DNA of 64,000 bases, taken from Streptosporangium sp. NBC_01495 (GTDB lineage Bacteria > Actinomycetota > Actinomycetes > Streptosporangiales > Streptosporangiaceae). The DNA is taken from NCBI RefSeq assembly GCF_036250735.1, contig NZ_CP109430.1:5580001-5644000 (forward strand). Direction: 5' to 3'. A model generated the notes under the pieces. That model was not told the origin of the DNA. It saw only the letters and a list, made by a program, of their open reading frames with translations, and made no database searches. Below, piece after piece: positions 1-64,000 of this stretch. The position numbers and the translations under genes are program-made. The stretch's first letter is position 1. Every line of letters begins with the position of its first letter.

Positions 1-18
1 GCAGCTGCGTTTCTCGCA

Positions 19-180
19 GTTGCGACCCCTCGTAGGGGCGATGAGGACCATTCATTCCACCACCACGGCGTTGTGGGTTGAACGTTGCGACCCCTCGTAG
101 GGGCGATGAGGACCGGCCGCGCGTTTGCGCAGGTCAGGGGCATGATCCGCGTTGCGACCCCTCGTAGGGGCGATGAGGAC
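19..180 (-). CRISPR. Left CRISPR array, leader-proximal end (3 repeats, 2 spacers visible)
   Basis: Three identical 30-bp repeats at 19-48, 84-113 and 151-180 enclose spacers of 35 and 37 bp; the array continues off the left edge. Read on the minus strand the repeat begins GTCCTCATCG and ends AGGGGTCGCAAC. It differs from the right-array repeat only at base 14 (C here, T there). The leader lies at 181-300, so transcription runs right to left, away from the cas genes. The repeat holds a short stem (CCCCT/AGGGG) followed by GTCGCAAC, the expected 8-base crRNA handle if a Cas6 cleaves after the stem. Confidence 0.97.
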
Positions 181-300
181 CCCAGGGTAAAGACGCAGGT
201 CAACGAGTGCAACATCAAGGGCTGAAGTCGATGTTTTGCAGTGAACCTCCGGTCGTGCAGAAAACCCCGGAGGTCTGCTGCAAAAGCATGATCATAAAGG
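181..300 (-). promoter_or_regulatory. Leader and promoter of the left CRISPR array
   Basis: On the minus strand this stretch aligns base for base over most of its length with the leader of the right array (11541-11666). Conserved parts are a -35-like TTGCAC (207-212) and a -10-like TACCCT (184-189) spaced by 17 bp just outside the first repeat, and a two-part dyad around 235-287: TTTTGCA, a gap, ACCTCCGG, a loop, then CCGGAGGT and TGCAAAA. The dyad is the most conserved element and may bind an adaptation or regulatory protein; that role is inferred. Confidence 0.8.
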
Positions 301-440
301 CCTTCATTTGGAGGCAGCCCCTCCGTGTCGAGCGCAGATTGGCCCAAGCTTGCCCCCAAAGGTTACGAGCCATCGCTCCCGCCTGTCCGCCAATCGTCTG
401 AGCTGCGCAAATGCATCAGAAGCTTTCCCGCCGGAGCCGT
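301..440. other. Gene-free DNA between left leader and the duplicated block
   Basis: No coding sequence can be supported here. A short hairpin-like GGAGG/CCTCC occurs near 311-326. This stretch could be the flank or the left end of the IS110-type element; the boundary was not resolved. Confidence 0.4.
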
Positions 441-634
441 CGTCCATCCCTATGGGTCACTCTATACTTACTCTTGATAGTTGCCCGAGCCTTCGTCTGG
501 CTCTGGAAACTCCAGGGTGCCGGGTATGGCTTCCGTCCATCCCTATGGGTCACTCTATACTTACTCTTGATAGTTGCCCGAGCCTTCGTCTGGCTCTGGA
601 AACTCCAGGGTGCCGGGTATGGCTTCCGTCCATC
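441..634. repeat. Perfect 93-bp tandem duplication upstream of the IS110 transposase
   Basis: Bases 441-533 are repeated exactly at 534-626, and 8 more bases (627-634) start a third copy. Each unit can fold into several small hairpins, for example GAGCC/GGCTC and CTGGA/TCCAG. IS110-group elements encode their bridge RNA in the left end upstream of the transposase, which is where this duplication sits. That it carries or duplicates part of a bridge RNA is inference. Confidence 0.9.
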
Positions 635-785
635 AGCCGCATGTGAGGCTTCTACTGATTGGCCGCCCGGCGCCCACCGGCGACTCGACTGCTAATTGAG
701 AAATGCGAAAGATCGCTGAAATAGGGATGAGCCAGCGAGGTTGCCTGCACGACCCCCCGAAAACTTCAGGACGACAGGAGACGGC

Positions 786-1997
786 GTGCGGCACGCCTGG
801 GCAGGAATCGACATCGGAAAAGGCCACCACCATGTGGTGGTTATCGATTCCGAAGGAGAGCAGCTGCTGTCACAGAAGGTGATCAACGACGAGCCGGAAC
901 TCCTCGCCGTGCTCGACAAGGCCCTCGGCCTGGCCGAGAAGATCACCTGGGCGGTGGACATCCGCACGGGCGGCGCGGCCCTGGTGCTCGCGCTGCTGGC
1001 CGCGCAGGACCAGGAGGTCCTCTACATCTCCAGCACCATGGTCAACCGAGCCGCCGGCGGCTACCGGGGCGCCGCCAAGACCGACGCCCGCGACGCCGCG
1101 ATCATCGCCGACCAAGCCCGCATGCGCCGCGGCCTGACGGTCATCCGGCCCCACGAGGAGGACGTCGTCGAGCTGCGGCTGCTGGTCGCCCGCCGCCGCG
1201 ACCTCGTCGCCGACCGCACCAGAATGATCAACCGGCTGCGCGAGATCCTGCTGGAGCTATGGCCGGCCTTGGAGCGCACGCTGGACCTGACCAACCACGG
1301 CCCCTTGGTGCTGCTTGTCGGTTACCAGCGGCCCGCCGAGGTTCGCCGCCTGGGCGTCGCCCGGCTGGCCGCCTGGCTGAAGGCGCGCGGCGTTCGGCGC
1401 TTCAATGTGCTGGCCGCCACGGCTGTCGAGGCAGCCAAGGCGCAGACCGTCGCGCTGCCCGGCGAGCGGATGGCGTCGCAGCTGGTCGCCCAGCTCGCGC
1501 AGGACCTGATCGCCCTGGAGGAGCGAATCGACGCCGTCGTGCAGATGATCGAGGAGCGGTTCCACCAGCACGAGCTGGCCGAGATCGTCCAGAGCCTGCC
1601 CGGCGTGGGCCCCATCCTCGGCGCGGAGTTCCTCGCCGCCATCGGCGGGAACCTGCGCGACTTCGCCCACGCGGGCCACCTGGCGGCCCACGCCGGCATG
1701 TCTCCCGTCCCGCGCGACTCCGGGCGCATCAGCGGCAATATGCACCGGCCCCACCGCTATAGCCGCCCCCTCAACAGGGTGTTCTATATGTCGGCGCTAC
1801 TCAGCATTCGAAGCGATCCAGAATCCCGCCGCTTCTATGATCGCAAGCGCGCCGAGGGGAAGGGACACATTCAGGCCGTTATCGCTTTGGGCAGGCGCCG
1901 CGTTAATGTCCTCTGGGCTCTTATCCGCGACGGACGTTGCTACGACCCAACGCGCTCAGCCCAGAATCGAATGGTCATGACCACACAGGCCGCATAA
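786..1997 (+). CDS. IS110-family transposase (DEDD recombinase)
   Basis: The protein (about 403 residues) has the N-terminal RuvC-like DEDD domain of IS110 transposases, with GIDIGK near the start and KTDARDA around residue 95, and the C-terminal Transposase_20 domain with SLPGVG and the DSGRISG segment that carries the family's catalytic serine. GTG at 786 is preferred because CAGGAG lies 5 bases upstream; an in-frame ATG at 741 would add 15 residues without a better ribosome site. IS110 enzymes are guided by a bridge RNA made from the element itself. The reading frame looks intact, so the element may be active. Confidence 0.93.
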   Translation: MRHAWAGIDIGKGHHHVVVIDSEGEQLLSQKVINDEPELLAVLDKALGLAEKITWAVDIRTGGAALVLALLAAQDQEVLYISSTMVNRAAGGYRGAAKTDARDAAIIADQARMRRGLTVIRPHEEDVVELRLLVARRRDLVADRTRMINRLREILLELWPALERTLDLTNHGPLVLLVGYQRPAEVRRLGVARLAAWLKARGVRRFNVLAATAVEAAKAQTVALPGERMASQLVAQLAQDLIALEERIDAVVQMIEERFHQHELAEIVQSLPGVGPILGAEFLAAIGGNLRDFAHAGHLAAHAGMSPVPRDSGRISGNMHRPHRYSRPLNRVFYMSALLSIRSDPESRRFYDRKRAEGKGHIQAVIALGRRRVNVLWALIRDGRCYDPTRSAQNRMVMTTQAA

Positions 1998-2092
1998 CAG
2001 GACATACCGCTCGAAAAACACCAAGACCTCTTTGGCTCAACCCATTGAGAATCTGTAGTAGGTGAAAGGCGAAACAAGGCGGGAGGTAAAAG

Positions 2093-2262
2093 GTGAGGTT
2101 GCGGATCGAGGTTGCCACGGCGGCTACCGAGCTTGCGTGGGCGAAGGTGTTGGCGCCGGGGCGGTCGCTGGCGTACGACGTGCTCGCCCGGGAGGCTCCA
2201 GCGCTCGGGCGGCAGTTGCACAACCAGGGGGCGGGGCCGTACGGCATGGTGCCGCTGGGGCA
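2093..2262 (+). pseudogene. cas6: cas6, 5' part (interrupted by an ISAs1-type element)
   Basis: A GTG start at 2093 with GGGAGGT just upstream opens a frame whose product resembles a Cas6 N-terminus (MRLRIEV, then a PGRSLAYDVL segment and a GPYGMVPLG segment). At 2262 the frame meets the left end of the transposon and soon stops. Cas6 is the endoribonuclease that cuts pre-crRNA at each repeat. Joining 2093-2262 to 3627-4185 gives 729 bases, exactly 243 codons with the stop and no other lesion. The insertion is therefore recent on this evidence. Confidence 0.9.
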
Positions 2263-3614
2263 GGGCCGAAGCGTTCTCATGTCGTGAGACCGAGTAGCTG
2301 AAGACCGTTTGCGGGATGGCTGCGGTAGTGGTCGGTGGCGGCGGCGATGTTGGTCCAGCCGATCATGCGGGCCAGGCCGATGGCCAGGTTGCGCAGGCTC
2401 GCCATGACCCGTGGGGCGGCGCCGGTCCGAACCCGGGAGGCGTCCTCGCGGTAGGTGACGTCGCGGATGTGGTGCAGAGCCTCGATACTCCAGTGGCCGC
2501 GGATCAGTGCGGCGAGTCGGGCGTGGGTGGCCCGGCCGGGCGGCAGGCTGGTGATCGCGTAGATCGTGACGATGGTGGTCTTGCCGGTTCGGCGGTTGGT
2601 GCGGCGGCGTTTGACCTGGATCGCCTGGGCGGCGTGGGGGAAGGGCAGGCCGGGCCGGACGGTGCAGATCTTCATGCGGCGGATCTCGCGGCGGCCGTGG
2701 CCGTGCTCGTCGGTGCGGTCGTTGAGCAGGGCCGCCCGCCAGGGCAGGGTCTTGAGCCGGCGGTGCAGGGTGGGCTGGTTGCCCTTGACGATGAACAGGT
2801 AGTGGCCGCCTGCGGCGAGGATCTGCCGGGCGTGCTCATGCTGGGTGTGCAGGGCGTCGGCGGTGACCACCGCCCCGGACAGGTCCAGGCCGGACAGCAA
2901 TGGTGTGAACGCGGGAATCTCATTGCTTTTGGCCGCGATCTGCCGCTGAGCCAGGACGGTCTGGGTGTCATGGCGCATGGCGGCCAGCAGGTGGGTCACG
3001 GTTCCGTTGCCGGTGCGGCTGCCGCGCAGGGCTTTGCCGTCCACGGCCAGGCCGATCAGCGGGACTCGGCTGGTGGGCGGGTCTGCGGCGGGCAGGCCGT
3101 CGGCGGTGAGGGCGGCCAAGTAGGTGCCGATCGCGGTGTCGAAGGCGTCGCCGTCCAGGCGGGCGAGTAGTCGCCGCAGGGTGCTGGTGGCCAGGCGGGC
3201 GGTGCCGGGCAGCCCGGCGCGCGACAGGACGCTCGGGTCATATCCGCTGATGGATCGGTTGATCGCCGCGATCGAGGTGGCTCCGCCGAGTACGGCGAGC
3301 AGGGACAGCGCCAGCAGCGGGCCGAGCCGGTAGCGGCGTCCGCGGCGGCTGCGCGGGTCGGGCAGGGTGTTCAGGACCTCGGCCAGGGTGGGCAGATCGG
3401 TCCATGGATCGGATGCTGCGGCGTGCTCGGAGTGGCGGGTGAGCACGCCGATCGGGGATGATGGCACGCGAACGCGGCCCCTGTTCTTGATCGACTGGCT
3501 AGACACCGACGATCATCAGGGGTCGCGTTTGTCATCTACGCATCGGGGTGCCCTCGGCCACCAGCCCGGTACAGGGTTGCGACCATCTCACCAGCCGAGA
3601 ACGCCTCCGCCTTG
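2263..3614 (-). mobile_element. ISAs1-family insertion sequence inside cas6
   Basis: A 12-bp direct repeat GCCGCTGGGGCA flanks the element (2251-2262 and 3615-3626) and is read as a target duplication; one or two of its bases could match by chance. Just inside are imperfect inverted ends: GAGAACGCTTCGGCC read inward on the minus strand at the left end and GAGAACGCCTCCGCC near 3597 at the right end. The element is about 1.35 kb and carries one transposase on the minus strand. Confidence 0.88.
2277..3506 (-). CDS. ISAs1-family DDE transposase
   Basis: The 409-residue protein carries the ISAs1 hallmarks: an N-terminal [11 protein letters not shown] region, the first catalytic Asp in [11 protein letters not shown], the second in [10 protein letters not shown], then FIVKGNQP, and the C-terminal catalytic Glu region [18 protein letters not shown] followed by RNLAIGLAR. 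Start is GTG at 3506. The frame is complete, so this copy is probably competent. It is antisense to the cas operon and its stop falls in the left terminal repeat. Confidence 0.93.
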
Positions 3615-4185
3615 GCCGCTGGGGCATGGGGCTCCGGTGTTCCCCCAGGCGAAGAGGCGGCGGGGAGCGTACGCGGTCGGCGGGCGGGGTTGGGTGGAGC
3701 TGGGCAGCCCGCTCTTCGACGTGGTGGCCGTGCTCGCGCAGGGGGTCAAGCAGCGGGAGTTGCTGGACTGGGGAGGTGTGGCGTTCCGGGTGCTGAACGT
3801 CGTGGCGGCGGAGCCCCCAGCGTTCGAGTCGGGGCGGGGTCGGTTCCGGACGAGTACGCCGGTGGTGATGAAGGGAACCGGCCGGGACGAGTCCGGGCAG
3901 CGGACCACCAGGCAGGCCTGGCTGCTCCCGACAGACCAGGAATTTCCGGTGTTCTTCCAGCGCAACCTACGGCGGAAGGCCGAGACGCTGGGGCTGGACC
4001 CGGAGGTGTCGCTGACGGAGATCTCCTGGGTGGGGTCCAAGCGTTCCTTCTCGGTAGGCCAGGGCGCGAAGCCCGGAGCGCCGGTCGAGGTGGAGCTGAC
4101 CGGGCCGCCGGAGACGCTCCAGGCCATCTGGAGCTGGGGGCTGGGACAGGCCAACGCGGCCGGCTTCGGCTGGGTGACCGTGTGA
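3615..4185 (+). pseudogene. cas6: cas6, 3' part (C-terminal RAMP domain)
   Basis: After the transposon the frame resumes with PLGHGAPVFPQAKRRRGAY and ends in WSWGLGQANAAGFGWV, the glycine-rich loop typical of Cas6. The fragment keeps most of the protein but has no start of its own; an apparent in-frame start at 3367 lies in transposon sequence and would add unrelated residues. The stop overlaps the GTG start of cas8b by 4 bases, so translation of cas8b may have been coupled to cas6. Confidence 0.9.
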
Positions 4186-4307
4186 GCGAAGCGGACGGCC
4201 TGGTGAGCGAACCAGACAGCCGGGTGAGCGCAGCGGACGGCCAGACGAGCGAAGCGGACGGCCAGGTAAGCGAACCGGACAACCATGTGGGTGAAGACGG
4301 CGAGCAG
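4182..4307 (+). repeat. Six 21-bp imperfect tandem repeats at the start of cas8b
   Basis: Units starting GTGAGCGAAGCGGACGGC are repeated about six times with drift. In the cas8b frame they encode acidic heptapeptides such as VSEADGL and VSEPDSR. Several units begin with GTG, so the true start of cas8b could be any of them (4182, 4203, 4224) or further in. Similar GAGCGA-rich tails follow other genes in this window. Confidence 0.85.
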
Positions 4308-5702
4308 TCGCGGCTGGTGCTGAGCGCGCATCCGCTGCAGCGCGTCGGGGCCTACGCGCTGGCGTACCTGGGAAAGGCGCCGTCACCGGAGCGGCTGGCG
4401 CCGGACGCGTTCGAGAAGGCGGTGCACCGGGTCACCGAGGACGCCGTACGGGCGGCTCTGGTACGCGACACGAGAAGCGACAAGGGCTTCTGGCTCAAGT
4501 CGAGCCTGTCCTTCTTCCCGAACTCCAAGATGAACCATCTCAGCAACGCGAAGAAGGACGCCGACACCATTGGCGATGCCGTACGGGAATGGCGTCGGCT
4601 TCCGAAGCCGCAAGCCCGGCCGGCGGTGGCGTGCGTGCTGTGCGGGCGCGGCGCGGTGGGGTTCTTCGGCAAGGTCGACGTCCCGCTGGCCGAGAGCGAT
4701 CTCTACCGCAACAGCACGCCGCGCGGGCACGCCGGGATGGCCCTGTGCCGGCCATGCCTGTGCAGCTTCCACGCGTTGCCATACGGCTGCCGCCTGACGG
4801 GCGGGCCATCGATCGCGCTGCACAGCTGGGACGAGCCCTTCATGGCGCGGACGCTGTCGCGGCGGGTGGAACGCAACCGGCGGTTGATCGCCCTGGGCCA
4901 GGCCGATCCGCGAGGAATTCCCGCCCGGGAGGTGCTGGCGTTGCACGCCCTGCGTCACCACGAGGACCGGCTGACCGCGGGTGTGGAGCTGCTGGTCTTC
5001 AGCAACAACAACCGGGGCCAGACGCTGGAGATCCACACGATGGAACAGCCGGTCGCCGAGTGGTTGCGGCGCTCGTCACGGCCTCCGCGCAGGCGGGGGT
5101 TTCCCGCGCTGCTGCGCGCGCACGCGACGCCCGACAGGCCGGGCGTGGTCGGGCTGGCGCGTAACGCCTTCCGGTCGCCGGACCGGATCGTCGGGGCGTG
5201 CGGCCGCTATCTGACCGCGCGCCTCGACCGGGGCGTGATCCGTGACGACACGGCCGAACTGGCCGAGCTGTGCTTCTCATTGACGATCGAGGTGATGCGG
5301 ATGAACCAGAACGAGGTCGACGAGATCAGGACCGCCGGGGCCCAGGTGGCGGCCTGGCTGAAGGCCGAGAACTCCGCCGGAGAGCTCCGGAAGTTGAACG
5401 CGACGCTGAAGGAGCAGAAGCAGATGCGGCACTGGCTGATGCGCCGCAACATCGACGCCCTGCTGGACACGAGAGACCGGATCAAGGGCCCACTCGTCAC
5501 CGAGGAGCAGTTCCGGCTGCTCTTCGATCCGGAGGTGGAACAGTCCTGGCTCCACCGGCAACTGCTCGTCGTGTCGGTGGTGCAGCGGCTCCACGAGCTG
5601 GGTTTCAAGCCCGGGGACCGCGCCGAGGTGGCCGCCGCGATGGCGGACGAGGACAAGGAACATCCCGAGGACATCGGCTACATGAAGGGCGAGGAGTCGT
5701 AG
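4182..5702 (+). CDS. cas8b: Cas8b/Cst1-type large subunit of type I-B Cascade
   Basis: Large subunit of the crRNA-guided surveillance complex, expected to recognise the PAM and help recruit Cas3. The protein is about 506 residues from GTG at 4182, which overlaps the cas6 stop. It has two CxxC pairs (C151/C154 and C189/C192) as in the CXXC-CXXC Cas8b1/Cst1 group, probably binding zinc. Residues 1-42 are low-complexity acidic heptapeptide repeats before the conserved part starts at about SRLVLSAHPLQR. A much longer in-frame extension back to 3612 overlaps cas6 and is not credible. It ends one base before cas7. Confidence 0.88.
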   Translation: MSEADGLVSEPDSRVSAADGQTSEADGQVSEPDNHVGEDGEQSRLVLSAHPLQRVGAYALAYLGKAPSPERLAPDAFEKAVHRVTEDAVRAALVRDTRSDKGFWLKSSLSFFPNSKMNHLSNAKKDADTIGDAVREWRRLPKPQARPAVACVLCGRGAVGFFGKVDVPLAESDLYRNSTPRGHAGMALCRPCLCSFHALPYGCRLTGGPSIALHSWDEPFMARTLSRRVERNRRLIALGQADPRGIPAREVLALHALRHHEDRLTAGVELLVFSNNNRGQTLEIHTMEQPVAEWLRRSSRPPRRRGFPALLRAHATPDRPGVVGLARNAFRSPDRIVGACGRYLTARLDRGVIRDDTAELAELCFSLTIEVMRMNQNEVDEIRTAGAQVAAWLKAENSAGELRKLNATLKEQKQMRHWLMRRNIDALLDTRDRIKGPLVTEEQFRLLFDPEVEQSWLHRQLLVVSVVQRLHELGFKPGDRAEVAAAMADEDKEHPEDIGYMKGEES

Positions 5703-6737
5703 ATGAGCTACCTGGTCGGAAAGATCGTCCTGGATGTGGTGGCCGGGGCGCCGAACAACGGCCTGGGCGAGGACAACGTCGCCCGGGTGAAGCAGCTGCG
5801 TGTCGGGCGTGACGTCCATCCGTACGTCTCGGCGCAGGCGTTCCGCCGCTGGGTACGCGACTCGCTGCCCGCGTCGGAGCCGGTGTCGCCGGTGGTGCGC
5901 TCGGGCGGCGGCCAGAAGCAGCAGGCGTACACGCACGGCCGTCCCGACCGATACCTCGACGACGACCTGTTCGGTTACATGGTCGCGGTCAAGGGTGACA
6001 AGGCCAAGACCTGCCAGCGGGACACGGTGCTGGCCACCGGCACGTTCGTGTCGGTGGCCCCGCGCCGTCCCAATCGGGATTTCGGAACGATGAGCCGCGG
6101 CTTCGGCGCCGGGGAGAACCCGGTGCTGCACGGGCACGAGTTCTACAGCGCGGAGCTGGCCGGGGACGTGCTGCTGGACCTGCCGCGGATCGGCGTCTTC
6201 GAGACCGACGGGACCGGCCTGAAGGTCGCCCTTCCGGAACCGGCCGCCAAGGAGGCACGGGAGAACGGCGCGGAGCCGGTGACGTTCCGAGGGTCCTCGG
6301 CACTGCGGCTGGCGATCGCCGAGCGTCGCCGCCGGGCCGCGCTGCTGCTGCGTACGCTGACGGCGGTGCGCGGTGGCGCCAAGCAGTCGATGCACTACGG
6401 GGATCGGGCTCCGGCCCTGATCCTGCTCGCGCCGGTCAAGGGTGGCGTCAACCCCTTCACGCGGGTGGTCGGTGTCCGGGGCGAGCGGGCGCGGTTCGAC
6501 GCCGGGGTGCTGCGCGCCGAGATCGAGGCCTGGGCCGACGAGCTGGACGGTCCGGTGCTGCTGGGCTGGGCGCCGGGGTTCCTCGGGGAGCAGCGGGACC
6601 AGGTGCGCGCCGAGCTGGCCGACCTGGTGAAGGCCGAGCACCTGGTGATCGGCCATCCTCGGGTGCTGCTGGGCGGTCTGGCCGAGCGGATCGAGCGCGG
6701 CGAGCACGACACCTGGTTCGAGGATCCCAAGGCATGA
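5703..6737 (+). CDS. cas7: Cas7 backbone subunit (type I-B, Cst2/DevR family)
   Basis: Backbone protein of Cascade that coats the crRNA spacer in several copies. It is 344 residues, starts with ATG directly after the cas8b stop, and fits the Cst2/DevR family in length and pattern: an N-terminal RAMP strand with GAPNNGLGEDN, SAQAFRRWVRDSL, and GGAKQSMHYGDRAPALI in the C-terminal half. It overlaps cas5 by 4 bases. Assignment rests on pattern recognition plus position between cas8b and cas5. Confidence 0.9.
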   Translation: MSYLVGKIVLDVVAGAPNNGLGEDNVARVKQLRVGRDVHPYVSAQAFRRWVRDSLPASEPVSPVVRSGGGQKQQAYTHGRPDRYLDDDLFGYMVAVKGDKAKTCQRDTVLATGTFVSVAPRRPNRDFGTMSRGFGAGENPVLHGHEFYSAELAGDVLLDLPRIGVFETDGTGLKVALPEPAAKEARENGAEPVTFRGSSALRLAIAERRRRAALLLRTLTAVRGGAKQSMHYGDRAPALILLAPVKGGVNPFTRVVGVRGERARFDAGVLRAEIEAWADELDGPVLLGWAPGFLGEQRDQVRAELADLVKAEHLVIGHPRVLLGGLAERIERGEHDTWFEDPKA

Positions 6738-7438
6738 CCGCCGTCGGGCCTTTCGAAGATGAGGACGTGCGGGCCGTCGAGGCGCTGGAGGTGACGGTGA
6801 CCGCGCCGATCGTCTCCTTCCGCAACCCGCTGTACGCCGGGGTGCAGGTGGCCCTCCCCTGCCCTCCCCCGGCGACCGTGGGCGGCATGCTGGCCGCGGC
6901 GGCCGGAGGGTGGGACGCCGTCGACCCGGGGACGCGGTTCGCGATGGCGTTCCGGGCGCGCGGCAAGGGGGTCGATCTGGAGACCTACCATCCGCTGGAC
7001 GCCACCGGGAGGAAGGCCGATCCGACCCCTCGGGAACGGGAGTTCCTGGCCGGTGTGACGCTGACGATGTGGCTCGTCGCCGATGCAGAGCTGTGGGAAC
7101 GCAGGCTGCGCAGGCCGGTGTGGCCGCTGCGGCTGGGCCGGAGCCAGGATCTCGTCGGGGTGGCGACCCGGCGCGTCATGCTGCGGACCGGCCCCGGCCG
7201 CCAGGGGCATGCCGTCCTGCCCGAGGGAATCGCTCCCGCGCCCGGCGGGACCTTGCTCCGGTTGCCGACGGCGGTCTCCCTGGACCGTTCCCGGACTCGC
7301 TGGGACGGCTACCGCTTCGACCCCTCAGGGCGAAGTGAGACGCCGATCACCGGCGACCGGGTGAACGAAGCCGGTCAGACGGTGGCGTTCCTACCGCCTG
7401 TTCATCCCGCTCAACTCGCCGCCGCCGTGGGAGCGTGA
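6734..7438 (+). CDS. cas5: Cas5 (type I-B, Cas5t-like)
   Basis: Cas5 caps the 5' handle of crRNA in Cascade. The 234-residue protein shows the family pattern: a strand with APIVSFRNPLYAGVQ, then PPPATVGGMLAAAAG, and a C-terminal half ending in a strand with GQTVAFLPP. ATG at 6734 overlaps the end of cas7; its stop overlaps the GTG start of cas3 by 4 bases. The first 18 residues are weakly conserved and the start could be slightly downstream. Confidence 0.88.
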   Translation: MTAVGPFEDEDVRAVEALEVTVTAPIVSFRNPLYAGVQVALPCPPPATVGGMLAAAAGGWDAVDPGTRFAMAFRARGKGVDLETYHPLDATGRKADPTPREREFLAGVTLTMWLVADAELWERRLRRPVWPLRLGRSQDLVGVATRRVMLRTGPGRQGHAVLPEGIAPAPGGTLLRLPTAVSLDRSRTRWDGYRFDPSGRSETPITGDRVNEAGQTVAFLPPVHPAQLAAAVGA

Positions 7439-9789
7439 GCGTGGAGCTACGGGAGATGCTCGCCAAGAGCGCACCGAAGGAGAGGCTCACCGCTCACCTG
7501 GCGGCCACGCTAGCGGGCGCCGTCGTCCTGCGGCGGCGCGTCGGGAAGGTCGCTCTGCTGGAGCGGGCCACCGGTGGCCTGTTCTGGCCCGCCGCCTGTC
7601 TGGCCGGGCTGTGTCACGACGCCGGGAAGATCCCTGACGGGTTCCAGGCGATGCTCAGGGGTGCCGTCCGGTCCTGGGGTGAGCGGCACGAGGTCGTCTC
7701 GCTGGGCTTCCTGCCCGGACTGATCGGCGACGAGTCGCTGCTGCGCTGGGTGGCCACCGGTGTGGCCACCCATCACCGGTCGCTGGAGGGGGAACGCGGT
7801 TCGCTGACCCTGGCGTACGGCGGCGTTGCCGAGGAGGAGTGGCGGGAGCGGCTCCAGCCTCTTCCGGGGGACGTGGCCGCCGAACTCGCCGACTGGCTGG
7901 CGGCCACGGCGTTGCACGCGGGGCTGCCGGTCACGCCTTCCCAAGCCGAAGAACTGGACGTGCTCGGTGAGGCCCTGCGGTTGTTCGAGGGCGTGCTGGA
8001 GACGTGGGAACTCCCCGTCACCCCGGACGAAGGGCTCGCCGCCGTCCTCCTCCAGGGAGCCGTCACGCTGGCCGACCACGTCTCCTCCGCGCACGGCACG
8101 CTGCACGTCGGCCAGCCTCTCGACGCCGAGTTCCGGCCGGCGCTGGAAAAGACGTTCGCCGCCAAGGGCAGGGACCTGCGCCCGCACCAGATCGAGGCGG
8201 CGGCGGTGGACGGTCATCTCCTGCTCCGGGCTCCTACCGGCTCGGGAAAGACCGAGGCGGGGCTGCTGTGGGCGGCTGGGCAGGTCGCCGCGATCGCCGA
8301 CGAGACTGGTGGCGTGCCGAGGATCTTCTACACCCTGCCCTACCTGGCCTCGATCAACGCGATGTCGGAGCGGCTGGGGGCTCTGCTGGGAGACGGCACG
8401 CTGGTGGGGGTGATGCACTCGCGGGCCGCGTCCTACCACCTGGCCGCGTCCATCTGCCCGGAGGACGGTGAGGACGAGCACGTCGAGGCGGCACGAAAGG
8501 CCGTCTCCCGGGCTGCGGCGACCCGATTGTTCCGGGAGACCGTGCGGGTGGGCACACCGTACCAGATCCTGCGTGGCGCGCTGGCCGGTCCCGCGCATTC
8601 GGGAACGCTGCTCGACGCCGCGAACTCGGTGTTCGTGCTGGACGAGCTGCACGCCTACGATCCTCAGCGGCTCGGCTACATCCTGGCGACGGCCGGGCTG
8701 TGGGAACGGCTCGGCGGGCGGGTCGCCGTACTGTCGGCCACGCTGCCGGACGCTCTGGCACGCCTGTTCCGCGAGGTGCTCGACCAAGATGTTCATCCGG
8801 TCGAAGCTTCCACCTCGGGCGCCCAGCTGCGGCATCGGCTCGCGACGCGTGAACGGCACCTGACCGATCCGGAGTCCGTCGAGGAGATCAAGGGCCGGTT
8901 GGCGGGTGGCGAATCGGTGCTCGTGGTGGCCAACAATGTGGCCGACGCCCAGCACCTGTTCGCCGAGCTGGCGCCGGAGGTCGACGACGAGACCGCGTTC
9001 CTGCTGCACTCGCGGTTCCGCCGGATGGACCGGTCAGCTCTGGAGAGGGCCATCGGCGAACGCTTCGGCGTCGGCGGGCCCCGGAGGCCGGGGCTGGTGG
9101 TGGCCACCCAGGTCGTCGAGGTGAGCCTGGATGTGGACTTCGACTGCCTTTTCACCTCCGCGGCGCCCCTGGAGGCTCTGCTTCAGCGGTTCGGCCGGGT
9201 CAACCGGGTCGCGGACCGGCCGCCCGCCGACGTCGTCGTCCATCCGGCCACCTTCGCCGCCCGACGCGAGGGCGGCGAGGAGTTCGCCGACGGCGTCTAC
9301 CCCCGTTTCCCCGTCGAGGCGGGCTGGGAGATCCTGAGCCGCCACGACGGGGAGGAGGTCGACGAGGCGCACGCGCGGGTGTGGCTGGACGAGGTGTACG
9401 GCACGGCATGGGGCCGGGACTGGTACGACGAGGTGCTGGAGCACCGGACGGAATTCGCCGAGGCGTTCCTCGGCTTCGCATACCCCTTCGTCAGCCGCGA
9501 CGAGCTCGCCGAGCGGTTCGACGCGATGTTCGACGGCACGGAGGCGGTCCTCGCCCAGGACCGCGACGCCTACGAGGCGGACCTCAACCGGGTGAGCGGT
9601 GACGCGGCGGCGGGGCGCCTGCTGGCCGAGCGGTATCTGATCCCGATGCCGCACTGGGCCGCTCCCCTCACCTCGTGGGAGAAAAAACTCCGCCTGCGCG
9701 TCGTCAACGCCGACTACGACGAACGGCTGGGCCTGGGCGAGATCCACGGACCGGCCGCCCAGACTTATCAGGCGGGTGAGGTGCTGTGA
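7435..9789 (+). CDS. cas3: Cas3 HD nuclease-helicase
   Basis: Effector that unwinds and degrades target DNA after Cascade binding. The 784-residue protein has an N-terminal HD nuclease domain (GLCHDAGKIPDGFQ near residue 60) fused to an SF2 helicase: motif I RAPTGSGKTEAG near residue 265, motif II VLDELHAYDP near 400, motif III LSATLP near 435, motif V VATQVVEVSLDVDFD and motif VI LLQRFGRVNR near 590. All key motifs look intact. GTG at 7435 overlaps cas5 and its end overlaps cas4. Confidence 0.96.
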   Translation: MSVELREMLAKSAPKERLTAHLAATLAGAVVLRRRVGKVALLERATGGLFWPAACLAGLCHDAGKIPDGFQAMLRGAVRSWGERHEVVSLGFLPGLIGDESLLRWVATGVATHHRSLEGERGSLTLAYGGVAEEEWRERLQPLPGDVAAELADWLAATALHAGLPVTPSQAEELDVLGEALRLFEGVLETWELPVTPDEGLAAVLLQGAVTLADHVSSAHGTLHVGQPLDAEFRPALEKTFAAKGRDLRPHQIEAAAVDGHLLLRAPTGSGKTEAGLLWAAGQVAAIADETGGVPRIFYTLPYLASINAMSERLGALLGDGTLVGVMHSRAASYHLAASICPEDGEDEHVEAARKAVSRAAATRLFRETVRVGTPYQILRGALAGPAHSGTLLDAANSVFVLDELHAYDPQRLGYILATAGLWERLGGRVAVLSATLPDALARLFREVLDQDVHPVEASTSGAQLRHRLATRERHLTDPESVEEIKGRLAGGESVLVVANNVADAQHLFAELAPEVDDETAFLLHSRFRRMDRSALERAIGERFGVGGPRRPGLVVATQVVEVSLDVDFDCLFTSAAPLEALLQRFGRVNRVADRPPADVVVHPATFAARREGGEEFADGVYPRFPVEAGWEILSRHDGEEVDEAHARVWLDEVYGTAWGRDWYDEVLEHRTEFAEAFLGFAYPFVSRDELAERFDAMFDGTEAVLAQDRDAYEADLNRVSGDAAAGRLLAERYLIPMPHWAAPLTSWEKKLRLRVVNADYDERLGLGEIHGPAAQTYQAGEVL

Positions 9790-10283
9790 TCGGCCCCGAG
9801 GACGTGGGCGGGGTGCACGTCAAGTATCTCCACCACTGCCGAAGACAGCTCTGGCTCTACGCGCGGGGTGTTCGCCCCGAGCATCTCAGCACCACCGTCC
9901 AGATGGGCGAGGCCGTCCACGAGACCTCGTACACCCGCAGCTCGCCCGTCGACCTCGGCGCCGCGAAACTGGACCACCTCGACGGCGCGGCCTGGGTCCA
10001 CGAGGTCAAATCGTCCTCCAAGCCCGGTCGCGCCGACGAGGCCCAGGCCATGCACTACTGCTACCGGCTGCACGGCGTCGGGGTCGCGGCCCAGGGCGCG
10101 ATCCTGCACTATCCCAAGACCCGCCGCACCAAGCGCCTGCCGTACACCCCTCAGGCGGCCGAGCAGGCCGAGGCCGACATAGCCGCCGTCCTGGAGGTGG
10201 TCTCCGCGCCCGTCTCCCCACCGCTCCTCCCCCGGCCGTCCTGCCGGGGTTGCTCCTACCTCGACTACTGCTGGAACGAGTAG
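9786..10283 (+). CDS. cas4: Cas4 RecB-like exonuclease
   Basis: Cas4 trims and orients prespacers with Cas1-Cas2 so that spacers come from PAM-adjacent DNA. The 165-residue protein has one N-terminal cysteine (C18, in HHCRRQLW) and three C-terminal ones (SCRGCSYLDYCW), the four iron-sulfur ligands of the family, plus a RecB nuclease core with VHEVKSS near residue 77. GTG or ATG-like start overlaps cas3 by 4 bases and the stop directly abuts cas1. Confidence 0.93.
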   Translation: MIGPEDVGGVHVKYLHHCRRQLWLYARGVRPEHLSTTVQMGEAVHETSYTRSSPVDLGAAKLDHLDGAAWVHEVKSSSKPGRADEAQAMHYCYRLHGVGVAAQGAILHYPKTRRTKRLPYTPQAAEQAEADIAAVLEVVSAPVSPPLLPRPSCRGCSYLDYCWNE

Positions 10284-11264
10284 ATGCCCACCGCCACCCG
10301 AACCTACTGGCTCACCACGCCCTGCCGGATCCGCCGCAAGGACCAGTCACTGCGGATCGAACGGCCCGACGGCTCACCGGTGCACATCCCGATCACCGAC
10401 GTACGCGACATCGTGGCCTGCGAGCCCATCGACATCAACACGGCCGTGATCAGCCTGCTGAACCAGCACCGCGTCAACGTCCACTTTCTCAGTCACTACG
10501 GGGACTATGCCGGTTCACTGCTGACCTCCGACACGAGCACCTCCGGCCAGACCGTCATCGCCCAGGCCCGGCTGGCCGGCGACCCCGCGGCCTCACTGGA
10601 CATCGCCCGCGCGATCGTGGCGAGCACCGCGGCGAACGTACGCCGGGTGGTGGACCGAAAACTGCTGACCAGGCCGATGACCATACTGGAGTCCTCCATC
10701 GCCGGAGCGTCCAGCCGCGAGGAGCTCATGGGCGCCGAGGGCACCTTCCGCCGCTCGGCCTGGGCGGTGCTCGACACCCGCCTGCCCGACTGGCTGCGCC
10801 TGGACGGCCGTTCGCGCCGCCCTCCGCTCAACGCCGGGAACGCCTTCATCAGCTACGTCAACGGCATCACGTACGCACGGCTGCTGTCGGCGATCCGCCT
10901 CACCCCGCTGCACTCGGGCGTGGCCTTCCTGCACAGCAGCATGGAACGCCAGCGCCACTCCCTGGTCCTGGACCTCGCCGAGGTGTTCAAACCGCTGTTC
11001 GCCGAACGGCTTCTCCTCAGGCTCGCGGGCCGGGGCCAGCTCAAGCCCGCCCATTTCGATGTCGACGTCAACCAGGCGATGCTGAGCGAGCCCGGCCGCA
11101 AACTCGTCGTGCAGACGGTCCGGGACGAACTGGCCGTGACCATCCAGCATCGCGCCCTGGGCCGCAACGTCGCGTACGACGAGCTGCTCTATCTCGAAGC
11201 CCTCCAGCTCACCCGCACATGCCTGGAAGGCACCCCGTACAAGCCGTTCAGAATCTGGTGGTGA
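10284..11264 (+). CDS. cas1: Cas1 integrase
   Basis: Catalytic integrase of spacer acquisition. The 326-residue protein carries the metal-binding residues in their usual contexts: Glu152 in GAEGTFRRSAW, His217 in GVAFLHSS, and Asp230/Glu233 in LVLDLAEVFKP. ATG starts immediately after the cas4 stop; cas2 follows after 7 bases. All active-site residues are present, so adaptation may still work even though cas6 is broken. Confidence 0.97.
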   Translation: MPTATRTYWLTTPCRIRRKDQSLRIERPDGSPVHIPITDVRDIVACEPIDINTAVISLLNQHRVNVHFLSHYGDYAGSLLTSDTSTSGQTVIAQARLAGDPAASLDIARAIVASTAANVRRVVDRKLLTRPMTILESSIAGASSREELMGAEGTFRRSAWAVLDTRLPDWLRLDGRSRRPPLNAGNAFISYVNGITYARLLSAIRLTPLHSGVAFLHSSMERQRHSLVLDLAEVFKPLFAERLLLRLAGRGQLKPAHFDVDVNQAMLSEPGRKLVVQTVRDELAVTIQHRALGRNVAYDELLYLEALQLTRTCLEGTPYKPFRIWW

Positions 11265-11271
11265 GGTCCCC

Positions 11272-11535
11272 GTGTACGTCGTGGTGGTCTACGACACCCT
11301 GGCCAAACGCAACGCCGCCATCCTGCGGCTGTGCCGCCAATACCTTCACCACGTGCAGCGGAGCGTGTTCGAGGGCGCCCTCAGTCCCGCACAACTACGG
11401 CGCTTCCACCACAAGGTCACAGAGGTGATCGACACCGGCTACGACAGTGTCCTGGTCTTCACCTTCCCACCCGGCACCACCCCCGAACGCCACGAATGGG
11501 GCATCGCCCAACCCGCTCCCAGCGATATCCTTTAA
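11272..11535 (+). CDS. cas2: Cas2 adaptation protein
   Basis: Small dimeric ferredoxin-fold protein that bridges two Cas1 dimers. It has 87 residues, starts with GTG at 11272 (MYVVVVYD with the conserved Asp8), and has the expected FEG and a C-terminal strand region. It is the last gene of the operon, ending shortly before the leader of the right CRISPR array. Confidence 0.95.
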   Translation: MYVVVVYDTLAKRNAAILRLCRQYLHHVQRSVFEGALSPAQLRRFHHKVTEVIDTGYDSVLVFTFPPGTTPERHEWGIAQPAPSDIL

Positions 11536-11540
11536 CCCGC

Positions 11541-11666
11541 CACTCCATGATGATCATGAGCCTTTGCAACAAACCTCCGGGGTTTCTTGCACAACCGGAG
11601 GTTCACTGCAAAACACCGCTCTTCGTCGTCGGTATTGCACTCGCTGACCTGCGGCTTTACCGTGGG
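11541..11666 (+). promoter_or_regulatory. Leader and promoter of the right CRISPR array
   Basis: TTGCAC (11635-11640) and TACCGT (11658-11663), 17 bp apart, form a likely housekeeping promoter whose start would lie in or beside the first repeat. Upstream, arms AACCTCCGG (11572-11580) and CCGGAGGTT (11595-11603) lie inside outer TTTGCA/TGCAAA arms. The same elements occur in mirrored orientation at 181-300, so they are conserved between the two leaders. Confidence 0.8.
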
Positions 11667-12492
11667 GTCCTCATCGCCCTTACGAGGGGTCGCAACTGAA
11701 CTACGGCCACCTCGGCAAGAAGATGACGGACGTGTCCTCATCGCCCTTACGAGGGGTCGCAACCGGCGCTGACGAACGCGGAGTGGACCAGGCCAGCGGG
11801 TCCTCATCGCCCTTACGAGGGGTCGCAACGACATCAGGGCGCCTCCTGGCCGTGGTGGATGGCCAGTCCTCATCGCCCTTACGAGGGGTCGCAACCCGGC
11901 CGTCCGCGCCGCCCGGATCAGCTTGTGATCCGGTCCTCATCGCCCTTACGAGGGGTCGCAACCCGAGCGAGGCGGACCCGAACCCCGTTCGACTAGTCCT
12001 GTCCTCATCGCCCTTACGAGGGGTCGCAACATGTCACCGCGTTGTCCGATGAGGACCTGCTGGACGTCCTCATCGCCCTTACGAGGGGTCGCAACGGCGG
12101 CAACTCCATCAGCTCGTTGAACATCTGCTTGTCCTCATCGCCCTTACGAGGGGTCGCAACGCGGCATGCTGATCTTCCCCGACGCCAAACAGTCCTTGTC
12201 CTCATCGCCCTTACGAGGGGTCGCAACCCGTTCAGGTACGCCTTCACGTCATCGGACAGGACGTGTCCTCATCGCCCTTACGAGGGGTCGCAACCTGGCG
12301 AGCCCCGGGGCTTCCTTCGTCGTGCGGGCCGTCCTCATCGCCCTTACGAGGGGTCGCAACATGCCGTAGCGGCGGGCGTCGCCGCACGCGATGAGGTCCT
12401 CATCGCCCTTACGAGGGGTCGCAACGGCGGGCAGCTGCACGCGTCGGCCAGGACGCTCACGCGTCCTCATCACCCTTACGAGGGGTCGCAAC
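11667..12492 (+). CRISPR. Right CRISPR array, 13 repeats and 12 spacers
   Basis: Thirty-base repeats start at 11667, 11734, 11800, 11866, 11933, 12001, 12066, 12131, 12198, 12265, 12331, 12396 and 12463. Spacers are 35-38 bp and all differ. The repeat begins GTCCTCATCG and ends GAGGGGTCGCAAC; the last copy has one change (TCATCACCC), the usual decay at the leader-distal end. The inner stem CCCTT/AGGGG includes a T-G wobble at base 14. Repeat length, cas gene order and Cas8b fit type I-B. Confidence 0.98.
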
Positions 12493-12664
12493 CGGGGATG
12501 TTCTTCCGATCAGGACAAGCCGCCGTCCGGTCGTTTCCAGGCTCGCCATACCGGGCCTGATGACGTGGAGCGCAGGGCTCCGGAGACCTACACGACCAAA
12601 CGCGATGCCGAGGTCTGGTCGAGCAGGAAGGAATCCCTCTTTTTTCCCGCGCGGGAGCCGCGGG

Positions 12665-12694
12665 TTGACAGGCCCCACGGCCGGCGGAGACCGT
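12665..12694 (+). promoter_or_regulatory. Probable promoter of the signal peptidase gene
   Basis: A perfect TTGACA at 12665-12670 is followed 18 bp later by GACCGT (12689-12694). Transcription would begin near 12701, leaving a very short leader before the TTG at 12720. Confidence 0.5.
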
Positions 12695-12719
12695 TACCCC
12701 GGAACAGATCGGCCCTTCC

Positions 12720-13208
12720 TTGGACCGGCAGCGGAAAGGTACGGCGACGTTGATCATCGGTGGGCTACTCTTCGGTGTTCTCCTCTTGGCCGCGGGCGCT
12801 TCCTGGGCTCGCCGAAGCTATATGGTGATCATCGTTGACGGAACGAGCATGACGCCGACGCTGACCGACGGCGACCGCGTCCTGGTGCGGCGGCGACGGC
12901 TCGATCAGGTGAGCCGGGGCAATGTCGTCGTGCTCGAGCCTCCGCTGGATCCTTCCGGTCGGTACATGCCCGGGCCGTCCGGTCCGGACGGCCGACGCTG
13001 GAACATCAAGCGGGTCGCCGCGTTGCCCGGTGATCCGGTGCCGGCGGGGATCACGGCCGGTGCCGCCATGGCTCTGGTGCCTTCCGGGGCGGTGGTGGTC
13101 CTCGGTGACAACCCGGCGGACAGTGTCGACTCCCGACAGCGAGGGTTCTTTCCCGCGGACCAGGTGCTCGGCGTCGCACTGCGCCGGTTGGGCGGGTCGG
13201 CCCTTTGA
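12720..13208 (+). CDS. S26-family signal peptidase (type I-like)
   Basis: Membrane serine protease that removes leader or signal peptides. The 162-residue protein has a basic N-terminus, one membrane segment (about residues 10-28), the catalytic Ser43 in DGTSMTPTL, Lys97 in RWNIKRVAALPGD, and the C-terminal box VVLGDNPADSVDSRQRGFF. Start is uncertain: TTG at 12720 keeps the basic pre-membrane residues, TTG at 12750 is the next option. It is not beside housekeeping secretion genes but upstream of a SARP regulator, a Cys-rich peptide and an ABC exporter, so a dedicated leader peptidase role is inferred. The IS605-type element follows its stop directly. Confidence 0.85.
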   Translation: MDRQRKGTATLIIGGLLFGVLLLAAGASWARRSYMVIIVDGTSMTPTLTDGDRVLVRRRRLDQVSRGNVVVLEPPLDPSGRYMPGPSGPDGRRWNIKRVAALPGDPVPAGITAGAAMALVPSGAVVVLGDNPADSVDSRQRGFFPADQVLGVALRRLGGSAL

Positions 13209-13221
13209 CATCCACTCCGCC

Positions 13222-14445
13222 CTAAAGGACGGAGATTCCCGTCTGCCGCGCGTGCGGCTGCGGGTGGGTTACTGCTTCTTCGCGCGGTGCCGGAACACGT
13301 CCCGGTCTTACCTGCGCTCCACAGTCGTTTAGCCTCTCCGTCTGCCCGGCGGCGAGGATGTTGATCGCGGCGTTGATGTCCCGGTCGTGGGTGGCACCAC
13401 ATCCGCACGTCCACGACCGGATGGTGAGCGGCATCGAGGTGGCGATGGTGCCGCACGCCGAGCACAGCTTCGACGACGGGAACCAGCGGTCGATCTTGGC
13501 GAAGTGGCGGCCGTACCTGACGGCCTTGTACTCCAGCATGGCGACGAACTGTGACCAGCCCGCGTCGTGCACGCTCTTGGCCAGCTTGGTGCGCGCCAGA
13601 GCCGACACCGCAAGGTCTTCCACGTACACCGCTTGGTTGTCGCGGATCAACGTGGTGGAGAGCTTGTGTGCCCAGTCTCGGCGTGTGTCGGTCACCTTGG
13701 CGTACGCCTTGGCAACCTTGAGCTTGGCCTTGCCCCGGTTCGCCGAGCCCTTCTTTGTGCGGCTCAGCGCCTTCTGCGCCCTGCGGAGTTTCTTGGCCGC
13801 GCGCCGCAGGATGCGCGGGTTGTCCACCTTCTCGCCGTCCGACATCACCGCGAAGTGCGTCAGACCCAGATCGATACCAATCTCGGGGCTCGTCTCGGGC
13901 AACGGCTCGTCGGAGGTCTCGACCACGAACGACGCGAAGTACCGGCCCGCCGAGTCCTTGATCACCGTCACCGAGGATGGGTCCGACGGCAGCGACCGCG
14001 ACCAGCGAACCGGCACATCCCCGATCTTCGGCAACCGCAGGCGGCCCGACTCGGTGACCGTGAACCGGGCGTTCTTGGTGAACCGGATCGCTTGGCGGGA
14101 GTCCTTGCGCGACCGAAACCGGGGCGGGCCGACTTTGCGGCCCTTGCGCTTGCCTGCCAGGGAAGCGAAGAAGGTGCGGTAGGCGGTGTTCAGATCGGCG
14201 AGCGCCTGCTGAAGGATCACGGCTGAGACTTCGCCCAGCCACGCCCGCTGCGGGGTCTGCTTGGCCTGAGTGATGATCCGCTTGGACAGATCCCCGTCCG
14301 AGATGTATGGCAAATTCGCCGCGCGGGCATCGGCCCGCATACGCAGCCCGTCGTTGAACACCACGCGGGCGCACCCGAACGCCCGTGCCAGCGCGGCACG
14401 CTGGTCGCCGTCGGGATACACCCGGTAGTTGTAACGAAGCCGCAC
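13222..14445 (-). CDS. tnpB: TnpB, RNA-guided nuclease of the IS605-type element
   Basis: The 407-residue protein has the TnpB plan: N-terminal helix-turn-helix-like domain (MRLRYNYRVYP), a RuvC nuclease split into IGIDLGLTHFA (Asp), YVEDLAVSALA (Glu) and HDRDINAAINI (Asp), with a zinc finger (CSACG and CGCG) before the last Asp. TnpB proteins cut DNA guided by an RNA from the 3' end of the element; here that RNA would run past the stop to about 13209 and take its guide from the antisense 3' end of the signal peptidase gene. All catalytic residues appear present. Start is GTG at 14445. Confidence 0.93.
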   Translation of the reverse strand: MRLRYNYRVYPDGDQRAALARAFGCARVVFNDGLRMRADARAANLPYISDGDLSKRIITQAKQTPQRAWLGEVSAVILQQALADLNTAYRTFFASLAGKRKGRKVGPPRFRSRKDSRQAIRFTKNARFTVTESGRLRLPKIGDVPVRWSRSLPSDPSSVTVIKDSAGRYFASFVVETSDEPLPETSPEIGIDLGLTHFAVMSDGEKVDNPRILRRAAKKLRRAQKALSRTKKGSANRGKAKLKVAKAYAKVTDTRRDWAHKLSTTLIRDNQAVYVEDLAVSALARTKLAKSVHDAGWSQFVAMLEYKAVRYGRHFAKIDRWFPSSKLCSACGTIATSMPLTIRSWTCGCGATHDRDINAAINILAAGQTERLNDCGAQVRPGRVPAPREEAVTHPQPHARQTGISVL

Positions 14446-14467
14446 CCGTTAATTCTATCGTTGGTTT

Positions 14468-14884
14468 ATGGCCGAACACGAAGACATCAGGACCGGCAGG
14501 CACTGCGTTTTTGCCCTGCATGCGCATTTGGTCTTCGTGACCAGGTTTCGGCACCGGGTGTTCACCGACCCCCACCTGAGCAGGATGGAGGAGATCATGC
14601 GGGACGTGTGCGCCGACTTCGAGACCGAGCTTGCCGAGTTCAACGGCGAGAACAATCACGTCCACCTATTGATGAACTTCCCGCCCAAGATCGCCCTGTC
14701 CAAACTCGTCAACTCGTTGAAGGGCGTATCCTCACGCAGGATGCGCACCGAGTTTCCCGAGTCGGCCCGTCACTGTTACCGGGCGAACAGGCTGTGGTCG
14801 GGCTCATACTTCGCCGGGTCGGTGGGCGGCGTACCGATCAGCGTCCTGCGCCGGTGCATCGAGCGGCAAAACCGCCCGGCTTAG
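14468..14884 (+). CDS. tnpA: TnpA, Y1 single-strand transposase (IS200/IS605)
   Basis: The 138-residue HUH transposase has the His-hydrophobic-His motif in NNHVHLLMNFPP and the nucleophilic tyrosine expected in the SYFAGSVGG region near residue 116. Length is normal for the family, so it looks complete. It starts 22 bases from the tnpB start and reads away from it. Confidence 0.93.
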   Translation: MAEHEDIRTGRHCVFALHAHLVFVTRFRHRVFTDPHLSRMEEIMRDVCADFETELAEFNGENNHVHLLMNFPPKIALSKLVNSLKGVSSRRMRTEFPESARHCYRANRLWSGSYFAGSVGGVPISVLRRCIERQNRPA

Positions 14885-14994
14885 GGCACGCTCAGGCCCT
14901 CAGGGGCCTTCCCGCGCGGGCCTTCACCCCCGGCCTGAAGGCCGGAGCACTGACCCGCATTCTGGTAGCCGGCGCCAGGGCCGGCGAGGAAGGG

Positions 14995-17940
14995 ATGACC
15001 TTGAGGTTTTGCCTCCTTGGGCCGATGCGGATCGAGGTCGACGGCTCACCCGTACAGATCACGGCACCGAAACAACGCACCGTCCTCGCCATGCTGCTCG
15101 CACGTGCCGGGCACGTCGTCCCGGTCCGTTCACTGGTGGCCGAGGTGTGGGACGAACGACCGCCCCGCTCGGCGGTGGCGAACCTGCGCACCTACCTCAT
15201 GCAGCTGCGCAGGCTGATGCCCTCCGCCGATGATCCGGCCGACGAGCGGCTGGTCACCACGGAGGCCGGCTACCTGCTGCGGGTCGAACCGACCGAGTTC
15301 GATCTCTCCCAGTTCGAGGCGCTGTTCGCGTACGGTCGCCAGGCGCTGGCCCGCCGGGACCTCGGCACCGCACAGGACGCGTACACCCGAGCTCTCGCAC
15401 TGTGGCGAGGGACGGCCGCCGAGGACGTGCCGCTGGGGCCGGCCCTGCGGGAGGTGGTCGCCCGTCTCACCGACCAGTATCTCAGCGCGGTGGAGGAGCA
15501 CACGGAGATCCAGCTCATGCTGGGCGGGCACACGAAGGCGGTCAGGCGGCTGCGCGAGCTGATCGGGCAGCATCCGCTGCGGGAGCGGCTGTACGGCCAG
15601 CTGATGGTGGCGTTATACCGGTGCGGCGACGTGGTCGGCGCGCTGGACGTATTCGGGATGGCTCGCCGGGTCCTGGCCGAGGAACTCGGGCTCGACCCCG
15701 GACCGGACCTGCGGCGGCTACAACAGGCGGTCCTGCACCGGGACGCGGATCTGATGTCGCCGGACAGGCCACCGACCGGCGGGAACACCGTGATCGAGGG
15801 AGCCTCGGACGGGCGCCTCCGGCCACGTCAACTGCCACGGGAGCCGACGGTGTTCGTCGGCCGGTCGACCGAACTCACCCGGATGCTCACAGTGCTGCGT
15901 GGTCATCCGGAGGCGGGTGCCGAACCGCCGGTCCTGGCGCTGCACGGCCCCGGCGGGGTCGGCAAGTCGACGCTGGCGCTGCGGGCGGCGTACGCCATGG
16001 CCGATCGCTACACCGACGGCCAGCTCTACGTCGACCTGCAGGGATCGAGTCCAGGCCTGCCGCCATTGCAGGCCGCCGAGGTGCTCGGCCGCTTCCTACG
16101 GGCCCTGGGAGTGCCGCACGGCGACATCCCCGCGGCGCCGGCGGAAGCGGCCACTCATTACCAGTCTCTGCTGGCCGACCGGCGAGTCCTGATCGTTCTC
16201 GACAACGCCGTCGACGCCGCCCAGGTCGCGCCGTTGGTGCCGGCGAGCGGCGGCTGCGCGGCGCTGGTCACCAGCCGGGCGGCGCTGACCACCATGGAGG
16301 CCGTGCAGGTCGCCGTCGAGGTGCTCGACGAGGCGGACTCCGTGCGGATGCTCGCGCAACTGGCGGGTCAGTCGCGAGTGACCGCCGAGGCCGAGGCGGC
16401 GGCCGGCATCACCCGCCGGTGCGGTTATCACCCACTCGCGTTGCGCATCGCCGGCGCCCGTCTGGCCGCCCGCCCCGATTGGTCGCTCGAGCGGTTCGGC
16501 GAGCGGCTGCTGAGCCGACAGCATCGCCTGGACGAGTTGCAGGCCGCTGACCTGGCCATCCGATCCTGCTTTGAGATCAGCTACGAAACGCTGAGGAGCA
16601 GCGTGAGCGCGGCGGCGCGCGCCTTCCGGCTGTTCGGAGTGCTCGATGTGCCGGAGGTCAGCCTTGAGCTCGCCGCCGCGCTGCTCGACGTCGAGCTGAA
16701 GGTGGCCGAGGCGGCGCTCGACGAGCTGACGGAGGTTCGCCTGCTGGAGCCGGTCGGCGACGGGCGATTTCGCATGCACGACCTCCTCAGGCTGTTCGCC
16801 TCCGAGCTGGCCGTGGCCGAGGATCCGCAGGCTGATCGGGTACGGGCCGTCCGGCGCGCGCTGGACTGGTACCTCGAGCTGTGCCGGCAGGTGAGAGACC
16901 TGATGGAACCGCACTTGCGGCCAAAAGGGGGCCCGCCGGACGGACGGGACACAGGCGTGGCCTTCTGGAGCACCACGGAGGCGGTGCGGTGGTTCGAAAT
17001 CGAGGTGCCGTGCCTGGTCGCGGCCGTCACCCAGGCTGCGACGGGGGAACCCGAGGTCGCTCGCTTCGTCACCGATCTGATGCCGCTGGTCAAAGCTCGG
17101 GCGACAAACCGCGGTCATTGGCGGGAGCTTGAGACCATGGCCCGGCTCGCCATCAAGGTGGCGCGGCGGCTTGGTGACAGGACCGGTGAGGCGTTCACAC
17201 TGACGACGCTGGGGGTGGTGGAATGGCGCACCGGCCGGATCGACGCCGCTCGCGACTGCCTGCACCGCGCCCTCGAACTCCGGCGCGACCTGGGCGACCA
17301 GGAGGCCGAAGGGCTGGCGTTGCACAACCTTGGCTGGCTGAGCATGCGCACCGGTGATCTCGATGACGCCCTCGACCACATCACCGCGGGGCTGCGGCTG
17401 ATCGAGGCACATGGATCGAACCGGGCCGGCATGGTCAGGCACAACCTGGGCGAAGTCCTGCTCCAGCTCGGCCGCTTGCCAGAGGCAGCCGATTGCTTCG
17501 AACGGTGCCTGTCCGTCCGACGGGCGGACCGTGACCTGTTCGGGGAGAGCATCACCCTGGCCGCGCTCGGACGTGCCTACTGCCTGCTCGATCGTCGCGG
17601 CGAGGCACTGGCCACGTTCGAGGTCGCGCTGAGCCGCTGCCGGGAGACCGGCAACCGGGAGGACGAGTGGGAAGTGCTGCTCAGCAGGTCCGAGATCTGG
17701 CTACGGCACGGTGATCCCGCCGCGGCTGTGGCCGACCTGGCCCGGACGCTGGAGCTGACCGCTCAGGTCGGTGACACCTACGGCCAGGCCGCCACCGCTC
17801 GCCAGTTCGCCAGGGCGCGTGCCGCGCTGGGCGACTCGCATGCGGCGGCGGAGGATGCCCGCAGGGCCGAGGACCTCTTCGCGATGCCCGGAATGCGGCG
17901 CGATCCGGTGCTGGAGATGCTGCTCACCGCCCGGTTGTAG
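14995..17940 (+). CDS. SARP/AfsR-type regulator (winged helix, BTAD, NB-ARC, TPR)
   Basis: Probable activator of the following peptide cluster. The 981-residue protein has a winged-helix DNA-binding domain (about 5-95), a bacterial transcriptional activation domain (about 100-245, ending GLDPGPDLRRLQ), an NTPase with Walker A GPGGVGKST near residue 320, and C-terminal TPR repeats (about 700-960). ATG at 14995 follows GAGGAAGGG; an in-frame extension back to 14461 runs through the transposon and is rejected. The IS605 end lies only about 45 bases upstream, so the native promoter may have been replaced. The Cys-rich peptide gene follows 78 bases after the stop. Confidence 0.9.
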   Translation: MTLRFCLLGPMRIEVDGSPVQITAPKQRTVLAMLLARAGHVVPVRSLVAEVWDERPPRSAVANLRTYLMQLRRLMPSADDPADERLVTTEAGYLLRVEPTEFDLSQFEALFAYGRQALARRDLGTAQDAYTRALALWRGTAAEDVPLGPALREVVARLTDQYLSAVEEHTEIQLMLGGHTKAVRRLRELIGQHPLRERLYGQLMVALYRCGDVVGALDVFGMARRVLAEELGLDPGPDLRRLQQAVLHRDADLMSPDRPPTGGNTVIEGASDGRLRPRQLPREPTVFVGRSTELTRMLTVLRGHPEAGAEPPVLALHGPGGVGKSTLALRAAYAMADRYTDGQLYVDLQGSSPGLPPLQAAEVLGRFLRALGVPHGDIPAAPAEAATHYQSLLADRRVLIVLDNAVDAAQVAPLVPASGGCAALVTSRAALTTMEAVQVAVEVLDEADSVRMLAQLAGQSRVTAEAEAAAGITRRCGYHPLALRIAGARLAARPDWSLERFGERLLSRQHRLDELQAADLAIRSCFEISYETLRSSVSAAARAFRLFGVLDVPEVSLELAAALLDVELKVAEAALDELTEVRLLEPVGDGRFRMHDLLRLFASELAVAEDPQADRVRAVRRALDWYLELCRQVRDLMEPHLRPKGGPPDGRDTGVAFWSTTEAVRWFEIEVPCLVAAVTQAATGEPEVARFVTDLMPLVKARATNRGHWRELETMARLAIKVARRLGDRTGEAFTLTTLGVVEWRTGRIDAARDCLHRALELRRDLGDQEAEGLALHNLGWLSMRTGDLDDALDHITAGLRLIEAHGSNRAGMVRHNLGEVLLQLGRLPEAADCFERCLSVRRADRDLFGESITLAALGRAYCLLDRRGEALATFEVALSRCRETGNREDEWEVLLSRSEIWLRHGDPAAAVADLARTLELTAQVGDTYGQAATARQFARARAALGDSHAAAEDARRAEDLFAMPGMRRDPVLEMLLTARL

Positions 17941-18018
17941 CGCGGCTGTATCGGCGGCTGTATGTCCCCAAAATAATGTTTCGGCTGCCCGCATCGCTCG
18001 ATGAAGGACTGAACCAAC

Positions 18019-18207
18019 ATGAACGTTCTGGGAAAGCTCGGCGACCACCTCCTTGAGAAGCTGGTACCGAAGGCGACCGCGAAGGCCGACTCCTCCTACT
18101 GGCTGACCTGCTACTGCCAGGGGACGACCAGATACGCCAAGCTCTGCCACGTCGTCGGCGGTACGACCGGCTGCGTGTCGGGCTGCGAGAAGCACGGACG
18201 CTGCTGA
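18019..18207 (+). CDS. Six-cysteine precursor peptide (putative secreted RiPP or bacteriocin)
   Basis: A 62-residue peptide with two halves. Residues 1-24 are Cys-free and leader-like: an amphipathic stretch with LGDHLLEKLVPK and then ATAKAD, whose AKA fits a signal-peptidase-like cut after residue 23. Residues 25-62 hold cysteines at 31, 33, 43, 52, 56 and 62 (CxC-x9-C-x8-CxxxC-x5-C), many Gly/Thr, and end in Cys. No modifying enzyme of lanthipeptide, sactipeptide or azole type is nearby, while two redox proteins are, so disulfide bonding is the likely modification. A GAAGGA about 12 bases upstream of ATG is a plausible ribosome site. I recognise no named family. Confidence 0.75.
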   Translation: MNVLGKLGDHLLEKLVPKATAKADSSYWLTCYCQGTTRYAKLCHVVGGTTGCVSGCEKHGRC

Positions 18208-18236
18208 CCGGGCCGACCCCGTAGTCCGGGCTCCGA

Positions 18237-18281
18237 GCGTGTTTCGCGGGTCCTCACCACACGGGGATCCGCGAAACACGC
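18237..18281 (+). terminator. Strong hairpin after the precursor peptide gene
   Basis: Arms GCGTGTTTCGCGG (18237-18249) and CCGCGAAACACGC (18269-18281) pair perfectly and can extend by three more pairs after one mismatch. There is no T-run. It lies between the peptide gene and the mauE-like gene and could stop most transcripts or protect the peptide mRNA, favouring peptide over export proteins. Confidence 0.7.
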
Positions 18282-18304
18282 CGGACAGTACGACCCATGA
18301 GACG

Positions 18305-18847
18305 GTGAAGATGCTCTACCTGATGATCGCATGCCAGGCGTTGCTGGCCGGCGTCTTCGTGATCGCGCTGGTGGGCAAGGTTCGCGGGCGGGCGGCGCTC
18401 GACGAGTTCGTGGCCTCGATCGTGGCCCTCGGGATGTTCCCGCGCGCGAGGTCCGTGGCGGCGGCGTACGCCGTGCTGGGGGCGGAGGCCGTGGTGATCC
18501 TCGCACTCGTGCTGCCGTACACCCTGCTTTTGGGCTTCGCGGCTGCGACGGCGTTGCTCATCGTCCTGACCGCTGGTATCTCGGCCGCCCTGCGACGGGG
18601 ACGGCACACGCCGTGCCGGTGCTTCGGCGCTTCCGTCACCCCGCTGGGCCGGACACACGTGGTGCGCAATCTCGTTCTGGTGGCGGTCGGCTGTATCGGG
18701 TTCGCGGCCGGTGCCGGCGACGCCGGATCCGCGGCGCACCCGGCCGGTGTCGCCCTCGCGTTGGCCACCGCCGCCGTGGGCGCCCTGATCGTGGTGCGCC
18801 TCGATGACCTGGTGGGCCTGTTCACCACTTCCGTCTCGCCGCGCTGA
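18305..18847 (+). CDS. MauE/DoxX-like membrane redox protein
   Basis: Integral membrane protein of about 180 residues with four or more hydrophobic segments. It has the MauE-type motif CRCFGAS (C104, C106) followed by a GRTHVVRN segment. MauE-like proteins pass electrons or disulfides across the membrane with a MauD/TlpA-type thioredoxin, and exactly such a gene follows. Start is GTG at 18305 or ATG at 18311; the 18239 start lies in the preceding hairpin and is rejected. Role in oxidising or isomerising the Cys-rich peptide is inferred. Confidence 0.85.
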   Translation: MKMLYLMIACQALLAGVFVIALVGKVRGRAALDEFVASIVALGMFPRARSVAAAYAVLGAEAVVILALVLPYTLLLGFAAATALLIVLTAGISAALRRGRHTPCRCFGASVTPLGRTHVVRNLVLVAVGCIGFAAGAGDAGSAAHPAGVALALATAAVGALIVVRLDDLVGLFTTSVSPR

Positions 18848-18906
18848 CGTGCGAGGCGTGCCGGCCTGATGTCCCTAAGCCCGATGTCCTTGAACGAGGT
18901 TGTCCG

Positions 18907-19416
18907 ATGACTTTCCTGATCACCGCCGTCGTGCTGGTCGGCGTGCTCTGCGCCTTCGACCTGCTGCTCACCTTCGCGGTACTGCGCCGCCTTCGCGAGC
19001 ACTCCGCCGAGTTGGCACGCCTCGCCGGACAGCCGCGATTCGCTCCTTACAACCCGGGAGCCCTGGTCGGGCGCACCCTGCCCCAGACCGACACGGATGG
19101 TGTCGACCGGCCGCAGCTCGTGGCGTTCTTCGACGTCAACTGCGATGCGTGCCACGAGCACGCGCCACAGTTCGCCGTCGCGGCCCGCACCCACACCGCC
19201 ATGGCGGTCGTCTCCGGTGACGGTCCGAAGATCGCCGACCTCCTCAAGGCGGTCGGCGGCGTGGCGAGCGTCATCACGGCCGAACGCGCCGACAGTCTGG
19301 TGAAGGCGATCGGCGTCGAAGCCTTCCCGACATTCCTGCGCGTCGGCCCGGACGGCACGATCGTGGAGGCGCAGACGGAGCTTTCGGCCCTCGCCGAGAT
19401 GACGTCGGCGAGGTGA
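18907..19416 (+). CDS. Membrane-anchored thioredoxin-like protein (TlpA/MauD type)
   Basis: The 169-residue protein has an N-terminal membrane anchor (about residues 3-27) and a thioredoxin fold facing outward, with active site C79-D-A-C82 in FFDVNCDACHEHAP and the cis-proline loop AFPTF near residue 140. It fits a MauD-like partner of the preceding MauE-like protein. Its stop overlaps the GTG start of the ABC exporter by 4 bases, so the two are translationally coupled. Substrate is inferred to be the six-Cys peptide. Confidence 0.88.
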   Translation: MTFLITAVVLVGVLCAFDLLLTFAVLRRLREHSAELARLAGQPRFAPYNPGALVGRTLPQTDTDGVDRPQLVAFFDVNCDACHEHAPQFAVAARTHTAMAVVSGDGPKIADLLKAVGGVASVITAERADSLVKAIGVEAFPTFLRVGPDGTIVEAQTELSALAEMTSAR

Positions 19417-21281
19417 CGACATCTCCGGCCTTGGCCGCGAAGCCAGGTGGAGGTCGGCTGCGGCTGCGAGATGTCGGCACGGTGGCGTCACTGTGCTGGC
19501 GGGCCGGCCCCGGTCTGGCGGCGTCCCAGCTGGCGGTCACCGTCGTCGGCGGCCTGCTGCCCGCGGGGACCGTGTGGATGACGAAGCTTCTCATCGACGG
19601 ACTGGCGGCCGGTCGCCCCGATCTCGTACTGCTGCCGGTCAGCGGCCTCACCGCCATCGGGCTGGTCTCCGGGGTGCTGCCGCAGCTCACCGCGTACCTG
19701 CGGGCTGAGTCGGAGCGTAGGCTGGATCGTCTGATGCAGGACCGCCTGTACACGGCGGTGAACGGATTCCAGGGCCTGTCAAGGTTCGAGAATCCGGCGT
19801 TCCTGGACGGGCTGCGCCTGGCCACCCAGGCTTCGGGAAGCACGTTGGCGCCCATCACCTCGGGTCTGTTCGACATCGGGCGCAATGCCATCATGCTGGT
19901 CAGCCTCTTGGCCGCCCTGGCCGTGCTGAGCCCGCTCATGGCGGGACTGGTGGCGCTGGCGGCGATTCCGGCCCTGATCGCCCGGCTGTCGCTGGAGAAG
20001 CGACGGATGATAATGATCGCCGGGCAGTCCACGTCGATCCGGCGGCAAATCTTCTACTCTTCCCTGATCACCGATGTGCAGGCCGCGAAAGAGGTCCGGC
20101 TCTTCGGGCTGGGCGGCTTCCTCAAGGACCGGATGTTCGGGGAGCTGGCCACCGTCCAGGCCGGTGAACGGCGGCTGGACCGGCAGGAGGCGCTCACCCA
20201 ATCGCTGCTCGCGGTGCTCTCCGCCGCGGTCAGCGGCGTGGGGTTGATCTGGGCGGTGTACGCCGCGGCGGACGGCCGGTTGACCCTCGGCGACGTGACC
20301 GCGTTCGCCGCCGCCGTGGCCGGAACGCAGGGTGCGCTGATCGCACTGGTGGAGAACGCGGCCAACGCCCGTCAGGCGCTGTCCCTGTTCGGTCACCACG
20401 AGCAGGTGACATCGCTGCCCGACGACCTGCCGCCGCCGCGTCGCTCCACGGAGGGACCGTCCGCCACGCTGCCTGCGCTGCGGCGGGGCATCGAGCTGCG
20501 CGATGTGTGGTTCCGATACGACGAGAGCCATCCATGGGTGCTGAGGGGAGTCGACCTGACGATCCCGTACGGCGCGTCGGTCGCACTGGTGGGGCTCAAC
20601 GGGGCCGGCAAGAGCACTTTGATCAAGCTGCTCTGCCGGTTCTATGATCCGTCCCGGGGGGCGATCCTCTGGGACGGCGTGGACCTGCGCGCCGTACCGC
20701 CTGCCGAGCTGCGCGCCAGGATGGGCGTGCTCTTCCAGGACTACATGAGCTACGACCTGACCGCGGCGGAGAACATCGGGGTGGGGGAGATCGAGGCTCT
20801 GTCCGACCGCGTCAGGATCCAGGCCGCCGCCGGGATGGCGGATGTCCACGAAATCGTCGAGGCGCTGCCCCGAGGCTACGACACACTACTGAGCCGGATC
20901 TTCTTCGGGGACGAGGAGGAGGATGACGCCCAGACCGGGGTGCTGCTCTCCGGAGGCCAGTGGCAGCGTCTGGCCCTGGCCCGCACGATGGTGCGCGAGC
21001 AGCGCGACCTGCTCATCCTCGATGAGCCCAGCTCGGGCCTGGACGCGCAGGCCGAGTACGAGATGCACCGGCGGCTGCGCAAGCATCGCATGGGGCGCAC
21101 CAGCCTGCTCGTGTCGCACCGGCTCGGCTCTGTCCGCGACGCGGACCTGATCGTCGTACTCGGCGACGGCCGGATCGTCGAGCGGGGAACGCACGACGAC
21201 CTCATGGCCGCAGGCGGAGGGTACTCCCAGCTGTTCGAGGTGCAGGCCAGGGGCTATCGCGAGGATGCCGACGTTCAGTGA
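19413..21281 (+). CDS. ABC exporter, fused membrane and ATPase domains
   Basis: A 622-residue half-transporter with six membrane segments (about residues 25-310) and a C-terminal ATPase: Walker A GLNGAGKST near residue 393, Q-loop LFQDYMSYD, signature LSGGQWQRLALAR near 510, Walker B LLILDEPSSGLD and switch SHRLGS. No N-terminal C39 peptidase domain is present, so leader removal must come from elsewhere, which fits the S26 peptidase upstream. Likely exports the Cys-rich peptide. Coupled to the thioredoxin gene by a GTGA overlap. Confidence 0.92.
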   Translation: MTTSPALAAKPGGGRLRLRDVGTVASLCWRAGPGLAASQLAVTVVGGLLPAGTVWMTKLLIDGLAAGRPDLVLLPVSGLTAIGLVSGVLPQLTAYLRAESERRLDRLMQDRLYTAVNGFQGLSRFENPAFLDGLRLATQASGSTLAPITSGLFDIGRNAIMLVSLLAALAVLSPLMAGLVALAAIPALIARLSLEKRRMIMIAGQSTSIRRQIFYSSLITDVQAAKEVRLFGLGGFLKDRMFGELATVQAGERRLDRQEALTQSLLAVLSAAVSGVGLIWAVYAAADGRLTLGDVTAFAAAVAGTQGALIALVENAANARQALSLFGHHEQVTSLPDDLPPPRRSTEGPSATLPALRRGIELRDVWFRYDESHPWVLRGVDLTIPYGASVALVGLNGAGKSTLIKLLCRFYDPSRGAILWDGVDLRAVPPAELRARMGVLFQDYMSYDLTAAENIGVGEIEALSDRVRIQAAAGMADVHEIVEALPRGYDTLLSRIFFGDEEEDDAQTGVLLSGGQWQRLALARTMVREQRDLLILDEPSSGLDAQAEYEMHRRLRKHRMGRTSLLVSHRLGSVRDADLIVVLGDGRIVERGTHDDLMAAGGGYSQLFEVQARGYREDADVQ

Positions 21282-21339
21282 CCGCGTGCGAGGCGGGTCA
21301 CCATATCGGTTGATCTCCGTCCCTAGGCCGGGTCCTACG

Positions 21340-21632
21340 CACGTGCCCGAGGACTGGTTGTCGTGCTGTGGTGGCTGGTGGCGCCGCACGGCCTGCGGCG
21401 AGGAGAAGCGGCCGGACTGCGCTGGCTGGACGTCGACCTGGAGCGGCGTGAGCTCACGGTCGCGCACCAGCTGGTGCAGACCGACGATGTTTTGATCTTG
21501 TGTGAGCCGAAGAGCGTGGCCGGCAGTGCCGTCTGCCGCTGTCCGCCAGAAGGTTTCGTCGTGCCTGGTCCAGGCCGTCAGGATCGGACATCGTCGCAGC
21601 CCCCGCTACTGATGTGGACACTTGCTTGGTGA
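21340..21632 (+). pseudogene. Tyrosine recombinase (phage-type integrase) fragment
   Basis: Sequence near 21363-21530 encodes LRRGEAAGLRWLDVDLERRELTV as separate recognisable pieces of an integrase catalytic domain, including the first catalytic Arg region (GLRRGE) and a later PKSVAG. The His-x-x-Arg and Tyr motifs are missing and the frame ends in unrelated sequence. It is a remnant, and hints that an integrative element once ended here, right after the peptide cluster. Confidence 0.75.
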
Positions 21633-21690
21633 CAATCCCATCCAAAGCAATCAGAATGAGAATCGGGCTGTTCCCAATCGCGAAGTAACG

Positions 21691-21726
21691 CGATCCCGCC
21701 CGGGCCGGAGTGGCCGGACGGGATCG
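21691..21726. terminator. Hairpin between integrase remnant and hydrolase region
   Basis: Arms CGATCCCG (21691-21698) and CGGGATCG (21719-21726) enclose a GC-rich loop that can pair further (GGCC/GGCC). It could terminate transcription from either side. Confidence 0.6.
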
Positions 21727-21762
21727 CGGTGTCTTTCCGGGCCCCGGAGGGTCCACGGGACT

Positions 21763-21824
21763 TCAGCGGCGGACCGCGGTGAACAGGGCGTAGCTGATCT
21801 GCGGGATCTCCCCGAAACGCCGGT
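21763..21824 (-). pseudogene. Copied 3' tail of the methyltransferase gene at 32198
   Basis: Sixty-one of 62 bases match 32198-32259, the last 20 or so codons and the stop of the SAM-dependent methyltransferase on the minus strand (RRFGEIPQISYALF and end). Upstream of the match the sequences differ. It is a stranded gene end, left by a duplication, recombination or deletion between two related genes. Confidence 0.85.
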
Positions 21825-21853
21825 TTTGCGCCGACATCACGGAGGTGGCCACA

Positions 21854-22426
21854 GTGGCCGAAATGGTCGTCTTCCATCACGCCCAGGGCCTCACCCCGGG
21901 CGTCATCGGCTTCGCCGAGGACCTCAGGGCCGAGGGACATACCGTGCACACGCCCGACCTGTACGAGGGGCGGACCTTCGACACGATGGAGGCCGGCCTG
22001 GCGTACTCGGAACAGGCCGGTGTCGAGGAGATCCTCGATCGCGGCGCGCGCGCCGTGGCGGACCTGCCGGCCGCCGTCACCTTCCTCGGGTTCTCCCTCG
22101 GCGTGCTGAACGCGCAGAAGCTGGCCCAGACGCGGCCGGGCGCCCGCGGCGCCATACTCGTCTCCTCCTGCGTCCCGGCCGCCTACTTCGGGCCGTGGCC
22201 CGCCGAGGTCCCGGTGCGGATCCACTCCATGGACGAGGACCCCGTGTTCCACGGCGAGGGTGACGCCGAGGCCGCCTACGCGCTCATCGGGGAGGCTCCC
22301 GACGCCGAGCTGTACCTGTACTCCGGCGACCAGCACTATTTCGCCGACAGCTCGCTGCCGTCCTACGACCCGGAAGCGGCCGGGCTGCTGCTGCGGCGAA
22401 CGTTGACGTTTCTCCGGGCACGGTGA
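21854..22426 (+). CDS. Dienelactone hydrolase family protein
   Basis: An alpha/beta hydrolase of about 190 residues. It has MVVFHHAQGLTPGV at the start, the nucleophile elbow GFSLG (Ser where classical dienelactone hydrolases have Cys) and a C-terminal SGDQHYFAD with the likely catalytic His. GTG at 21854 is preferred, with GGAGGTGG upstream; GTG at 21845 would add three residues. Substrate unknown. It stands alone between a methyltransferase remnant and a convergent TetR gene. Confidence 0.85.
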   Translation: MAEMVVFHHAQGLTPGVIGFAEDLRAEGHTVHTPDLYEGRTFDTMEAGLAYSEQAGVEEILDRGARAVADLPAAVTFLGFSLGVLNAQKLAQTRPGARGAILVSSCVPAAYFGPWPAEVPVRIHSMDEDPVFHGEGDAEAAYALIGEAPDAELYLYSGDQHYFADSSLPSYDPEAAGLLLRRTLTFLRAR

Positions 22427-22545
22427 GCGAGCGCGACGAACGTCGTCGTCGAGGTGGTCCTGGACCGCGCGAACGCTCCGCGACCGGCCGCCTTCCGGAC
22501 CGGCGCCCTGGGATACGTCGATCGTCCACCCCGGTGGCCGGAGCG

Positions 22546-23211
22546 CTAGCTCGCGCCGGCCGGGGTGATCGCCGCGGTGAGTCCGATCGCGAACGCCTCG
22601 AGCAGGCGGTCGAGCCGCGGGGCGAAGTCGAGCGCGGCGTGGCCCCAGGCCGGCACCTCCTCGTACAACGCCGCGAGGGTCGGAGTCGGATGGGACACCT
22701 GCCAGAAGCCGGCGGCCAGCACGACCGCCACCGCCAGCAGGCTGCCGATCTGCTCGAGCGTCATGCCGCTCGCGTGATCCAGCGTGGCCGCGATCTCGTC
22801 GTGGGCGGCGGTGGCGTTGGTCTTGTACCGGCGGGCCCGTTCGACGTCGACGTCGCCCTCGAGGTGCAGCGCGACGTGGGTCAGCAGGTCGCAGAACACC
22901 GGCAGTGAGACGAGGGTCCCGCTGACCACCGCCGCAGTCCGCGCCGGCCCGAGTCCGGTGCGATCACCGACCTCACCCCTGATCGCGTCACGCCACTGGC
23001 CCCATCCCCGCTCGGCCAGCTCCAGGAGCAACTCCTCCTTGCTGGAGTAATACCGCCGCACACCGGTGCGGTGAAGACCGGCCCGTTCGGTGACCGCGGC
23101 CAGGGTGACGTACCGGACGCCGCCGAGCTCCAGCGCGACCGCCTCCGCCGCCGCCAGCAGATCCTCGGCGCGACGCGCCTTGTCCTCGGCCGATCGGGCC
23201 CTCTGACGCAT
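22546..23211 (-). CDS. TetR-family repressor, divergent from a quinone oxidoreductase gene
   Basis: A 221-residue TetR protein with an N-terminal helix-turn-helix (TLAAVTERAGLHRTGVRRYYSSKEEL) and a helical ligand-binding domain. ATG at 23211 is chosen; longer starts would run into the operator region. It faces away from the oxidoreductase at 23360, and the spacer between holds three copies of one palindrome, so it most likely represses both genes. Confidence 0.9.
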   Translation of the reverse strand: MRQRARSAEDKARRAEDLLAAAEAVALELGGVRYVTLAAVTERAGLHRTGVRRYYSSKEELLLELAERGWGQWRDAIRGEVGDRTGLGPARTAAVVSGTLVSLPVFCDLLTHVALHLEGDVDVERARRYKTNATAAHDEIAATLDHASGMTLEQIGSLLAVAVVLAAGFWQVSHPTPTLAALYEEVPAWGHAALDFAPRLDRLLEAFAIGLTAAITPAGAS

Positions 23212-23220
23212 CCCGCCAGA

Positions 23221-23344
23221 ATAACGCGCTTCACGATGCGCTATTCCGCGGCGGTGTGGCACCCCACACACATAACGCACCCCAAGATGCGCTATTTCGT
23301 ACACCCATGGTACGGTCGACTTAACGCATCATGGGGTGCGTTAC
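23221..23344. promoter_or_regulatory. Three matching operators for the TetR repressor
   Basis: Sites at 23221-23244, 23272-23295 and 23321-23344 share the form (A/T)TAACGC(A/G), 8 free bases, TGCG(C/T)TA(T/C). Spacing is 51 and 49 bp, close to five helix turns. The first ends near the tetR start and the third near the oxidoreductase start, so they cover both promoters. Confidence 0.8.
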
Positions 23345-23359
23345 TGAAGGGGGATCGCC

Positions 23360-24340
23360 ATGAAAGCCGTTCAGGTCACCCGGTTCGGCGAACCGGATGT
23401 GCTCGCCGTCGCCGACCTGCCGGATCCGACGCCCGGACCCGGCCAGGTCGCGATCGACGTCACCCACGCCGCCGTCGGGCTCATCGACGTCTACATCCGG
23501 CAGGGGCTGTACAAAGACCGCGAAGGACTGCCGTGACCGCCGTACGTTCCCGGCCTCGAGGTCGCCGGCACCGTACGAGCGCTCGGCGAGGGAGTCACCG
23601 GCTTCACCGTCGGCGAGAAGGTGGTGACGCTCTCCGCCACCGCGACGGGCGGATACGCGTCGGTGCACCTCAGCGACCAGACGTGGGTCGTGTCTACACA
23701 GGGTTACGACATCGATCCCGCCCTCGCGGTCGCCGTCGCCCCCAACGCGATCATGGCCCACGTCGCCCTCACCCGCGCCATCACCATGTCCGCGGGCGAG
23801 AGCGTCCTCGTCCACGGCGCGCTGGGCGCGCTCGCCGCCGCCTTCCCCGGCATCGCCCGGCAGCTGGGCGCCTCACGCGTGGTCGGCACGGTCCGCGCCG
23901 AGAGAATGGGCGCGGCGGCCGTCACCAAGCTGCCCTACGACACCATCGTCGACTCCGCCCAGCTGCCCGACGCCCTCGGCGGCGAGAGGTTCGACGTCAT
24001 CATCGACCCCGTCGGCGGCACGCTCCGCGCGCAGAGCCTGGACCTGCTCGCGCCGTCCGGCCGTCTCCTGCTGGTCGGCAACGCCGGCGGCGACTGGACC
24101 CACCGCGTCGACGGCAACCAGATCTGGTACGGCAACGTCGTCGTCGCCGGGTTCAACGCCGGCGCCTACCTGCCGGCCCACCCCGACGCCATCCGGCCCG
24201 CGGCCGAGGCCGCGCTGACAGCGGTCGCCGCGGGCCTGGCCGACACCGCGATCGAGGTCCTTCCCCTGGCGGACGCCTCGACCGCCCACGAGCGGCTGGA
24301 GAACCACACGGCCAACGGCCGCGTCGTCCTCACCCCGTGA
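23360..24340 (+). pseudogene. Zinc-less quinone oxidoreductase (MDR family) with an in-frame TGA
   Basis: From ATG 23360 (GAAGGGGG upstream) the frame encodes an NADPH:quinone-reductase-like protein: MKAVQVTRFGEPDVL, then PPYVPGLEVAGTV, a nucleotide-binding segment near GALGALAAAFPGIARQLGA, and an end at 24340 (326 codons). Codon 59 is TGA (23534-23536), in the segment GLP-stop-PPYVPG, where one base change from CGA would explain it. The rest of the frame is open and conserved, so this is a very recent nonsense mutation or a sequence error. The part after the stop has no good restart site. Confidence 0.85.
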
Positions 24341-24537
24341 GGGACGGCTCCGCTTTGCGGAGTGACGTGCTGGTCAGTGTCGCGCCACACGAACGGCACG
24401 ACACCGCCGCAGCGGTCGCGGCGGCGTCGGGCAGCGCGGATCTGGTGTCGGCGACGTCGTCGGGGTGGAGGTCCTTGGCCTGGTGACGGGTGGAGCGGTG
24501 GTCGGGGCGAGGGTCCGCTGGATGTCTCGGGGCCTTG

Positions 24538-25161
24538 CTATCGGGGCCGGGGCAGTAGCCCGTCGAGGATGATCTGGGCGAGGTGTGCGGAGCGTTCGCG
24601 GCTGGTGTTCGCGTCGGCGTGGCGGATCGCGGCGAAGGCGCCGGCGACGATTGCCATCACCTCGTCGACTGTTACGTCGTGGCGTACGACGCCGGCGCGA
24701 TGGGCGCGATCGAGCAGGCGTGCGACCTGGTGCGTGAGGTCTGCCGCGGCGTCCGGAGCGGCGTTTCGCAGGTCGAACTCGGCGGCCGTGAGCGCGCTCT
24801 TCACCGCTGCGTTCTCCGCACCCGAGGCCATCATCGCCGACAGCAGCGTGAACAAGGCGGCCGGATCGTCGGTGCCGACGAGCGCCTCTCCCTTCGTCAC
24901 CAGCTGTCTGATCTGGTCGATCGAGACGGCAAGGTACAGCGCTTCCTTGGTGGGGAAGTGCCGGTGGACGGTGCCGGGACCGACACCCGCGCGGCGGGCG
25001 ATCTCGTCGAGCGAGATACCGAGGCCCTGTGAGGCGAACAGGTGCTGCGCGGTCCGCAGTACCTGCTCACGATTGCGGCGTGCGTCGGCCCGTAGCTCCC
25101 GGTCGTTCCCGGGAGCCGTCGGCGGCTCGGCTGAAGTGCGTTCAGGCGTTCGGCTGGACAT
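24538..25161 (-). CDS. TetR/AcrR-family regulator
   Basis: A 207-residue TetR protein. The helix-turn-helix lies near residues 45-75 (ISLDEIARRAGVGPGTVHRHFPTKEAL) after a basic N-terminal stretch; the rest is a helical ligand domain. It diverges from a SnoaL-like gene at 25288, and the spacer holds a long palindrome (25202-25236), so it probably controls that gene and itself. Confidence 0.9.
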   Translation of the reverse strand: MSSRTPERTSAEPPTAPGNDRELRADARRNREQVLRTAQHLFASQGLGISLDEIARRAGVGPGTVHRHFPTKEALYLAVSIDQIRQLVTKGEALVGTDDPAALFTLLSAMMASGAENAAVKSALTAAEFDLRNAAPDAAADLTHQVARLLDRAHRAGVVRHDVTVDEVMAIVAGAFAAIRHADANTSRERSAHLAQIILDGLLPRPR

Positions 25162-25201
25162 CTCACCCCTACCTTAACCGGGGCGACACCCCGTATGCTG
25201 C

Positions 25202-25236
25202 CTCACGTAAGCGGGGCGCTGCCCCGTTTACGTGAG
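25202..25236. promoter_or_regulatory. Palindromic operator between tetR and SnoaL-like genes
   Basis: Arms CTCACGTAAGCGGGGC (25202-25217) and GCCCCGTTTACGTGAG (25221-25236) match at 15 of 16 positions with a 3-base centre. The position between the divergent genes suggests it is the TetR binding site. Confidence 0.75.
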
Positions 25237-25287
25237 CGCGCCGTCTCACCATGACCAGGCCCGACCGAACACGAGGAGGTCACTCCG

Positions 25288-25650
25288 ATGACCACACGCG
25301 AGGAAGCCAGCGCCCTGGTGCTGCGGATGCAGGAATGCTTCAACACCCGGCAGTTCGACCAGGCAGCCGACCTGTTCACCCCCGGCTTCCTCAACCACCC
25401 GCTCGGTGCCACCGGGTTCGAAGCGGGCAAGGAGGCCTGGCGCCAGGTCGTCGCCCGGTTCCCGGCCATGCGCGTTCTCGCCGACGACATCCTGATCGAC
25501 GGCGACAAGGTCGCCGTACGCTCGTCCGTCGAGGGGATGGCAGCCCAGGGCAGCGACGTCCGGCCCATGCTCATCGAGATCTTCCGCATCGACAACGGCC
25601 GGCTCGCGGAGACCTGGGGCGTCACCGAGGGTCCGGACCCACGTCGCTGA
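25288..25650 (+). CDS. SnoaL-like (NTF2-fold) protein
   Basis: The 120-residue protein matches the SnoaL-like polyketide-cyclase/isomerase-like fold: MQECFNTRQFDQAADLFTPGFLNHP near the start, a central FPAMRVLADDILIDGDKVAVR strand region and IFRIDNGRLAETWG near the end. GAGGAGGTC precedes the ATG. Such proteins act as small cyclases, hydrolases or binding proteins; substrate is unknown. Controlled, by position, by the divergent TetR gene. Confidence 0.85.
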   Translation: MTTREEASALVLRMQECFNTRQFDQAADLFTPGFLNHPLGATGFEAGKEAWRQVVARFPAMRVLADDILIDGDKVAVRSSVEGMAAQGSDVRPMLIEIFRIDNGRLAETWGVTEGPDPRR

Positions 25651-25939
25651 GTCTCCGCTGCCTCACCGGCCGGCCACCCACTGGATCGTGATCGCCGCAA
25701 CCGCGCTGTCGTCAGCCGCGATTGGAATCGTGTTCTTGAACACGGGCGACATATTGCTCATAGGCGGTTGATCGACAACACCAGACCAGACAGGGCTTAT
25801 TTCAGCCGATACGAAACGGTGCGTCGGTTCACGTACTGAGAATGGCTGACCGGCATTACCCGCGGGAAGCGCGGGCAACCGCACCGCGAGCTCGACGACG
25901 GCGAGGTGTGACCGCGACTCGCGCCCGCCGCCGGTCCCG
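25651..25939. other. Gene-free spacer between convergent SnoaL and SARP genes
   Basis: No gene is supported. The sequence is less GC-rich than its surroundings near 25700-25830. A minus-strand open stretch exists but lacks family resemblance or a ribosome site. Confidence 0.4.
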
Positions 25940-28900
25940 TCACACGTCAGAACCGTCGTCAACACCGGTGGCGAACTCGGCGGAGAACTCTGTGGCGAAC
26001 CTCTCCCTGCCCAGAGCCGCCAGAACCCTGGCGGTGATGCGATCCACGTCGCCGCGTTCGTTCTCCGGCAGCGGGGCTCCGGAGGACTCGCGGGCCCGGG
26101 TGGCCGCGCCCAGGAGGCGGGCAGCCCGCACCGGTTGACCCGCGAGGGCGTACGCGCCGGCCAGGCCCTCCTGGGCGAGGGCGAGGGCCCGGGGGTCGCC
26201 GCCGTCGCGGGCGACGGCGAGGCTTTGGCGGTGCAGGGCGAGTGCCTCGGAGGCGTCGCCGCGCTGTTCGGCGAGGAAACCGAGTTCGGCGAGGAGGAGG
26301 GCGGGGCCGGGGCCGAAGTCGACTTCGCGGTGCCAGGAGAGGGTGTTGCGGAGGTGCTTCTCGGCGAGGGCGAAGTCACCCGCGCGCCGGGCTCCGAGGG
26401 CGAGGCCGATCTCGGCGTGGACCTCGCCCGCCGCGTAGCCGTGCTCGGCGGCCAGGGCCATCGCCTTCCGGTGAAACTCCGTGGCCTGCCGGAAGTCACC
26501 GGTCAGGAGAGCGACCCTGCCGAGCCCGGTGATCCGGTCGGCGGCGTCCGTCCAGAAGCCCAGTTCCTCGGCCAGCTGCAGACCCACCTGGTGCAGTCGC
26601 GCGGCGCGCGCGTAGTCGCCGGTGATCGCGGCCAGCGCCGCCAGCGGATAGGTGGTCTGCAGCTGTCCCCAGCGGTCGCCGAGTTCCTCGAAGAGCGCGT
26701 GGCCCTCCTCGGCGTCGCGGCTCAGCGCGGCGAGGTCGCCCCGCAGCAGGGCCTGCGTGGCCCGGGTGCTCTGGGCCGCGGCGATTCCCCAGCGGTCACC
26801 GGCCGCACGAAAGCCGGTCAGGGCGCGGTTCACCAGGGTCTCGCTGCGGGCCAGGTCCTCACCCGCGCTGAGCGAGGCGTAGCCGAGGAACCACTCGGCA
26901 CGCGCGCAACCGGCTTGGCCGTCGGCCGACACCTCGGACGGACGGATCGGACCGTTGCGTACCTCCCCGGCCAGCAGGGTGAACCCGGCGTGCCAGAGGA
27001 CGGCCTGGGTACGGAGCGCGGCCTGGACGTCGCCGGTGACGCGCAGGGTCTCGTCCAGCGACCGCCGGGCCTCGCTCAGACGGCCGCGCAGGAACCAGTA
27101 CCAGGTCAAGGCGAGGGCCATGCCCATCGCCCCGGCGGCGTCCTTCCGCCGCACGGCGCGCTCCAGGGCGACGCGCAGGTTGGCGCTTTCCTGATCAAGG
27201 AGTGTCAGCCGGCGTTGCTGGTCGGGGCCGTGGAGTTGGGCCGCGGCCTGTTCGGCCAGTTCGGTGTAGTGGGCGTGGTGGCGCGATTGGAGGGCTTCGA
27301 GCTCGCCCGCCTCCGTCAGGCGTTCCAGCGCGTACGCCGCTATCGACTCCGGCAGCCGGTACCGGGGGCCGTCGACCACGGTGACGAGTGAGCGGTCCAC
27401 CAGCCGGATCAGCGGGTCGAGGACGTCCTGGTCACCGCCGCACACCACCTCGGCCGCCTCGAGGGTGCAACCGTCGGCGAAGACCGCCAGACGGCGCAGG
27501 ACCGTTCGCTCGTCGTCGCCGAGCAGCTCCCAGCTCCAGTCGATCACCGCCCGGAGGGTCCGCTGGCGCGGTGGCACGCCGCGTTGGCCACCGGCCAGCA
27601 GCCGGAACCTGTCGTCCAGTCGAGCGGACAGTTCGTGTACGCCGAGCGCACGGACCCGGGTGGCGGCCAGTTCCAGCGCGAGGGGGATGCGGTCGAGGCG
27701 GCGGCAGATCGTCGCGACGGCCTCGGCATTGTGCTCGGTGACCACGAATCCGGGCGCGGCGGCCGCGGCGCGTACGGCGAACAGGCGCTCGGCGTCGGCC
27801 TGCGGCAGCGGCGGCACCGTCCACACCGCCTCTCCGGCCAGACCGAGGGGTTCCCTGCTGGTGGCCAGGACGCTCAACCCGGGTACGGCGGCCAGGATCC
27901 GGCGTACGACATCGGCCGCCGCGTCGATGACGTGCTCGCAGTTGTCCAGCAGCAGCAGGAAGCGCCTCGAACGCAGCGCGTCCTCCAGTCCCGCCGTCCC
28001 CTCCTCGCGTATGCCCAGAGCGGCGCCCAGTTGCTCGGCCACCTCGGTGGATCCGGCGAGGCCGACCATCCGGACCCCCTCGGGGTAGGCGCCGGCCGCC
28101 TGACCGGCCGCCTCCTCCGCCAGCCGGGTCTTGCCGACTCCACCGGGGCCGGTCAGCGTCACCAGCCGGTGGGCGGTGAGCAGTTCACGTACCGCGTGAA
28201 CCGCCTCCCTCCTGCCGACCAGCTCGGTGAGCGGGGCCGCCAGGTCCGCGGACGTCCGTCTCCGGGAGACCGGGGCCGCCTCCAGCGCCGCGTCGTGCTC
28301 GAGGATCGCCTGGTGCAGGGCGGCCAGCTCCGGTCCCGGGTCCACGCCCAGTTCGTCGGCCAGCTGTCTCCGTAGCCCGGTATAGGCGGCCAGCGCCTCC
28401 GACTGCCGTCCGGCCTGGTACAGCGCCCGGAGTTGTACGGCGCGCAGCCGCTCGCGCAGCGGGTGGCGGACCGCCAGCTCACCCAGCTCGCCGATCAGCG
28501 CGTGGTGTTCGCCCAGTTCCAGCCGGGTCTCGGCGAGCGCTTCCAAGGCGGTCAGCCGCTGTTCCTCCAGCCGCCCGGCCGCGCTTCGCAGGAACGGCAT
28601 GTCGCCCAGGTCGGCGAAGGCCTCCCCCTTCCACAGCGCCAGGGCCTCCGTCAACAGGTCCGCCCTGGTGCGGGAGTCCTCGGTGTCGTACGCGGCGGCG
28701 GTCATGTCGGCGAACCGGTGGGAGTCCACGTCTCCTGAGCCGACACGCAGCAGATATCCCGGGGGCCTCGACTCCACCAGCGTCTCGGCCCCGGGCTCGG
28801 CCAGCGCCAGGGCACGGCGCAGCCGGGAGACCTTCGTCTGCAGCGCGCCGGCCGGGTTGCCGGGCAGCCGGTCGCCCCACAGGTCGTCCACCAGCCGGTC

Positions 28901-29029
28901 CGCCGAAACCGCGCGTCCCGCGTGGACGAGCAGGGCGGCCAGCAGTGCGCGCACCTTCGCCTCGGGGACGTCGACCGCGTGTCCGGCGGTCGTCCAGGCG
29001 GTGAGGGGACCGAGCACGGAGAAGTACAT
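25940..29029 (-). CDS. SARP-type regulator with BTAD, NTPase and TPR domains
   Basis: A 1029-residue regulator from ATG 29029 (MYFSVLGPL). It has a winged-helix DNA-binding domain (about 1-95), BTAD (about 100-245, ending GVDPGPELAALHQ), an AfsR/LuxR-like NTPase with Walker A GPGGVGKT near residue 293 and LLLLDNCEHV as Walker B, and TPR-like helices in the last 450 residues. The longer frame to 29110 has no conserved sequence. It diverges from two imine-reductase-like genes at 29163 and probably activates them. Confidence 0.9.
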   Translation of the reverse strand: MYFSVLGPLTAWTTAGHAVDVPEAKVRALLAALLVHAGRAVSADRLVDDLWGDRLPGNPAGALQTKVSRLRRALALAEPGAETLVESRPPGYLLRVGSGDVDSHRFADMTAAAYDTEDSRTRADLLTEALALWKGEAFADLGDMPFLRSAAGRLEEQRLTALEALAETRLELGEHHALIGELGELAVRHPLRERLRAVQLRALYQAGRQSEALAAYTGLRRQLADELGVDPGPELAALHQAILEHDAALEAAPVSRRRTSADLAAPLTELVGRREAVHAVRELLTAHRLVTLTGPGGVGKTRLAEEAAGQAAGAYPEGVRMVGLAGSTEVAEQLGAALGIREEGTAGLEDALRSRRFLLLLDNCEHVIDAAADVVRRILAAVPGLSVLATSREPLGLAGEAVWTVPPLPQADAERLFAVRAAAAAPGFVVTEHNAEAVATICRRLDRIPLALELAATRVRALGVHELSARLDDRFRLLAGGQRGVPPRQRTLRAVIDWSWELLGDDERTVLRRLAVFADGCTLEAAEVVCGGDQDVLDPLIRLVDRSLVTVVDGPRYRLPESIAAYALERLTEAGELEALQSRHHAHYTELAEQAAAQLHGPDQQRRLTLLDQESANLRVALERAVRRKDAAGAMGMALALTWYWFLRGRLSEARRSLDETLRVTGDVQAALRTQAVLWHAGFTLLAGEVRNGPIRPSEVSADGQAGCARAEWFLGYASLSAGEDLARSETLVNRALTGFRAAGDRWGIAAAQSTRATQALLRGDLAALSRDAEEGHALFEELGDRWGQLQTTYPLAALAAITGDYARAARLHQVGLQLAEELGFWTDAADRITGLGRVALLTGDFRQATEFHRKAMALAAEHGYAAGEVHAEIGLALGARRAGDFALAEKHLRNTLSWHREVDFGPGPALLLAELGFLAEQRGDASEALALHRQSLAVARDGGDPRALALAQEGLAGAYALAGQPVRAARLLGAATRARESSGAPLPENERGDVDRITARVLAALGRERFATEFSAEFATGVDDGSDV

Positions 29030-29162
29030 GGCTGTACGGTAACCGGCCGCCCGAGGACCGACAGCGGCTCGACAGGGTTCCGACAGCGCCGGTCGGCACA
29101 GTGAAGTCATACCGAACGAACCGGCTCGGTGAAGGCAGCCTAGGGAAACAAGGAGTCATCGC

Positions 29163-30059
29163 ATGTCGAAGAACGAGAACCACGAGCGGTCCGCGGTGTC
29201 GGTGATCGGCCTGGGGCAGATGGGGGCCCGGCTCGCCCAGGCGTTCCTCGCGGCCGGCTACACCACGACCGTGTGGAACCGCAGCGCCGCGAAGGCCGAC
29301 GCACTCGTCGCACAGGGCGCCGTCCGTGCGGCGACCGCGGAGGCGGCGGTCGCCGCCAGCCCCCTGGTCGTGGTCTGCCTGCCGGACTACACGACCGTGG
29401 ACGACCTGCTCGGGCCGGTGGCGGAGAGCCTGCGCGGCCGGGTGCTGGTGAACCTGACCTCCGGAACCCCGGAGGAAGCCGCCCGGACAGCCGACTGGGC
29501 GGCCGGACACGGCGCCGGCTACCTCGACGGCGCCGCCATGAGCGGCACCCGGCTGGTCGGGCGCCCCGAGGCGCTGTTCGTCTTCAGCGGCTCCCCGGAG
29601 GCCTTCGCCACTCACCAGGCGGTGCTGGCGAGCCTGGGCAACTCCGTACACCTCGGCGCCGATCCGGCCCTGGCCCCGGTGTACGACACCGCGCTGTTCG
29701 GCCTGGCCTGGGGCGCGCTGGCGGGCTTCTACCACGCCGTCGCCCTGGTGGGCGCCTCGGGCGTCGACCCGACCGTCTTCGCGACGGTGGCGGCGGGGCA
29801 CATGCCGTTCGTCACCTCGTTGATGACCGACCACGCCCGCCAGATCCAGGACGGCCGCTTCCCGAACGACGACGGCACCGTGGAGGTGCACGCGGCGGCG
29901 ATGGAGCACCTCGTGCACACCAGCAGGGCCCAGGGCATCGGCACCGACGTGCCGGACCTGATCGAGACCCTGCTGAAGCGGACGGCGGCCATCGGGCACG
30001 GCGTCAGCGGCATCGCCAGCGTCGTCGAGACGATCACGAAGGGCGAGCGGAATGTCTGA
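29163..30059 (+). CDS. Imine-reductase-like NADP-dependent dehydrogenase, first copy
   Basis: A 298-residue member of the 6-phosphogluconate/hydroxyisobutyrate dehydrogenase superfamily, closest in pattern to bacterial imine reductases. The Rossmann motif is VIGLGQMGARLAQAF near residue 15, NADP contact VWNRSAAKADAL follows, and the long inter-domain helix and helical C-domain (GLAWGALAGFYHAVALVG) are present. GGAGTCATCGC precedes the ATG. It overlaps the next, related gene by 8 bases, giving a two-gene operon facing away from a SARP regulator. Confidence 0.88.
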   Translation: MSKNENHERSAVSVIGLGQMGARLAQAFLAAGYTTTVWNRSAAKADALVAQGAVRAATAEAAVAASPLVVVCLPDYTTVDDLLGPVAESLRGRVLVNLTSGTPEEAARTADWAAGHGAGYLDGAAMSGTRLVGRPEALFVFSGSPEAFATHQAVLASLGNSVHLGADPALAPVYDTALFGLAWGALAGFYHAVALVGASGVDPTVFATVAAGHMPFVTSLMTDHARQIQDGRFPNDDGTVEVHAAAMEHLVHTSRAQGIGTDVPDLIETLLKRTAAIGHGVSGIASVVETITKGERNV

Positions 30060-30942
30060 GCGAGCGAAGCCGCCTGTGACGGTCCTCGGTCTTGGCCGGA
30101 TGGGCACGCCGATCGCGACCGCGTTCCTCGACGCCGGTTACCCGACCACCGTATGGAACCGCACCGCCGGCAAGGCCGACGCGCTCGTCGCACAGGGCGC
30201 CGTCCGTGCGGCGACCGTCACCGAGGCGGTGACGGCCGGCCCGCTGGTGATCGCCCCGCTGCTCGATCACGACGCCGTACGGCAGACCCTCGGGCCCGCC
30301 ACCGCCGCACTGCGCGGCCGTACCCTGGTCAACCTCGCCAACAGCACCCCCGACCACGCCCGGGAGCTGGCCTCCTGGGCCGGGGGGCACGGCGCCGACT
30401 ACCTCGACGGCGCCATGATGGCCCTCCCCCAGACCGTCGCCACCCCGGAGGGCTTCTTCCTCTACAGCGGCTCCCAGGACGCCTTCACCACCTACCGGCG
30501 CGAGCTGGAGGTGATGGCCCCGGCACACTACTTCGGTGCGGACCCCGGGGCCGCGGAGGTCCACGACCTGGCCCTGCTGGGCACCGGATACGCGGCCCTC
30601 GCCGGATTCCTGCACGCCGCGGCGCTGCTCGACTCGGTGGGCACCACCCCCGAGGTGTTCGCCCCGCTGGCGGCCCGATGGCTGCACGGGATGGCCGGGT
30701 TCCTGCCCGAGCTGGCGCGCGAGGCCGGAGCTGCGGCGTACGCGGAAGGGGTCTCCACGGTCGACCTGAACCGGGCCGGGATCGACGGTCTCATCGACCT
30801 CAGCAGGGCCAACGGTATCGCCACCGACGTCCACGAACCGCTGAAGGCCCTGCTCGACAAGCGGTCGGCCGACGGTCACGGCCAAGACAGCTTCTCCAGC
30901 GTGTTCGAGCTGCTGAGGTCACAAGACACCCCGCGGCGATGA
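30052..30942 (+). CDS. Imine-reductase-like NADP-dependent dehydrogenase, second copy
   Basis: A 296-residue paralogue of the preceding protein with the same Rossmann start (VLGLGRMGTPIATAF) and an identical ADALVAQGAVRAAT-type segment encoded by near-identical DNA, so the pair arose by duplication. The C-domains differ more, suggesting different substrates. Start ATG at 30052 lies inside the end of the first gene, so translation is coupled. Together they may form a heterodimer or act on successive imines; this is inference. Confidence 0.87.
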   Translation: MSERAKPPVTVLGLGRMGTPIATAFLDAGYPTTVWNRTAGKADALVAQGAVRAATVTEAVTAGPLVIAPLLDHDAVRQTLGPATAALRGRTLVNLANSTPDHARELASWAGGHGADYLDGAMMALPQTVATPEGFFLYSGSQDAFTTYRRELEVMAPAHYFGADPGAAEVHDLALLGTGYAALAGFLHAAALLDSVGTTPEVFAPLAARWLHGMAGFLPELAREAGAAAYAEGVSTVDLNRAGIDGLIDLSRANGIATDVHEPLKALLDKRSADGHGQDSFSSVFELLRSQDTPRR

Positions 30943-31063
30943 CCACAGGGCGCGGGCCGGCCCGGTCGCGTGGCGGCGGAGGACGAGCCTGCTCGTACGG
31001 GCCGGGTGCGAAACGGCGAGACCGTTGACGGTCGGCGGTCGGCGGTCGGCGGGAGCCGGAGAC

Positions 31064-32020
31064 TCACCCGGTGAGGCCGGGCCCGCCGCGCACGCGCCGC
31101 ACGAGGTCGCCGGCGGCCTCGGGCCATCGGGCGTGGTCGAAGGCGAAACCCGCCTCGAGCAGGCGGCCGGGGACGACCCGGCGGCTCTTCAGCAGGAGTT
31201 CGGTGTCCGAGCGCAGCGCGAACGCGCCAAGCTCGGCCATCCACCTCGTCGCGGGCAGGCCCACCGGAACACCCCACGCGGCGCGTAGCACGCGCATGAA
31301 CGTACGCTGCGGCAGGGGGTCGGGGGCGGCGAGGTTCACCGGCCCGGCGAGGTCGTCCCGGCCGGCCAGGAACTCGACGGCGCGGACAAAATCGCGGTCG
31401 TGGATCCAGGACACGTACTGCGCGCCGCCCGCGACCGGGCCGCCGAGGCCGAGCCGCGCCAGTCGCAGCAGGACGTCGAGGACGCCGCCACGATCGGGAC
31501 TCATCACCATGGCGGAGCGCAGGGCGACCTTGCGCGTGTGCGGGGTCTCGGCTCGCTCCTGCGCCCGCTCCCACGCCTTCGCGATCTCAACGCTGGAGGC
31601 CCAGTAGCCGGGGACGCCGGGCTCGGTGCCGCCGAGCACGCCGGTCGCCTCGTCGTTGGGCGCGTCGAAGCGGTGGGAGTAGACGGTGGCGGTGCTCATC
31701 TGCAACCAGACCCGGGGAGGCCGCGCGGCGGCCGCGATCGCCTCACCCACAACCCGGGTGGAGCGCACCCGCGAATCCATCATGGCCCGCAGATTGGCCG
31801 CGGTGTAGCGACAGCTGACGCTGCGTCCGGCCAGGTTGACCACGATGTCGCTGCCGTCGATCTCCTCCGCCCACGGCCCCAGGGTCTCGCCGTCCCAGCG
31901 GACCTCACGGTCGCGCACCGGCCGCCTGGTCAGGACCACGACCTCGTGGCCCGCGACGGTCAGCGCGCGATTCAGGATCGTGCCCACCTGCCCGGTTCCC
32001 CCGGGTATCACTAGCTTCAT
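31064..32020 (-). CDS. TIGR01777-family NAD-dependent epimerase/reductase
   Basis: A 318-residue extended SDR protein. It starts MKLVIPGGTGQVGTILNRAL (Rossmann), has NLAGRSVSCRYT typical of the TIGR01777 (SDR39U1/YfcH) group, the STATVYSHRFD active-site region and a C-terminal DUF1731-like part. ATG at 32020 with AGGGGAAGCC upstream is preferred over upstream starts. Biochemical role of the family is poorly known. It is not closely coupled to a neighbour. Confidence 0.88.
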   Translation of the reverse strand: MKLVIPGGTGQVGTILNRALTVAGHEVVVLTRRPVRDREVRWDGETLGPWAEEIDGSDIVVNLAGRSVSCRYTAANLRAMMDSRVRSTRVVGEAIAAAARPPRVWLQMSTATVYSHRFDAPNDEATGVLGGTEPGVPGYWASSVEIAKAWERAQERAETPHTRKVALRSAMVMSPDRGGVLDVLLRLARLGLGGPVAGGAQYVSWIHDRDFVRAVEFLAGRDDLAGPVNLAAPDPLPQRTFMRVLRAAWGVPVGLPATRWMAELGAFALRSDTELLLKSRRVVPGRLLEAGFAFDHARWPEAAGDLVRRVRGGPGLTG

Positions 32021-32197
32021 AAGGCTTCCCCTAGGTAGGTGGGACGAGCCTAGCGCAGCGAGTTGAACGTGTTCGAAAGTGGGTCGACGCTCACGTCCGG
32101 GGAAACCCGGCACGGTTCCGGGCCGCGGAACCGGAAGGACCGCGGGGTGGTGCACCTCGCGCCGACTCGGCGCCCGTCCCGAACCTCGGGGGGGCTC

Positions 32198-33025
32198 TCA
32201 GCGGCGGACCGCGGTGAACAGGGCGTAGCTGATCTGCGGGATCTCCCCGAAGCGCCGGTATATCTCCCCGCACGCGGTGAGCTGCTCGGCGAGCTCGCCG
32301 CCCAGCCGGACGGCGGAGGCCGGGAGGATCTCACCCACAAGCTGAAAGGACCGGCTGATATTTGCCCATATGTCGTGGAATATCTCGATCTTCAATCCGG
32401 CGCGGTCCATCTCCTCGTAGAACTCGTCGACGGTGGGCAGGAAGTGGACGTCGAAGCTCCGGGAGAAGTGCTCCACGTCCGCGGCGTCGTCACCGGCGAG
32501 GGGACCGAGCAGATACCACTCCCCCACCACGAACCGCCCGCCGGGACGCAGCACCCGGGCGATCTCGCCGAGGGCCGCCGCCGGGTTCTCCATGTGGGCG
32601 AGGGACTCGATGGCGTACGCGGCGTCGAAGGAGTCGTCGTCGAAGGGGAGCCACATCGCGTCGGCGAGCTGGAAGTCGGCGTGTCCCTGCCCCCGGCCCG
32701 CCTCGGGGCGGGCCTCGGCCAGCCGCACCCGGTACTCGCTCAGGGTGACCCCGGTGACGTGGACGTCACGCGCCACGGCGATGCGCACGGCGGGTCTGCC
32801 GGTGCCCGAGCCCACGTCCAGGACACGCTCCCCGGGAACGACCTCCAGGCGCTCGGCCACCAGGTCGGTGAGGTGGTCCGTCGCCTGGGCGGCGGGCGCC
32901 TCGTCGTGGTCGTCCGTCCAGTAGCCGACGTGCAGGTTGCCGCCGAACGCGTCGGCGCAGGAATCGGTGAGCTGGTTGTACATCTCGCCGATCACCTCGG
33001 GCGAGAGCTTTTCCTGACGGGCCAT
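32198..33025 (-). CDS. SAM-dependent methyltransferase (class I, small-molecule type)
   Basis: A 275-residue methyltransferase from ATG 33025. It has the SAM motif VLDVGSGTGRPAVRIA near residue 68, an acidic loop GVTLSEYRV, the DAMWLPFDDDSFDAAYAIESLAHM post-motif region, and a C-terminal helical lid. The pattern resembles natural-product O- or C-methyltransferases and sterol/gamma-tocopherol-type enzymes. The last 62 bases are also present at 21763-21824. A longer in-frame extension to 33571 lacks conservation. Confidence 0.88.
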   Translation of the reverse strand: MARQEKLSPEVIGEMYNQLTDSCADAFGGNLHVGYWTDDHDEAPAAQATDHLTDLVAERLEVVPGERVLDVGSGTGRPAVRIAVARDVHVTGVTLSEYRVRLAEARPEAGRGQGHADFQLADAMWLPFDDDSFDAAYAIESLAHMENPAAALGEIARVLRPGGRFVVGEWYLLGPLAGDDAADVEHFSRSFDVHFLPTVDEFYEEMDRAGLKIEIFHDIWANISRSFQLVGEILPASAVRLGGELAEQLTACGEIYRRFGEIPQISYALFTAVRR

Positions 33026-33479
33026 AACCAACCTGTCTCTCAGGGGCGGTCTGCGTGGAACCCCATGGCGGGAAAGCCCCATGAAAGACGCGCCTGCCTG
33101 GGAGCATGCGGCCGGGTGAGACCGCACGGTCACCCACCCGCGACATTTCCTGGAAATCCCGGGACGAACGCTCGCGGTGCGGTGTTCTCGACTCCACCGC
33201 ACTTCACCGCGTGCGGTCGCCAGATTACTCAGGCCACGCCCCGGCAGGTGCCGGGCCGGCACCGCCTGTTCGGTAAACCTTCGGCCATGAGACACGTCCC
33301 TCGCGCGGACACCGGAGCGGCCCCGCGGACCGTGGCGACGGCTCCGCCGGACCTCGGGTCCGCCGCGATCCGGACCGGTTCTCCTCGCGGTCGGCGCCGC
33401 GCCCGCCGGGAAGTCACGGTCCCGTCCTGCCGGACGGCTTTCCCCGAGACACCCGACACCGGCCCACCGGGCATCGGGA
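33026..33479. other. Gene-free region upstream of the methyltransferase
   Basis: No gene is supported over about 450 bases. A 13-base palindrome ATTTCCTGGAAAT lies at 33145-33157, about 120 bases upstream of the methyltransferase start, and could be a regulator site. An inverted CCGGCA/TGCCGG cluster lies near 33240-33260. Confidence 0.4.
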
Positions 33480-34652
33480 TCAGCCGGCCTTGTCCTCCAT
33501 CCTCGCCTCCTCCAGGAGCACCAGGGCCAGGCTGTCGGCGGCGTCGACTCGGCCGAGGGCACCGGCGGCACCGGCCATGACGGCGCGGGCCCGCGGGTCC
33601 CGCAGGAGGGCGTCGAGCTCGGCCAGGAGCCGGTCGGCGGTGGGGCCGTTCTCCAGGAGGGCGCTGGCCGCGCCCGCCTCGGCGAGGTAGCGGGCGTTCT
33701 GGCGCTGCTCGTCGGCGGCGGAGGGCACCAGGGGGATGAGGACGGACGGCTTGCCCACCGCGGTCAGCTCGGCGACCGTGCCCGCCCCGCTGCGGGAGAC
33801 CACGACGTCGGCGGCGGCGAGCACGTCGGCCAGCTCGGCGCCGACGTACGGCACCGGGTGATAGCGGTCGCGCAACCCCACGGGAAGCCCCGCGGCGGTA
33901 CGGGTGAGCTGGGCGATCCAGCCGGGGCCGCACTGGTGGATCACCTGCGCGCGGGAGAGCAGCTCGGGCAGGATCGCCTCGACCATGGTGTTGATCTGGC
34001 GGCTCCCCTGAGCCCCGCCGGTCACGTAGACCAACGGCAGGTCGGACGAGAGCCCGAAGTGGCGCCGCCCCGCGTCGACGTTGCCGCGCAGCAGGTGGGG
34101 GCGGACCGGGTTGCCGGTGACGACGGCCCGGTCGCGCACGCCCGCGGGCAGGTGCTCGATCGAGGAGGGGTGGGTCAGCGCGATCCGCCGGGCGAACCGC
34201 GACAGGATGCGGTTGGCCAGGCCGAGCGAGGTGATCTGCTCGTGCATGACCAGCGGCCGGCCCAGCACCCGCGAGGCGACGCCCAGCGGCACGCACACGT
34301 ACCCGCCGGTCGACAGCACCACGTCGGGGCGGTAGCGGGCGGCGATGCCGAAGGCCTGGAACACACCGACCGGGATCCGGAACATGTCCGCGAGGTTGGT
34401 CGCCAGCTCTCGCGGGTTGGGCGAGCGCCTGAGCTTCCCCGCCGTGATGGCGCGGAACGGGATGCCGTGCTCAGCCGCGACGCGGGCCTCCAGGCCGGCC
34501 GCCGTACCGACCCAGAGCACGTCCAGGTCGAGCCCCCGCGCGGCGGCGTGGTCGCGCAGGGCCGCGACGGTGGTCAGCGCGGGGTAGGTGTGACCACCGG
34601 TCCCGCCTCCGGTGACGAGCAACCGCAGGGTCCGGCGATTTCCGGCCTCCAT
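33480..34652 (-). CDS. MurG-like UDP-GlcNAc glycosyltransferase paralogue
   Basis: A 390-residue GT28 enzyme from ATG 34652 (GGATGGAGAC just upstream). It has the MurG glycine loop VTGGGTGGHTYPAL at the start, a GKLRRS segment, STGGYVCVPLGVA, HEQ in the acceptor region, GGAQGSRQIN at the nucleotide-sugar domain and SRSGAGTVAEL near the end. MurG makes lipid II; this copy is not in a division/cell-wall cluster, so it may serve another lipid-linked sugar or be a spare MurG. The frame upstream of 34652 is repetitive and unlikely coding. Confidence 0.88.
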   Translation of the reverse strand: MEAGNRRTLRLLVTGGGTGGHTYPALTTVAALRDHAAARGLDLDVLWVGTAAGLEARVAAEHGIPFRAITAGKLRRSPNPRELATNLADMFRIPVGVFQAFGIAARYRPDVVLSTGGYVCVPLGVASRVLGRPLVMHEQITSLGLANRILSRFARRIALTHPSSIEHLPAGVRDRAVVTGNPVRPHLLRGNVDAGRRHFGLSSDLPLVYVTGGAQGSRQINTMVEAILPELLSRAQVIHQCGPGWIAQLTRTAAGLPVGLRDRYHPVPYVGAELADVLAAADVVVSRSGAGTVAELTAVGKPSVLIPLVPSAADEQRQNARYLAEAGAASALLENGPTADRLLAELDALLRDPRARAVMAGAAGALGRVDAADSLALVLLEEARMEDKAG

Positions 34653-35006
34653 ATGTCTCCATCCTTCCAATATCACGCTGGTCCGTGCTCGGCCCCTGCC
34701 AGGCACCCTCTCGGGCCCGTCCTCGATCGCCGCCCGGCCCATGTTCAAGTCCATGTTCGGGTCCGCGTTCGGGCCCGCGCCCAGGTTCACACTCGGCCCG
34801 TACCCGGGGCCGCGCGTTTTGTGTTCATGTTCACACTCGGTCCGTGTTCGCGGGCCGCGCCGGAGTGCTCAGGGGCCCCGGGCACGGTACCCGAGGTCCC
34901 GGGGAAGATCCACTTTGCCCTTCGTCGCCGCGTGGTCGCACCCGGTGGTTCCCGACACGCCCACCATCCGGGAGCGTCATCCGAACGGCTTTCGGAATTC
35001 GTCGCG
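34653..35006. other. Divergent promoter region, MurG-like and LRR genes
   Basis: No gene is supported. It holds degenerate repeats of TTCGGGTCCG and TTCACACTCGG type around 34745-34860, which make long but spurious open frames. Promoters for both flanking genes should lie here; none stands out. Confidence 0.4.
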
Positions 35007-36251
35007 ATGAGTACGGTATGTGACATGGATCTGACGGATGAGCATTTCTCCGGGGCGTCGGAGCGTCTCGGTGACGCGTTGACGGTGCTCCGGCAGCAGG
35101 CCGGGGCCGGCGCGGAGGCGCTGGACTATTTTGGTGACATCACGGAGGAGTTGCACCCGATCGGATCCTGGTTACGTCGACCGGCCCAGGCCGGGGAGTG
35201 GCCGCACCACATCATGCCCCCCGTCTACGGTTTGCTGTTCGCGCAGGCGTGGTCGCTGGCGTTTCCCGGCGAGACGCCCTCGGTCTTCCCCGACGGTGCG
35301 GAGCGGACGGAGTCGGGGTGGATCGTGCACCGGGCCACGATCTGGTTCGGCGACACGTACGTCCCCGGCGGGCTCGACGTGAAGGCTCCGCTGATCGTGA
35401 TCGGCGGGCTGGCGGTGGAGGGGCTGCTCGACGACGGCGACGTCTCGGAGAGCTACCTCGCGGTCGCCGGTGACCTGCGGGCCCGCGCGATCCACAGCAC
35501 GGCGGACCATCTGGTGCTCGGTACCGTCGCCGCGGGAGTGATCTTCTGTTCGGGCAACGACGGGGTCCTCGTCGCGGGCGGGGACATCGTGGCGGACCTG
35601 TTCGTGCCCGCCGAGCACGCGTACGAGCACTACGGCCTGCTGCGGGCCGGGGTCATCGGTGCCGGTGACCGCGCCGACATCGTGGCCGAGCGGCTGGCGC
35701 CGTGGCTGCCCTCGGGCTACGTCCGGCTCGGCGGGCAGGGCGCGCCGGTGGACAGGTGGCGTGTGCTGCAGGAGGCCGCCGCCGGACGATCACCGGTGCT
35801 CGCCCAGCCCCGGCCGGTGATCCTCCCGCCCCCGGCGCTCCTGCTCTCGGCCCTGGCCTCGCCCTCCGGGGTGGAGGAGCTCGATCTGTCCGGCAGCCGC
35901 CTGCACCGCGTCCCCGAGGACATCTCGGCCCTCACCTCGCTGACCCGGCTGGATCTGGAGCACACGCCGCTGACCGGCCTGGACGGCATCGAGGGCCTCC
36001 GTACCCTGGAACACCTGTCGATCAGGAACACGCCCGTGCGGTCGCTGGCCCCGCTCCAGGCACTGAAGGATCTCCGCCATCTCGACGTCTCCTACTGCGA
36101 CGACGTCCAGGACTGGGCCGTGCTCCTCGACCTGCCCGCGCTCGACACCCTCATCGCGCACGGCTGCGCCCTTCCCTCCCACGTACGCGCCCAGCTCGTC
36201 GCCAGGCTCGGAGACCGGATGATCGGGCGGGGTCCCGGCCCGGTCGGCTGA
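35007..36251 (+). CDS. Leucine-rich-repeat protein with a beta-helix-like middle
   Basis: About 414 residues from ATG 35007; ATG 35025 is an alternative. Residues 110-220 contain regularly spaced short hydrophobic strands (LIVIGGLAVEGLL, LAVAGDLRARAI, GVIFCSGNDGVLVAGGDIVADLFV) like a bactofilin or polymer-type beta-helix. The C-terminal third has four or so leucine-rich repeats (LTRLDLEHTPLTGLDGI, LEHLSIRNTPVRSLAPL, LRHLDVSYCDDVQDW). No signal peptide. Function unknown; a scaffold or protein-binding role is plausible. Confidence 0.75.
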   Translation: MSTVCDMDLTDEHFSGASERLGDALTVLRQQAGAGAEALDYFGDITEELHPIGSWLRRPAQAGEWPHHIMPPVYGLLFAQAWSLAFPGETPSVFPDGAERTESGWIVHRATIWFGDTYVPGGLDVKAPLIVIGGLAVEGLLDDGDVSESYLAVAGDLRARAIHSTADHLVLGTVAAGVIFCSGNDGVLVAGGDIVADLFVPAEHAYEHYGLLRAGVIGAGDRADIVAERLAPWLPSGYVRLGGQGAPVDRWRVLQEAAAGRSPVLAQPRPVILPPPALLLSALASPSGVEELDLSGSRLHRVPEDISALTSLTRLDLEHTPLTGLDGIEGLRTLEHLSIRNTPVRSLAPLQALKDLRHLDVSYCDDVQDWAVLLDLPALDTLIAHGCALPSHVRAQLVARLGDRMIGRGPGPVG

Positions 36252-36317
36252 CCGGCATTCGGCCCGGAAGGGGCGTTTCCCCCCGGCCGCCCCTCCCGGA
36301 CCGCCCGCCGCGCCGGA

Positions 36318-36380
36318 CCGCGCGGGGGTCGGGCGGTGCCGCGCGGGGGTCGGGCGGTGCCGCGCGGGGGTCGGGCGGGG
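36318..36380. repeat. Three 21-bp GC-rich tandem repeats
   Basis: Units beginning CCGCGCGGGGGTCGGGCGG repeat three times downstream of the LRR gene. The surrounding 36252-36570 is otherwise gene-free. Confidence 0.8.
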
Positions 36381-36570
36381 GTCGGCGTGGGCGTCCTCGG
36401 GCGCCCGGCGGAGCTGCCGGGCGGGAGCGGCTCCCGCCGCCGAGACGGGCGGGGCGAAGGTCGAGAGCGGCGGGGTCGTGAGGATCCGCGGAGCCGTGCG
36501 CGGACGTTTCACGGCGGCCACCTCCGAGTCGCGGCGTGTGGGAGTGACGCCATCCTGCCCCGACGGAGAG

Positions 36571-36686
36571 CGTTAGGAAAGGTTCCTAACGATTAAATTT
36601 TCTTGGGCGGGCAAGGGCTTCGGGGTCTTGCATGACACGCCCGCTCCACCTAACGTCACGTCTCACGTTAGGAAACTTTCCTAATA
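36571..36686. promoter_or_regulatory. Paired palindromes upstream of the cellulase gene
   Basis: Two copies of one dyad: GTTAGGAA/TTCCTAAC at 36571-36591 and TTAGGAAA/TTTCCTAA at 36666-36686, with arm starts 95 bp apart. The second ends about 40 bases before the cellulase start. They look like operators of a sugar-responsive regulator; the regulator was not identified. Confidence 0.7.
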
Positions 36687-36726
36687 AAGCGCCATGACGT
36701 GTCCACCACCCCCCACGCAAGGAGCG

Positions 36727-38352
36727 ATGATGCGGCGCACCACCCCAGCCCTGGTGCTGACCGGGCTGCTGACGTTACTGTTCACCCTGCTCGTCCCGTC
36801 CGCCGCCCACGCGGACACCGCGACGTTCACCAAGGCGCAGGATTGGGGCAGCGGCTACAGCGGCCAGTACACGGTCAAGAACACCGGGACCGCCACGCTG
36901 AACGGCTGGACGGTCTCCTTCGACCTCCCGTCGGGCACGAGCCTCGGCACGTACTGGGACTCCCTGATGACCAGCAGCGGCAGCCGCTACACCTTCAAGA
37001 ACCGCGAGTACAACGGCACCCTGGCCCCCGGGGCGAGCACCACCTTCGGCTTCACCGCCTCCGGTTCGGGCTCGCCGGTCAACTGCACGCTCAACGGCGC
37101 CCCCTGCGGCGGCGGGCAGAACCCCGGCGACACCACGCCGCCGAGCGTGCCGTCCTCCCCGCGCAGCACCGGCACGACGTCCGCCTCCATCGGCCTGGCC
37201 TGGAACGCCTCGACCGACAACAGCGGCACGGTCAAGGACTACCGGGTCTACGAGGGTTCCGCCGTGGTCGCCACCGTGACCGGCACGACCGCCACGATCT
37301 CGGGACTGGCCGCCTCGACGACGCACACCTACACCGTCACCGCCCGCGACGCCGCGAACAACGAGTCGGCGAAGAGCGCGTCCGTCACGGCGACGACCCA
37401 GGCGGGCAGCGGCGGCGGCGGCACGCCGGTCGCAGCCAACGGGCAGCTGCGGGTCTGCGGCACCAAGCTGTGCAACAAGAACGGCAAGCAGATCCAGCTA
37501 CGCGGTATGAGCACCCACGGCCTGCAGTGGTACCGGCAGTGCGTCACGAACGGCTCGCTGACCGCGCTGGCGACCGACTGGAAGGCCGACGTCGTGCGCC
37601 TGTCCACGTACGTCCAGGAGGGCGGCTACGAGACGAACCCGCGGGCGTTCACCGACCTCGCGCACACGCTCATCGAGCAGGTCAGCGCGCAGGGCATGTA
37701 CGTCATCGTGGACTGGCACATGCTCACCCCCGGCGACCCCAACTACAACCTCGCCCGAGCCAGGACCTTCTTCACCGAGATCGCCCAGCGGCACGCCGCC
37801 AGGCCGAACATCCTCTACGAGATCGCCAACGAGCCGAGCGGCGTGAGCTGGAGCACCATCAAGGGCTACGCCGAGCAGATCATCCCGGTGATCCGGGCGC
37901 AGGACCCCGACGGGATCGTCCTGGTCGGCACCCGCGCCTGGTCCTCGCTCGGGGTGTCGGAGGGCGCCTCGGAGACCGAGGTGACGGGCAACCCGGTCAA
38001 CGCCTCGAACATCATGTACACCTTCCACTTCTACGCGGCCTCGCACGACACCGAGTACCTCGACACGCTGTCCCGCGCGGCCGACCGCATCCCCATGTTC
38101 GTCACCGAGTTCGGCACGCAGAACTACGCCGGGGAGGACGCCAACGACTTCACCATGTCCCAGCGTTATCTCGACCTCATGGCGAGCAAGAAGATCAGCT
38201 GGGTGAACTGGAACTTCTCCGACGACAACCGCTCCGGCGCGGTCTTCAAGACCGGCACGTGCGCCGCCGGCGGCCCCTGGACCGGTACCGCGCCACTGAA
38301 GGAGGCCGGCGTCTGGATCCGTGACCGGATCCGCACCGCCGACGACTTCTGA
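36727..38352 (+). CDS. Secreted cellulase: CBM2, fibronectin III, GH5 endoglucanase
   Basis: Secreted beta-1,4-glucanase of about 541 residues. AAGGAGC before ATG 36727 sets the start; a 36694 start has no ribosome site. Signal peptide ends about AAHA-D (residue 31). Next come a CBM2 cellulose-binding module (about 32-135, with two cysteines), a Thr/Pro linker, a FnIII domain (about 145-230), a glycine linker, and a GH5 catalytic domain with the acid/base Glu in YEIANEPSG and the nucleophile Glu in MFVTEFGTQ. It acts outside the cell on cellulose. Two palindromes upstream suggest induction control. Confidence 0.94.
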   Translation: MMRRTTPALVLTGLLTLLFTLLVPSAAHADTATFTKAQDWGSGYSGQYTVKNTGTATLNGWTVSFDLPSGTSLGTYWDSLMTSSGSRYTFKNREYNGTLAPGASTTFGFTASGSGSPVNCTLNGAPCGGGQNPGDTTPPSVPSSPRSTGTTSASIGLAWNASTDNSGTVKDYRVYEGSAVVATVTGTTATISGLAASTTHTYTVTARDAANNESAKSASVTATTQAGSGGGGTPVAANGQLRVCGTKLCNKNGKQIQLRGMSTHGLQWYRQCVTNGSLTALATDWKADVVRLSTYVQEGGYETNPRAFTDLAHTLIEQVSAQGMYVIVDWHMLTPGDPNYNLARARTFFTEIAQRHAARPNILYEIANEPSGVSWSTIKGYAEQIIPVIRAQDPDGIVLVGTRAWSSLGVSEGASETEVTGNPVNASNIMYTFHFYAASHDTEYLDTLSRAADRIPMFVTEFGTQNYAGEDANDFTMSQRYLDLMASKKISWVNWNFSDDNRSGAVFKTGTCAAGGPWTGTAPLKEAGVWIRDRIRTADDF

Positions 38353-38538
38353 CGGGAGAGGACCGGGAGGACCCGGGGGGAGGGAGGCCGGCGCGGGAAC
38401 CGGCCTCCCTCCCCCCGGCGGACTCGATGAGACCGGGACCGCGTACCGCGCGAACACGGTCCCATGGAGGCACAGGAGGGAGGGAGGGCGGAGACGTACG
38501 GGGACGCCGGATCGGAGGCTTCCTGCCAGGATTGGGAC

Positions 38539-38910
38539 ATGGTGAGGATCGGGCAGGTGGTGCTGGGCGTCACCGACATGAGGCGCGCCGTCGGGTTCTG
38601 GACGCGGGCGCTGGACTACGCGCCCCGCGAGGGCCAGGCCGGGGACGACTGGACCGTGATCGAGCCCGTGGAGGGGAACGGCGTCCCACTGGCGCTCGAC
38701 ATGACGCGGACACCGGTCCAGAAGCACCCCCGGATGCACCTTGACCTGTTCGCCCCCGACGCCGCCGGGCAGGCGGCCGAGGTGGAGCGGCTGGTGTCAC
38801 TGGGCGCCGAACGGGTCGCCTGGGACCTCTACCCGGACGACCCCGACTTCGTGGTCCTCGCCGATCCCGAGGGCAACCTCTTCTGCGTCATCGACCTCAG
38901 CCACGGCTGA
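38539..38910 (+). CDS. VOC-family (glyoxalase-like) protein
   Basis: A 123-residue protein with the vicinal-oxygen-chelate fold: IGQVVLGVTDMRRAVGFWTRALDY at the start, HLDLFAPD in the middle (metal-type His) and FVVLADPEGNLFCVIDL at the end. Such proteins are lyases, dioxygenases or drug-binding proteins; this one cannot be assigned. ATG at 38539 is chosen since the upstream extension is not conserved. Confidence 0.85.
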   Translation: MVRIGQVVLGVTDMRRAVGFWTRALDYAPREGQAGDDWTVIEPVEGNGVPLALDMTRTPVQKHPRMHLDLFAPDAAGQAAEVERLVSLGAERVAWDLYPDDPDFVVLADPEGNLFCVIDLSHG

Positions 38911-38937
38911 GCCCCGGAAGCGGAAAGCAGCGAGCCC

Positions 38938-39582
38938 CTACGCGGCCACGGCGGGCGAGCGGTCGGTGGCGATGCGGAGGGCGAGCACCCCGAGTACGGC
39001 GCCCATCAGATAGCGCTGCACGCGCATCCAGGTGGGCCGCCCGCCGAGGAAGGTCGCGACCGAGCCCGCGGTCAGCACGATCAGCGCGTTGACCGACAGC
39101 GCGATGACGATCTGGGTGGCGCCCAGCAGCAGGCTCTGCGTGCCGACGTCACCACGCGCCGGATCGACGAACTGCGGCAGCAGCGACACGTACAGGATGG
39201 CGATCTTGGGGTTGAGCAGGTTGGTGACCAGCCCCATGGAGAACAGCCGCCGCGGCCGGTCCGCGGGAAGGGCACCGGGCGCGAAGATCGGCTGGGTGCC
39301 GGGCCGGATCGTCTTCCAGGCCAGCCACAGCAGGTACGCGGCGCCCGCGAGCTTGATCGCGACGTAGACGGCGGGCACCATCGCGAAGATCGCGGCGATC
39401 CCGGCCACCGCCGCCAGCAGGTAGATCAGAAAGCCCGCCGCGACGCCCGCCAGCGAGATCATGCCGGCCAGGCGGCCCTGCGTCACCGACCTCGACACCA
39501 GGTAGATCATGTTGGGTCCGGGGGTGAGCACCAGGCCGAGGGCGACCGCGGCGATGCCCGCGAGAGCACTGACAGAGATCAT
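38938..39582 (-). CDS. LysE/RhtB-family amino-acid exporter
   Basis: A 214-residue membrane protein with six hydrophobic segments. The N-terminal ALGLVLTPGPNMIYLVSRSV motif and NLLNPKIAILYVSLLPQFVDP are hallmarks of LysE/RhtB exporters of amino acids or homoserine lactones. ATG 39582 is the start. A perfect 17-base palindrome lies about 40 bases upstream, suggesting control by an Lrp- or LysG-type regulator. Confidence 0.9.
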   Translation of the reverse strand: MISVSALAGIAAVALGLVLTPGPNMIYLVSRSVTQGRLAGMISLAGVAAGFLIYLLAAVAGIAAIFAMVPAVYVAIKLAGAAYLLWLAWKTIRPGTQPIFAPGALPADRPRRLFSMGLVTNLLNPKIAILYVSLLPQFVDPARGDVGTQSLLLGATQIVIALSVNALIVLTAGSVATFLGGRPTWMRVQRYLMGAVLGVLALRIATDRSPAVAA

Positions 39583-39620
39583 GGGCACATCATCGAGCAT
39601 CCTCTCCGCCGAAAGAACGG

Positions 39621-39637
39621 CCAATTTCGGAAATTGG
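39621..39637. promoter_or_regulatory. Palindrome upstream of the LysE-type gene
   Basis: CCAATTTC-G-GAAATTGG is a perfect 17-base dyad, AT-rich in GC-rich surroundings. Its position before the exporter gene fits an Lrp/AsnC-like operator. Confidence 0.65.
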
Positions 39638-39844
39638 CATGAAGCCGATACCGCCAGGGCCCGGATCACGAGACCACCGGCCCCCTCCTCCCTCTCGCCG
39701 TCCCGTTGGAGGAGGGGAGTACTCATCCAGCGGTAACCACGCGAGCCACACCGGCACCTCACCTCGTCCTCAATTGAGACCCCCGGCGGGGTGGGCCTGC
39801 CTCCCCGTCGGCTCGCCCTGCCGGGCCTCAACGCAAAGAAGGCC

Positions 39845-39860
39845 CCCGGCCTCGGCCGGG
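39845..39860. terminator. Short GC hairpin in the 39.6-40.0 kb spacer
   Basis: CCCGGCC and GGCCGGG pair around a 2-base loop. The rest of the spacer between the LysE-type gene and the hydrolase (39583-40025) holds the palindromes listed separately and no gene. Confidence 0.5.
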
Positions 39861-39974
39861 CGCCCGGTCCTGCTGGACCTCGCCGGCTCCTGATATCGCT
39901 CCCGACGGGAGAACTCCCTCGTCAGGTGGCCGCCGTCGAGATCCTCCGGCCGTCGCGAGCGGACCTTGACAGAG

Positions 39975-40014
39975 AAAGCTACTGACAATAGCTTTAAGGC
40001 TATTAGCAATAGCC
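39975..40014. promoter_or_regulatory. Two palindromes before the hydrolase-tetR operon
   Basis: AAAGCTA/TAGCTTT (39975-39995) and GGCTATT-AGC-AATAGCC (39998-40014) lie side by side just upstream of the AAGGAG ribosome site. They are probably operators for the TetR-type protein encoded second in the operon. Confidence 0.75.
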
Positions 40015-40025
40015 AAGGAGTGCGT

Positions 40026-40847
40026 GTGACGGGTACGGAGTTCCTGGAGGTGGCCGGCGGGCGGCTGGCGTACGAGGTCAGCGGGCCGCAGGACGGGCCG
40101 TTGGTGGTGTGCGCGCACGGCATGGGCGACACCCGCAGGGTGTTCCGGTTCCTGACGCCGCTGCTGGCGGAGGCGGGCTACCGGGTCGCCACGGTCGACG
40201 TGCGCGGCCACGGTGAGTCCAGCACGGGCTGGCCCGACCACAGCCCCCGGTCGGTCGGCGCCGACCTGCTGGCCCTGCTCCGCCACCTGGGCGGCCCCGC
40301 CGTCCTGATCGGCAGCTCCTCCAGCGCGGGGGCGGTGGCGTGGACCACGGCGACCGCCGCCGAGGGCGAGGTGAGCGCCGTGGTCATGCTGGCGCCCTTC
40401 GTCGGGCGGCCACAGCTCGGCCTGATGCTGCGGCTGGTGCAGAACCTCGTCATGGCCAGCCCGCTCCTGTGGGGGATGTACTACCGCTCGCTCTATCCCA
40501 CGGCCAGGCCCGCCGACTTCTCCGGCTACCTGCGCGAGTTGAAGGCCACGCTGCGCGAGCCCGGCAGGATGGCCGCCGTCTCGGGGGTGGTCGCCCCCTC
40601 CGAGGGCCACTGGACCGACTGCGCCCCCCGCATGACCTGCCCCGCGCTGATCGTCATGGGGTCGAAGGATCCCGACTTCCCCGACCCCGCCGCGGAGGCG
40701 CACCTGGCGGAGGAGCTGCTGAGGCCGTACGCCGCCACGGCCGAGGTCGGGATGATCGAGGGCGCCGGCCACTACCCGCACGCCGAGATGCCCGAGGCCA
40801 CCTTCGCCGCCCTGCGGGGTTTCCTGGCCGGAGCGGTCCGTGCCTAG
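40026..40847 (+). CDS. Alpha/beta hydrolase
   Basis: A 273-residue hydrolase. AAGGAG at 40015-40020 supports GTG 40026. It has VVCAHGMGDTRRVFR (oxyanion region), a nucleophile region GSSSSAGA (serine-rich, not the classical GxSxG), a likely catalytic Asp in VMGSKDPDFPD and His in GAGHYPHAEMPE. Substrate unknown. Its end overlaps the tetR-like gene by 8 bases, so the pair is one operon. Confidence 0.88.
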   Translation: MTGTEFLEVAGGRLAYEVSGPQDGPLVVCAHGMGDTRRVFRFLTPLLAEAGYRVATVDVRGHGESSTGWPDHSPRSVGADLLALLRHLGGPAVLIGSSSSAGAVAWTTATAAEGEVSAVVMLAPFVGRPQLGLMLRLVQNLVMASPLLWGMYYRSLYPTARPADFSGYLRELKATLREPGRMAAVSGVVAPSEGHWTDCAPRMTCPALIVMGSKDPDFPDPAAEAHLAEELLRPYAATAEVGMIEGAGHYPHAEMPEATFAALRGFLAGAVRA

Positions 40848-41406
40848 GGCCGGCCTGACCTCCGGGACGGTGGTGGACGCGGCGCTGGCCCTGGTCGACG
40901 AGGAGGGGCCCGCCGCGCTGACGCTGGCCGCGGTGGCCGCCCGCACGGGGGTGGCCGCCCCCTCGCTCTACAAGCACGTCCGGGGCCTGCCCGAGCTGCG
41001 CAAGCTCGTCGGCCTGCGGGTGATGGACGACATGGCGGCGAGGCTCGGCACGGCGGCCATGGGGCAGAGCCGCGACGAGGCGACGGCGGCCCTGATGCGC
41101 GCCTGGCGGAGTTACGTGGTCGACTTCCCGCACCGCTACGCGGTCTTCCCCGACAACCCGCTGATCGATCCCGACCTGGTCGACACGGCGACCCGCCTGC
41201 TGGAGGTGATCCTCGCCGTGCTGCGCGGCTACGGCCTGGAGGGGGCGGAGGCGATCCACGCCACCCGCTGCGTCCGCGCGGCCGTGCACGGCTTCGCCTC
41301 CCTGGAGGCGGCCGGCGGGTTCGGCCTGGGGGAGGACCTGAACACCAGCTACGAGATGCTGATCGCCATGGTCGTCTCGGGCCTGCCCCGGTCACCCGCG
41401 CCCTGA
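40840..41406 (+). CDS. TetR-family regulator, coupled to the hydrolase
   Basis: A 188-residue TetR protein starting at GTG 40840 inside the end of the hydrolase gene. Helix-turn-helix is LTLAAVAARTGVAAPSLYKHVRG; the C-domain (HRYAVFPDNPLIDPDLVDTATRLLEVIL and HGFASLEAAGGFGL) resembles the WHG-type ligand domain. Likely autoregulates the operon via the two palindromes at 39975-40014. Confidence 0.9.
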   Translation: MPRAGLTSGTVVDAALALVDEEGPAALTLAAVAARTGVAAPSLYKHVRGLPELRKLVGLRVMDDMAARLGTAAMGQSRDEATAALMRAWRSYVVDFPHRYAVFPDNPLIDPDLVDTATRLLEVILAVLRGYGLEGAEAIHATRCVRAAVHGFASLEAAGGFGLGEDLNTSYEMLIAMVVSGLPRSPAP

Positions 41407-41534
41407 GCGAGCGACGAGAGCGGCCGGCACGCCGAGCGACGCGGAACCGGTCCCGCGGACGATGGGCACGTCAGCCGCACGGACGACAAAGCGGACGATA
41501 AAGCGGACGATAAAACAGGCAATGAAACGACATG

Positions 41535-41684
41535 GCCTCGCGAAAGCGACAGGGCACTGCTTCAGCCTCGCGGGAACGACACGCTCAAGCTTCGACTTCA
41601 CGGGAACGACGGGATCCGGCTTCGGCCTCGCGGGAACGACGGACTCCAGCCTCGGCCTCGCCGAAACGACGCGCTCAGGCTTCC
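41535..41684. repeat. Five 30-bp degenerate tandem repeats
   Basis: Units beginning GCCTCGCGGGAACGAC repeat five times and slightly overlap the last codons of the winged-helix gene on the minus strand. Just upstream, 41485-41515, a shorter AAAGCGGACGAT repeat occurs. No gene is supported in 41407-41674. Confidence 0.8.
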
Positions 41685-42766
41685 AGGAAGCGGATGTCGC
41701 GGGATGTCGCCGTCGGAGCGACGAAGTCGAGCATGCGCGCCCCCTCGACCTCCAGGTCCGCCCGCTCCCCCTCGCTCACCGGCGCGAAGAGCTCGACCTC
41801 CAGGATCGCCTCGCCCCGTTTCTCCGTCACCTTCCACATGCCCCGCACGAAGCCGTCGACCAGCACCGTCGCCTTGATGATGCCGTTGATGGTGAAGACC
41901 CGTCCCCGGTACTCCTCCTCCGTGATCCGGGTCCTGGTCCGCTGGGCGAACGACAGCAGCATGTTGTCGAACTCCGACAGGTAGCGCACCGGGGCGGGAG
42001 TCCCGGGATCGGGGCGCGACGCCTCCGGCAGGTCGAACAGCTCCGCGCCGTCCTCGGCCACGAAGGCCCGCAGGCCCATCCCTCGGACGGTCTCTCCCAG
42101 GCGGGTCATGCCCGACCACTGCTGGACGTCCATCACCGTGGCAGGACCGTAGGCGGCGAGATAGCGGCGGATCGCCTCCTCGGCGGAGGGACGCTCGTCC
42201 TGGGAACGGCCCAGCCATGACTCCGCCGTGGTGTGGGCGGCCTGCCCGCCCGCCCCCCAGATCCCCCTCGGCGGGACCTGGACCAGCGCCAGCATGTTGC
42301 GTACCCCGGCGACCAGGTCGGCGGCGGGAGCCTCCGGCCACCGCTCCCGCAGCAGCGCGCCGAGCTCGCGGAAGGTCAGGGGGCGCTCCTCCACCAGCTT
42401 TCGCCCCACGGCGGCGAGCTCGTCCAGGTCCACCTCCGCCAGGCCCCTGCCCTGCGCCCCCCGCGCCAGCATGGGGCCGAGCAGCGGTCGCAGCGCCAGG
42501 CAGTCGTCGGCGGTGACCAGGTGGATGGTGGAGCGCATCAGCGACAGCCGCACCACCAGACGCTCGTTGATCAGCCGGGCGAGATCGTCGTGGGCGAACC
42601 CGGACAGGCGACTCCACAGCCCGATGTAGGGAGGATTCTGTGCCTGGGCCTGCATGCCGTACAGGTGCCGGACCGCCTCCAGCGCGGGCAGCTCCGCGCG
42701 GGCCAGCAGCAGCTGCCGCTCCAGGGTGGCCCGGTTGAGCGCGCGCCGGCTGAGCACCTCGGGCAT
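41675..42766 (-). CDS. Winged-helix DNA-binding domain protein (HTH_42 family)
   Basis: A 363-residue protein starting MPEVLSRRALNRATLERQLLL with the HTH_42/DUF1006 pattern: LYGMQAQAQNPPYIGLWSRL, LMRSTIHLVTADDCL and LRPLLGPMLARG. Relatives include DNA glycosylases of the AlkX/YcaQ type that excise or unhook damaged bases, but many members are uncharacterised. It lacks obvious neighbours in an operon. Its C-terminus overlaps a degenerate tandem repeat block. Confidence 0.82.
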   Translation of the reverse strand: MPEVLSRRALNRATLERQLLLARAELPALEAVRHLYGMQAQAQNPPYIGLWSRLSGFAHDDLARLINERLVVRLSLMRSTIHLVTADDCLALRPLLGPMLARGAQGRGLAEVDLDELAAVGRKLVEERPLTFRELGALLRERWPEAPAADLVAGVRNMLALVQVPPRGIWGAGGQAAHTTAESWLGRSQDERPSAEEAIRRYLAAYGPATVMDVQQWSGMTRLGETVRGMGLRAFVAEDGAELFDLPEASRPDPGTPAPVRYLSEFDNMLLSFAQRTRTRITEEEYRGRVFTINGIIKATVLVDGFVRGMWKVTEKRGEAILEVELFAPVSEGERADLEVEGARMLDFVAPTATSRDIRFLEA

Positions 42767-42851
42767 GCTTGTCCTCTCGTGGCGAGTCCCGACGCCGGGG
42801 CGTGGCGTGGCGGCACCGTGAGTCCGCCTTCGGATCCGCGCCAGAATATCA

Positions 42852-42869
42852 GAACGGAATGATTCGTTC
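42852..42869. promoter_or_regulatory. Imperfect palindrome upstream of the winged-helix gene
   Basis: GAACG and CGTTC flank an 8-base centre, in the only AT-rich patch of the 42767-43049 spacer. A promoter or operator is plausible. Confidence 0.35.
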
Positions 42870-43049
42870 CATATTTTTCCGCTCGGCGCTCGGCCTCCAC
42901 GTGAAGGTCGGCGTCCAGCCACCCGGAACGGCCCGGCGGGAGATCTCGCGGCCCTCGACGGCCACGTCGGCGGGCTGCCCCGTCTCCGCGGCCGGCTCAA
43001 CGGGCGCGTCACGTCGCACCCTCGCCCCTTCGGCGGCACCCCCGCGTGA

Positions 43050-43847
43050 TCAGAGGGTCGGCGGCACCCACACGTACGGCGTCGTCGTCGTGATCGCCTC
43101 CAGGCCCAGTCTGGCGAGGATCGGGCGGCTGGCGTCGGAGGCGTCCACCTGCACCAGATGGAAACCCCGCGCCACCGCCAGCTCCGCCCGGTACGACACC
43201 ATCGCCCGGTAGACGCCCCTGCCCCGCCACTCCTTCAGGGTCGAGCCGCCCCAGAGCGAGGCGAAGTCGGTGCCCTCGTGGAAGCGCGTCCACGCCGCGC
43301 ACACCACCTGCCCGCCCGCCTCGGCGATCACCACCGCGCACGGGTCACCGGGGCCGGCGAGGTCGCGCTCCAGCATGCCGGGCAGCCAGCCGTGGTCCGC
43401 GTCCCAGACCGTCTCCTCCAGTTCGCGGATGCGCTCCAGGTCGTCTCGCCCGGCCGCCTCGCGCAGCCGTACCCCGGCGGGTGCCGCCTTGGCGCCGGCC
43501 AGCTCACCGGCCTCGCCGACGAACACCGTCTCCCGCTCCCGCGGCTCGAACCCGGCCGCCGCGAGCCGATCGGGCAGGTCGGCGGGCAGGTCGTAGCCGT
43601 GGTACTTCCACTCGACCTCGCGCCCGACCCGGGTGAAGAAGTCTCGCTGGTCCGCGATGAAGGCATCCAGCTCGGCGCCCTCCAGGCCCCCCAGGTCCCG
43701 ATATGTCAGGAAGCCCTGGCCGTGGCCGTTCGACACGGTCCTCAGCAGCGGCCCGACCCGCTCGGCGGTGCGGCCCGGCATCGGCCTGGCCCGGAGCTGC
43801 TCGTCATATGCCCTGAGGTAGGCGGAAGCCCGTGATGAGATGTCCAT
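43050..43847 (-). CDS. GNAT-family N-acetyltransferase
   Basis: A 265-residue protein. The C-terminal half is a GNAT domain with ADHGWLPGMLERDL, VVIAEAGGQVVCAAWTRF and the acetyl-CoA loop STLKEWRGRGVYRAMVSYR; the N-terminal half may be a degenerate second GNAT fold. ATG 43847 (MDISSRASAYL) is preferred over an upstream start. Substrate unknown. Confidence 0.85.
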   Translation of the reverse strand: MDISSRASAYLRAYDEQLRARPMPGRTAERVGPLLRTVSNGHGQGFLTYRDLGGLEGAELDAFIADQRDFFTRVGREVEWKYHGYDLPADLPDRLAAAGFEPRERETVFVGEAGELAGAKAAPAGVRLREAAGRDDLERIRELEETVWDADHGWLPGMLERDLAGPGDPCAVVIAEAGGQVVCAAWTRFHEGTDFASLWGGSTLKEWRGRGVYRAMVSYRAELAVARGFHLVQVDASDASRPILARLGLEAITTTTPYVWVPPTL

Positions 43848-44044
43848 TGCGAACAGCCAACCACACACTCATCGCCTCCGACATGGCGTTATGGACCTAG
43901 ACACGGTCCGGAGGTTCCCGTCCCGCATCCGCCCGGCCGCCCCGCCGCTCCGGTCGAGCGCCTGGACACGGCCCGGAGGTTTCCCGTCCCACCACGGCGC
44001 CTTTACAGCGTAGATTCCCGCGGGCGGCCGGTAGGGTCTGCACG

Positions 44045-45019
44045 GTGAGCGTGCCAGCCGTCCCCGCCCCGCCCGGCCCCTCCATCGAGCCCGCGCGAGA
44101 TCCCTACCGGGTGTATCTCGACTCCCTGACCAGCGCGGAGTCCCGCCGCACCATGCGCGGCTGTCTCGACAGGCTCGCCGCGCTCGTCTCGGGCGACACG
44201 GTCTCCTCCGGTGCGGGCCAGCCCTGGCACCTGCTGCGCTACGAGCACACCGTGCGCATCCGCGCCCTGATGACCGAGCGCGGCTGGTCCCCCTCGTACG
44301 TCAACAAGCACCTGGTCGCGCTGCGCAGGGTGTTGCGCGAGGCCTGGCGGCTCGGCCTGATGACCGCCGAGGAGTACCAGCGCGCCGCCGACCTGCCGAC
44401 GGTCGAGCACACCCGCCTGCCCGCGGGCCAGCATGTGCCGCCCGAGGTGGTGGGCGCCGCGCTCGCCGCGTGCGACCGGGACGACTCACCGGCCGGGGTC
44501 CGCGACGCCGCCCTGCTGGCGGCGCTCTACTCCACCGGCTGCCGCCGCGCCGAGATCGCCGGGCTCTCGCTGGGCGACTACGACCCCGGGTCGCGCTCGC
44601 TGCGGGTACGCGGCAAGCGCGACAAGGAGCGGATGGTCTACCTGACCACCGAGGCCCTTTCCAGGATGGAACGCTGGCTGGCCGTGCGGGGCCGCCCCGC
44701 CGGCGCCCTGTTCTGCCCCATCAGCAGGCTGGGCCGGCTGCGGACCAGGGACGGCGGGCCCGCCCCCATGACGGGGCAGGCCGTCGCCGACATCCTGGCC
44801 AGGCGCCTGGCCGAGGCGGGGGCCACGACGCGCACCCCGCACGACTTCCGGCGCACCTTCATCGGCGAGCTGCTCGACGCCGGGGTGGACCTGGCCACCG
44901 CGCAGGCCCTCGTCGGCCACTCCTCCCCCGCCACCACGGCCCGCTACGACCGCCGCCCGGAACGGCGTCGCCGCGAGGCCGTCGACAGGATCACCCTCCC
45001 CGCCTCCAAGCCGCTCTGA
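44045..45019 (+). CDS. Tyrosine recombinase (XerC/XerD-like)
   Basis: A 324-residue site-specific recombinase. It has an N-terminal core-binding (SAM-like) domain (about 20-120) and a catalytic domain with Arg in STGCRRAEIAGLSL, the HxxR box in TPHDFRRTFIGELL, His in QALVGHSSPATT and the nucleophilic Tyr in ARYDRR. All key residues are present. It stands alone with no excisionase or att site recognised, so chromosomal dimer resolution, a solitary integron-like or a mobile-element role all remain possible. A perfect 24-bp hairpin follows. Confidence 0.93.
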   Translation: MSVPAVPAPPGPSIEPARDPYRVYLDSLTSAESRRTMRGCLDRLAALVSGDTVSSGAGQPWHLLRYEHTVRIRALMTERGWSPSYVNKHLVALRRVLREAWRLGLMTAEEYQRAADLPTVEHTRLPAGQHVPPEVVGAALAACDRDDSPAGVRDAALLAALYSTGCRRAEIAGLSLGDYDPGSRSLRVRGKRDKERMVYLTTEALSRMERWLAVRGRPAGALFCPISRLGRLRTRDGGPAPMTGQAVADILARRLAEAGATTRTPHDFRRTFIGELLDAGVDLATAQALVGHSSPATTARYDRRPERRRREAVDRITLPASKPL

Positions 45020-45064
45020 CCACCGGCGGTGACCGCTCCCTGAGGACGGGCCCCGCCGTCCGGC

Positions 45065-45121
45065 CCCCGATCCGGTCCCGTACCGGCCTCGGATCAGGGC
45101 CGGTACGGGACCGGATCGGGG
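45065..45121 (+). terminator. Perfect 24-bp stem-loop after the recombinase gene
   Basis: Arms at 45065-45088 and 45098-45121 are exact complements around a 9-base loop; the inner part reads CCCGTACCGGCC on the left. It is the likely terminator of the recombinase gene. Confidence 0.85.
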
Positions 45122-45287
45122 CCTCTCAGGGCCGGCGCGAGGCAGGTACGGACACCGGCGGGCGACACTCCCCGCACCACTCCCCCGCACCGGGACCGGG
45201 GTCTGATCCCGACACGTTTCACCGGGCGCGCCGTAACTGTCGGTGGCGACCCCTACTATGAGCCACCTCGAGGAGGGATAGCCGCTC

Positions 45288-45764
45288 ATGGTGGACGCGC
45301 TGAGGGTTTCGCTGCTGGTCACGACCGATCTGCCGCCCGATACCGACCTGAAGGAGTTCGGGCGGTTACTGGTCGACTCCGTGCTCACGCTCCAGCGGGA
45401 CGAGGTGACATATCCCGCGCTCCTGCGCGGCGGGGTGTTCTGGCTGGACCGGCCGCTGCCGCCGTCCGACGACGACGGGCTCCCCCGCGCGGCGGCCGAG
45501 GAGTTGCGGTTCGCGGCGCTGCTGGGCCACCTGTCGGCCGCCCACCCACCGGGTTCGGCGCGGGAGACGGTCGCCGACGCGGGCCGGGCGATCACCGCCG
45601 CCGTCGCCGCCCGGTACGGTGACCTGGGCAGCCCGCCCGCCGTGATGGCGATCCGCGGCGAGGACGTGCGCGAGCGCACCCCTCGTTCGGCCATCCCGGT
45701 GGGGTTGGAGACGACCGCGGGCCCCCTGCCCGAGAAGGTCCCGTCCCTGGGCGCCCCCGCCTGA
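45288..45764 (+). CDS. Hypothetical protein
   Basis: A 158-residue protein with no family I recognise. GGAGGGATAG precedes ATG 45288. It has a start rich in beta-type residues (LRVSLLVTTDLPPD), an acidic middle (PPSDDDGLPRA) and helical segments with many alanines; no membrane segment or signal peptide. It is followed after 60 bases by an acetyltransferase gene in the same direction. Confidence 0.7.
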   Translation: MVDALRVSLLVTTDLPPDTDLKEFGRLLVDSVLTLQRDEVTYPALLRGGVFWLDRPLPPSDDDGLPRAAAEELRFAALLGHLSAAHPPGSARETVADAGRAITAAVAARYGDLGSPPAVMAIRGEDVRERTPRSAIPVGLETTAGPLPEKVPSLGAPA

Positions 45765-45824
45765 GCGCCGCCCGGCACGAGGTCCTCCCCGCCGCCGCCC
45801 CGGCGGGCTGGTAGCTTCCCGTCC

Positions 45825-46244
45825 GTGGACGTGACGATCCGGTACGGGCGCATCGAGGATGTCGAGGCGCTGCTGGCCTTCTGGCTGGTGGTCGCCGAGG
45901 GGACCGACAGGCACGACGATCCGGCCAAGGTGGTCGCGCTGATCGAGCGAGATCCCGAGGCCGTCCTCATCGCCGAGATCGACGGGGAGATGGCCGGCAC
46001 GCTGCTCGCGGGCTGGGACGGCTGGCGAGCCCATCTCTACCGGCTGGCCGTGGATCCCGCCCGCCGGAGGCGGGGAGTCGGCACCGCGCTGATCCGGGCG
46101 GCCGAGGAGCGCTTCGCGGCGTTCGGCGCGTTCCGGGCCGACGCGATGGTGCTGCACGACAACGAGCAGGCCCATCACGCCTGGGGCGCCGCGGGCTACG
46201 CGCCGCAGCCCCAGTGGTCCCGCTGGGTCAAGCCGCTGGGCTGA
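45825..46244 (+). CDS. GNAT-family N-acetyltransferase
   Basis: A 139-residue single-domain GNAT protein from GTG 45825: VTIRYGRIEDVEALLAFW at the start, VLIAEIDGEMAGTLLAGWD as the central strand, and the acetyl-CoA loop VDPARRRRGVGTALIRAAEE. The end (HHAWGAAGYAPQPQWSRWVK) is typical. Substrate unknown. Confidence 0.88.
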   Translation: MDVTIRYGRIEDVEALLAFWLVVAEGTDRHDDPAKVVALIERDPEAVLIAEIDGEMAGTLLAGWDGWRAHLYRLAVDPARRRRGVGTALIRAAEERFAAFGAFRADAMVLHDNEQAHHAWGAAGYAPQPQWSRWVKPLG

Positions 46245-46586
46245 CGGCGCCGGGCGCTCCAGAGGGAGACCGGCGCGGCCCACCTGAGAGCATCGCCATT
46301 TATACGGCTTGCCGCCTTTTAGGAATACAAGAGGCGGATTCCCGAGGCATGCCATTTATTTGCTCCCGCCAGCCCTCACCTGCTTGTCTTCATTCTTTGG
46401 CTGAGCAATCCTTGGCTTGCGGCACTGAGGCTGCGATATACCGCTAATTCGCACTTTCCGGTTATTCACTCGCGAGCACGGGACGTCGCGCGGTTTCGCA
46501 CTGCCGCGACGGAGCTCGACGCCCGCCCGCCGGTGAACGCCCGCCGAACACAGGTGACGGCGGGCACGGCACGCCGGGAGGCACGA
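46245..46586 (+). promoter_or_regulatory. AT-richer leader region before the Nramp gene
   Basis: No gene here. Bases 46290-46470 are clearly less GC-rich than the flanks. A hairpin CCGCCT/AGGCGG lies at 46311-46336, and TTGGCT (46412-46417) with GATATA (46435-46440), 17 bp apart, is a possible promoter. I could not match a known manganese riboswitch. Confidence 0.5.
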
Positions 46587-47867
46587 ATGAACGACGACGG
46601 TACGCTCACGCTGCCTCCGCCCGCCTCGACACCCCGCCCTCCCTCGCGGCCGGTCGGTTCGCGGGCGGCCCCGATCCTGGGACCGGCGTTCGTCGCGGCG
46701 ATCGCCTACGTGGATCCCGGCAACGTGGCCACCAACCTGACGGCCGGGGCGACGTCGGGCTACCTGCTCGTGTGGGTGGTCGTGCTGGCCAGCCTCGTGG
46801 CGCTCCTCGTGCAGTTCCAGGCGGCGAAGCTCGGCATGGCGACCGGCATGAGCCTGCCCCGGCTGTGCCGCGAGCGTTTCTCCCGCCGCGGCGGCCTCCT
46901 GCTGTGGTTCCAGGCCGAGGTGGTCGTCCTGGCCACGGATCTGGCCGAGTTCGTCGGCGCGGCCATCGGGATGCAGCTGCTCTTCGGGATGCCGCCCGCG
47001 ATGTCGGCGGTGGTCACCGCCGTGGTGGCGCTGCTCATGCTGCAGCTGCGGCGGCACGGCCGGACGCGGCGGTTCGAGCTCGTCAGCGCCGCGAGTCTCC
47101 TGCTCGTCGGGGCGGGTGTCGTCTACGACGTCGCCGAGGTGGGCGAACAGTCCGTCACCGGGCTGGCCGGTGGGCTGATACCTCACCTGGACGGCGGCGG
47201 CTCGCTGGTCCTCGCCATGGGGATCGTCGGCGCCACCGTCATGCCGCACGCCATCTACCTGCACTCCGCGCTGGTGCAGGGACGGGGATGGCCGGCCGGC
47301 GCGGCGTGGCGGCGGCCCGCGCTCGTCCGGCGGGCACTTCGGATCGACTGCCTGCTCGGCCTGGGCACCGCCACGATCGTCAACGTGTCGATGATCGCCC
47401 TCGGCGCCGGGCTCGGGGCGGCGACGGGCGGAACCTGGACCGGCGACCTGTTCGCCGCCCACGCGGAGTTGCTGAACCGGGTCGGCGGCGGCGCCGCCCT
47501 CGCGTTCGCCGTCATGCTCCTGTCGTCGGGAGTCTCGTCCTGCGGGGTGGGCACTCTGGCGGGGGACGTGGTGATGCGGGGCTTCCTGGATCTCCGGATA
47601 CCGATCCAGCTGCGGCGCGTCGTGACGATGACACCGGCCGTCCTCGCCCTGGTGCTCGGCGTGCCGCTGACCAGCCTGCTGATCGTGAGCCAGGTGGTCA
47701 TCTCGCTCGGCGTGCCCGTCGCGCTGTTCCTGCTCGTCCACTTCTGCCGCGACCGGTCGGTCATGGGCCCCCTGGTCAACGATCCGCTGACCACGCGCAT
47801 CGCGGCCGGCGCGGGCGCCGCGGTCGCCGTCCTCGGGTGCTGCCTCCCGCTGACCTTCCTGTTCTGA
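46587..47867 (+). CDS. mntH: Nramp-family divalent metal transporter
   Basis: A 426-residue membrane protein with about eleven hydrophobic segments. It carries the two metal-site motifs of Nramp proteins: DPGN in AAIAYVDPGNVATN (first helix) and MPH in GATVMPHAIYLHSAL (sixth helix). It should import manganese or iron with protons. GGGAGG before ATG 46587 fixes the start. The upstream AT-rich leader may carry its metal control. Confidence 0.92.
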   Translation: MNDDGTLTLPPPASTPRPPSRPVGSRAAPILGPAFVAAIAYVDPGNVATNLTAGATSGYLLVWVVVLASLVALLVQFQAAKLGMATGMSLPRLCRERFSRRGGLLLWFQAEVVVLATDLAEFVGAAIGMQLLFGMPPAMSAVVTAVVALLMLQLRRHGRTRRFELVSAASLLLVGAGVVYDVAEVGEQSVTGLAGGLIPHLDGGGSLVLAMGIVGATVMPHAIYLHSALVQGRGWPAGAAWRRPALVRRALRIDCLLGLGTATIVNVSMIALGAGLGAATGGTWTGDLFAAHAELLNRVGGGAALAFAVMLLSSGVSSCGVGTLAGDVVMRGFLDLRIPIQLRRVVTMTPAVLALVLGVPLTSLLIVSQVVISLGVPVALFLLVHFCRDRSVMGPLVNDPLTTRIAAGAGAAVAVLGCCLPLTFLF

Positions 47868-47973
47868 TCCGTTCTGACCTGTTTCGGCCTGTTTTGAGAG
47901 TTCTCACCGTTCCCGCCCGTTCCCACCCTTCTCCCGGGGGGCGGAGTCCGGGGCTCCCGCACCGGAGGCATCG

Positions 47974-48126
47974 TTGAACACCGTCATGCTGAACACCGTC
48001 ACCCGCGTCTCGTCCGGTTCCGTCGCCGAGGCGCTCGACCGGCGCGAAAAGCCCACCACGGACAGGGAGCCGGCGCTCTTCACCGTCGTCGAGCGCGAGG
48101 TGGCCACGGTGGCCACCGGCGCCTGA
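47974..48126 (+). CDS. Possible small protein (about 50 residues)
   Basis: A TTG at 47974 with GGAGG six bases upstream opens a 50-codon frame ending 5 bases before the next gene. The product is soluble, Val/Thr-rich (LNTVTRVSSGSVAEAL, then VVEREVATVATGA), with no known family. Ribosome site and tight spacing support it; shortness and lack of homology do not. Confidence 0.4.
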   Translation: MNTVMLNTVTRVSSGSVAEALDRREKPTTDREPALFTVVEREVATVATGA

Positions 48127-48130
48127 CGGC

Positions 48131-48829
48131 GTGAACGCGAGGCAGCGGGCGGAGCGGAGCGGGCACCCGGGCGAGCCCCGGCTCCCCGCCGCGTACGCGG
48201 TGGTGGTCGCCGCGGCGCTGTACGCGGCGCTGCCGGGCAAGCTCGTCATCGGGCCGCGGTTCGTCATCCCCGCGTTGGAACTGCTGTTGCTGGTGCCCCT
48301 GATAGCGATCAATCCCCGGCGCATGGTCCGGGAGAACTGGCTGATGAGGCGGCTGTCCATCGCTCTCGTCCTGGTCATCGCGGTGGCCAACGGGGTGTCG
48401 CTGGTCCTGCTCATCATCGAGCTGGTGTCCGGTCAGGCCAGAGAGGGCAGGCAGCTGCTGCTCGCCGCCGGCCAGGTGTGGGTGACCAACATCATCATCT
48501 TCGGGCTGGCCTTCTGGGAACTCGACCGGGGAGGACCCGTGCGGCGTACCCAGGCGAAGGGCGACCTGCCGGTGGCCGACTTCCGCTTCCCCCAGGACGA
48601 GGACCACGACGCCGTCGCCGAGGTGGCCGCCCGGTCGTCGGCGAGGTCGGGGTGGACGCCCGGCTTCGTCGACTACCTCTACGTGTCGGTGACGAACTCC
48701 TCCGCGTTCAGCCCCACCGACACCATGCCGCTGTCGGTGCGGGCGAAGCTCCTGATGGCCGCGGAGTCGGTGTCGGCGCTCATCCTCTCGGTGCTCGTCA
48801 TCTCACGAGGTGTCAGTCTGCTGCGATGA
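48131..48829 (+). CDS. Predicted integral membrane protein (DUF1345-like)
   Basis: A 232-residue protein with five or so hydrophobic segments: two in the first 65 residues, two between about 75 and 140 and one at the C-terminus. The segment VDYLYVSVTNSSAFSPTDTMPL near residue 180 resembles the DUF1345 family of unknown function and could be a pore-like re-entrant loop. GTG 48131 follows the small reading frame by 4 bases. Confidence 0.7.
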   Translation: MNARQRAERSGHPGEPRLPAAYAVVVAAALYAALPGKLVIGPRFVIPALELLLLVPLIAINPRRMVRENWLMRRLSIALVLVIAVANGVSLVLLIIELVSGQAREGRQLLLAAGQVWVTNIIIFGLAFWELDRGGPVRRTQAKGDLPVADFRFPQDEDHDAVAEVAARSSARSGWTPGFVDYLYVSVTNSSAFSPTDTMPLSVRAKLLMAAESVSALILSVLVISRGVSLLR

Positions 48830-49238
48830 CGCGTCCCGGACGGCGCGGGCATGCCCGCGCCGCGACACCACGGTGCCGAACGCCTTGCTCACCCCGGCCG
48901 GCGCCAGGACCGGAGGGGGCTCGCCGGAGGGCGGCCCGAGCGGCGCCTCTCCCCTGTCCGGTACGGTCACCGCGCCACACCTCTTCCATGGCCTAAAAAC
49001 GTTTTAGTAGAATGAGCGGAACGAACGCCCCCGCCCTCCCGCGCCTGGCGAGCACTTCGGGCGCGATCCCGGAACCCGCACGGCGGACCCGCCGGACCAC
49101 CGGTCACGACATCGGCCGCCGGTTCTCCGGGAGGGCGTCGGAGGGCTGTGACCTGCGGATCACCGGGGCTCTCGGCCGCTCCGGACACGCCGATGACCTC
49201 AAAGCGGAATAACCAGCGGCAGACGTCGGTTAGAGTGA
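48830..49238. other. Spacer with one palindrome, no supported gene
   Basis: No gene is supported. A 15-base dyad CTAAAA-ACG-TTTTAG at 48993-49007 stands out in composition and may be an operator. An open frame near 49012 starts next to it but has no family or ribosome site. Confidence 0.45.
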
Positions 49239-49400
49239 TCGTGCCGATGTGGTTTGTGTCCCCCGGGCCGCAAATTACCGCCTTCACGGAATACCGTTCG
49301 GCTGGAGCCGTGTTGTGCCTCTCGCCGAGGAGGCGACCGCCACATCGGCACCAAACGTCACGCCCCGCGAGCCCTCCCGGCCCGCGGGGCGTTTCTCTTT
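49206..49400 (+). ncRNA. Candidate structured RNA with its own promoter and terminator
   Basis: GGAAT (49206-49210) and GTT (49229-49231), 18 bp apart, match the SigR/SigH promoter pattern; TAGAGT (49231-49236) could instead be a -10. Ten bases later GTGCCGATGTGG (49241-49252) pairs perfectly with CCACATCGGCAC (49340-49351), enclosing inner hairpins such as CGGCT/AGCCG and GCCTC/GAGGC. A terminator follows at 49360-49400. The RNA would be about 150-160 bases. It matches no RNA family I know. Confidence 0.6.
49360..49400 (+). terminator. Intrinsic terminator of the candidate RNA
   Basis: ACGCCCCGCG (49360-49369) pairs with CGCGGGGCGT (49383-49392) and is followed by TTCTCTTT, one of the few classical stem-plus-T-run terminators in the window. 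Confidence 0.85.
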
Positions 49401-49572
49401 CCCCCACTCCTTCCGTGCCCGGTGGGGGGGTTTCATGGGATTCGCCCCGGAAAAGCGCGACGGTGTTGGAGGAGGGCTACAAACCTGGGAGCTCCGCTTG
49501 TGCGGGTGCGTACAACCATCGGCCGTCGGGTGACCACCTAGTGTTGGGTAACCCGTCTCATGAGGAGAGCCC

Positions 49573-50223
49573 GTGCTCTATCGCCTGACCAAGATCGTCG
49601 GCACTCCGATCCTGCATCTGCTCTGGCCGACCACGGTCACCGGGCACGAGCACGTCCCCGTCACGGGTCCGGCCATCATGGCCTCCAACCACCTGTCGAT
49701 CCTCGACTCGACCTTCCTGCCGCTGGTGCTCAAGCGCCAGGTGCGCTTCGTCGCCAAGTCCGAGTACTTCACCGGCAATCCCGTCACCGCGACGTGGATG
49801 CGCGCCACCGGCCAGATCAGCATCGACCGGCAGAGCCCCACCTCGGCCCAGGACATGCTCGACGCGGCGTCGAAGGTGCTCAAGAACGGCGAGCTGTTCG
49901 GCATCTACCCCGAGGGCACCCGCTCCCCCGACGGGCGCCTCTACCGGGGCAAGGTCGGCGTCGCCTGGCTCGCCCTGGCCACCGGCGCGCCGGTGGTCCC
50001 GGTGGCGATGGAGGGCACCGACGAGGTGCTGCCGATCGGGGCCGCGAGACCCAGGTTGGGCCGGGTGAACGTACGCATCGGCAAGCCGATGACCTTCACC
50101 GGCTCGGAGAGCAGCGCAGGCGACCGGCGCAGGGTGACCGACGAGATCATGTTCGCGATTCAGGAGCTTTCCGGCCAGGAGTACGTGACGAGCTACGCAC
50201 CCAGCCGCACACAGAGCAAATGA
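49573..50223 (+). CDS. 1-acyl-sn-glycerol-3-phosphate acyltransferase (PlsC family)
   Basis: A 216-residue membrane-associated acyltransferase that makes phosphatidic acid. It has the catalytic HxxxxD box in ASNHLSILDSTFLP, and the glycerophosphate-binding YPEGTRSPDG box about 75 residues later. GTG 49573 follows GAGGAG. It lies downstream of the candidate structured RNA; whether transcription reads through is unclear. Confidence 0.93.
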   Translation: MLYRLTKIVGTPILHLLWPTTVTGHEHVPVTGPAIMASNHLSILDSTFLPLVLKRQVRFVAKSEYFTGNPVTATWMRATGQISIDRQSPTSAQDMLDAASKVLKNGELFGIYPEGTRSPDGRLYRGKVGVAWLALATGAPVVPVAMEGTDEVLPIGAARPRLGRVNVRIGKPMTFTGSESSAGDRRRVTDEIMFAIQELSGQEYVTSYAPSRTQSK

Positions 50224-50294
50224 TCATTTATGGACATATGTCGCGTTAGTGCACGCTAGGCTGCGGCCCTGGGGCAGAGAAACTGGGGGATCAA

Positions 50295-51926
50295 GTGGCA
50301 CGGGGCAAGACGATCGCGATCACATCGGCAGCCGTCGTGCTGGTGGCGGGGGCCGCCGGGGGCGGCGCCTGGTGGTACCTGCACACCAGGGGAACCCCCC
50401 AGGAGACCGCTGAGCGGTTCGTCAGCGCCTGGCAGAGCGGCAACCTGGCGGGCATGCGCGCCGAGCTGGGAGCGCCGGACCCGGCGTTCGCCGCGGCGTA
50501 CGACAACATGCGCAAGGCCCTGGCGGTGGAGAGCACCGCGGTGCGGCTCGACGGGGTGCGCGAGACCGGCGACGGCACGGGACAGGCCTCCTACACCACC
50601 ACGCTGAGGCTCAAGGACGTCGGCGAGTGGAGTTACTCCGGCAGCGTCGACCTGGCGGTCGTCGACCGGCACTGGCGGGTCAAGTGGTCGCCCAGGGCCG
50701 TCCACCCCGACCTGACCGCGACCACCGCCTTCGCACTGAAGACGAAGTGGCCGGAACGGGCCGCGATCACCTCGGCGAACGGCGACCGCATCGACGGCGC
50801 CGACGTGGGCGGATCGGTGCAGCAGATCGTCGGCTATCTGGAGAAGGCCACGGCGAAGAGCGTCGCGAAGCTGGGCGTGCCCTACAAGGTGGGTGACGCG
50901 GTCGGCGCGAGCGGGCTGCAGCACACCTTCCAAGAGCGCCTGGCGGGCACCCCGGACACCGAGATCGAACTCGTCGGCGCGGACAAGAAGACGGTCAAGA
51001 CGCTCGGCACGGTCGAGGGCAAGACCGGTGAGGCCCTGGAGACCACCCTGGACATGCGGGTCCAGCGGGCCGCGGTCGAGGCCGTCCGCGACCTGAAGAA
51101 GACCGCCGCCCTGGTCGCGATCAGACCCTCTTCCGGCGAGATCCTCGCGGTGGTGAACAACCAGGGCGGCTTCAACCGGGCCCTGGACGGCAACTATCCT
51201 CCCGGCTCGACCTTCAAGGCGGTCACCGCCGTGGGACTGCTGGCCGAGGGGATGAGCCCCGGCGATCGGGTCACCTGCCCCAAGGACGTCACGGTGGGCG
51301 GCCTGCCGATCCGTAACTCCCACCACGCCGCCTACGGCTCGGTGTCGCTGTCCGACTCCTTCGCCTACTCCTGCAACACCACCTTCGCCCCGCTGACCAA
51401 GGAACGGCTGAGCTCCGACAAGCTGCTGAGCACCGCGGAGCTGTTCGGTTTCAACAAGCCGCTCAACATCGGCGTCGTGGCCGCCAAGGGCAGCTTCCCC
51501 AAGGCCGAGAGCGACGCGGAGCTGGCCGCGGAGTCGTTCGGCCAGGGCCGGATCACCGCCAGCCCGCTGATGATGGCCTCGGTCGCCGCCGCGCTGGCCG
51601 ACGGCACCTGGCGCCCGCCGACCCTGGTCCCCTCGATCAAGCAGGAGACGCAGCCGCAGGCCCTTCCCGAGGCCGTCATGTCGAACATGCACCGGATGAT
51701 GTCCGCGGTCGTCACCAAGGGCACCGCCAAGGACGCGGGCCTGCCCCAGGGCACCCGGGGCAAGACCGGGACCGCCGAGTACGGCGAGCAGGGCGACCTG
51801 AAGACGCACGCCTGGTTCATCGGCTTCCGCGGCGAGGTGGCCTTCGCGGTGATCGTCGAGGAGGGCTCGGGCGGTGGCGCGGTCGCCGCCCCGGTGGGCG
51901 CCGACTTCCTGCGCGCTCTCGGCTGA
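50295..51926 (+). CDS. Penicillin-binding protein (class B-like transpeptidase)
   Basis: A 543-residue cell-wall transpeptidase anchored by one N-terminal helix (about 7-25). Residues 35-140 look like an MecA_N/NTF2-type domain, then a dimerisation region, then the transpeptidase with SxxK in PPGSTFKAVT (about residue 305), SxN in AYSCNTT and KTG in RGKTGTAEYG (about 490). The MecA_N-type N-domain is common in actinobacterial PBPs. Target is peptidoglycan cross-linking outside the membrane. Confidence 0.93.
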   Translation: MARGKTIAITSAAVVLVAGAAGGGAWWYLHTRGTPQETAERFVSAWQSGNLAGMRAELGAPDPAFAAAYDNMRKALAVESTAVRLDGVRETGDGTGQASYTTTLRLKDVGEWSYSGSVDLAVVDRHWRVKWSPRAVHPDLTATTAFALKTKWPERAAITSANGDRIDGADVGGSVQQIVGYLEKATAKSVAKLGVPYKVGDAVGASGLQHTFQERLAGTPDTEIELVGADKKTVKTLGTVEGKTGEALETTLDMRVQRAAVEAVRDLKKTAALVAIRPSSGEILAVVNNQGGFNRALDGNYPPGSTFKAVTAVGLLAEGMSPGDRVTCPKDVTVGGLPIRNSHHAAYGSVSLSDSFAYSCNTTFAPLTKERLSSDKLLSTAELFGFNKPLNIGVVAAKGSFPKAESDAELAAESFGQGRITASPLMMASVAAALADGTWRPPTLVPSIKQETQPQALPEAVMSNMHRMMSAVVTKGTAKDAGLPQGTRGKTGTAEYGEQGDLKTHAWFIGFRGEVAFAVIVEEGSGGGAVAAPVGADFLRALG

Positions 51927-52183
51927 CAGCGACCCCCGGGCGGGCGGGGGTTTCTCCCGGGTGAATCCGCCGGTGGCGGGACCCTCCCGGGCCGGTCCGG
52001 GAAGTCCGCGCCCGCCACGGAGCGGTGGGCGGGATCCCCCGTGCGGCCGTGGTCCGTCCCTTCACCTCGGAGCCGGTTCCACCTCCGAGATATCGAAGCC
52101 GGTTTTACCTCCGAGGTATTTCCGCGCTCGCGGGGTCATGTGAAAGTCTTCACAAAGTATCCCCCTGCCGTTGGGACCGCCTC

Positions 52184-53014
52184 ATGACGATCCTGATCAC
52201 CTCATCACTCACATCACTCACATCACTCACATCGCCCGCGTCGCCTGGATCACCCGGGTTTCAGGCACCCGGCCTGGAGCTGTTCGACTTCCCCCCGCTG
52301 TGGGCGGGTGCGCCGTACTGGCTGACCAAACCGATCCTGATGGCCGTCCTGGCCGCGGCCCTGGTCTGCGGCGTCTGCTGGGCGGCGTTCGCCAACCCCA
52401 AGGTGGTGCCGCGCGGCCTGCAGAACGTGGTCGAGCTGGGCTACGTGTTCGTCCGCGACCAGGCGGCCCGCCCGTTTCTCGGCAAGGACGCCGACCGCTG
52501 GATGGGCCTGCTGCTCAGCGTCTTCTTCCTGGTCTGGATCTGGAACCTGATGGGCGTGGTCCCGCTCGTCCAGATCCCCGTCTCCTCGTTCCTGGCCTTC
52601 CCCGCGGTGATCGCCGTGAGCGTCTACGTCCTGAAAATCTATCTCGGCGTCACGCGGCACGGCGTCGCCGGGTACGTCCGCGGGCTGTTCCCACGCGGGC
52701 TGCCCCTCGGGGCATACGTGCTGGTCATCCCGCTGGAGCTGCTCTACACCCTCGTGACCTCACTGTTCGCGCACATGCTGCGGCTGGCCGCCAACATGTT
52801 CGCGGGCCATCTCATCCTGGCGTTCTTCAGCATGGTCGGCTTCTGGTTCCTGTTCGAGCATCCCACCCCGCTGGGCGTGCCGGTCGGGGTGGCCGGCGTG
52901 CTGATGGCGATCGCCATCACGGCCCTGGAGATGTTCGTCCAGTTCCTGCAGGCGTTCCTGTTCACGCTGCTGACCGCGATGTTCATCGGCACCGCGCTCA
53001 ATCCCGAGCACTGA
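52184..53014 (+). CDS. Orphan F-type ATP synthase subunit a (AtpB-like)
   Basis: A 276-residue membrane protein matching ATP synthase subunit a: LGYVFVRDQAARPFLGKDADRW early, WIWNLMGVVPL, and the key Arg helix in AHMLRLAANMFAGHLILAFF, followed by QFLQAFLFTLLTAMFI. The essential Arg is present. No other ATP synthase genes surround it, so it is a stand-alone paralogue. The N-terminus has a short SLT repeat (52206-52232) from a 9-base DNA repeat, absent from normal AtpB. A role in alternative ATPase assembly or proton leak is only a guess. Confidence 0.88.
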   Translation: MTILITSSLTSLTSLTSPASPGSPGFQAPGLELFDFPPLWAGAPYWLTKPILMAVLAAALVCGVCWAAFANPKVVPRGLQNVVELGYVFVRDQAARPFLGKDADRWMGLLLSVFFLVWIWNLMGVVPLVQIPVSSFLAFPAVIAVSVYVLKIYLGVTRHGVAGYVRGLFPRGLPLGAYVLVIPLELLYTLVTSLFAHMLRLAANMFAGHLILAFFSMVGFWFLFEHPTPLGVPVGVAGVLMAIAITALEMFVQFLQAFLFTLLTAMFIGTALNPEH

Positions 53015-53087
53015 CCGGCCCGCCGTCGCCCCGTACAGCCGGGGCGACCGGCACCCGCACCGAGCCACCCGCCCCCGGCGGTCGCGA

Positions 53088-53375
53088 TCACAACGGGAGC
53101 GCCGCGACCGCCTCGTGCCGCAGGACCATGATGAGAAGCGTGGCGATCAACGTCGCGATCAGCAACCAGCTGAACATGATGATGACCGTCGAGCGGCGAA
53201 GACGCCTGGAGGACCGCCCCCGCCCCTTCTTGGTGCCACGCCTGCGGCCGCCGCCCTCTTTGCGCTGGACGCGCTCGTTGAACGACTCCAGCCGCGCGGC
53301 GAGCCGTGGATCCTCATCGATGAGGTGGCGCTCGATCTGCAGCAGCATGCGCTCCTCGTCTTGTGACCAGGCCAT
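53088..53375 (-). CDS. DUF3040 membrane protein
   Basis: A 95-residue protein typical of actinobacteria. It starts WSQDEERMLLQIERHLIDEDPRLAARLESF (DUF3040), has a highly basic middle and one membrane segment near the end (about 66-84). Function unknown. It is convergent with the AtpB-like gene. Confidence 0.9.
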   Translation of the reverse strand: MAWSQDEERMLLQIERHLIDEDPRLAARLESFNERVQRKEGGGRRRGTKKGRGRSSRRLRRSTVIIMFSWLLIATLIATLLIMVLRHEAVAALPL

Positions 53376-53706
53376 GCATCACCTCCCCGGAACGCAAGCC
53401 GTGTGCGGACGTTCTGCCCAATCGTGAAGATCATTATCCTTTCATAGGGCTTCGATTTACCTCTTCTTTTCACGGGCGCAATCCGAGCACGCGATCATGC
53501 CCTCGCACGGAGCCACTACGGCACCGGCCGGAGTGTCGGGCGATTCCCAGCCTTCTCCGCGATCTCGACATTCCACCGCCCCCGACCTTCCCCGTCATGC
53601 CGCCCGGCAGGTCGGAACCACTTTCCGCACTGGCGCTCCCACGTCCGGCGGCAATGAGACGTCAAGCCTTTTTGACGTCAGGGAGGCTTGACGAAATGCT
53701 TGGGGC
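53376..53706. promoter_or_regulatory. Spacer with a nested palindrome before the HTH protein gene
   Basis: No gene over 330 bases. At 53661-53692 GTCAAGCCT pairs with AGGCTTGAC around a centre holding TGACGTCA; a further GACGTC lies at 53659-53664. It is 15 bases before the ATG at 53707 and is a likely operator, perhaps for the encoded HTH protein. Confidence 0.6.
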
Positions 53707-54162
53707 ATGTTCACACCAGACAGCCTCGAAGGTGACTTCACGCTCCTGACCGCCGCCGCCCGCTACGACGAGCTCCGCGTGCGCGACGCCCTGGCTCCGG
53801 CGGCGGGTGACGCCACCGGCGGAGAGCACCCCGACGACCCCAACGATCCCGCCGATCCAGAGACGCCGCCCCTCACCCGCGACGAGGTGCTGGAGCTCCT
53901 CGCGCTCGGGGAGGTGGTCGCCCGCAAGGCGGGCTACGGGCGCCAGCTCGCCGTACGCTCCGCGCGGGCCGTGGGCGCGTCGTGGTCGCAGATCGGCGCG
54001 GCCCTGGGCACGAGCAAGCAGGCCGCGTGGGAGGCGCACGGCCGGTGGATCGACGACCAGGCCGAGCAGCACCGGCGCAGCGGTTATGAGGGGATGAGCG
54101 CGCGCGACGCGGCGGCCGCGCGAGCCCTCGCCGGAGCCCCCGACGGCGAGGGCGGGGCGTGA
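53707..54162 (+). CDS. Small HTH-containing protein
   Basis: A 151-residue protein. Residues 60-120 have a helix-turn-helix pattern (VRSARAVGASWSQIGAALGTSKQAAWEAHGRWID) like the sigma-70-region-4-type DNA-binding modules common in small actinobacterial proteins; residues 35-55 are acidic and Pro-rich. Palindromes just upstream suggest autoregulation. A repeat tract follows its stop directly. Confidence 0.75.
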   Translation: MFTPDSLEGDFTLLTAAARYDELRVRDALAPAAGDATGGEHPDDPNDPADPETPPLTRDEVLELLALGEVVARKAGYGRQLAVRSARAVGASWSQIGAALGTSKQAAWEAHGRWIDDQAEQHRRSGYEGMSARDAAAARALAGAPDGEGGA

Positions 54163-54371
54163 GCGAAAGCTCCGGACGGCGAGAGCGACCCATGGGCGAA
54201 AACCCCAGACCGCGAGAGCGGCGCATAGGCGAAAGCTCCAGACTGCGAGGACGACCCATGAGCGAGAGCCCCGGACCGCGAGAGCGACCCATGAGCAAAA
54301 GCCCCGGACCACGAGGACGACCCATGAGCGAAAACCCCGGACCGATCCGCCGTCCGTCCTCACGAGCGTGA
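54159..54371 (+). repeat. Six 33-bp tandem repeats encoding an Arg-rich 11-residue repeat
   Basis: Units of 33 bases (from 54162) containing GGCGAGAGCGACCCATG-like sequence repeat about six times. A GTG at 54159 overlapping the previous stop would make a 70-residue Arg/Pro-rich product of 11-residue units. Whether it is translated is unknown; it resembles GAGCGA-rich tails elsewhere in the window. Confidence 0.75.
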
Positions 54372-54382
54372 CGGGCTTCGCA

Positions 54383-54440
54383 CCGGTGACGTCACCCGCC
54401 CCGTACGGCGGCTCGCCGTACGGGGCGGGGACGTCACCGG
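54383..54440. terminator. Long bidirectional terminator
   Basis: Arms at 54383-54410 and 54414-54440 pair over 27 bp with one bulged base and a 3-base loop; the inner part is CCCCGTACGGCG. It separates the convergent HTH/repeat region and the tuf-like gene. Confidence 0.85.
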
Positions 54441-54472
54441 CACGGCCCGCACCGGATCGCGCGGAGCCCGCC

Positions 54473-55645
54473 TCAGCCGAGCGGGGCCGTCACCGTGCCC
54501 GCGCCGACCGTCCTGCCGCCCTCACGGATCGCGAAGCCGAGACCGGCCTCCAGCGCCACCGGCCTGCCGAGCTCGACGGTCACCTCGACCGTCTCGCCGG
54601 GCAGCGCGAGGCCGGTGCCGCCCAGGTCCATCCGGCCCGGCACGTCGGTCGTCCGCAGGTAGAACTGCGGGCGGTAACCCGTCGCGACGGCACCGCTCCG
54701 CCCGCCCTCCCGCCCGGTCAGGAGGTAGACGCGGGCGGTGAAGGAGCGGTGGGCGGTCTGGGTGCCGGGGGCGGCCAGCACCTGGCCGCGTCGTACCTGC
54801 TCGCGCCGGATCCCGCGCAGCAGCAGCGCCGCGTTGTCACCGGCCTCGCCCCGCTCCATGGTCTTGCCGAAGGTCTCGACCCCGGTGACGACGGCGGTGA
54901 AGCCCTCGCCGAGCCCGACGGCCTGGACGGTGTCACCGACCTTGACCGTGCCGCGCTCGATCGCCCCGGTGACGACCGTGCCCCGCCCGGTGACGGTGAG
55001 CACGTTCTCCACCGGGAGCAGGAACGGGGCACCGGTGTAGCGGACCGGCACCGGGACGTGGTCGTCGACCGCCTGGAGCAGCGCCTCGACCGACGCCACC
55101 CACTCCGGGTCGCCCTCCAGTGCCCGCAGCCCGGAGACCCTGACGACGGGCACGTCCAGGTAGCCGTGCTCGGCGAGCAGGTCCCGCAGTTCCAGCTCGA
55201 CGAGGTCGGCCAGCTCCGGGTCGGCCCCGTCGGACTTGTTGAGCGCGACCACGACGTGCTCGACGCCCACCCGCCGCGCGAGCAGCACGTGCTCGCGGGT
55301 CTGCGGCATGATCCCGTCCAGCGCGGACACCACCAGGATCGCCCCGTCGAGCTGCGCCGCCCCCGTGATCATGTTCTTCACGTAGTCGGCGTGGCCGGGC
55401 ATGTCCACGTGCGCGTAGTGCCGCGTGGCCGTCTCGTACTCGACGTGGGAGATGTTGATGGTGATGCCCCGCGTCGCCTCCTCGGGGGCCCGGTCGATCC
55501 GGTCGAACGGCACGTACCTCGCGCCGCCCCGGTCGCTGAGCACCTTGGTGATGGCCGCGGTGAGCGTGGTCTTGCCGTGGTCGACGTGTCCCATCGTGCC
55601 GATGTTGAGGTGCGGCTTGTTCCGCACGTAGGCCTGCTTGGCCAT
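54473..55645 (-). CDS. Divergent elongation factor Tu (Tuf3-like paralogue)
   Basis: A 390-residue EF-Tu with all three domains. GTPase motifs: [35 protein letters not shown] (canonical DCPGH), NKSDGAD (canonical NKCD/NKVD) and SGL in place of SAL. Domain 2 has [13 protein letters not shown] where most EF-Tu have GRIERG. It is alone, without fusA or ribosomal genes, so it is not the main tuf. Streptomyces carry a similar divergent tuf3; stress use or resistance to EF-Tu-targeting antibiotics is possible but unproven here. Confidence 0.92.
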
Positions 55646-56239
55646 GACTGTTCTTTCCCTCGATGCTCGCCTGTGGCGGCGACCCGTGCTCGGCCGACCC
55701 CTCCCCGCCGGGTCACCCGGGACTCACGGGAAGGGGTCAGCGCTCCGCGCCGTCGAGCCGCGGTGCGGCGGACATCGGGGCACGCCCCGGCGCGCCCGCG
55801 GTGGCGGGCGTCGCGAGGGTGGCGTGCCGGAACATGCGTTCATGGTCGGGTACGGCCGGACGGAACCGCAACCGAATTTCCGGCCCGCCCTGGATCGCCC
55901 CCCGTATCGTCCCTGCCCGCCCCTCATTCGCGTCCGTCTCGCCCGTCTCGCCCGAGCACGATCCGACTCGCCCGGCCCGGCACAGCCCACCCGAACCTGC
56001 GCCGGCCCGCCAAGCCTCGCGCAACCCACTCAAGCCCGGTACGCCCCGGCCGGGACCGCCAATCGGGGAGCACAGGACTTCGACGTGCCGACCGACACCC
56101 GCCGGACCCGCCGCGCCACTCCGTCACACTCCGCGTCCAATCGACCACGCATCGTGGATGATTGATGTCCGCAAAGGGTATTAAACCTCTTTGAATGCCT
56201 AATCAACGGCATCGTCCATCAAGCACAACGGGGGAAACG
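55646..56239. other. Gene-free region upstream of tuf-like and small Lys-rich genes
   Basis: About 590 bases with no supported gene. Near the right end an AT-rich dyad (CAAAG/CTTTG around GGTATTAAACC, 56172-56193) probably belongs to the promoter of the gene at 56240. The tuf-like gene promoter should lie near 55660-55720; none is clear. Confidence 0.45.
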
Positions 56240-56434
56240 ATGACGGACTCCAAGGACGCCAAGGATTCCAAGAACAAGGCCGCGAAGGGCTCGGGGAAGA
56301 GCAAGAAGGCCGCGATCAAGGCGACACGCTCGGCGAAGGAAGCGAAGAGGCAGGCCGGGCAGCCCGAGGTCAGGGTGCCGGAGACGGGGTCCGCCCACCT
56401 GGGCGGGCGGGACGGCCAGCCGCCGAGGGCGTGA
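56240..56434 (+). CDS. Small lysine/alanine-rich protein
   Basis: A 64-residue protein from ATG 56240, with GGGGGAAACG upstream. Residues 3-45 are dense in Lys, Ala and Ser (DAKDSKNKAAKGSGKSKKA), like histone-tail or nucleoid-type proteins, then a Gly/Pro-rich end. No known family. An 18-bp hairpin follows immediately. Confidence 0.65.
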   Translation: MTDSKDAKDSKNKAAKGSGKSKKAAIKATRSAKEAKRQAGQPEVRVPETGSAHLGGRDGQPPRA

Positions 56435-56437
56435 AAT

Positions 56438-56479
56438 CATGATCGGGTGACCGGGGTGAAACCCGGTCACCCGATCATG
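56438..56479 (+). terminator. Perfect 18-bp hairpin abutting the tricorn ribosome site
   Basis: CATGATCGGGTGACCGGG (56438-56455) pairs with its exact complement at 56462-56479 around a 6-base loop. The last paired G is the first base of GGAG, the ribosome site of the tricorn gene. It may terminate the small-protein transcript or modulate tricorn translation. Confidence 0.8.
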
Positions 56480-56489
56480 GAGTGACACG

Positions 56490-59798
<3,309 letters not shown>

Positions 59799-60010
59799 CA
59801 TGGGGCGCACCGGCGCTTCAGGTGACCGGGGCGATGGCCCGCGATCACGGCGAGGATCCGGGTGAGCGTGTCCGGGTGAGCGGTCCGGCCAGTGTCGGCC
59901 GGCCGGAGGGTGGATTCCCGCGGGAGCAGGGCGAGACCGATTACGAGCAGCTTGATCGGTCACCATGCCGGGCTTCGTCTTTCAACCTGACAGATACACG
60001 AAAAATTCGA

Positions 60011-60877
60011 TCACAAAGATTTCAAGACGTTCCTTACTTCTTTCACCACGACATCGGGCGCCTCCATGGGAACCATGTGCCCACTTCCTTCAGCCCATAC
60101 GTGTCTACCCTGGGGAAGTGATCGCGCCAGCCGCTGGTGACTTGCCGAGGTTTCCGCCCACATGCCACTGGAACGCCCTCGCCCGGTGATGCCGGAGATA
60201 AGAGTGACCGGCACGTCCGGCAGAGAATTCTTATCTCCGGCCGAACGCAGGGACCGAAAGCTCTCCGCCAGGTGCCGCGTTTCCGACCGATGGGCGCGAA
60301 GGGCGGCGGCGGAGAACTCTTCCGCCCGAATTTCCTTGATCATATCCACCGGAAAATCTTTGTACAGGCTGCGCGTGGTCAGCATGCCCAATATTCCGAG
60401 TTTGGCCATGGGAACGGTGAAGAGCGTATGAGACAGGGCTCCGAGCTTGTCAAAGGCCTGGGTGTAATAGAAGTCGCAGTCTTCGGCTGCCTGGTCCACC
60501 AGGACAAGCCCCGCCACAAGCTCGGGACGGCGGTACGCGAAGGAGCGGCAGATCGGCCCTCCCAGGCTGTGCCCGACAAGGACACAGCGTTTCGCGTCGA
60601 CGGAGTCGACAAGGTCTTCCAGATCATCGACGATCCGGCCCAGCTTGCGGGGAGCGGCGTCCGGCTCACTGCGCCCGAAACCCGCACGATCGTACGCAAG
60701 GGTTCCGGTCTCCGATGCCAGCTTTCCCTGGACCAGACCCCATGTCGTCCGGGAGCCGTTCCCGCCCGCCTCGAATATGACAAGAGGACGACCGCTTCCC
60801 GCGGTGACGTAATGCAGCCTCCGCATGTCGCGAGTGATCGCGTATCCAGACTCACCGAAGGCGCTGCCGTCGATCAC
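60011..60877 (-). CDS. Alpha/beta hydrolase
   Basis: A 288-residue hydrolase with VIFEAGGNGSRTTWG (oxyanion), nucleophile Ser in VLVGHSLGGPICRSFA, and a C-terminal His in AEGSGHMVPMEAPD. A lid region of about 70 residues lies between. Likely an esterase or lipase-type enzyme; substrate unknown. GC content and codon use are lower than in the neighbours, and the region on its upstream side is mobile-element debris, so it may be acquired. Confidence 0.88.
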   Translation of the reverse strand: MIDGSAFGESGYAITRDMRRLHYVTAGSGRPLVIFEAGGNGSRTTWGLVQGKLASETGTLAYDRAGFGRSEPDAAPRKLGRIVDDLEDLVDSVDAKRCVLVGHSLGGPICRSFAYRRPELVAGLVLVDQAAEDCDFYYTQAFDKLGALSHTLFTVPMAKLGILGMLTTRSLYKDFPVDMIKEIRAEEFSAAALRAHRSETRHLAESFRSLRSAGDKNSLPDVPVTLISGITGRGRSSGMWAETSASHQRLARSLPQGRHVWAEGSGHMVPMEAPDVVVKEVRNVLKSL

Positions 60878-60930
60878 GGCCGACTCCCTTAACCTATGTC
60901 AAGATGGTTCTGCATCGTCTGGCGAGGCGA

Positions 60931-61347
60931 TCACTCCCGGCACTCCGACCATACCCGGTTCATGTTCGGTGAACGGTCGCCGTCCGGCACTTCCGCGTGG
61001 CAGGCGGAAGGCGCACCGCCGGCGGTTCCTGGCCGCAGGGCAGGTCGCGATGCCGGGTCGTGCGCCGTTGGCGCACGACCCGGGCGGAGATGACCTCGCA
61101 GTCCCGGCAGGCCCCAGTCTTCCGGGCGTTCGATATGCACCAGCCGCCCCGGTTGTCCGCCGTCATCGGCGACACGCTCGATCCTCACCAGCGCTGTTTC
61201 CGACATGCCGAACAAGATCGAAGTACTGTCATTCACGGCTTGTGACCCCCGTCACCAACCGTCTCTGATCAACAGCCGGTGTCGTGGGACCACGGGCTCT
61301 CGCCCGCCAGGCCACGCCCGGGCATTTCCCCTCAAGCTCGAAGAGCC
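60931..61347 (-). pseudogene. ISL3-family element remnant with broken transposase N-terminus
   Basis: At 61347 GGCTCTTC begins an ISL3-type terminal repeat (read on the minus strand to 61302). About 110 bases further in, a frame starting at 61236 encodes an ISL3 N-terminus (ILFGMSETALVRIERV), then shifts frame near 61120 into ACRDCEVISARVV and RHRDLPCGQEPP, the zinc-binding and conserved part of ISL3 transposases. The catalytic domain is gone. Confidence 0.75.
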
Positions 61348-61591
61348 GCTTTAAGCTGAAGAAGCTGATTTGAACCGGCAGAGGGCGATGGATGTCAGCC
61401 GGCCAAAGACGGGAAGAGGCCGGCAATCCACCTCAAGGAATGTCCATATTTTTCACCTCACATGAATAAGCCTAACAAGAGCCGGCGGACCTGTCAGCCC
61501 TCATCGGGTTCGACGAAATTCCCCCTGTACCCCAACATGGCCCAAGTCACAGGATGTCCGTTTTGAAAGGCAGAGATCCCATGCTGGATTA

Positions 61592-61638
61592 CGTTCGCGT
61601 GTGCAAGTGCCGATTCTCGGCACTTGCACACGCGAACG
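61592..61638. other. Perfect 22-bp inverted repeat with 3-base loop
   Basis: CGTTCGCGTGTGCAAGTGCC begins the left arm (61592-61613); the right arm (61617-61638) is its exact complement. No gene or T-run adjoins it. It may be a cruciform, a terminator or the core of a small mobile repeat. No gene is supported in 61348-61804. Confidence 0.8.
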
Positions 61639-61804
61639 CCGCGATGATTCTTCGTCAGGCGCACACGTGAGCCGTGCCGGCTTCGAAGTGATTCTCCACC
61701 TCGGCATCGACGGAGTCGTTCTGACCGACTACAGCGAGTCGTGGAATCGGAGGAGCGGCAGGTGTCGTCATCTTTTCGCTCCAGCTCTGGACCGCGCCGC
61801 CCTT

Positions 61805-61851
61805 GCCCGCCAGGCCACGCCCGGGCACTTCCCCCTCAAGATCGAAGAGCC
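61805..61851 (-). repeat. Second ISL3-type terminal repeat, same orientation
   Basis: These 47 bases match 61302-61347 with only a few differences, including GGCTCTTCGATCTTGAGG at the outer end, then the sequences diverge. It is the end of a second, otherwise lost ISL3-type element. Confidence 0.7.
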
Positions 61852-61911
61852 GGCATACCTGCCTCTCGCGAGAAAACCAGCTAAACGCTTCTGATGTAGA
61901 GCGACCTTCCG

Positions 61912-62282
61912 GTGTCAGCAGCGGCGTTGCAGATCGCTGCCAGCCTGTTGTCCGTCGGTGTCTTGCTGGTGGCGACTCCGGCGGCAACCGCCGCCCCTGT
62001 CATTACTTCGAGGGACTTCGAGGGACTTCGAGGGCCGGAACCGAGGTGCAGATCAAGGCCGGAGCGCCGTGCATCGTCACCGGTTACTCACTCCATGCAG
62101 CGGAGGAAATGCTCAAGGACTCGATCACCGGTGACCAGGTCGAGGACATTGTTTATATCACCTGCAGCCGAGCGGTAAAGCAGTCGAACGGAAACTGGAA
62201 GTACACGAAGGGCAAGACAATCGTGATCCGCAACAATAACAGATACGTCGTGACTGCCTGGCGACGCAGCCAGTCTCCTTAA
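61912..62282 (+). pseudogene. Secreted DUF4258-like protein, frameshifted at a 10-bp repeat
   Basis: From GTG 61912 the frame encodes a signal peptide (VGVLLVATPAATAA) and then enters three copies of ACTTCGAGGG (62005-62034). After the repeat the conserved part continues in another frame: TEVQIKAGAPC, then YSLHAAEEMLKDSITGDQVEDIV, VYITCSRAVK and TIVIRNNNRYVVTAWRR, ending at 62282. The pattern resembles DUF4258, a small domain related to RelE/BrnT-type toxins. One or four repeat copies would put both parts in frame; three do not. Start codon and family assignment are tentative. Confidence 0.7.
62005..62034. repeat. Three tandem copies of a 10-bp unit
   Basis: ACTTCGAGGG is repeated exactly three times inside the secreted-protein gene. 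Because 10 is not a multiple of 3, gain or loss of copies changes frame. Confidence 0.95.
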
Positions 62283-62520
62283 ATGGTTAGATGGGGCCGA
62301 GGCAGCCGTGAGGTCACGGGCCCTGGCTCCAGGCGATGCCGTACCCGCAACCCCGCCGGATGCCTTTCGTCACCTGGCCGGGCAAAAAATCGGTTGCCCT
62401 CGCGGGTGGCCGTCTGCTGGACTTCTGGCGACGGCCGATCGATCAAGGAGAAGGAAATGCGCGAAGCGTCCATGTTTTCCCAGAAAGGAAATTCCACCTA
62501 TCTAGAGGACATGACGCTTA

Positions 62521-62751
62521 GTGAGAACACTCAACCTGGGGATTCCGGCGCATGTAGACGCCGGTAAGACAAGCCCGACCGAGCGGCTGCTCCACACCGC
62601 CGGGGTCACCGACCGCACGGTCACCATGACATGGTCCGGTCGCATACCTCCCGCGAGCACCGCGAGGGACTTCCGCCTTCTGACACCGCCGGTGCTGATG
62701 AGCGCGCCGAAGCGGAAGGAATACCTGCCGCACGTCAGGGGGCGGGTCTAA
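62521..62751 (+). pseudogene. Internally deleted ribosomal-protection GTPase (Tet(M)/OtrA-like)
   Basis: GTG 62521 starts RTLNLGIPAHVDAGKTS, the P-loop start of tetracycline-resistance/EF-G-like GTPases, with PTERLLHTAGV after it. At about residue 30 it jumps to sequence typical of the far C-terminus of the same family (TARDFRLLTPPVLM) and ends at 76 residues instead of about 640. About 560 residues are missing, so it cannot work as a ribosomal protection protein. Confidence 0.8.
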
Positions 62752-62754
62752 CCG

Positions 62755-64000
62755 ATGGCCGCTCCCGCTCCCGCTTCCGGATCTTCCGACGCCTCCGCCC
62801 CGCGCCCCGCCACCGGCGCCTCCACCCGACGCGCCGTCCTGCGCCACCTTCGCCCGGGACTCCGCTCCGCCGTGGCCCTCGCCGCCGCCATCGCCGTCGC
62901 GACGGCGCTGCCGCTGGCGGCACCCCAGATCACCCGCCGTTTCGTGGACGACGCGATCGGCGGGGCGAGCACCCGCCACCTCACGCTGATCGCCGCCGGC
63001 TACCTCGCGCTCGCCCTCGCCGGGCAGGCCGCCCGCGTGGTCACCGCCTGGTTCGCGAGCCGTCTCGCCTGGGACGGCACGAACCGGCTGCGAGAAAGGC
63101 TCGCCGAGCACGCGCTCGGCCTCGACATGGCCTACCACGGCCGGCGAACACCGGGCGAGATGATCGAGCGGGTGGACGGTGACGTGGTCGCCGTCGCCGA
63201 GTTCGTCGTCGCCTTCCTGCTGGACATCGTGGCCGGCCTCCTGCTCCTCGCCGGGGTGCTCGTCGTCGTGTTCACCGTCGACGCGCGCCTCGGCGGCGTG
63301 CTGCTGGCGTACTGCGTGCTGATCGGGTTCGGCATGGCCCGCGCGCAGAGGCTGGCCGTGCCGTCGGCCACCCGCTCGCGGGCGGAGAGCGCGGCGCTCT
63401 TCGGCAACCTCGAGGAACGGCTGGCCGGTGTGGAGGACATCCGGGCCAACAGCGCCGGAGAGCACGCCGTGAACCGCTTCCACCGGGCCTGCGCCGCCTG
63501 GTACCGCGCGGAGTTCCGGGCCGCGCGGGTCGGGACCGGTGTCCTGGCGGGCACGACGGTGGCGTTCGCGGCCGGTACGGCGATCGTGCTCGGCCTCGCC
63601 GCGTGGACCCGGGAGTCCGGGACGCTCACGGTCGGCACCGCCGTGCTGCTCTTCCAGTACACGCAGATGGTGCGAGTGCCGTTCGAGCGGCTGATCGACC
63701 AGCTGAGGCGATACCAGGCGGCGCTGGCCGGCCTCGCGCGCATCGGCGACCTGCTGGCCGAGCGGCGCACGCTCCCCGAACCCGCCGACCCGCTGCCACT
63801 GCCCGCGTCCGGGCCGCTCGGCCTGCGCCTCGAGGGCGTGGGTTTCGCGTACGCCGACGACGACGAGCCGGTGCTGTCCGACGTCACGATCACACTGGCG
63901 CCGGGCGAGACACTCGGCCTGGTGGGCCGCACGGGCAGCGGCAAGACGACCGTCGCCCGGATGGTGCTGCGCCTGTACGACCCGACCGAGGGCACCGTCC
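62755..64000 (+). CDS. ABC exporter, fused membrane and ATPase domains (runs off window)
   Basis: The frame from ATG 62755 is open to the window end. About 45 Ala/Ser/Pro-rich residues precede a six-helix exporter domain (about 45-330, with RRTPGEMIERVDGDVVAVAEF in the coupling region) and the start of the ATPase with Walker A GRTGSGKTTV near residue 400. It lies 4 bases after the GTPase remnant. A second half-transporter would be expected next, since many such proteins are heterodimers. Substrate unknown. Confidence 0.9.
   Translation, partial: MAAPAPASGSSDASAPRPATGASTRRAVLRHLRPGLRSAVALAAAIAVATALPLAAPQITRRFVDDAIGGASTRHLTLIAAGYLALALAGQAARVVTAWFASRLAWDGTNRLRERLAEHALGLDMAYHGRRTPGEMIERVDGDVVAVAEFVVAFLLDIVAGLLLLAGVLVVVFTVDARLGGVLLAYCVLIGFGMARAQRLAVPSATRSRAESAALFGNLEERLAGVEDIRANSAGEHAVNRFHRACAAWYRAEFRAARVGTGVLAGTTVAFAAGTAIVLGLAAWTRESGTLTVGTAVLLFQYTQMVRVPFERLIDQLRRYQAALAGLARIGDLLAERRTLPEPADPLPLPASGPLGLRLEGVGFAYADDDEPVLSDVTITLAPGETLGLVGRTGSGKTTVARMVLRLYDPTEGTV

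Follow-up and report, generated by a model that had tools for sequence, protein, structure and literature searches.

The 64,000-nucleotide stretch of Streptosporangium sp. NBC_01495 DNA analysed here (the window) contains, between positions 12720 and 21281, a short open reading frame encoding six cysteines that lies among genes for a peptidase, a regulator, two putative redox proteins and an exporter. This raises the question of whether the frame encodes a genuine precursor peptide and, if so, how the surrounding genes would mature and export it. What the sequences show is the gene content and its co-conservation, the leader, the even cysteine number and the catalytic residues. On this evidence we consider it highly probable that the product belongs to a large family of secreted peptides, rich in disulfides and dependent on a leader, that would be matured by a MauE/thioredoxin pair, cut by an S26 peptidase and exported by an ABC protein.

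The operon and its insertion element

All six genes are on the + strand. The S26 family peptidase (12720..13208; PF10502 at 1.4e-21, TIGR02227 at 1.3e-21) starts with TTG, although by eye a second in-frame TTG at 12751, preceded by GGAAAGG, provides an alternative start; it has a single N-terminal transmembrane (TM) segment and a Ser/Lys dyad, S42 and K96. Downstream lie a SARP (BTAD)/NB-ARC/TPR regulator (14995..17940; PF03704 at 5.7e-42, among others), the 62-residue, six-cysteine precursor peptide (18019..18207; recognised from its translation, its orthologs and the leader profile), a MauE-family membrane protein with a CxCFG motif at C102 and C104 (18311..18847; PF07291 at 4.5e-24), a membrane-anchored thioredoxin-like protein (Trx) with a CDAC motif (18907..19416), whose Pfam match is weak (0.006, under the cut-off) and which we suggest has a MauD-like role, and an ABC exporter with TM and ATPase parts (19413..21281; PF00664 ABC_membrane, PF00005 ABC_tran), in which a Pfam domain search found no C39 or peptidase domain. 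The reading frames and coordinates of the gene set proposed in the first-pass annotation thus hold, as does its remark that no usual RiPP modifying enzyme is present: none (YcaO, LanM/B/C, radical SAM etc.) was found among the domains of the window operon.

The peptidase gene is parted from the regulator gene by an IS200/IS605-type element (13205..14964, boundaries by eye) that sits at the last codon of the S26 gene and encodes TnpB on the - strand (13222-14445; Pfam OrfB_IS605, 2e-28) and TnpA on the + strand (14468-14884; Pfam Y1_Tnp, 2e-36). In 6 of 15 same-genus relatives (L028-L033) all six genes are kept and the element is absent, with ~26-54 bp (from match ends) between the S26 stop and the SARP start; in two of these, L028 and L029, the sequence is GCCCT-GTAGCC at the site that the element occupies in the window (about 13205-14964). 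Since the S26 gene lies directly before the SARP gene in these six relatives, the element is a later insertion and is not part of the peptide system.

The peptide orthologs of the six relatives, each within the same operon, are 73-82% identical to the window peptide in five genomes and 63% in the sixth. A peptide frame broken in close relatives, which the first-pass annotation had named as evidence against its proposal, was found in one of the 15 (G008, where the operon copy is decayed); seven other same-genus relatives gave no peptide match. Intact operons thus occur in only 7 of 16 same-genus genomes, our own included. An exact-pattern scan of genome contigs matched two named relatives, and a phylum survey of 396 genomes gave, at E 5e-4, no match beyond the own genome.

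Leader and core of the precursor

The window precursor divides into a predicted leader (residues 1-23, MNVLGKLGDHLLEKLVPKATAKA) and a six-cysteine core (residues 24-62) at a putative cut site. Among 79 examined loci we collected 94 distinct precursors, having dropped an over-long frame (L129) and a chance match (L025:5515) and admitted weak matches in L131 and L153. All 94 combine a common leader (GDRLL...VP-x3-A-x-A) with hypervariable cores, as expected of RiPP-type precursors, which have a conserved N-terminal leader and a variable core; the loci were chosen via the leader, but those picked by Trx agree on this pattern. The P-x3-A-x-A motif is present in 92/94 precursors (89 by script and 3 by eye among the script's misses). 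Position -3 departs in two (V in L152, G in L153), and larger leader departures occur among some Trx-found precursors (L213, L217, L228, L230, L251). D(-15) is found in 90/91 leaders and R(-14) in 84/91, figures that the leader profile and regular expression favour, P(-7) being 91/91 by construction. To judge from its composition, the leader, 23 residues long, does not resemble a Sec signal: it is amphipathic, with charged residues in its middle, and has no hydrophobic core before AxA.

The number of core cysteines is even in 90/91 precursors (three of the 94, in which the profile match started inside the leader, were left out) and in 58/59 after dereplication (p 1e-16 if independent), the odd core having seven cysteines (L042). 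Leaders contain one cysteine in 2092 residues. Core length ranges from 28 to 58 residues, 29/91 cores have eight or ten cysteines, and precursors also occur in tandem arrays of up to seven (L153). For the window peptide, the predicted product (residues 24-62 with three disulfides) has a computed monoisotopic mass of 4222.80. Its core was modelled as a small beta-sheet with pLDDT of about 81-91 from residue 31 onward, within a weak model of the whole peptide (mean pLDDT 71, pTM 0.46).

Co-occurrence of precursor and cassette

In 60 loci picked by the leader, S26 was detected in 56, Trx in 56, ABC in 52, MauE in 47 and all four in 42, whereas none of 22 control windows (18 kb) contained any of them at the same cut-offs (Fisher p 3e-16 for S26, 3e-11 for MauE and 2e-9 for all four). 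The counts are somewhat generous, because the counted loci had also served to build the local profiles, which the controls had not; the ABC cut-off was 1e-150, and weaker ABC matches do appear in controls (best 1e-80). MauE is not strictly required, being absent from 13 of the 60. Two loci (L124, L129) have a leader-type peptide and no cassette gene at the cut-offs, and L132 has S26 only. Regulators matching the SARP profile were counted in 36/60, a figure that covers two kinds of regulator, since the profile also catches HTH/NB-ARC/TPR regulators (L027).

In the reverse direction, a Cys-rich precursor was present in 18 of 20 loci picked by Trx (12 via the leader profile, two of them weakly, and 6 by eye); none was found in L214 and L215. 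Trx matched nine records of a plasmid collection, and all six that were opened contain MauE, Trx, ABC, S26 and a leader-type peptide, with 6, 4, 6, 8, 6 and 8 cysteines. The own genome holds three clusters, each with its own S26; of its seven MauE places, the three adjoining a cassette-type Trx are these clusters, and the other four were inspected for small Cys-rich frames only. The first-pass annotation had asked whether other actinomycetes conserve S26, MauE and thioredoxin genes together with a Cys-rich core. This co-conservation is seen in both directions, and the family is found in Streptosporangiaceae-type actinomycetes and some streptomycetes.

These results bear on whether the peptide is a chance Cys-rich frame beside unrelated genes. 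Known families offer no counterweight to that reading: searches of Pfam, NCBIfam and PHROGs with 60 precursors returned scattered weak matches only (best 0.0025, one member), and a PDB search with the precursors returned none. The leader strings had a single, unrelated match in the literature. Orthologs, the leader profile, cysteine parity and the reciprocal co-occurrence all stand against it; conservation refutes a chance frame, and we regard its probability as negligible.

Conserved active sites and disulfide formation

The catalytic residues of the cassette proteins are conserved. S42 and K96 are present in 73/73 aligned S26 rows; C102, C104, E59 and R119 are invariant across 46 aligned MauE sequences; Trx keeps C79 in 77/77, C82 in 75/77 and P141 in 77/77 rows; and the ABC ATPase motifs are conserved in 70 rows (the window is counted twice in the S26, Trx and ABC alignments). 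A likeness of MauE to VKOR/DsbB was not supported: its AF2 model is confident (mean pLDDT 93), yet a fold search of the PDB gave no match below E 0.8.

Together with the even cysteine number and the near-invariant P-x3-A-x-A site, these residues fit the disulfide-stabilised secreted peptide, with a leader cut by the S26 enzyme, that the first-pass annotation had proposed. In the sequence of events that we favour, the SARP would turn the operon on and the leader would direct the precursor to membrane machinery of its own. MauE, probably drawing on membrane electron carriers, and the CxxC thioredoxin would pair the six cysteines into three disulfides, as cysteine parity and the conserved active sites suggest. 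The S26 Ser/Lys peptidase would remove the leader after A21-K22-A23, a cut to which both the P-x3-A-x-A motif and the presence of an S26 gene in nearly every cassette point, and the peptide would be exported by the ABC protein, itself devoid of a leader peptidase domain.

The redox pair might instead keep the precursor reduced or shuffle wrong disulfides, with oxidation occurring spontaneously outside. A CxxC centre can work either way, and the absence of MauE from 13 of the 60 loci, set against the 56 that keep Trx, agrees with such a role; the parity of the cysteines, however, argues for a strong need for full pairing, and MauE has been speculated to aid disulfide formation in methylamine dehydrogenase (PMC7794033), so that we consider reduction or shuffling unlikely. 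The cysteine pairs could also carry chemistry other than disulfides. A search for a recurrent extra modifying enzyme covered 1058 neighbouring open frames from up to 70 loci, clustered with exclusion of frames overlapping cassette genes and annotated in part, and none was recognised among the 22 largest groups. A response regulator accounts for the largest group (10 loci), the representatives of two nine-locus groups look like shadow frames, the precursors themselves form one group of five loci and one of four, and the remainder comprise at most four loci each.

Membrane side of maturation

S26 enzymes usually act outside, and the actinobacterial cytoplasm is reducing. Charge bias nevertheless suggests that maturation may take place at the cytoplasmic face, with the CxCFG loop of MauE, the thioredoxin domain and the catalytic domain of S26 all pointing inwards. 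Disulfides would then be formed and the leader cut at the inner membrane face, the ABC protein would export the folded peptide, and S26 would stand in for the C39 domain of peptidase-containing exporters. Trx has no K/R ahead of its TM segment in 64 of 65 proteins counted (those without a clear start were left out) and on average 2.88 K/R over the following 12 residues, resembling the N-out/C-in charge pattern of TatA. The MauE CxCFG loop has a mean of 5.2 K/R and 0.7 D/E (46 sequences), compared with about 0.2 K/R for the loops that would be on the opposite side. In 66 S26 proteins the mean is 0.35 K/R from the nearest start to the TM segment and 2.92 after it, and the two that were examined of the own genome's three housekeeping-type signal peptidases have the opposite pattern. 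Against this, the S26 starts are uncertain, the ten residues before the TM segment having a mean of 1.64 K/R, and three in the window's own S26 subfamily; charge bias is moreover a rule of thumb, and both the reducing cytoplasm and the usual site of S26 action oppose the idea. We therefore hold a cytoplasmic arrangement to be tentative, with a less than even chance. The fuller proposal of a new secreted-peptide class, in which all disulfides are formed by MauE/Trx, the leader is cut on the cytoplasmic side by an S26 of inverted topology and a finished, knotted peptide is then exported by the ABC protein, seems to us unlikely. If true, bacteria would here form disulfides on the inner side of the membrane, and this might explain the action of MauE/MauD on methylamine dehydrogenase, an enzyme with a small subunit that may leave the cytoplasm in folded form.

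Relation to known systems

The first-pass annotation had suggested that this may be a class of its own. The idea is not wholly new, since decRiPPter (Kloosterman et al. 2020, PMC7794033) had flagged, in one paragraph, three MauE candidate families with Cys-rich precursors in Streptomyces, one of them with MauD. These passed a transporter, regulator and peptidase filter, and a disulfide role was suggested for MauE. The window operon likewise has MauE beside a Cys-rich precursor, transporter, peptidase and regulator, and might be of the same family; its peptide has six cysteines, the decRiPPter precursors in the S2 table have at least eight, and eight or ten are present in 29/91 of the cores collected here. 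The passages on the decRiPPter families give no leader, S26, sequence or experiment, and the term S26 is absent from the main text.

Maturation of methylamine dehydrogenase likewise involves a MauE membrane protein, the family to which the PF07291 match assigns the window protein, and a thioredoxin-like partner. Its client is small with many disulfides, and its light chain has a CC-rich look; homology of the precursors to the light chain was rejected, there being no Pfam match of note for the 60 precursors and no PDB match. Unlike mau, the client here is a hypervariable core that comes with a leader, an exporter and a peptidase of its own. Sublancin-type glycocins, in which a thioredoxin/DsbB-like pair adjoins the gene of a disulfide peptide, likewise devote a redox pair to one small secreted peptide; the window operon differs in having no glycosyltransferase, a C39-less exporter, an S26 and MauE in place of the DsbB-like partner. 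Class II bacteriocins use peptidase-containing (C39) ABC exporters for leader-guided export with a double-Gly site. There, as proposed here, one ABC protein exports a small peptide under the guidance of its leader, but the window system has a separate S26 enzyme and AxA replaces the double-Gly site, which raises the question of whether such export through an ABC protein can rely on an S26 enzyme. Laterosporulins are defensin-like bacteriocins with three disulfides, and their PDB entries have 49-53 residues. A Foldseek search with the peptide model placed three of these entries at ranks 4, 10 and 12, with non-significant E 1.2-2.1 (probability 0.41-0.60); the peptide has no sequence match to them and, in contrast to laterosporulin, leaderless according to the title of 4ozk, has a leader.

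The disulfide-rich peptides defined by this one leader and one cassette form a large family without a name, which would supply the poorly understood MauE family with a small, testable client and offer stable hypervariable scaffolds of the kind wanted as antibiotics and binders.

Role of the product

An antimicrobial or antagonistic role appears the most likely one, and we lean towards it with some confidence. A fixed leader with hypervariable cores, patchy presence, tandem arrays and occurrence on plasmids would all fit antagonism. The peptide might otherwise be a signal, a metal-binding or a cell-surface (morphogenetic) peptide; the wide variation of the cores can be read in this way, and neighbour clustering, a limited method, gave no recurrent candidate immunity gene, but given the features that fit antagonism we find a non-weapon role rather doubtful. 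Between the window and L028 and L029 the leader has 0 amino-acid changes, and in the core some 15-16 changes are nonsynonymous and 2-3 synonymous; in the trio L030-L032, core dN/dS exceeds 1 in one of three pairs.

Results

The peptide system encoded at 12720-21281 of the window is real and conserved. The stretch contains, in order, an S26 peptidase, an IS200/IS605 element, a SARP, a 62-aa peptide, a MauE protein, a thioredoxin (Trx) and an ABC exporter, and all the open frames and domains read from the sequence alone in the first-pass annotation were found. The Trx match to Pfam was weak (0.006, under cut-off); the protein retains both its CDAC centre and the Pro at the cis-Pro position. No peptidase domain was found in the ABC protein of this operon, the 62-aa peptide was assigned to no family, and no precursor family of such a kind was found in NCBIfam (June 2026) or Pfam. 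The IS200/IS605 element (13205-14964, boundaries by eye), which encodes TnpA and a long TnpB (407 aa, with a Cas12f1-like TNB domain), is an intruder in the operon: it sits at the last codon of the S26 gene and replaces the last bases, leaving the protein end unchanged (Ala-Leu-stop). The S26-to-SARP distance, which includes TnpB and TnpA, is 1786 bp in the window as against about 26-54 bp (from match ends) at the intact loci of six same-genus genomes (L028-L033), where the remaining four genes follow the SARP gene in the same order as in the window. Since S26 adjoins SARP without the element in these six genomes, the S26 gene is part of the operon, as had been guessed.

The precursors share a leader, with an approximate consensus of M-x4-L-x-x-L-G-D-R-L-L-x3-V-P-x3-A-x-A. 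A profile built from 18 leaders (25 positions) matched 62 of 150 genomes of the same taxonomic family at E 0.05 and 43 at 1e-3; at class level 46 of 394 genomes matched at 0.02, many of these matches being weak and probably false, and at phylum level (E 5e-4) the own genome was the sole match among 396. We examined 60 leader matches, chosen by score (E up to about 2e-3, some sharing a genome), and adding the window and 18 loci found earlier brought the total to 79, which yielded 94 distinct precursors. P-x3-A-x-A was present in 92 of the 94 (89 by script, plus 3 script misses that start too late for the search window), the genuine exceptions being L152 and one L153 peptide. Counting back from the predicted cut after A-x-A, D(-15) was conserved in 90, R(-14) in 84, A(-3) in 89 and A(-1) in 91 of 91 sequences, conservation of P(-7) being fixed by the search itself; leaders contained a single Cys among 2092 residues in all. 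At L153 (G115:C28) one cassette is surrounded by seven different precursors of six Cys apiece, and in another genome (G158) the same precursor occurs at two places (L123 and L124), one with a cassette and the other without cassette genes at the cut-offs.

The precursor and its partner genes recur together whichever side is used to pick the loci, the check that the first-pass annotation had proposed. Among the 60 leader-picked loci, S26 was present in 56, Trx in 56, ABC in 52, MauE in 47 and a SARP-type regulator in 36, with S26, Trx, ABC and MauE together in 42; the cassette-gene profiles were built on the loci in which they were then counted, and 22 control windows outside the build (18 kb each, 20 from elsewhere and 2 from the 64-kb window) gave, at the same cut-offs, none of these four genes and two SARP-type regulators. 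In the reverse direction, the Trx profile matched 33 of 394 class genomes, and of 20 Trx-picked loci, mostly where the leader search was silent or weak, the profile revealed a precursor in 12 (in two of them at E 0.04 and 0.4), and in six more one was recognised by eye; neither approach found one in the other two. Nine plasmid-collection records were matched by Trx alone, and all six examined carry MauE, Trx, ABC and S26 together with a leader-type peptide, whose Cys number (4 to 8) is even in every case. One of these records, from Nonomuraea gerenzanensis, is of chromosome size; the others come from Streptomyces nigrescens, S. atratus (a plasmid of 111 kb), a further two Streptomyces and one Embleya. 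The names listed for S. atratus are, in order, BTAD regulator, hypothetical protein, MauE/DoxX, hypothetical protein, ABC transporter and S26 family signal peptidase. Catalytic residues are retained: Ser42 and Lys96 of S26 in 73/73 rows, Cys79, Cys82 and Pro141 of Trx in 77/77, 75/77 and 77/77, and the Walker and signature motifs of ABC in nearly all of 70 rows (window counted twice in each alignment), with Cys102 and Cys104 of MauE invariant in 46 sequences. Two loci in two genomes of another family (L218 and L219) have a cassette with two thioredoxin genes.

Within the genus, a peptide frame broken in relatives, the outcome set against the original proposal, does occur in G008, where a decayed operon (L034, G008:C5, 8250-10262) has SARP, peptide residues 36-60 and ABC fragments side by side, and MauE and Trx were not found; the operon is intact in 7 of the 16 genomes searched, the own genome counted. 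G005 gave diverged matches only, and no peptide match was found in seven genomes, one of which (G001) has two diverged cassettes. Named relatives of the window peptide are those of Nonomuraea fuscirosea and N. glycinis. The own genome contains three such clusters, each with an S26 of its own; for the third, at 1.885 Mb, the precursor was recognised by eye. Also by eye, direct repeats whose core resembles CTCATCGCCCTTACGAGGGGTCGCAAC, with spacers that are unique (window 12300-12510), look like the end of a CRISPR array just upstream of the S26 gene, and the stretch 3' of the ABC gene (21360-21600) reads like a tyrosine recombinase fragment; in the S. atratus plasmid cluster an integrase is likewise present after S26.

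Cores are 28-58 residues long with a Cys content of 17%, and contain 4 (5 cores), 6 (56), 7 (1), 8 (24) or 10 (5) Cys. As predicted by full cysteine pairing, the number is even in 90 of 91 and, once dereplicated at 60% likeness, in 58 of 59 (a parity p of 1e-16 that assumes independent cores, which related cores are not fully). The unique odd core (L042:9766-9966, seven Cys) adjoins a tandem precursor with eight, and a two-chain product is possible. All six Cys are invariant in 15 sequences of the window subfamily. Against its two nearest relatives, the window has a leader unchanged at the amino-acid level and a core in which about 15-16 changes are nonsynonymous and 2-3 synonymous (Fisher tests with rounded counts gave 0.009 and 0.048); in a second trio, core dN exceeded dS in one of three pairs. 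In an AF2 model (overall mean pLDDT 71, pTM 0.46) the leader is disordered and the core forms a small beta-sheet, with pLDDT about 81-91 from residue 31 onward. A fold search with this model placed three laterosporulin bacteriocins at ranks 4, 10 and 12 (E 1.2-2.1), a modelled likeness that may serve as a lead only.

Discussion

In the text of the decRiPPter paper (PMC7794033), three candidate Streptomyces families have mauE, one of them mauD too, all three have precursors with eight or more Cys, and a disulfide role is suggested; the passages on these families give neither a leader nor an experiment, and the term S26 is absent from the main text. No other description was found among the matches listed from openly licensed PubMed Central papers. 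What the present analysis adds is the leader common to the precursors, their Cys parity, S26 as a partner, co-conservation in both directions and the question of topology. The first-pass annotation had suggested that this may be a class of its own: the set of parts is indeed unfamiliar, but the leader-guided logic is familiar, and the system was foreshadowed by one printed paragraph.

The proposal of a disulfide-stabilised secreted peptide with an S26-cut leader holds as the putative function. Because the leader is without a hydrophobic stretch, Sec export is unlikely, and the ABC protein would be the evident exporter. A-x-A is the usual specificity of S26 enzymes and a C39 domain is absent, so S26 is the evident leader peptidase and would cleave off the leader, while MauE and Trx would be the evident makers of the disulfides. 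In the usual picture, oxidation and cleavage take place outside the membrane. However, 64 of 65 Trx sequences are without a basic residue before the TM, the mean right after it being about three, and the MauE CxCFG loop has on average 5.2 basic versus 0.7 acidic residues; as predicted from sequence, both patterns argue against outside placement. Maturation may therefore take place on either side of the membrane. The charge pattern of the cassette S26 likewise appears to speak against outside placement, less surely, and is opposite to the one seen in two signal peptidases of housekeeping type from the own genome.
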